A model generated the notes under the pieces. The model was not told the DNA's origin, searched no databases, and worked only from the letters and a program-made list of their open reading frames with translations. Of a stretch of 21,390 nt of DNA, positions 1 to 21,390 are shown piece after piece. Source of the stretch: a virus. How positions within the stretch are numbered: the stretch's first letter is position 1; the number at the start of each line of letters is the position of its first letter. The stretch is from positions 1 through 21,390 of the IMG/VR virus record IMGVR_UViG_3300027801_000192, one strand, 5' to 3'. Made by a program: the position numbers and the translations under genes.

Positions 1-1843
1 TTAACGTTGAATTTCTTATGCCATCCTTTAAAAGCTGCGCCCTGAGCGACTTCCAAGGCATTCTTTCCTTGTGTTTGACTAATTCATTGACCTCTTGTTT
101 ATATGTGTCTATTGGCAAGATACCATGTCCGTACTTAGTCTCCATATTTTTATAGCATCTTCCACGCTCTTTTGCTAGGTTTGCACTAGCTTTTATAAGA
201 TAATATGACCATGCTTCTGCGTACTCGTCAACCGTATCAAGGGCTTCATCATTATACTTTAATCCACGCTTCGCTAAGAAGTATGCAAAGTTAATGATAC
301 CTACACCTAATGGTCTTCTATTCATAGTTGATCTCTGTGCTGCAAGAATAGGATAGTCTTGATAATCTAATAGAGCATCAAGAGAACGTACAGCTAAATC
401 ACAATACTTCTCGAAGTCCTTCGGATCATTAATTAAACCCCAGTTGATTGCACTTAGAGTACACAAAGATATCTCACCTTTGTTTGCATCATCATATGAT
501 TCTAATCCATGACTAGGTAGATTAATTTCACAACAAAGATTAGACTGGTGTATCGGTGCTTGTTTCTCAATGAATGATCCATGTGTATTTGCATGGTCTA
601 CATTCTGTAGGTATATCCTACCTGTCTCTTTACGTTCAGTTAGAAATTGAGAGAATACCTCAATAGCTGGCAGAGACTTCTTACGTACACGTGATCTCTC
701 ATACTTTTCATATAACTCTTTGAATAGATCTTGATCCTCAAAGAATGCATCGTATAATCCTGGCACATCATTGGGTGAGAAGAATGTTATCTTACCACCC
801 TCTATTAATCTTTCGTACATAAGCTTATTAAACTGGAAGGCATAGTCCATGTTACGTACACGTGTCTCATCTGTACCACGGTTATTCTTTAATACTACAA
901 GATCTTCAAATTCATAATGCCATACAGGAAGATAAACTGTTGCTGCACCACCACGTACTCCACCTTGTGAACAAGACTTAACCGAAGCTTGAAACAATTT
1001 AAGGAATGGAATTAATCCAGTATGTACAACAGATCCATCACCTATGTGTGAACCTACAGCTCTTAGTTTACCAGCATTAATACCTAAGCCAGCTTTCTTT
1101 GAGATGTATTTAACGATTGATGTTGATGTTGCATTGATAGAGTCTAATGAATCATTAGTCTCAAGTACTACACATGACGAAAACTGTCGTGTCGGTGTTC
1201 GTACTCCTGCCATGATAGGTGTAGGTAGAGATATATAGAACTTAGATATAGCATCATAGAACTCACGTATGTATTTCATACGTCTTCCATTATACTTGCC
1301 GAACAATGTCATAGCAATCATAATGTATAACACCTGAGGTGTTTCATATATAGTTCCATCTGATCTGTTCTGCACAAGATACTTAGATCTCATTTGTTCC
1401 ATACCAGCATACGTGAAGTCATCATCACGTGAGTGATCTAATATGTTATCATTAATATAACTTAATTCAGAGTCAGAGTATTTGTTTAATATATCTGCAT
1501 CATAGACCTTTGCTTCAATGTTATGATCAATGATCTCTTTAAGTGGCCAAGGATCTTTATCACCATACACTAATTTCTTAAGCTTATAATTGATTAGCCT
1601 TGCTGCTACTGTTTGATAATTAGGTGTTGCCTCAGTGATTAGTTCTGCCGAGGATTTGATTAAGAGGTCATGTATGTTAACTGACTCCATCTCATTATAT
1701 AACTGGATGTTGGCTCTCATTTCTATCTCAGAAATACTTACTCCAACTAAATCATTACACGCCCATTCCAGCACCCGGTGAATTTTGTTAATGTTGAATG
1801 GCTCAGTTTCACCACTGCGCTTGGTTACGAAAATCGACGTCAT
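1..1843 (-). CDS. nrdA: Ribonucleoside-diphosphate reductase class Ia, alpha subunit (partial)
   Basis: Large subunit of aerobic ribonucleotide reductase, which reduces NDPs to dNDPs for phage DNA synthesis with an NrdB partner that is probably just beyond the left edge. The visible 614 codons start at ATG 1843 after a GGAG ribosome site and stay open to the edge, so the C-terminus is missing. Residues 1-90 form an ATP-cone-like activity domain (starts MTSIFVTKRSGETEPF). The redox and active-site residues are in place: Cys224 in SSCVV, Asn435, Cys437 and Glu439 in NLCCEI, and Cys461 in SLCTLS. These correspond to E. coli C225, N437, C439, E441 and C462. The last visible residues, GIRNSTL, match the conserved end region of the barrel. 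It has its own promoter at 1865-1894. The TTA at position 1 is out of frame and is not its stop. Confidence 0.97.
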   Translation of the reverse strand, partial: MTSIFVTKRSGETEPFNINKIHRVLEWACNDLVGVSISEIEMRANIQLYNEMESVNIHDLLIKSSAELITEATPNYQTVAARLINYKLKKLVYGDKDPWPLKEIIDHNIEAKVYDADILNKYSDSELSYINDNILDHSRDDDFTYAGMEQMRSKYLVQNRSDGTIYETPQVLYIMIAMTLFGKYNGRRMKYIREFYDAISKFYISLPTPIMAGVRTPTRQFSSCVVLETNDSLDSINATSTSIVKYISKKAGLGINAGKLRAVGSHIGDGSVVHTGLIPFLKLFQASVKSCSQGGVRGGAATVYLPVWHYEFEDLVVLKNNRGTDETRVRNMDYAFQFNKLMYERLIEGGKITFFSPNDVPGLYDAFFEDQDLFKELYEKYERSRVRKKSLPAIEVFSQFLTERKETGRIYLQNVDHANTHGSFIEKQAPIHQSNLCCEINLPSHGLESYDDANKGEISLCTLSAINWGLINDPKDFEKYCDLAVRSLDALLDYQDYPILAAQRSTMNRRPLGVGIINFAYFLAKRGLKYNDEALDTVDEYAEAWSYYLIKASANLAKERGRCYKNMETKYGHGILPIDTYKQEVNELVKHKERMPWKSLRAQLLKDGIRNSTL

Positions 1844-1864
1844 GTCACTCCAATTAATTAATAT

Positions 1865-1894
1865 ATTATATCACACAAAGTGTGAAAGTACATA
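1865..1894 (-). promoter_or_regulatory. Early-type promoter for nrdA, with palindrome in the spacer
   Basis: On the minus strand TATGTAC (1894-1888), 17 bp, then TATAAT (1870-1865) preceded by TGA, an extended -10. The same layout occurs at four other gene starts in this window. The spacer holds a perfect 15-base palindrome, TCACACTTTGTGTGA (1885-1871), absent from the sister promoters. The nrdA ATG lies about 22 bases downstream of the -10. Confidence 0.75.
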
Positions 1895-1895
1895 C

Positions 1896-2429
1896 TTATA
1901 ATATATTGTTTACTGATAAATAAATGTTTTCTCTTGTTTTATATATAGGAACACCAGCAAAGTAGGCAGCTGGACTTATAGAATCTAAATTCACAATGGT
2001 TCCTTTATTACTCTCAAGTAAGTCATGATTTAGAATGTATTGACCTTCACGATAGAGTTCTTTAAACTCTTCCGCTATATCAATTGACGTATTGTGACCT
2101 AAGTCTTCTAAGACTTTAAGTATATCTTCCTCAGCCATACCAGTCTCTTCCTTTAAAAGAAACAACGCAGCTGCGTATGAAGCAATTCTAGATTTACCGA
2201 ATGGTACCTTCTCTAGAATTCTTTTAATATTAAATACTAACTTATGAAATACTGTATAAACTTTCTTTTGGGCTGATGTTTGTTGAGCACCTTTAACTAA
2301 TAACTTACCTTTAGCGTCAATTACGCCTGCATCAAATGCCTCAGTCTGATCCCACTTAGTTGTAAGTAAGCGTACAAATTTATACGTAATGAATAAATCT
2401 ACCGCAGACTCGTTTAAATACTGACTCAT
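1896..2429 (-). CDS. Phage protein of unknown function, 177 aa
   Basis: No enzymatic motif is recognisable. The protein is soluble-looking, with no signal peptide or membrane segment. A central basic helical part (FHKLVFNIKRILEKVPFGK, about residues 81-99) is followed by an alanine-rich stretch (ASYAAALFLLKEE). I recall similar proteins in T4-like marine phages but with no assigned role. It starts at ATG 2429, overlapping the previous stop as ATGA, with AAGGAAACT upstream. It is the last gene of the late operon; the nrdA promoter begins immediately after its stop. It could be a virion component, given the operon, but nothing in the protein proves it. Confidence 0.85.
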   Translation of the reverse strand: MSQYLNESAVDLFITYKFVRLLTTKWDQTEAFDAGVIDAKGKLLVKGAQQTSAQKKVYTVFHKLVFNIKRILEKVPFGKSRIASYAAALFLLKEETGMAEEDILKVLEDLGHNTSIDIAEEFKELYREGQYILNHDLLESNKGTIVNLDSISPAAYFAGVPIYKTRENIYLSVNNIL

Positions 2430-2782
2430 AGTTTCCTTAATACATCTATAATAGTTGAGTCCAATGGAATCTCAACATGATCATCTTCTGGTAGATAGTT
2501 TAAATATACCAAGAAGGTTTTAACAGTACTTAGCAGAGTTAGATCTGTCTTAGACATTAATATCTCTGCGCATATACTTGGTCCTAACACATTACCTAAT
2601 ATAATAATATGGTTTAAAATCAATCGCTCTTTCAAATCATCATCACGATAGTACCTGTTGACTAACCGATTGATATATTTAAATCTTGATATATCTTCTT
2701 TAAAATCTTCTGTGGTTGCCCACTTATCTTTCTGATAATGCTTTGCAGCATATAACTCGAAGTTATTCTTAGTCAATTCCAT
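2426..2782 (-). CDS. Conserved phage protein of unknown function, 118 aa (DUF7207-like by recall)
   Basis: Small, mainly helical protein. The features ELTKNNFELYAAKHY (residues 2-16), FKYINRLVNRYYRDDDLKERL (helical, charged) and NHIIILGNVLGP match, from memory, a family common in T4-like marine phages (DUF7207). No catalytic residues are evident. It ends in a 4-base ATGA overlap with the next gene, which implies coupled translation. An AAAGGA ribosome site precedes ATG 2782. The family name is from recall, not a search. Confidence 0.85.
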   Translation of the reverse strand: MELTKNNFELYAAKHYQKDKWATTEDFKEDISRFKYINRLVNRYYRDDDLKERLILNHIIILGNVLGPSICAEILMSKTDLTLLSTVKTFLVYLNYLPEDDHVEIPLDSTIIDVLRKL

Positions 2783-2812
2783 AATATATATTTATCCTTT
2801 AAAGGGGTGTTA

Positions 2813-3046
2813 CTACTTTTTATACCACGCTTTTTTCTTCTTTTTAGCTGGCTTTGTTGCTGGCTTAATAGTTTCCATAGGTGGCGTTTCTGACTTTGCT
2901 GTTACTGGTGGTGCTTTTGTTACACCGTTCCACGCATCAACATCTGCCTGAGTATTTGGACTTGCTGCTAATAGTTCGCCTGTTGGTGAATGATATCCAT
3001 TCACACTTGCTACAGTACCTGGCGGGTACATTCCTTTACTTTCCAT
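2813..3046 (-). CDS. Small Pro/Lys-rich protein, 77 aa
   Basis: Unrecognised 77-residue protein. The N-terminal half contains VNGYHSPTGELL. The C-terminal half is low-complexity, with Pro, Thr and Ala, and ends in a lysine-rich tail (PAKKKKKAWYKK). Such basic tails often bind nucleic acid or acidic surfaces, but no function can be assigned. A clear AGGAG site precedes ATG 3046. The gene sits 8 bases after the nucleotidyltransferase stop and 30 bases before the next start. Confidence 0.75.
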   Translation of the reverse strand: MESKGMYPPGTVASVNGYHSPTGELLAASPNTQADVDAWNGVTKAPPVTAKSETPPMETIKPATKPAKKKKKAWYKK

Positions 3047-3054
3047 ACTATCTC

Positions 3055-3879
3055 CTAATTATTTAAACATATATCTTGGAGCCAAAAGGTTTTAAATCTT
3101 TCAGACTCCTTTAGTTTTACTTTAACGTGGTTGGCTCCTAGTGTATCTATAACACCTTCTTGACCATCATTCGTTTTCACTTTATCTTTCACGCTAAATA
3201 GTTTACCAGCCACAAACTTTTCTCTTAGGTTTGAAGCCTTCTTTAATTTTATATCTTGTCTAAAAGATTTCTCTTCTTTTAAACCCATACCTTTACGAAC
3301 ATCATTCATTAATGCTTCAGCATCTCTAAATTTCTTTGGTAGACCACTAGTAAATCCAACTAGATCATTCTTACTTGCAGCAGCTCTCATCTTAGAGGCT
3401 GACATACCTTCTGCACCTTCTGCATCAGGATCTCTCTCACCAGCATTGATAACCTTTATAGATGCAAAGTCGTATAAGCCATGCTTACCCTTTGTACCAT
3501 TGTACTTGTTTATCAATTGGGTAAATTCTTTTACTCTATCAGAGCCAACAACTAATTCAATGTTCTTATATCCGTCCTTGTATGCAATAGTTAATGCATC
3601 GAATATAGTCTTGACCTTCTTATCCATAAGAATCATTCGTGCATGAGTAGGAAATACCTTACGCATGTACTTAATCTTTGTCTTCCAGTCTAGGGGATTC
3701 TTTTTATTATCAGTGGTTTGTGTTGCATAAATTCTATGGTCACCTGTTCCTTTAGCGTGACTTACATCTAAAAGCTTTTCATGACCAATAGTTGGAGGGT
3801 TAAAGCGACCCCAGTTAATAGTAACTGTTTCGGCTGCAGCCTCTTCGAGATAGTGTTCTTTAAAACTATGCAATGACAT
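3055..3879 (-). CDS. HIGH-superfamily nucleotidyltransferase with KOW-like C-terminus
   Basis: Predicted cytidylyl/adenylyltransferase-type enzyme. Residues 24-33 (GRFNPPTIGH) form the first nucleotide-binding motif with the (T/H)xGH signature. MSASKMR (159-165) corresponds to the C-terminal ISSTxxR-type motif. Residues about 205-274 form a separate segment with a KOW/SH3-like look (KVKTNDGQEGVIDTLGANHV). The substrate cannot be read from the sequence; NMN adenylyltransferase-like, cytidylyltransferase-like or a tRNA/RNA target are all possible. The N-terminus, MSLHSFKEHYLEE/AAAE, resembles a T4 capsid-targeting leader with an LxE/A protease site, as in neighbouring genes. It starts in a TAATG overlap with the upstream 91-codon gene. 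Confidence 0.88.
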   Translation of the reverse strand: MSLHSFKEHYLEEAAAETVTINWGRFNPPTIGHEKLLDVSHAKGTGDHRIYATQTTDNKKNPLDWKTKIKYMRKVFPTHARMILMDKKVKTIFDALTIAYKDGYKNIELVVGSDRVKEFTQLINKYNGTKGKHGLYDFASIKVINAGERDPDAEGAEGMSASKMRAAASKNDLVGFTSGLPKKFRDAEALMNDVRKGMGLKEEKSFRQDIKLKKASNLREKFVAGKLFSVKDKVKTNDGQEGVIDTLGANHVKVKLKESERFKTFWLQDICLNN

Positions 3880-4154
3880 TAGCTTGCTTTCTGCATCATG
3901 TCAGAAACTTTAGTCTTCTTATCAAACTTTGCTACTGTTTTATCTCCAAAGACAAGTTCATTATCATCAAAGTAGATATCCTTTCTGCTAACCTTTGCCT
4001 TCGCTACTGCCTTTGCAAAGTTTCGATCCTTCATCATGTAATCGATCATAGCATCTCTATCCATATCCTTTACTAACTCTGAATGATGTACTCTCTTTGA
4101 TCCTGCTACACGAGCCTTCATACTTGATTCTCTAATTTCTTTTACTGTTATCAT
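3879..4154 (-). CDS. Small basic phage protein of unknown function, 91 aa
   Basis: Unrecognised. It is rich in Lys, Asp and Met with no membrane segment. The N-terminus MITVKEIRE/SSM has the hydrophobic-x-Glu/small pattern of a T4 prohead protease site at residue 9, like other genes in this operon. The rest (KDIYFDDNELVFGDKTVAKF, near residues 58-77) looks like a short beta-rich segment. ATG 4154 overlaps the stop of the ligase-like gene as ATGA, and its own stop overlaps the next start as TAATG, so it is translationally coupled on both sides. Confidence 0.85.
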   Translation of the reverse strand: MITVKEIRESSMKARVAGSKRVHHSELVKDMDRDAMIDYMMKDRNFAKAVAKAKVSRKDIYFDDNELVFGDKTVAKFDKKTKVSDMMQKAS

Positions 4155-5380
4155 CGTGATTCAGACTCCCATCCTTTGATTATGTCTTTACTAAAGTTAT
4201 TGTAACTAAATTCCATACGGTCTACGATCTTCACTGCACCATTTGTTAGGTGATCTATAGCAACATAGCCTTCAGCTCCTGTTACTCTGAATCCGTCTTT
4301 AGTCTTTATAAATGTATTTATACTATCCATACTGTCCAAGTGTGTTAACAGCTTCTTTTTAGCCATAACTAATTCATTCTGCATATCAAACATACTTATA
4401 AGGCCTGATTTGTTAACATCTGAGAAGAATTCTAGTGCATCCAGCTTGGCTTGTTCCTTCCTATCTTTCCCAGCATCACTCTTAAGCCTTTCTTTTTCGG
4501 TGTTATATCGATTTTCGATCCATCCGATAAGTTCTGCCACATACGTTTTGGAGTCTGTTGTTTCCTCTTGCGCTCTAACTTTCGTATTGCGAAAGGTATT
4601 GATATATAAATTAATATCTGTATTTGTAGATACGTCAGTAAGCGTACTGGAAGCGATCTTCTGGAAGAGCTTACCTGCATTTGAGATGTGTTTCGTAATT
4701 TCATTTGTTTCCTTTTTAGATAATGTGGCTAAACCAGATATGTCAGGGAAGTTAGCAGACTTCTGCCATACACTTCTTACTTTCTTAAACGCTGCAACGG
4801 ATACTCCGAAGCTTGCACTCATTTTTTCAAAGGTTGCACCTTGGTAATAAGTATGCCACACTACACCGATCTTTGCTGAGATTATTTCTTTTGCTGCTTC
4901 AACGGGTACTGCATATACTATAGTATTAGGGTGGAAAGTTATATACTTCACACCATCAATTGTTTGTTTTTTAAGATCCTTTTTAGTGAACATGATATCA
5001 CCTTGGTAGACCCCTTTCTTTATACCAAGTTTACTTAATTCTTGAAAAGCTACTGTGAGTTTTGCTGCTAAATCACCAGAGGTATCGGCTTTAACTTCTT
5101 TAACGCTCTTATATACCTTGGGATTCTTATTGAATATTCCTTTCTTTGCAACAAAGAACTTACCATCGCTAGGGTCAATGCCAGCAAATACAGCTGGTGC
5201 ACCATCCCATTTAACCGTTACCTGTTTAGTATCATTAGTACTTCCAGCCAACATATCTCTGAGATCACGTAAAGCAAAGATAGCATCACGTGCTCCTTTG
5301 ACTCCACCATCTATAACCATATCTTCGATATGGGTCATGTGAGTATTCTTAGCTTCTATTATGTGTTGTTTTAAATTCAT
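4151..5380 (-). CDS. Ligase/nucleotidyltransferase-like phage protein, 409 aa (DUF6267-like by recall)
   Basis: A widespread phage family of unknown role, which I recall as DUF6267. The sequence shows motifs of the covalent nucleotidyltransferase (RNA/DNA ligase, capping enzyme) superfamily in the correct order: KWDG at 57-60 (motif I KxDG, candidate nucleophile Lys57), VYQGDIMF at 124-131 (motif III-like), EGYVAI at 370-375 (motif IV-like) and VKIVDRMEF at 383-391 (motif V-like, Lys384). Roughly 240 residues of mostly helical sequence separate motifs III and IV, longer than in classical ligases. The N-terminus MNLKQHIIE/AKN has a capsid-targeting and protease-site pattern. It starts 1 base after the upstream stop. 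The ligase reading is my inference. Confidence 0.85.
   Translation of the reverse strand: MNLKQHIIEAKNTHMTHIEDMVIDGGVKGARDAIFALRDLRDMLAGSTNDTKQVTVKWDGAPAVFAGIDPSDGKFFVAKKGIFNKNPKVYKSVKEVKADTSGDLAAKLTVAFQELSKLGIKKGVYQGDIMFTKKDLKKQTIDGVKYITFHPNTIVYAVPVEAAKEIISAKIGVVWHTYYQGATFEKMSASFGVSVAAFKKVRSVWQKSANFPDISGLATLSKKETNEITKHISNAGKLFQKIASSTLTDVSTNTDINLYINTFRNTKVRAQEETTDSKTYVAELIGWIENRYNTEKERLKSDAGKDRKEQAKLDALEFFSDVNKSGLISMFDMQNELVMAKKKLLTHLDSMDSINTFIKTKDGFRVTGAEGYVAIDHLTNGAVKIVDRMEFSYNNFSKDIIKGWESESR
4315..4322 (-). promoter_or_regulatory. Possible internal late promoter TATAAATA
   Basis: An exact TATAAATA on the minus strand inside the 3' part of the ligase-like gene, about 160 bases before the start of the 91-codon gene. 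It could give a shorter late transcript for the downstream genes. A chance match in AT-rich coding sequence is equally plausible. Confidence 0.25.
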
Positions 5381-5381
5381 A

Positions 5382-7070
5382 TTATCTACTTATTTTAACA
5401 AATGCGCTTGAGTCTGCTGATTTAGATCCAGCATAATTAATCATTCTTGATACTAGTCTATTTGCTTTTATAGTAGATGCATTATTGAATGCCTCAATAA
5501 TAGTTACAACGCCTAATTTAGAATGAATCCATGGTGCTTCTTTCTTTGCTAGTTCTTCATCGAATACTTTACGTGTCATCTTATCAAGTTTAGATACTCT
5601 ATTATAAAAGTCTCTACGTGCTTTATCACCTTTCTTAGATGGATCAGCAATTAATTTAGCTGTTTTAATAAGATTAGCATTTGTTTCTATTTTAGGCATA
5701 TTAAGGATTTCAAGTGAGTCTGCGATTAGGCCATAACCCATACCCCCACCTCTTGCACCTTTACCTGTGATCTCAATCTTGTGAGTACCATAAGATTTAT
5801 TAGCTGCTATAGCAAGTACATTACCTTCTTTTGTTGTTATATTACCACGTGCTGTACTCCAAAAGGTTCCTCTTTTCTCCCCTTTTACATTTAGGTTTTT
5901 AATTTTATAGCTATCTGGAGGTACTGGTACTTCTTTGTTATATTCTTTAAAGTTTCCATCACCTTTATCAATTATCTTAAGAGATATACCGACAATTCTT
6001 CTTGCTATATACTCTTCTAACATATATACATTTAAAGCATGAACAGTAAGTACTGGTATATTTTCAGCATCAAATTCTTTTGATAAGGCCCATATATCAC
6101 CAGGGTTCCACTTATCATTATTTAGATTCTTCATATCATTATTTCTGTATGCATCTTTTTTCTTTGAGAATATGTCATTGTGTTTTAAATCATCGCGATG
6201 GAATGTCATACCTTTATTAATAAATTTATTATCAAGTAATACCACTGCCGATAAGTACGAACTCTTTCTCCAATCCTCTGGTATACCTAACATAGTCTTA
6301 AGATCTGTACCACCAGTAAATGCACGATTAGTATGTTTACTTAATATCTCATCAGTAAAATATTCGTATGTCTTTTTTCCTTCTTTTGTGACAGCTGCAC
6401 ACCATAAGGCTTGTGCTGATTCAGTTTCGGCTGTAGCTTTTGTGCCTGGACCTGCACCTGCCGTCTCACCGCCGAATAGTCTAGACTTAAAGATATGGCT
6501 GCTTAATACGTTTTTACCATCATTTGTACCAAGAGAGAAGCTTTTACCATCTCTTGTAAATTGATCTAAGGCATTTAATGCTGCCTTCTTATCTGTTACT
6601 GTGAACAAATCATTCTTATGCCCTTTGCCTGGAACCATCTTGATAGGTGTACCTTTCTTAATTAAGTCTTTAAGTATGTTTACTCTTAATTCACCAGTCT
6701 CATTATTCTTACCAGCAAGATCAGCGGGTCCTAGTGGAGCTTCAGTGATAAACTCTTCTACCCAACCTGAATCATCATCTTGTGGTCTTGCAGGAGACTT
6801 CTCTTCGTATCTTGTCTTACGATCAAGCACCTTAGCAAACTCTCTATGGTTTAAATTAAAATGATCAGCAGCAATGTCTTGTATTCTTTGTTTAGACAAG
6901 CCTCTTGATATAACATCAGGATCTTTCCTTAATGCTTTCATCATAAGCAAGGCTGCTTTATACTTATCTTTATGTTGGTTTCTATATATCATTCGCTTCA
7001 CCTTCTTCGGAAGCAAATCTATTATACGCATACCTGTATCTTCTTGTACCTTTTCGTTAAAACTTAACAT
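5382..7070 (-). CDS. Large phage protein of unknown function, 562 aa
   Basis: No known catalytic fold is recognised. Three parts are visible. Residues 1-90 are a basic helical module (LLPKKVKRMIYRNQHKDKYK) ending in DRKTRYEE. Residues 100-112 are an acidic linker with EEFITE/APLG, a strong match to the T4 gp21 cleavage pattern. The rest is a long domain with a Gly-rich loop (FGGETAGAGPGTKATAETES, 199-218), ESAQALWCA (217-225) and KWNPGDIWALS (320-330). From recall, the N-terminal module also occurs as a separate phage protein, so this may be a fusion. The second half is lysine-rich. Position after the kinase and before the ligase-like gene, in a late operon, suggests a head-packaged protein. 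It starts in a TAATG overlap. Confidence 0.85.
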   Translation of the reverse strand: MLSFNEKVQEDTGMRIIDLLPKKVKRMIYRNQHKDKYKAALLMMKALRKDPDVISRGLSKQRIQDIAADHFNLNHREFAKVLDRKTRYEEKSPARPQDDDSGWVEEFITEAPLGPADLAGKNNETGELRVNILKDLIKKGTPIKMVPGKGHKNDLFTVTDKKAALNALDQFTRDGKSFSLGTNDGKNVLSSHIFKSRLFGGETAGAGPGTKATAETESAQALWCAAVTKEGKKTYEYFTDEILSKHTNRAFTGGTDLKTMLGIPEDWRKSSYLSAVVLLDNKFINKGMTFHRDDLKHNDIFSKKKDAYRNNDMKNLNNDKWNPGDIWALSKEFDAENIPVLTVHALNVYMLEEYIARRIVGISLKIIDKGDGNFKEYNKEVPVPPDSYKIKNLNVKGEKRGTFWSTARGNITTKEGNVLAIAANKSYGTHKIEITGKGARGGGMGYGLIADSLEILNMPKIETNANLIKTAKLIADPSKKGDKARRDFYNRVSKLDKMTRKVFDEELAKKEAPWIHSKLGVVTIIEAFNNASTIKANRLVSRMINYAGSKSADSSAFVKISR

Positions 7071-7753
7071 TAATTATTTTTCATCCATGTTTTAGCTGCC
7101 TTATTCTTTGGCATAGTCTTTGACCATTTAGTAATCTTATTTAATACCTCACGAATTATCGTTGGTGTTTTCTCTCTTACAGAGTTATCTATCACGAAGA
7201 ATAATCCTCTAAATGCCTTCTTCAATGGTGGCAAACTCTTATCTAATTCTTTGTATTTCTGTGTAACAAGCTCTGGACCGATAGTTCTTTCACCTGCCGC
7301 TCCTCGTTGTCTATCAGATTCTATTGAATCTTCTAAAGGAATAGTTACATATACCATAGCACATTCATATCCAAGTGCTTCTAATGTTTTCTTTTGTCCT
7401 AGTACCTTACGTGAATTTGCACCTGTACCATCTATAACAAGACCTAATCTACCGATCACAGCATGTCTTTGTTTGGCAGCTGTGTGTCTTTTAGATACAT
7501 CTCTTATAACACCACGTTCGAATGCTCTTTTAGGATCAATTACAACTGCACCTTTTTCGTCAGTAAGACCTGCTTCTTTCATGTAACGAGTGAACTCATG
7601 GTCAGAATTAATTACTTTATATCCAAGCTGTGGACCAAGTGACATCCAGTCAGACACGTAAGACTTGCCTGCGCCTGGAGCACCAGCCATAAAAACTGCG
7701 TGGAATATAGAAGGATCGTTTCGACCCTCGAGAAATAACTTTAAAGACTTCAT
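7070..7753 (-). CDS. P-loop kinase, zeta-toxin/polynucleotide-kinase-like
   Basis: Predicted ATP-dependent phosphotransferase. Walker A GAPGAGKS is at residues 24-31, VIDGTG at 106-111 is the Walker B-like strand, and a lid-like SDRQRGAAGERTI (146-158) supplies arginines. The 227-residue length and the D-G-T-G arrangement fit the zeta-toxin, AAA_33 and polynucleotide-kinase group; the substrate could be RNA/DNA 5' ends, a nucleotide or a small metabolite. The N-terminus MKSLKLFLE/GRND resembles the T4 capsid-targeting sequence MKTYQEFIAE/A. It is the first gene behind the TATAAATA late promoter, and its ribosome site AAAGGT lies in the right arm of a hairpin (7757-7783), which probably keeps it silent on early read-through RNA. 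Confidence 0.88.
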   Translation of the reverse strand: MKSLKLFLEGRNDPSIFHAVFMAGAPGAGKSYVSDWMSLGPQLGYKVINSDHEFTRYMKEAGLTDEKGAVVIDPKRAFERGVIRDVSKRHTAAKQRHAVIGRLGLVIDGTGANSRKVLGQKKTLEALGYECAMVYVTIPLEDSIESDRQRGAAGERTIGPELVTQKYKELDKSLPPLKKAFRGLFFVIDNSVREKTPTIIREVLNKITKWSKTMPKNKAAKTWMKNN

Positions 7754-7756
7754 CTG

Positions 7757-7783
7757 ACCTTTATATAATTGAGATATAAAGGT
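7757..7783 (-). promoter_or_regulatory. Hairpin covering the kinase ribosome-binding site
   Basis: Perfect inverted repeat on the minus strand: ACCTTTATAT (7783-7774), a 7-base loop, ATATAAAGGT (7766-7757), then CAG and the ATG at 7753. The right arm contains the only Shine-Dalgarno-like sequence (AAAGG). RNA reading through from the upstream operon would fold and hide it. Late RNA starting near 7777 would lack most of the left arm. T4 genes e, soc and 49 are known to be controlled this way. There is no T-run, so a terminator role is less likely. Confidence 0.65.
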
Positions 7784-7790
7784 ATTTATA
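7783..7790 (-). promoter_or_regulatory. T4-type late promoter
   Basis: TATAAATA on the minus strand, the T4 late consensus, in the 41-base gap before the kinase gene. With T4 spacing (box at -13 to -6), transcription would begin near 7777 and give a leader of about 24 bases. It reads into an operon that is tightly packed to 1896. Confidence 0.75.
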
Positions 7791-7794
7791 ACTT

Positions 7795-8067
7795 TTATAA
7801 ATTCTTGATAATCTTATTGAGGTTCTTTATTTTACTGTACTTTTTAAGCTTCTTTAGCTTAGGTTCGATCTGTTGTTGGATATTTGTTAGGCTAACGTAA
7901 CCATAGTAATCTAAAATCATTACCATAGCCATAACATCACCTAACTCCTGTTCGAGTTCTTTTATATTGTCTTCATCATACGGGCCAAACCTAATTAACT
8001 TAGAGTTGGCCTGTATAACTTCTGCGCATTCTTCTGATAGAATGGTCAGGGTTTCTTTTACATTCAT
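7795..8067 (-). CDS. MazG-like all-alpha NTP pyrophosphohydrolase, 90 aa
   Basis: Small all-alpha nucleotide pyrophosphohydrolase. The metal-binding pattern is present: SEECAE with Glu12, Glu13 and Glu16, then ELGD with Glu41 and Asp44 (ExxE...ExxD). These enzymes hydrolyse NTPs or dNTPs to monophosphate and pyrophosphate; the substrate cannot be told from the sequence. The 90-residue length fits single-domain MazG-like proteins. The lysine-rich tail (KLKKLKKYSKIKNLNK) is unusual. ATG 8067 overlaps the formate dehydrogenase stop as TAATG, so the two are co-translated. In T4 the dCTPase gp56 belongs to the same superfamily, so a dCTP-clearing role is a possibility for a phage making hydroxymethylcytosine. 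Confidence 0.8.
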   Translation of the reverse strand: MNVKETLTILSEECAEVIQANSKLIRFGPYDEDNIKELEQELGDVMAMVMILDYYGYVSLTNIQQQIEPKLKKLKKYSKIKNLNKIIKNL

Positions 8068-9326
8068 TACTTTTTAAATTCAGCTGCCTCAGATGATCCG
8101 TGCGTTGCTGTTCCTTTCGTATATGAATGAGCTCCCATACCAGCCAGCTCTCCGGCTTGTACAATAAGATACTCATCTCTGATAGGTTCTCCTGCAAAGA
8201 AACATTCTAATATTTCTCTCACTCCATCAGCATATCTTGTCTGTGCTGATAGTGAAGTACCTGATGTATGAGGAGTCATACCGTGATTAGGCATTGATCT
8301 CCATACGTGGTCATTCGGTGGTGGCTGTGGAAACCAAACGTCTCCAGCATATCCTGACAATTGACCAGACTCGCATGCACGAGCTATAGCATCTTTGTCA
8401 CATATCTTACCACGTGCCGTATTAATTATGTATGCACCCTTCTTACACTTCGCGATCAATTCATCATTGAACATATGCTCAGTCTCAGGGTGTAGTGGAC
8501 AACTAATGTTAATCACATCACAATGTGCAACCATAGATTCGACTGAATCATGATATGTTAAACCTAGTTCTGTTTCTATTTGATTACTCAAACGATGTTT
8601 GTCAAAGTAATGTAGATGTACATCAAATGGTTTCATCTTTCTTAGCATGTCTAAACCAATTCGACCTGCTGCAATAGTACCAATGTGCATACCTTCTACA
8701 TCATATGATCTAGATACAGCGTCAGCAATATGCCAACCTCCATCATTAACAATTGCATGTTGAGTAGTGAAGTCTCTTACTAAGACTAAGATCTGCATAA
8801 CAATATGTTCTGCCACTGATCGTGAGTTACAATACGTAACTTCTACAACGTCAATGTTGTGGTCCATCGCTGCTTCTAAATCAACATGGTCTGAGCCAAT
8901 GCCAGCAGTAATTGCCATCTTAAGATTAGGAGCTGATTCCATCAGCGCTCTTGTTACATAATATGGAAAGAATGGTTGAGAGATAACAATATCTGCATCA
9001 ATTAATTCTTTATCTGCCTCACAACCGAATCCATCTTTGTCAGATGTGACTACAAGTGTGTGACCTAAACCTTCTAAATACTTTCTTAAACCTAATTCAC
9101 CTGACACACAACCTAGTAATTCACCTGGGTTGAAGTCTCTGCCCTGAGGGCTGGGTAGGGTCATCCCATCTGGATAGTTATGTATTACTGGTAAATCTTC
9201 TAATGGATAGCTTGTAGGCATTCCATTTGTTGGATCATCATATAGTACACAAAGGATCTTTAATCCCGTTTTTGGTTCTTCCAACGACGGTTCTACACCC
9301 TCAAAAAAACTAGTGGCTGACATCAT
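8067..9326 (-). CDS. fdh: NAD-dependent formate dehydrogenase
   Basis: Oxidises formate to CO2 with reduction of NAD+. It is a full-length member of the D-2-hydroxyacid dehydrogenase superfamily, formate dehydrogenase clade, closely resembling the Pseudomonas sp. 101 enzyme over its length (KILCVLYDDP, GELGLRKYLE, TAGIGSDHVDL, AGDVWFPQP, IRDEYLIVQAG). Catalytic residues are kept: Asn167, Arg305, Gln334 and His353 (Pseudomonas N146, R284, Q313, H332). The nucleotide-binding loop AAGRIG (219-224) and Asp242 in HYFDKHR indicate NAD+ preference. About 20 extra residues precede the usual N-terminus (starting MMSATSFFEG). Start 9326 follows GGAGAAGAG and overlaps the previous gene by 17 bases. This is a metabolic gene probably taken from a bacterial host and apparently intact. 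Confidence 0.95.
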   Translation of the reverse strand: MMSATSFFEGVEPSLEEPKTGLKILCVLYDDPTNGMPTSYPLEDLPVIHNYPDGMTLPSPQGRDFNPGELLGCVSGELGLRKYLEGLGHTLVVTSDKDGFGCEADKELIDADIVISQPFFPYYVTRALMESAPNLKMAITAGIGSDHVDLEAAMDHNIDVVEVTYCNSRSVAEHIVMQILVLVRDFTTQHAIVNDGGWHIADAVSRSYDVEGMHIGTIAAGRIGLDMLRKMKPFDVHLHYFDKHRLSNQIETELGLTYHDSVESMVAHCDVINISCPLHPETEHMFNDELIAKCKKGAYIINTARGKICDKDAIARACESGQLSGYAGDVWFPQPPPNDHVWRSMPNHGMTPHTSGTSLSAQTRYADGVREILECFFAGEPIRDEYLIVQAGELAGMGAHSYTKGTATHGSSEAAEFKK

Positions 9327-9639
9327 TCTCTTCTCCTATTGATTTTGGACCTAGTACATAGTCCTGTTGTTTTAATGTATCATCTAAGATACTCTTGAGT
9401 ATTTCACCAAGAGCTTCGTTAAATGACTCCTTACCATGTGGTGTCTCTAATGGATAGTCGACTACTTCATAATCAAATCCAATTGACTGAGTAGTGTCAT
9501 TTAATTTGACATCCATATATCTATATATGACATTATTGAACTCACCACCTTCTAATCTTATGTACCAGTGTTGATCATCTCTACCATGTTGGTCTACAAA
9601 TGACCACTTTTCGAATGGTAGATTATTGCTTTTTGACAA
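9310..9639 (-). CDS. Phage protein of unknown function, 109 aa, TTG start
   Basis: Unrecognised acidic protein. The first half is probably beta-rich (WYIRLEGGEF, YRYMDVKLN), followed by FDYEVVDYPLE and an amphipathic helix (NEALGEILKSILDD, about residues 74-87). There is no signal peptide or membrane segment. The reading frame begins with TTG at 9639; a GAGGT ribosome site lies just upstream inside the preceding gene and no ATG follows until residue 42, so the TTG start is preferred. It overlaps the glycine-zipper gene by 17 bases and the formate dehydrogenase gene by 17 bases. Confidence 0.8.
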   Translation of the reverse strand: MSKSNNLPFEKWSFVDQHGRDDQHWYIRLEGGEFNNVIYRYMDVKLNDTTQSIGFDYEVVDYPLETPHGKESFNEALGEILKSILDDTLKQQDYVLGPKSIGEENDVSH

Positions 9640-10063
9640 AGTCTACCTCGTAATCATATCCATCATATTCAAATGATATAGTTGAGTGAGAGTATTCTGA
9701 TACAGTAGTACTCTTCTGACGTCTTTCAGACTTACACACTGTAGCTGTAGTTGTACCTGATTCTGCAGCTGCGTTGTTTGCACCGATTGCACCACCAATA
9801 ACAGCTCCTGGTAATTTACCACCATCTCCTTCAGTTACTACATCACCAACAACTGCACCGAAGATTGCTCCCCAAAATGCTGCATTAGCAATGTCTGCTT
9901 GAGACGCTGCTGATACTTGTTGCTTACTACATACTTCAACCGTATAAGGTTCTAGATATACAACCTCACGATAATGATCTTGTATATTAAGAGTGTCTGC
10001 CATTGCTGACAATGATGCAGCAAGTAATACACCTACTGTTAAACCTATAATTTTATGTTTCAT
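9623..10063 (-). CDS. Exported glycine-zipper protein
   Basis: Predicted to be secreted into the host envelope. The N-terminus has a classical Sec signal peptide: basic MKHK, hydrophobic core IIGLTVGVLLAASL, then an SAMA/D cleavage site after residue 22. There is no lipobox cysteine. The mature part has a glycine zipper (FWGAIFGAVVGDVV, then GAVIGGAIGA, about 63-94), as in 17-kDa surface antigen and OmpA-type Gly-zipper proteins, which insert into or span membranes. Two cysteines (45 and 110) flank the zipper and could pair in the periplasm. It is the first gene of an early-type operon with a GGAG ribosome site. Possible roles are envelope modification or superinfection exclusion; neither is proven. 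Confidence 0.85.
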   Translation of the reverse strand: MKHKIIGLTVGVLLAASLSAMADTLNIQDHYREVVYLEPYTVEVCSKQQVSAASQADIANAAFWGAIFGAVVGDVVTEGDGGKLPGAVIGGAIGANNAAAESGTTTATVCKSERRQKSTTVSEYSHSTISFEYDGYDYEVDFVKKQ

Positions 10064-10085
10064 TTATTTCTCCATTCAAAGGTAT

Positions 10086-10116
10086 ATTATAACACAGTTT
10101 TAGCGGTTTGTACATA
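10086..10116 (-). promoter_or_regulatory. Early-type promoter for the glycine-zipper/fdh operon
   Basis: Minus strand TATGTAC (10116-10110), 18 bp, TATAAT (10091-10086) with an extended -10 TGT. It starts directly after the stop of the upstream gene and is followed by the glycine-zipper ATG at 10063. Confidence 0.75.
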
Positions 10117-10563
10117 CTAATTTTCATTCGGTCCTTCAATTTTATACTCGGCTGGACTATCTTCATCAGGTGGATTTCTCCATTCATGCTTATACTTCTT
10201 CATAACCTGCTTCGCCTTAGGATCTTTCCGTGTGCCACGAGTTATTGGTGGTGGTGTAGTCGGACTAGGTGGTTCGATAGCATATGAATCTCCAAGTCCG
10301 CCTGGAGTTGGTATGTTTTGTTTCTTATCTAAGTTAGAATATATACCTACACCAGCAGTACGTTCCCATGTTTCAATTATATCATCTCTGATATAACTAA
10401 GTGGAGTTCCTGTTGGATACTCATGTGTCCAGTTCAGTGCCATCTTCGCAGCATTAGTTCTTATCGTTTGGATCCTACGGTTTTCGTAGTACTCCTTACG
10501 CCTGAATTCTATTCTATCCATAAAGGCTCTTGTATAGCCTTCGTTAAAAAGTGCTTTAAACAT
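10117..10563 (-). CDS. Phage protein of unknown function, 148 aa
   Basis: Unrecognised. Residues 1-70 look helical and are rich in Arg, Tyr and Asn (RRKEYYENRRIQTIRTNAAK). Residues about 86-125 are Pro/Gly-rich and disordered (PPSPTTPPPITRGTRKDPKA). The end is acidic. No signal peptide or membrane span is visible. The N-terminus MFKALFNE/GYTR loosely fits the capsid-targeting and protease-site pattern seen in the late operon, which may be chance. It starts in a TAATG overlap with the 41-codon gene and is the last gene of the uvsX operon. It ends with TAG next to the following promoter. Confidence 0.78.
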   Translation of the reverse strand: MFKALFNEGYTRAFMDRIEFRRKEYYENRRIQTIRTNAAKMALNWTHEYPTGTPLSYIRDDIIETWERTAGVGIYSNLDKKQNIPTPGGLGDSYAIEPPSPTTPPPITRGTRKDPKAKQVMKKYKHEWRNPPDEDSPAEYKIEGPNEN

Positions 10564-10688
10564 TATTTTTTTACCCTCTTTGAAGTAGGATGTCTTTTTG
10601 CTGTATGAGTACTATGACTCATATCCTTGACAAACCTTGGTTGACCTTTTACCCTTTTCTTGGCAGTAGGTATCATTTGCTTTCCCAT
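10563..10688 (-). CDS. Very small basic protein, 41 aa
   Basis: Short gene between the dCMP deaminase gene and the 148-codon gene. ATG 10688 immediately follows the deaminase TAA, with GGAG upstream, and its TAA overlaps the next ATG as TAATG. The product has 9 Lys, 4 Arg and 3 His in 41 residues (MGKQMIPTAKKRVKGQPRF at the start, KRHPTSKRVKK at the end), suggesting nucleic-acid binding or a host-directed inhibitor. The placement without any gap on either side is the main argument that it is real. Confidence 0.7.
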   Translation of the reverse strand: MGKQMIPTAKKRVKGQPRFVKDMSHSTHTAKRHPTSKRVKK

Positions 10689-11150
10689 TTATTTCTCCAC
10701 ATCTATTAAATACATCACCTCAGCTTCTTTAAATAAAGCTTTGGCATCCTTTATTGAATCATCCCAATCAGTATTATAATCTTTCGGTCTAACAGCAACA
10801 ACTTTCTTTATGCCAACCTGTATAATACCCTTTGCACATTCATTACAAACAGGCAAACCATATACATACAACGTTGATCCATCTAAAGAAATACCATTAA
10901 GACCAGCATTATATATAGCATTCATCTCGGCATGTACAACTAATTTATACTTTTTTTGTTTATCTTTTAATCTGGCGGCATTATCATTAATACCTCTTGG
11001 GAATCCATTGAATCCTTGTGAGAGTAATTGACCATGATCTCCAATAACCACAGCACCAACTTTAGTGCTTGGATCTTTAGACCAAGTAGATACTTCTTTG
11101 GCTAAGTGGAGATATCTATCTCCCCACATCTTGCCATGTATCTTACTCAC
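10689..11150 (-). CDS. cd: dCMP deaminase
   Basis: Zinc-dependent deaminase converting dCMP to dUMP, feeding dTMP synthesis. Active-site HAEMN (His73, Glu75) and PVCNEC (Cys102, Cys105) are the zinc ligands and proton-shuttle glutamate of the cytidine/deoxycytidylate deaminase family. Length 153 is near the compact bacterial and phage form and shorter than T4 Cd. The frame begins with GTG at 11150, overlapping the upstream TGA as GTGA; an in-frame ATG at codon 8 is the alternative. In a phage that also carries dCMP hydroxymethylase, the two enzymes would compete for dCMP and set the T to modified-C ratio, as in T4. Confidence 0.95.
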   Translation of the reverse strand: MSKIHGKMWGDRYLHLAKEVSTWSKDPSTKVGAVVIGDHGQLLSQGFNGFPRGINDNAARLKDKQKKYKLVVHAEMNAIYNAGLNGISLDGSTLYVYGLPVCNECAKGIIQVGIKKVVAVRPKDYNTDWDDSIKDAKALFKEAEVMYLIDVEK

Positions 11151-11305
11151 AGTGCCAATATTTGTTCAACGAGAGCAGTCTTCTTCTCACGTCGATCTAA
11201 CTCAACACCTTGTTTCCTAGCTTCCTTTTCTAATTGAACTTTAGTCATCTGCATTAGATGTTCTTTGTTCAGCATTCTAGAAATATACGGTTTTAAATTA
11301 CTCAT
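11147..11305 (-). CDS. Small SAP-like protein, 52 aa
   Basis: Short gene overlapping its neighbours on both sides: ATG 11305 overlaps the helicase stop as ATGA, and its TGA (11149-11147) overlaps the deaminase GTG. The segment MTKVQLEKEARKQGVELD followed by RREKKTALVEQI has the helix-turn-helix pattern of SAP/Rho-N-type domains (L..eA...G...D.R..K..L...I), which bind DNA or RNA. Its position between helicase and deaminase suggests a replication accessory role. The domain call is by eye. Confidence 0.72.
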   Translation of the reverse strand: MSNLKPYISRMLNKEHLMQMTKVQLEKEARKQGVELDRREKKTALVEQILAL

Positions 11306-12651
11306 ACATTAAATTCCTCATATCTATTTGCGACCTTAGGTGGTTCATCCCTCACATTGAGAGTTTGTGCAGTATCTTCTACATCATATAGTCTCATCTT
11401 AGCTCTATCAATACCTACTACAAACTTTTTATTCTTACCTGTTGGATCATTGTATCTATTCTTAAGTTGCTTAATCATTATCTGATTCATATTATCCAAT
11501 TCTTCTGTGGATATAAGAGCAAACATTAAGTCAGCCGTAGCTGGTAGACCAAATGATTCTGATGTATCTTCTAAACCTACATCTGAATTACCAAACCCAC
11601 CTCTTGTGGTTTGTGTGGCTGTCATAATCGGTAGATTAAACTCTACTGCCAGACCACGTAATTCTTCAGCGATTGCTTTCACATATGTGTATGAGTTAAT
11701 AGAACCACCCATAGCTTTCATACGTGAGCTTGAACATATATTTAGATAGTCTATACATATCAGATCAGGTTTAAAGTCTCTCTTGATCTGTAATTCTTTT
11801 AGTAATGATCTAAAGTTATTCGCACTCGCTGCACCTGTAGGATATTCTTTTACAATAAGTTTACCTACACCTTTATCAGTTAGCTTGTGCATCTTCTTAT
11901 CAAACATATCTTTCGATAGATTCTCTAACTGATCAATAGGAACATTCATTAGATTAGCATCTATTCTTTCTGCTATACGTTCTTCTGCCATCTCCATAGT
12001 TATATATAGGACATTTTTCATCTGAGTTAGAGCACCTGCTGAAACATGACACATGAATAACGACTTACCTACACCTGTTCCTGCTAAGGCAACATTCAAA
12101 CTCTTGTTAACTAAACCACCTTTAGTGATCTTATTAAACATATCTAAGTCAAATGGTAAATGCTCTTCATCTCTATGATAGAATTCATAACGAGAATCAG
12201 AATCATCTACGTAATCATGTCCTACCCTTATATCAAAGTTAACACCAAGTGCTTCACTTAATACTTCAGGTAGAGAATTCTTGCCTAGAGTCTCATGCTT
12301 ACCTTCAATTATATTTATAGAGTCCATAATAGCCAAGTAGATTGCTCTGTCTTGACACCATTTCTCTGTGTGTTCAATAAGCCATGGCAGTGTTTCTTCT
12401 TTCTCTTGTACACTGATCTCAGGTATAAGAGCTAATGAATCTGCTGTGACTTTAGGATTGTTTCTTAATTCAATTGATAGTGCATCAGCACTGGGTAGTT
12501 TATTAAACTTATTAACGAAGTCAACAACCTCAGAGAATACTGCTCTGTATGGCTCTTCAAAGTATATAAGTTTTAAATGAGGAATAACCGTTCTGGTATA
12601 ATCCTCATTCAACATTAAGTTACGAAGAATTAATGTTTCAATCTTCATCAT
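11302..12651 (-). CDS. 41: Replicative DNA helicase, T4 gp41/DnaB type
   Basis: Hexameric 5'-3' helicase that unwinds the replication fork and partners with primase. A helical N-terminal domain (about 1-140) precedes the RecA-like core: Walker A AGTGVGKS (190-197), ITMEMAEERIAERI (217-230, DnaB H1a-like Glu motif), Walker B LICIDYLNI with Asp301, and TATQTTRGG (sensor, motif H3). Length 449 is close to T4 gp41. Two ATGs are adjacent (12651 and 12648), with GAAGGGTGGG upstream inside uvsX; the overlap with uvsX is 14 bases. It is in one operon with the recombinase. Confidence 0.95.
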   Translation of the reverse strand: MMKIETLILRNLMLNEDYTRTVIPHLKLIYFEEPYRAVFSEVVDFVNKFNKLPSADALSIELRNNPKVTADSLALIPEISVQEKEETLPWLIEHTEKWCQDRAIYLAIMDSINIIEGKHETLGKNSLPEVLSEALGVNFDIRVGHDYVDDSDSRYEFYHRDEEHLPFDLDMFNKITKGGLVNKSLNVALAGTGVGKSLFMCHVSAGALTQMKNVLYITMEMAEERIAERIDANLMNVPIDQLENLSKDMFDKKMHKLTDKGVGKLIVKEYPTGAASANNFRSLLKELQIKRDFKPDLICIDYLNICSSSRMKAMGGSINSYTYVKAIAEELRGLAVEFNLPIMTATQTTRGGFGNSDVGLEDTSESFGLPATADLMFALISTEELDNMNQIMIKQLKNRYNDPTGKNKKFVVGIDRAKMRLYDVEDTAQTLNVRDEPPKVANRYEEFNV

Positions 12652-13699
12652 CCCACCCTTCTTCTAGGTGTGATGTCTTAATCATATCTGCATGACCTAC
12701 TTCATATCTCTTCTTAATATGTGCCTTAAAGTCTGTGTTAGCAAAGATAGGTTTCCAAAATGATTCCTTAAGTGTCTCTGCAATACGTACCTTCTTATCT
12801 TCAATCTCACCGGTGACTTTGTCAACCTTAGAGTACCAACCAATAGTAGGCTTCACAACATATCCACCATCTAATGCAACATCTAATAGACCTGAATAGG
12901 TTTCAATACCACCTTCCCATGTAACTGCAATAGGGATCTTAGACTTCTCACGTACGAACCTTGACTTCTCTACGTTAATTATAAAGTTGTATCCCATAAT
13001 TTCTGTGCCTTTCTTTTCCTGCTGGCGGCCGATGATCCAGATATTATCTGAGGAGTAGTATATACCTGTACCACCCGAAACAACCGCCTTGGGAAATAAG
13101 CCTATTTCTTGATATGTATGGTTCACCGCTAACAGGGGAATGTCGCGCATTGTAAGATAAGGGGTAGTCATCCTAAATAAACCTTTTAAAGCTTTCGCTC
13201 TTGACATATCTGCCACTGACTTCTCATTCATGGCATCATCTAGCTCCTTTTTAGAAGCTAGATTTCCGATAGAGTCAATCATAATGATGACTTTATCTTT
13301 TCTTTCGATAGCCTCTAATTGAGACACAAGATCGAACTTCAATTCTTCTACATTAGTAATGGGGCTATGTAGAACACGTGAAGTATCGATACCGAAGGAT
13401 TCAAAATATTGTTGCGGGCTACCAAACTCTGAATCATAGAATAACAAAACAGCATCTTCATACTTGTCCAAGTATGCTGCTGCCATTAACAAGCCGAACG
13501 AAGTCTTAAAGTGCTTCGATGGTCCTGCTAATACTGTTAAACCTGAGGTCAGGCCTCCGTCTGGATCACCAGATAGTGCAACGTTAATCATTGGAACAGG
13601 TGTAGTCACCATATCCTTATTACTAAACAACTTAGATTTATCAAGTTGGGAAGACTCTTTTATACGAGAGTTCTTCGCTAATTTATCCATTATACCCAT
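12638..13699 (-). CDS. uvsX: UvsX RecA-like recombinase
   Basis: Strand-exchange protein for recombination-dependent replication and repair. Walker A GPSKHFKT (59-66) has the UvsX-type GPSKxFK form, and Walker B VIIMIDSIGNL has Asp142. GGTGIYYSSDNIWIIGRQQ is the segment corresponding to the DNA-binding loop region. The C-terminus is acidic (EEGWDDED), as is usual for UvsX and RecA tails. Length 353 is slightly below T4 UvsX. ATG 13699 follows AAAGGAG and has its own promoter upstream. Confidence 0.96.
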   Translation of the reverse strand: MGIMDKLAKNSRIKESSQLDKSKLFSNKDMVTTPVPMINVALSGDPDGGLTSGLTVLAGPSKHFKTSFGLLMAAAYLDKYEDAVLLFYDSEFGSPQQYFESFGIDTSRVLHSPITNVEELKFDLVSQLEAIERKDKVIIMIDSIGNLASKKELDDAMNEKSVADMSRAKALKGLFRMTTPYLTMRDIPLLAVNHTYQEIGLFPKAVVSGGTGIYYSSDNIWIIGRQQEKKGTEIMGYNFIINVEKSRFVREKSKIPIAVTWEGGIETYSGLLDVALDGGYVVKPTIGWYSKVDKVTGEIEDKKVRIAETLKESFWKPIFANTDFKAHIKKRYEVGHADMIKTSHLEEGWDDED

Positions 13700-13727
13700 T
13701 TGTACTCCTTTGTTAATTCATGGTACC

Positions 13728-13757
13728 ATTATATCACAGTTAGATGGGAAGTACATA
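13728..13757 (-). promoter_or_regulatory. Early-type promoter for the uvsX-gp41 operon
   Basis: Minus strand TATGTAC (13757-13751), 17 bp, TATAAT (13733-13728) with extended -10 TGA. The -35 part lies inside the last codons of the upstream gene, so the modification operon and the uvsX operon abut without a free gap. Confidence 0.75.
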
Positions 13758-14672
13758 CCCTTCACCAAATTCTTTTCTTCTGTAACACTGTGGAGATATA
13801 TGTACTGATGACATGTTCTCCATTTTCTCTTTAGCATATAATTCAGGATCCATACACTTCCATTCTTCTGGCCACATAATCTTATTCATGCTTACCATAT
13901 CCATGGTCTCTTCAATCCTTTCTAGCATCATTACTCTTTCATATCGTGTTCCATAAAAAGGTTGTCCTTTATAATAACCTGTCTTAGGTAATTTTCTACC
14001 TTCAAATTCTATTGGCCATGGCATTGCATACTCAACTGGTATAGGAAGACTATCACCGAATCTTTTTAGATCTATCCACATATCTCTTGGATCTATATTC
14101 AATCTACATAGATGATGTCTTACATCTATATTGCCAAAGACTAATGTGATACCTTGTAGGTTATTACATTTAGCCATATGATCTGTTACGTATTTAAAAT
14201 TAGATTTGATTTGTCCATTCAATGTAATACCATCAGTCTTAATAACCATACTACCTTCAGGAGCAAATGCTGCTGTATGAGAATCACCTATAGTTAACCA
14301 ATCCGTATCAAGATCAGTGGATAGTAATGTTTGTGCATTGTTGCATTTGTCTTGCACACGGGCACACCAGTCTTTATCCTCCACATCTTTTCTCTTGGCT
14401 AACATGTTACCATACGCAGGCATCGGAATGTCTAATGAATAAACTTTATCAGCTAGTAAAAAGTTATCAATGTGTTCTTTAAGTTTATCATTGAATCCAC
14501 CGAATAGATTAATAGATCCATGGAAGTTTACTCCATGATCTAAGTATAATATTTCAACTCTTTGGTTGTCATGATTAATACTTACATTTAAATTTTCTGC
14601 CCACGTACGTGCCCAACCATATCCATGGCTATTCTTCTTACGTGGTATTTTACTAAACGTTCCTGTTATCAT
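13740..14672 (-). CDS. GDSH/SGNH-hydrolase-like protein, 310 aa
   Basis: Unnamed phage protein with hallmarks of the SGNH/GDSL hydrolase fold: IGDSHT at 128-133 (candidate nucleophile Ser131), FGNIDVRHHL at 179-188 (oxyanion-hole Gly180 and Asn181 region) and SSVHIS at 288-293 (candidate His291). The acidic residue usually three before the His is not evident, so activity is uncertain. Such folds include esterases, acyl hydrolases and transferases. It is the last gene of a five-gene overlapping operon containing dCMP hydroxymethylase and begins in an ATGA overlap with the PLP-like gene, so it may act on a small group attached to DNA or its precursor. That role is inference. Confidence 0.75.
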   Translation of the reverse strand: MITGTFSKIPRKKNSHGYGWARTWAENLNVSINHDNQRVEILYLDHGVNFHGSINLFGGFNDKLKEHIDNFLLADKVYSLDIPMPAYGNMLAKRKDVEDKDWCARVQDKCNNAQTLLSTDLDTDWLTIGDSHTAAFAPEGSMVIKTDGITLNGQIKSNFKYVTDHMAKCNNLQGITLVFGNIDVRHHLCRLNIDPRDMWIDLKRFGDSLPIPVEYAMPWPIEFEGRKLPKTGYYKGQPFYGTRYERVMMLERIEETMDMVSMNKIMWPEEWKCMDPELYAKEKMENMSSVHISPQCYRRKEFGEGYVLPI

Positions 14673-15544
14673 AAGTTCTTATCCCAATCTCTGTAGCTCT
14701 CTGTTTCATATAATGTTTCATCTCTTAATACTGGTTCTTTACCTACATTCCAAAATAGTATATCTTTACCAGAATACTTAGGAATGAATTTCCATACCTT
14801 ACCATCGTAAGTAGCTATGTTAGGAAATGGTGGTAAGTTCTCTGGCTTCTCTGATGCAGTGAATGCACGTGCTTCAGATATAACCTTTGCTCTACCTAAT
14901 TCACCAGCTTTCATATTCCTACTCACTGCTACAGATACAAACTCAGCATTCGGCCAAGCTATCTGTAATGAACGTGTCAATACACCGGTTGATGTAGCAA
15001 CATAGACTACATCAGGTTCTTTAATCTTACTGGCAACCTTTACCATTCCAGCCGTAACCATTTTATGTTTAAGTCCTAATGGTACAAAGAATGCATTAGG
15101 GGTTCTATCAGCCCACTTCTTTGCAATTGCATTTAGGTTTGGCATGGCTGCAATTCTATGGAAGAACACATGTGCTCCTCTCTCTATACAACATGCTTGG
15201 TGAGTTGATATTCTTTTAGATGAAGGCATAAATAAACGTACACTCTTATTGTGTCTATTAGCAACATCTAAAATTGAAACGCCAGCTAACCCAGTCCTTG
15301 GTTGAACATATACAATAATCTTTTCTTTAATACTTGATATTAAACAATCACCGCCACGAACCTTTGATCCAACTAAGTCATCATCACGTACAACTCTTAT
15401 ACTTTCATGCATAACAATACGTGGAGGAGGATTAGGATCTTCCCAATCACCAGCAAGATCTAAGTAATAGTTCTTTGCTTCATCTGGCTGCATCATTCCA
15501 ACATCAATGTTGAATCCGTCTTCTACGTGTTTGTTATGTGGCAT
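14669..15544 (-). CDS. PLP-dependent enzyme-like protein, fold type II (ACC deaminase/tryptophan synthase beta group)
   Basis: Sequence layout resembles the fold-type-II pyridoxal-phosphate enzymes: VGSKVRGGDCL (58-68) matches the G(N/S)KxR lysine motif, with Lys61 the candidate Schiff-base residue; VYVQPRTGLAGVSILDVA (78-95) matches the following phosphate/substrate loop; PSSKRIS and ERGAHVFF continue the small domain; VVYVATSTGVLTRSL (179-193) is the glycine-loop strand. At 291 residues it is shorter than ACC deaminase (about 340). It would act on an amino acid or amino group. In known thymine-hypermodifying phages a PLP enzyme trims an amino-acid adduct on DNA; the operon here suggests a similar job. 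Start overlaps the previous stop as TAATG. Confidence 0.72.
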   Translation of the reverse strand: MPHNKHVEDGFNIDVGMMQPDEAKNYYLDLAGDWEDPNPPPRIVMHESIRVVRDDDLVGSKVRGGDCLISSIKEKIIVYVQPRTGLAGVSILDVANRHNKSVRLFMPSSKRISTHQACCIERGAHVFFHRIAAMPNLNAIAKKWADRTPNAFFVPLGLKHKMVTAGMVKVASKIKEPDVVYVATSTGVLTRSLQIAWPNAEFVSVAVSRNMKAGELGRAKVISEARAFTASEKPENLPPFPNIATYDGKVWKFIPKYSGKDILFWNVGKEPVLRDETLYETESYRDWDKNL

Positions 15545-16578
15545 TATATTGGTAGTGTATTAGTATCCGGTGGCGTACCTTGTCTTTGCTTCCAACCAGA
15601 TACCCATCCGCTGTTATTAGTTATAGTACTTGAAATGTGGTCAAATGTGCCGTTACCTCTTGGTACATAGTTCTGACCAAACCTTACAAAGTCACACATC
15701 ACATCTTCAAGATCTTTTGGTCTACCGCCTGTGCGTTCTCTTAATATATTCATGAACTCATCATCCTTATATCCTGTAGATAACTTCTTCATACAACGAA
15801 CAGCGTTGTTACCTAAATAGGTATGTGAATCTTGATCTACTGCTGTAGGATAATAGTCTGACATATCCATAGAGAATGCTGCATATTGAAAGTTAAACTT
15901 CCTATGACCTGCAGCTTTATTATGTTCATTCAAAAAGTCTACAATCTGTTTATGAGTTTTCATTTCTTTACCGTCAATCTTTTCATACAATAACCAATCG
16001 GTAAATTGAAACATTAGCTTAGGCAATTCTTGTGTCATAAAGTCTACGTTACTAAAACCTTTTTTAGGTGCTGGTGGTTGGTTACCAATAGAAGTAAAGA
16101 TCGGTCCTCGCTCTTTACTCTTTATCATATCTTCGCACATTTCCTTTATACCATTCTTAGCAAATTGTGTGCCCCAATATTGTATAATGTTATTACGATA
16201 TCCATGGTCATTTTCAAATGATGCACCAGAACCTGTAATACGATGACACATCATAACAAAAAACCATGTTGATAAACCCCATGTGATTTCATCATTCCAT
16301 GTGTTAATCTCTCTACGTCTTTCATTCTGCCATCTCCATTTAGGAGTCTTAGAACCAAAGTGTAAGTCTTGTAATACATTAGAAAAGCCAGCGGCATTCC
16401 TTGTCTTACAGTCATATATGTCTATCTTCTGTAATAAAGGATCATCTATAATAGAGTTAGCTTCGGGTCCTTCGTAATCTAATGGTCCCCAATTAACATT
16501 ATCCTGCAGCCATCCAGCTTTAGGATAATAATAATTAACTAGCACATCAAGTGCTTCTTCGTTAAGCCATTTATTCAT
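15544..16578 (-). CDS. Putative base-hypermodification protein, aGPT-pyrophosphorylase/HMUDK-helical-domain-like
   Basis: I read this 344-residue helical protein as a divergent relative of the family described from phages with hypermodified thymine (alpha-glutamyl/putrescinyl-thymine pyrophosphorylases and the helical domain of 5-hmdU DNA kinase). Supporting marks: TWFFVMMCHRI (104-114), GHRKFNFQYAAFSMDMSDY (224-242, resembling G.G.F.ayQ...DL.Y), YLGNNAVRCMKKLSTG (254-269, resembling the PG.GA..G segment) and LEDVMCDFVRFGQ (290-302, resembling the LCEfdKy motif). No P-loop is present, so it is not the kinase itself. Family members link an amine or amino acid to an activated hydroxymethyl base. 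It overlaps dCMP hydroxymethylase as ATGA. A profile comparison would settle the call. Confidence 0.6.
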   Translation of the reverse strand: MNKWLNEEALDVLVNYYYPKAGWLQDNVNWGPLDYEGPEANSIIDDPLLQKIDIYDCKTRNAAGFSNVLQDLHFGSKTPKWRWQNERRREINTWNDEITWGLSTWFFVMMCHRITGSGASFENDHGYRNNIIQYWGTQFAKNGIKEMCEDMIKSKERGPIFTSIGNQPPAPKKGFSNVDFMTQELPKLMFQFTDWLLYEKIDGKEMKTHKQIVDFLNEHNKAAGHRKFNFQYAAFSMDMSDYYPTAVDQDSHTYLGNNAVRCMKKLSTGYKDDEFMNILRERTGGRPKDLEDVMCDFVRFGQNYVPRGNGTFDHISSTITNNSGWVSGWKQRQGTPPDTNTLPI

Positions 16579-17261
16579 CTATTATGGATAGGTTGTATTA
16601 AGTCAAAGTGTTTTTCATAGACATGTAAGTTCTGTACTTGCCATATCATTTTACCTGCTTCTATATGAAGATCATATGCTAATTCTTCTAACACGTGTTG
16701 TTGCCATGCATAATCATTCTTATAACCATAGACAACATCATTAGATCTCATTTGCACACAACAGTTTAATCTGCCATTACGTATATAATAAGCTACTGAG
16801 TTTGTGCATATAAAGTCAGACATACCTAAGTAGTCGTACTCAGCCCATATGTCTGGACGAGTATAGATCATTGTGGCTCTACGACCATCTGGTGCTGACT
16901 TTAATTCTTCTAACACATTATCATATTGATAACCATTCTCTTTAGAATATATTAAGTAACCATAGTTTGAATTGATAAAGCCTTCAGGAGATGCAGCATA
17001 CTTCCATGCTTCAGGAGCACTACGCTCAGTACCGTATATGTCATTTATATTTAATGACTGAGACTGATACCATTTGATTTCTCGTTTAATATACTCTAGG
17101 TTAGGTTCACCGAATATGGCTGGTTCATTTGCATGAAAGCTTGCACCGATAAGTTCAATACATTTAACACCGGTTTTATCGGTAGTCATATTGAATTTAT
17201 GATTCTTAGATGATACGAAGTAATCTCTTACATCTTGTACTACATGTGGTTTAATCAGCAT
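16575..17261 (-). CDS. 42: Deoxycytidylate 5-hydroxymethylase, T4 gp42 type
   Basis: Uses methylene-tetrahydrofolate and water to convert dCMP to 5-hydroxymethyl-dCMP. It follows T4 gp42 closely: TTDKTGVKCIELIGASF, REIKWYQSQSLNINDI, INSNYGYLIYS, ATMIYTRP, GMSDFICTNSVAYYIRNG, MRSNDVVYGYKNDYAW and NLHVYEKHF. Catalytic Cys152, Glu61, Arg172 and His213/Tyr215 are present. Asp183 stands where thymidylate synthases have the dUMP-selecting Asn, as in gp42 (Asp179), which points to cytosine and not uracil. Length 228 versus 246 in T4. It overlaps the Nmad1-like gene by 11 bases and the next gene as ATGA. It indicates that this phage makes hydroxymethylcytosine DNA or a derivative. Confidence 0.93.
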   Translation of the reverse strand: MLIKPHVVQDVRDYFVSSKNHKFNMTTDKTGVKCIELIGASFHANEPAIFGEPNLEYIKREIKWYQSQSLNINDIYGTERSAPEAWKYAASPEGFINSNYGYLIYSKENGYQYDNVLEELKSAPDGRRATMIYTRPDIWAEYDYLGMSDFICTNSVAYYIRNGRLNCCVQMRSNDVVYGYKNDYAWQQHVLEELAYDLHIEAGKMIWQVQNLHVYEKHFDLIQPIHNR

Positions 17262-17577
17262 TTTTAGGATTGTTTAAGTAATCAAGGGTAGGATCCTGGC
17301 CTTCCATCTCGCCACGAATATAAGCAACAGCAAAAGATGCATAGTTAATAAGATCTTTGTACGTGTCTTCTAGTGATTCGAAGTTATTGGCTTGGCCGGA
17401 TTCAAGTAAAGATTGAGCACGAAGCATTTTGCCGTGCATAGTATCATGGATAGAGTCTACGCCACGACGATAATGCATTGCTTGTTTTACTTGTGAATTT
17501 GGATTTTGATAGTCTTCTGACTTTTTAGATTGAAGCTCTGCACATTCTTGCAGAACTAATATAGATGTTTTTTGCAT
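17251..17577 (-). CDS. Nucleotide-modification-associated protein, Nmad1/DUF1599-like
   Basis: Small helical protein matching, by eye, the DUF1599/Nmad1 pattern: LxxKxxDY as LQSKKSEDY (15-23), a central DSIHDTMHGKMLRAQSLL (41-58) and ESLEDTYKDLINYASFAVAY (67-86). The family is named for its frequent linkage to phage base-modification genes; its biochemical role is unknown. It is the first gene of the operon, with an AAAGGA ribosome site and the promoter at 17606-17636, and it overlaps the dCMP hydroxymethylase gene, which fits a role in nucleotide handling before modification. No signal or membrane segment. Confidence 0.8.
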   Translation of the reverse strand: MQKTSILVLQECAELQSKKSEDYQNPNSQVKQAMHYRRGVDSIHDTMHGKMLRAQSLLESGQANNFESLEDTYKDLINYASFAVAYIRGEMEGQDPTLDYLNNPKNAD

Positions 17578-17605
17578 GTGATTCCTTTATTAAATATATA
17601 GGTAT

Positions 17606-17636
17606 ATTATAACATAGTTTATAGTGAAAGTACATA
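17606..17636 (-). promoter_or_regulatory. Early-type promoter for the base-modification operon
   Basis: Minus strand TATGTAC (17636-17630), 18 bp, TATAAT (17611-17606) with extended -10 TGT. The upstream half lies in the last codons of the nuclease-like gene. The first base after the -35 block continues TTTCAC, as in the nrdA promoter. Confidence 0.75.
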
Positions 17637-18101
17637 GTCTGTACCATTAAAATTGTATTCATTTAAGAAGGTATAATCACCAGTTTTAGGATCATACAGA
17701 TATACTATAACAATATTAGCTACGTGATATCCCCATTCTACTTTACGAACTAACAGATCACCTAACATAAACTTTACGTTGTGTTCACCACGTGTAACCT
17801 TTACTTCAATCTCACGTCCTTCAAGATCAAACACATCCATGAATCCATTAGGGTTATCTGTATAACCGCACTTATCTATTAGATATAACTCAGCACATTG
17901 ACCCATCATGCAGTCTTCTAATATCTTTTCAGGTGTTCTGTTGTTAGGGTTCCAAGTAATCTTTTCAGACTCTTTGAATGCTCTGTCGTATAGACGCTTA
18001 GGGTCTATATCTTTTTGATTAAACGTTTCCGTAAACGAATTCAATTGCTCTATCTGCTTCTTTGTCGAAGGGTCTTGACTTGTACCAGTTTCCGTTCTCA
18101 T
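17619..18101 (-). CDS. PD-(D/E)XK nuclease-like protein, 160 aa
   Basis: Probable nuclease-fold protein. A helix with conserved Glu71 (GQCAELYLIDK, 67-77) precedes FMDVFDLEGREIEVKVTRG (87-105), where Asp89 and Glu99-Val-Lys101 fit the D...ExK metal-binding core on two beta strands. The rest (YHVANIVIVYLYD) suits the next core strand. Whether it cuts host DNA, processes replication intermediates or restricts rivals cannot be told. The start at 18101 has a strong GGAG site and no other ATG until codon 65, so it truly overlaps the primase gene by 83 bases in another frame. It is the last gene before the modification operon. Confidence 0.75.
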   Translation of the reverse strand: MRTETGTSQDPSTKKQIEQLNSFTETFNQKDIDPKRLYDRAFKESEKITWNPNNRTPEKILEDCMMGQCAELYLIDKCGYTDNPNGFMDVFDLEGREIEVKVTRGEHNVKFMLGDLLVRKVEWGYHVANIVIVYLYDPKTGDYTFLNEYNFNGTDYVLSL

Positions 18102-18942
18102 AATCTATCTCCTTGCATAATGTAGTGATCTCTCCAGCAGTGATTGGATACTTCTTGCGTATAGCATTACCTGCAATTGAAACCATAATGGCATACATCT
18201 TTGTATACCAACCTGTGTCGGTTATCAAGTTATACTCTTTAACCATTTTCTTATTAACAAATGGACAGTCTTTGTAATTGTTCCATGTGATAGTAGTGTT
18301 AGTCATTTCATTCTTACGATGAGCAAGCATAGCCTTCTTAATTGCTGGTGGTAGGTTATCTAATAAACTACCTGATCTCTCTACGTAATCATGCTTAGCC
18401 ATTATATCATACGGATTCATATCCATACCAGTAAAACAATTAAATATAAAGTTATATGCACCTTCATAAGTGCCAGGGACATAATACATACGGCTTAAGT
18501 CTTTTGTTTGAGGATCACCAATATCACCTAACTCTTTATTCAATGCATACCAGAAATGTTTGATCTTATCTTTAGGTACATCTTCAGTGAGTGGGAATAC
18601 TATCCTAAACTTAGGATGTTCTATAGTGGATGATGCAGTAGAATATACGATGTGATTCCATTGACCGTAGTTGTCAAGCAATTCTTTCTCAAGATCTCCA
18701 TCAAATATATGTTCATCGACATCTACTGCACACCAACCAGCCCATCCTATCACACTAGCATTAGAACGAGTGGTGTCTGGTTCATATATTGCTGGTGATA
18801 TTAGCGTGGCAGACTTCTTATCTTTGAGTGGTAGGGCAGCCAAGTCAAAGAACAATCTTTCAAATGCAGCATAGTCATTGAAGTCTACACGCTTATGTGT
18901 CTTATTATCAAATACAGATTTAAATAAGGTAAGGGATTTCAA
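18019..18942 (-). CDS. Archaeo-eukaryotic-type primase (AEP/PrimPol-like)
   Basis: Predicted primase of the AEP superfamily, in place of the TOPRIM primase gp61 used by T4. The core reads WCAVDVDE (DxD metal ligands, Asp74 and Asp76), YSTASSTIEHPKFRIVFPL (sxH-type motif with His109) and GDPQTKDLSRMYYVPG (third acidic residue and Arg151), in the right order. A helical C-terminal part follows, possibly helicase-interacting. No ATG opens the frame. TTG 18942 overlaps the upstream TGA as TTGA, like other junctions here, and gives an N-terminus reading LTLFKSVFDNKTHKR that resembles relatives; an earlier TTG at 18975 is the alternative. It sits in the replication region between polymerase and recombinase. 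Confidence 0.82.
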   Translation of the reverse strand: MKSLTLFKSVFDNKTHKRVDFNDYAAFERLFFDLAALPLKDKKSATLISPAIYEPDTTRSNASVIGWAGWCAVDVDEHIFDGDLEKELLDNYGQWNHIVYSTASSTIEHPKFRIVFPLTEDVPKDKIKHFWYALNKELGDIGDPQTKDLSRMYYVPGTYEGAYNFIFNCFTGMDMNPYDIMAKHDYVERSGSLLDNLPPAIKKAMLAHRKNEMTNTTITWNNYKDCPFVNKKMVKEYNLITDTGWYTKMYAIMVSIAGNAIRKKYPITAGEITTLCKEIDYENGNWYKSRPFDKEADRAIEFVYGNV

Positions 18943-19091
18943 ACAGTAACTCTCTCTACATTGCCAGCCTTCCAAGCTGCAAAGAGTCTAGCATATTTAG
19001 TATGCTCTTCTAAAGTAATTTTATTTACATTTGTATCTTTATACATTTGTAACCACATGTCATACGTAATATCTTCTTTAATTATCTTCAT
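18939..19091 (-). CDS. Small phage protein of unknown function, 50 aa
   Basis: Unrecognised 50-residue protein with a helical, aromatic middle (TYDMWLQMYKDTNV) and HTKYARLFAAWKAGNVERV near the end. An open frame runs further upstream to 19163, but ATG 19091 is preferred because GGAGATAAGA sits right before it and the start then overlaps the MazG-like gene by only 14 bases. Its TGA overlaps the primase TTG. Confidence 0.65.
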   Translation of the reverse strand: MKIIKEDITYDMWLQMYKDTNVNKITLEEHTKYARLFAAWKAGNVERVTV

Positions 19092-19728
19092 TCTTATCTC
19101 CATATAATCTAATGTATTCTGAATCTTTGTAAAAGTCAATTGGTTCACGTTCACCCGTACCATCTAATGGTCCTGGATGTGGAGTGTAACCGTCTGGTCC
19201 TGGAGGTGGATAGTGTAAACCATCATTACCATTTTGACCAATAATATCCATACGTTCATCGGTACTCCAGGCTTTTCCTGTTGATCTAGCAATACGATCT
19301 TCTTCTGCTTCAGCTTCATCCACAAAAGCATTTGGTATAATACCATGATTGCCTTCATGACTTGGTGCTGTCCAACCCGCAGGCTTAATTAGATCTGGTA
19401 GACCTAATGGATTTGGTCTTGATTCTTTCACACCAACATCCTTTGCCATATTTGCTTCTAGCACTGCATCCCATGCATTAATAGAATTAATACCCATTGC
19501 ATCTAATGTGCCAATAGCAACAACACACAGATCAATAAGACCGTCTACGATCTCTTCAGCATCTTCTGTTACCATAGCTTCACGTGTTTCATCATACTCT
19601 TCCTTGATAAAATCAAGACGGAATTCAATGAACTTCTTAAGCTGGAATGGTGTTGCTGTCTTAATCCATTTATGTACACCATATTTCTGATGCATTAAAT
19701 TAATATCACTTACCCAATTTGTACTCAT
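19078..19728 (-). CDS. MazG-like NTP pyrophosphohydrolase with disordered C-terminus
   Basis: All-alpha NTP pyrophosphohydrolase. KEEYDE (42-47; Glu43, Glu44 and Glu47) and EEIVD (58-62; Glu59 and Asp62) form the ExxE...ExxD magnesium site, followed by the hydrophobic helix GLIDLCVVAIGTLDAMG. NMAKDVGVKESRPNPLGLPDLIKPAGW (93-119) is the nucleotide-contact region, as in phage MazG-like proteins. After about residue 125 the chain is Gly/Pro/Asp-rich (HYPPPGPDGYTPHPGPLDG) and probably unstructured. Hydrolysis of noncanonical or cytosine triphosphates is plausible; the substrate is unknown. It leads its operon, with AAGGAGACAC before ATG 19728 and an early-type promoter. Confidence 0.88.
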   Translation of the reverse strand: MSTNWVSDINLMHQKYGVHKWIKTATPFQLKKFIEFRLDFIKEEYDETREAMVTEDAEEIVDGLIDLCVVAIGTLDAMGINSINAWDAVLEANMAKDVGVKESRPNPLGLPDLIKPAGWTAPSHEGNHGIIPNAFVDEAEAEEDRIARSTGKAWSTDERMDIIGQNGNDGLHYPPPGPDGYTPHPGPLDGTGEREPIDFYKDSEYIRLYGDKNEDN

Positions 19729-19755
19729 GTGTCTCCTTTTTTAACTGTTAATAAT

Positions 19756-19785
19756 ATTATATCATACATTGCTTGAATGTACATA
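19756..19785 (-). promoter_or_regulatory. Early-type promoter after the polymerase gene
   Basis: Minus strand TATGTAC (19785-19779), 17 bp, TATAAT (19761-19756) with extended -10 TGA, in the 60-base gap between the polymerase stop and the MazG-like ATG at 19728. Confidence 0.75.
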
Positions 19786-19788
19786 CTT

Positions 19789-21390
19789 TTATACAAAAAA
19801 ATCTTCGAGTGTAATACGTTTCTCACTGGTCCATCCAACTGCTTCTAACACAGGTTCGATTGCACCTAAGAATGTCTTCTCGAATTGTAAATTATAATCT
19901 ACATATTGCTCAAGATTAAATTGCCTTGGAAGATAATCAACGAATGCAATAACATTCTCTTTGATAGGATTTGGCTTGACAAGATATGTAAACTTGACCT
20001 TGTCTCCACTAGTGATCTTCTGAATAGATCTACCTAACTTCTTTGATACAATTAAATTGTTATGGAGGATTGCCCCACGAATATGGATTGGTGTACCCTT
20101 CTTGTATACGTTCTCACCTTTGTCTGGATACGGATTATTCCATTTGTTTAGATTGTTTACACCACGAGGGAAGCTTACCTCTTCAGCCGATGCCTTTTTA
20201 AAGGCAACCTTGAAGTTTGCTATGTCATCTTGCACAGTTTCCTGATCAGTATCGATGATCCTCTTGAATATATCTTTGAGTGCTTGTCTACATATGGCCG
20301 GGGTAGATGATTTGATTGCTTCGATACCCATAATCTTTAACTTAGGTTGGGCATAACGAACACCTTCATTGTCATGTACGTTTAATATGTATCTCTTCTT
20401 GGCTGTCCATATGCCACGAGAAGCAATTACCTCACGACCCATGACCATCTTGTTCTCAATACCGCCGAGGGTATTATATAATTCATCATAGCATTTAGTG
20501 AGTGCACCTTCTAATGCACCTGAACACATCTTATCAAGGAAGTCAATAGGATTATTAGGGCCGAGTCTTTCAACGAATTCATTAAGGGTAACATAGACCG
20601 AGTCTGTATCAATGGCAACAACATAATCTTTATTAGTTTGCAATGCTTTGTTTAAGTAATCATTAAGGTTATTCTCTGCCCAACGAATGGTTGCTTGACC
20701 AGTTAATGTAATACCTTCGGCAATACGCATGTCAAAGTATCTAAACCATTTATTACCCATCGCACCATACAAAGAGTTGAGTAGGATCTTTAATGCCATC
20801 TGTTGGTTCTTGGCAATAGCAATACGTTTCTCTAGACCATACACTTCAGACTTGGTGGCAGTAAGCTCAAGCTCTTGCTCAGCTTTAAGTTGTGCTTGCT
20901 TGAATTTGACACGGTCATCATAGATCTCTTGAATGATTGATGGTAATATGCCAAGCTTCTTTGTACTGAACCGTGTACCGCCGACAGCTAAGGCTGTATC
21001 AGGTGTGGTATTCTTTACTTGTTTAGCTAATACAGTTTCAACAGTAACATTAGGTTCATCATCAAGAAGGATAGTCTCGGGAGACATATTGTATTGCATA
21101 ATGATTGATGGATACAGAGAGTTCAAGTCGAACGAACATACCCAGTCATGCATACCTACTTGAGGTTCTTTAACATAACCGCCGGGGTATGCACCTTTAA
21201 ATGATTCCTCATTCATAGGTACAGCTATACGTTTAGAATGTAAGTCACGATAGATCAGTGAATCCCATATAGCCACAGTGCCAAGTACCTGTTCATAGTT
21301 AACACCACCTTTATATGCCATGGTTAGACATAGACTAATAAGGCCGAGCTTGTCTTCCATACGATCTATTAGCTCTACGTCTTTTATATT
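19789..21390 (-). CDS. 43: DNA polymerase, family B, T4 gp43 type (C-terminal part)
   Basis: Replicative polymerase. The frame is open to the right edge, so only the C-terminal 533 residues (palm, fingers and thumb) are visible; the 3'-5' exonuclease domain lies outside. Polymerase motif A is SFDLNSLYPSII near 21129 (catalytic Asp), motif B is KILLNSLYGAMGN near 20790, and motif C is AIDTDSVYV near 20610. Thumb sequences follow, with KKLGRSIQKITSGDKVKF. The last residues, ITLEDFFV, resemble the sliding-clamp-binding tail of T4-type polymerases. Upstream codons reading NIKDVELIDR before the internal Met at 21360 continue the family sequence, showing that Met is not the start. Confidence 0.97.
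   Translation of the reverse strand, partial: NIKDVELIDRMEDKLGLISLCLTMAYKGGVNYEQVLGTVAIWDSLIYRDLHSKRIAVPMNEESFKGAYPGGYVKEPQVGMHDWVCSFDLNSLYPSIIMQYNMSPETILLDDEPNVTVETVLAKQVKNTTPDTALAVGGTRFSTKKLGILPSIIQEIYDDRVKFKQAQLKAEQELELTATKSEVYGLEKRIAIAKNQQMALKILLNSLYGAMGNKWFRYFDMRIAEGITLTGQATIRWAENNLNDYLNKALQTNKDYVVAIDTDSVYVTLNEFVERLGPNNPIDFLDKMCSGALEGALTKCYDELYNTLGGIENKMVMGREVIASRGIWTAKKRYILNVHDNEGVRYAQPKLKIMGIEAIKSSTPAICRQALKDIFKRIIDTDQETVQDDIANFKVAFKKASAEEVSFPRGVNNLNKWNNPYPDKGENVYKKGTPIHIRGAILHNNLIVSKKLGRSIQKITSGDKVKFTYLVKPNPIKENVIAFVDYLPRQFNLEQYVDYNLQFEKTFLGAIEPVLEAVGWTSEKRITLEDFFV

Follow-up and report, generated by a model that had tools for sequence, protein, structure and literature searches.

A conserved viral gene cassette that may attach an amino-acid-like group to hydroxymethylcytosine in DNA

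What do five overlapping genes of an uncultured virus do to the cytosines of its genome? The genes lie in a stretch of 21,390 nucleotides (positions 1 to 21,390 of IMG/VR record IMGVR_UViG_3300027801_000192), which was analysed as a whole and is called the window here. A sequence-only reading had proposed that one promoter drives an operon attaching amino acids or amines to hydroxymethylcytosine (hmC). Our best explanation is that the cassette makes hmC and goes on to add and trim an amino-acid-like group, and we give this about an even chance of being right. The five open reading frames were confirmed: all are on the minus strand, each overlaps the next by 1-11 nt, and all are members of a conserved cassette (Table 1). 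The four larger genes have dN/dS values of 0.11-0.25 when compared with four relatives. The single promoter was not confirmed. Sigma-70-like sites in the region number 20, against a mean of 23.9 in shuffled sequences, and are therefore not enriched; none lies on the minus strand in the 41-nt gap upstream of the first gene.

Table 1. Genes of the cassette and other features of the window considered here
Feature	Coordinates	Strand	Basis
Nmad1/DUF1599 protein, 108 aa	17251-17577	-	PF07659, 3.3e-7
dCMP hydroxymethylase, predicted T4 gp42 ortholog, 228 aa	16575-17261	-	profile to 1b49; Cys152 and Asp183
T protein, 344 aa, putative amino-acid (or other):hmC-DNA transferase	15544-16578	-	fold (AlphaFold model)
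Predicted fold-type-II PLP-type enzyme, 291 aa, M6 gp52 family	14669-15544	-	phrog_7093, 7.5e-35
SGNH-fold enzyme, 310 aa, GDSH motif	13740-14672	-	AlphaFold fold; phrog_13881, 8.7e-49
dCMP/dCTP deaminase-like protein	10689-11150	-	ComEB-type deaminase models, scores under cut-offs
MazG-like protein, 90 aa, possible dNTP pyrophosphatase	7795-8067	-	sequence reading only; no NCBIfam family
Zeta-toxin/AAA_33-type P-loop kinase, 227 aa	7070-7753	-	PF06414, 4.8e-10; PF13671, 5.1e-8

The 228-residue protein is, judged by homology, the ortholog of the T4 gp42 dCMP hydroxymethylase, and it is predicted to be cytosine-type rather than dUMP-selective. Its family profile matches the T4 enzyme (1b49) with an E value of 6.1e-95; ordinary thymidylate synthases reach only 4e-15 or weaker against the same profile. 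Asp183, which had been singled out as selecting cytosine, indeed aligns with the T4 Asp, and Cys152 aligns with the T4 catalytic Cys. Both residues are invariant in 24 relatives, and the base-selecting site is Asp, not Asn, in 108 of 114 distinct relatives. This homology argues strongly that the gp42 ortholog would carry out hmC synthesis. The Nmad1/DUF1599-like protein, whose assignment the PF07659 match bears out, is probably related to the nucleotide pool, and in 27 of 52 loci its gene is no more than 5 kb away from the transferase gene. The deaminase-like gene is as close in 39 of 52 and is often found within the cassette in relatives; its product is predicted, from models below their cut-offs, to serve nucleotide supply. 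The MazG-like protein is also kept in relatives. As a separate observation, the sole thymidylate-synthase-type enzyme seen in one cassette genome of 183 kb is Asn-type, which counts against the hmC reading.

Similarly, the 291-residue protein is predicted to be a fold-type-II PLP-type enzyme, as had been proposed, and to belong to the family of gp52 of Pseudomonas phage M6. The phrog_7093 match covers residues 22-269, and BLASTP finds M6 gp52 at 2e-5 and a Mae-JY30 homologue at 5e-24. K61 is invariant in 26 sequences, aligns with a Lys of the Mae-JY30 homologue and is presumed to be the PLP-binding lysine of the fold-II motif. In M6 and EKU1, the gp52-type gene comes after the gene for the amino acid:DNA transferase. 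The family is also found in other phages fused to, or beside, ParB/methylase proteins, an association that counts against our best explanation.

The 344-residue protein, T, had been said to bear marks of the helical family of aGPT-pyrophosphorylase and HMUDK proteins, a claim that the fold supports and the sequence profiles do not. The AlphaFold model (pTM 0.77) is all-helical with an HhH-GPD-like fold. A search of BFVD with this model returned a match named amino acid:DNA transferase (E 1.3e-12, TM 0.72), and its closest viral structure matches are such transferases, not glycosylases. At the level of sequence, T has no Pfam, PHROG or NCBIfam assignment. Seven members of the T family gave no match to the amino acid:DNA transferase profile PF18724 up to an E value of 10, and there was none in the window's own record. 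PF18723 (5-hmdU DNA kinase helical protein) had 0 matches in cassette-bearing records, T included. An hhalign comparison of 91 T sequences with the PF18724 and PF18723 families gave nothing above controls, although its sensitivity is low, since it did not join the AADT and HMUDK_hel proteins to each other either. Weak PF18724 matches in three genomes were dropped; these fall in or near replication genes, with a clamp loader beneath them. The sequence-only reading had held that a lack of profile similarity between T and hypermodification families would refute it; on that count the sequence searches went against it, whereas the fold comparison points the opposite way. The model suggests that T is transferase-like with an HhH-GPD-type fold, and we regard it as a putative amino-acid (or other):hmC-DNA transferase.

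The same fold could instead belong to a base-excision or repair enzyme, with the PLP and SGNH proteins serving metabolism or defence evasion and the DNA carrying hmC only. Indeed, in the PDB, the AGOG glycosylase scores as high against the T model (Z 9.5) as the PaMx11 transferase PUGT (8z2n; Z 9.1 over 204 residues at 9% identity), so that PUGT ties with HhH-GPD DNA glycosylases. Nevertheless, we think a repair role very unlikely, both from the viral structure matches and from the steady linkage of T, in 15 gene orders, to a dCMP hydroxymethylase and an M6-type PLP gene.

The fifth protein, of 310 residues, had been called GDSH/SGNH-like, and structure comparison agrees. Its AlphaFold model (pTM 0.85) matches many SGNH chains in the PDB with Z scores of 9-10.6, SGNH esterases reaching 10.6. 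The GDSH motif is invariant and the C-terminal His291 near-invariant; the protein has G-[NS]-I-D where G-x-N-D is usual, and no Asp three residues before His291. The model is consistent with an acyl hydrolase or transferase, or with an enzyme that would activate a hydroxyl. In Aeromonas phage 25, the homologue adjoins a UDP-galactopyranose mutase and a 358-residue protein that reads as a glycosyltransferase. This neighbourhood, together with the facts that T has no sequence link to PF18724 and that known phage hmC decorations are all sugars or carbamoyl (PMC8670742, PMC12838424), favours a different decoration of hmC: a sugar, acyl, peptide or other group, with T as some other transferase and the PLP and SGNH proteins making or finishing the group. 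We consider this unlikely. In a sugar pathway, one would not expect a conserved PLP enzyme of the M6 gp52 type; T has its best fold matches among amino acid:DNA transferases; and the UDP-sugar genes of relatives adjoin uvsX even where there is no cassette. Because uvsX in C48C1 is flanked by a UDP-glucose dehydrogenase and epimerase pair in the absence of the cassette, these two enzymes were set aside as pathway members.

Whether the genes form a unit at all was judged from 52 distinct viral loci that carry the 344-type gene and extend 5 kb or more to each side. The SGNH gene was near the 344-type gene in every one of the 52; the PLP and hydroxymethylase genes were so in 50 and 46, respectively, and 15 different orders occurred. 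In the window's own subtype, all three were linked in 29 of 29 loci. Conservation of the operon in related genomes had been named as a check of the sequence-only reading; the genes prove tightly linked in many viruses, though in varying order. Many cassettes also contain a tandem, distant transferase paralogue (X318), which counts in favour of our best explanation. T4-like phages hold many small accessory genes together, and unrelated genes might have come to lie beside uvsX by chance in related phages. That the same genes stay together through so many rearrangements and in every locus of the subtype, and that the cassette is optional as a block in C48C1, makes such a coincidence highly improbable. 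Matching viral contigs number hundreds per scan, and the cassette is common in uncultured water phages, whereas neither the 344-type gene nor its distant paralogue was found among 50,697 phage records. A bacterial origin was rejected: the sole two loci from genome_contigs share one Rhodobacteraceae bin and look like a co-binned virus. Radical SAM genes, present in three of nine large relatives and absent from the window, have no tie to the cassette.

The absence of a DNA kinase from the window, already remarked on in the sequence-only reading, was confirmed and holds for the cassette-bearing records searched. The 5-hmdU DNA kinase profile PF18748, which scores the M6 positive control at 65.8 bits, had no match in the window's record, a genome fragment, and none in 12 large records that bear the cassette. 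Across the cassette-bearing records searched, nine of which are of 135-256 kb, a recognised 5-hmdU DNA kinase was not found; one genome (G006) gave a single weak match below the cut-off. Matches to phrog_800 in relatives were discounted as kinases, as they cover short P-loop stretches only, mostly in long ORFs. The Zeta-type P-loop protein of the window has a homologue that adjoins the PLP gene in one relative (L075). Because HTVC008M and Melnitz phages carry the Zeta-type gene without a transferase match, it stays a weak candidate only for the missing kinase of hmC or another DNA base.

A sub-case of our best explanation is that the chemistry is of the thymine type, with phosphorylation by the host or by an unrecognised phage kinase, such as the Zeta-type protein, and the SGNH enzyme only tailoring the product. 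Thymine pathways rely on a DNA kinase (PMC6449724), and a kinase-like gene is at hand, in one case next to the PLP gene. But PF18748 is unmatched and the P-loop gene occurs in phages with no transferase match, and we regard this version as possible, though more probably wrong than right. In a kinase-free route, the SGNH enzyme would activate the 5-hydroxymethyl group of hmC, for example by O-acylation, T would displace the activated group with an amino acid and the PLP enzyme would trim it, giving an amino-acid-derived cytosine with no phosphorylated base. Putting the SGNH enzyme in place of the kinase is speculative, and we think the route as a whole quite unlikely.

For the best explanation itself, the gp42 ortholog would make hydroxymethyl-dCMP, which would enter DNA as in T4, with the Nmad1 protein and the deaminase shaping the nucleotide pool. 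From its fold and context, T would then bind the hmC base in DNA and let an amino acid or amine, as nucleophile, take the place of an activated 5-hydroxymethyl oxygen, in the way that PUGT acts on phosphomethyl-uracil. The M6 gp52-like enzyme, by its family, would trim the amino acid once attached, decarboxylation being the simplest route, and the SGNH enzyme may act in the same pathway, either in activation or at the end, by acyl transfer or hydrolysis. Modification of its cytosines would protect the genome from host nucleases. Amino-acid-type hypermodification of hmC, as first proposed, is partly supported, by predicted hmC synthesis, the PLP family, the fold of T, the SGNH protein and the linkage of the genes; the operon promoter and the sequence-profile membership of T found no support.

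Amino-acid and amine decorations have so far involved thymine-derived bases and, on cytosine, a glycine amide built on a carboxymethyl handle; on hmC, the literature searched records sugars or carbamoyl and no amino-acid chemistry. The cassette points to a possible third logic, in which hmC itself receives amino-acid chemistry; the phages concerned form a large, uncultured set that cultured collections have missed. Its named proteins could be assayed directly on the DNA of T4 gt-minus, in which hmC is unglucosylated, and it could yield new hmC-tagging enzymes as well as new type IV restriction targets.

Among known systems, M6, whose thymine hypermodification gives 5-NedU, encodes an AADT (gp51), a PLP enzyme (gp52), a radical SAM protein (gp53), a kinase (gp54), an HMUDK_hel protein (gp55) and a TS-like protein (gp58). 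Both M6 and the cassette have a TS-like hydroxymethylase and a transferase fold of the HhH type, and their PLP proteins fall in one PHROG. The cassette differs in that its hydroxymethylase is cytosine-type, it includes an SGNH enzyme, its putative transferase lacks a profile match to PF18724, and the kinase, HMUDK_hel and radical SAM genes are absent from the window. The likeness to gp46 of Pseudomonas phage PaMx11 (PUGT, a 5-PmdU glycinyltransferase) is one of fold, and the comparison was made at that level; PUGT acts on phosphomethyl-uracil and has a kinase gene nearby. As in T4, there are a gp42 ortholog and a dCMP deaminase-like gene, but no known hmC glucosyltransferase is recognised in the window, as had been reported, and PLP, HhH and SGNH genes are found instead. 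Aeromonas phages 44RR2.8t (ORF233c) and 25 (ORF225c) encode full-length relatives of the SGNH protein, the SGNH part of ORF233c being fused to a weakly HMUDK_hel-like region; no relative of the transferase or of the phrog_7093-type PLP protein was found in either phage. The 5cmdC carbamoyltransferase system likewise pairs a dCMP hydroxymethylase with an hmC-decorating enzyme and a dCMP deaminase, although no carbamoyltransferase family is matched among the cassette genes (PMC8670742). Finally, the CmoA, CmoX and CmoY families of Synechococcus phage S-B43 are unmatched among the cassette genes, but they likewise place an amino acid on a cytosine base in phage DNA: a methyltransferase makes a handle on the DNA and an ATP-dependent ligase joins the amino acid to it, giving carboxymethylcytosine-glycine amide (PMC12783734).

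The minus-strand block from 17577 to 13740 in the window, a virus record of 21,390 bases, contains five genes, with neighbours overlapping by 1-11 nt, as the sequence-only reading had described. Comparison of the four larger genes with four relatives gave dN/dS values of 0.11-0.25, implying that they are real, constrained genes. The single promoter suggested for them was not supported: sigma-70-like sites were about as numerous as in shuffled sequence, and none lay on the minus strand within the 41-nt gap ahead of the first gene. Because the genes upstream are tightly packed on the same strand, the transcription unit may extend beyond these five.

The first product is indeed Nmad1/DUF1599-like. 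The second had been read as a T4 gp42-type dCMP hydroxymethylase, and we concur: the profile of this 228-aa family matches the T4 enzyme at 6e-95, no thymidylate synthase scores better than 4e-15, and Asp183 and Cys152 fall on the corresponding T4 residues in the alignment. Asp is kept at the 183 site in 108 of 114 distinct relatives. Ten large records gave a TS-type match; in nine the enzyme is Asp-type, and in G012 an Asn-type enzyme alone was seen. Homology shows that dCMP should be hydroxymethylated. The hydroxymethylase frames of two large contigs each have one internal TGA, possibly sequencing error, decay or recoding.

Features of the window and of related loci
Feature	Location	Strand	Match
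Nmad1/DUF1599 protein, 108 aa		(-)	PF07659, 3.3e-7
Putative transferase, 344 aa	16578-15544	(-)	
PLP-like protein, 291 aa	15544-14669	(-)	
SGNH-like protein, 310 aa	14672-13740	(-)	
NAD-dependent formate dehydrogenase, 419 aa	8067-9326	(-)	NF005750, E 2.3e-193
Hydroxymethylase frames with TGA	G009:58847-59476; G011:159256-159795		
PLP-ParB-methylase loci	L083:6816-9236; L086:6384-8699		
X318 (example), 318 aa	L022:9038-9991		
~137-aa upstream protein (example)	L310:2589-2999		
KdsA/KdsB-type genes	L035:2283-3062; L053:11794-12582; L031:594-1352		
44RR ORF233c	L082:7992-10376		
Phage 25 gene row	L085:3767-7035		

The third product, of 344 aa, belongs to no Pfam or NCBIfam family and has only insignificant PHROG matches. 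An all-helical AlphaFold model (pTM 0.77, mean pLDDT 73) was built from 28 relatives, and its top viral structure match bears the name amino acid:DNA transferase (E 1.3e-12, TM 0.72); HMUDK-helical and aGPT proteins follow further down with weak scores. In the PDB it aligns with the 8-oxoguanine glycosylase AGOG (Z 9.5) and the PaMx11 5-PmdU glycinyltransferase PUGT (8z2n, Z 9.1); these two HhH-GPD-type proteins are level within the method's error. The fold leans towards the proposed aGPT/HMUDK kinship, while sequence methods connect the protein to neither PF18724 nor PF18723.

The fourth and fifth genes fit the predictions by family and fold. The 291-aa protein, read as a fold-type-II PLP-like enzyme, matches phrog_7093 "threonine dehydratase" (7.5e-35), and K61, its presumed PLP lysine, is invariant among relatives. 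The 310-aa protein, read as GDSH/SGNH-like, gives a confident SGNH-fold model (pTM 0.85; Z up to 10.6 against SGNH esterases) with an invariant GDSH motif. Phages R6L (Erythrobacter) and Mae-JY30 (Microcystis) have the phrog_7093 PLP domain fused or adjacent to ParB-like and N6/N4-methylase pieces.

IMG/VR scans turned up between 132 and more than 560 relatives for each cassette gene. Conservation of the operon, offered as a check, was borne out at 52 distinct transferase loci that have flanks of 5 kb or more in both directions: counting same-strand genes within 5 kb as neighbours, SGNH accompanied the transferase at 52/52, PLP at 50/52, hydroxymethylase at 46/52 and dCMP deaminase at 39/52, in 15 different orders. 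For the window's transferase subtype, SGNH, PLP and hydroxymethylase were all present at 29 of 29. Constant content with shifting order marks such a set of genes as a functional unit. C48C1, the best phage match by uvsX (70% identity), has polymerase, primase, uvsX and helicase in conserved order with no cassette in that region, and possesses a UDP-glucose dehydrogenase and epimerase pair; the cassette is thus optional and the pair independent of it, so the pair was set aside as a cassette part.

Other genes recur nearby. Just upstream of the cassette in many relatives lies a ~137-aa protein (33 distinct proteins, counting the tabulated one) with a GICPST...HPSPRNR pattern that reads as a uracil-DNA-glycosylase-type fold; some relatives have a KdsA/DAHP-synthase-type protein and, as read from its sequence, a KdsB-looking cytidylyltransferase. 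Two cassette contigs from genome_contigs, binned with a Rhodobacteraceae metagenome (L114, L115), are probably co-binned virus, not host DNA. The window's formate dehydrogenase has 83 relatives in IMG/VR viral contigs of up to 197 kb, and none of the relatives checked had it next to the cassette. In phage records, matches at >80% coverage are limited to two entries labelled Staphylococcus phage (43% identity). It may serve as an energy gene in phages with methylotroph-like hosts.

A second transferase subtype, ~30% identical and 382-400 aa long, is likewise widespread in IMG/VR. Where transferase identity drops this far, PLP identity holds at 70-78%, suggesting that the transferases may have switched donor or DNA specificity. 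X318, an extra gene in many cassettes and absent from the window, comes out of profile comparison as a distant paralogue of the 344-aa protein (hhalign E 2e-5 at 77% probability, against 0.05 to 0.6 for unrelated controls). A tblastn search of 50,697 phage records with the transferase families gave no match.

That no DNA kinase is visible in the window was confirmed: PF18748, the 5-hmdU DNA kinase profile, is unmatched there and in the cassette-bearing records (nine of 135-256 kb among them), bar a weak sub-cut-off match in G006, whereas the positive control, Pseudomonas phage M6, scores 65.8 bits. PF18723, the HMUDK helical profile, was likewise not found in cassette-bearing records. A kinase-dependent version of the hmC pathway would parallel the published thymine route of hydroxymethyl, kinase and transferase steps (PMC6449724); it seems to us rather unlikely and, being a sub-case of the best explanation, overlaps with it in confidence. 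We speculate that the SGNH enzyme perhaps takes the place that the kinase has in the thymine systems. The sole hint is Aeromonas phage 44RR ORF233c, in which an SGNH homologue is fused to a weakly HMUDK_hel-like region (E 9e-4, under the Pfam cut-off); PF18748 is found in neither 44RR nor Aeromonas phage 25. In phage 25 the SGNH gene lies instead beside sugar-type genes: it shares a row with a UDP-galactopyranose mutase and a 358-aa protein that looks like a glycosyltransferase, perhaps another base decoration. ORF233c, in a cultured T4-like phage, offers a tractable model.

The cassette is best explained as an amino-acid-type hypermodification built on hmC: hmC in DNA would be activated, the 344-aa protein would attach an amino acid or amine as nucleophile, and the PLP enzyme would trim the product. 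Such a pathway was not found in the literature searched, which took in few subscription papers. hmC carrying sugars or carbamoyl is already known (PMC8670742, PMC12838424), as is a cytosine-linked glycine amide, whose handle is carboxymethylation rather than the hmC proposed here (PMC12783734). The window's 291-aa protein is related to M6 gp52 (BLASTP, 2e-5), also called a threonine dehydratase, which comes immediately after the amino acid:DNA transferase gp51; the EKU1 gene at the gp52-equivalent position matches phrog_7093 too. In the thymidine hypermodification of M6, gp51 is assigned to glycine transfer and gp52 to decarboxylation.
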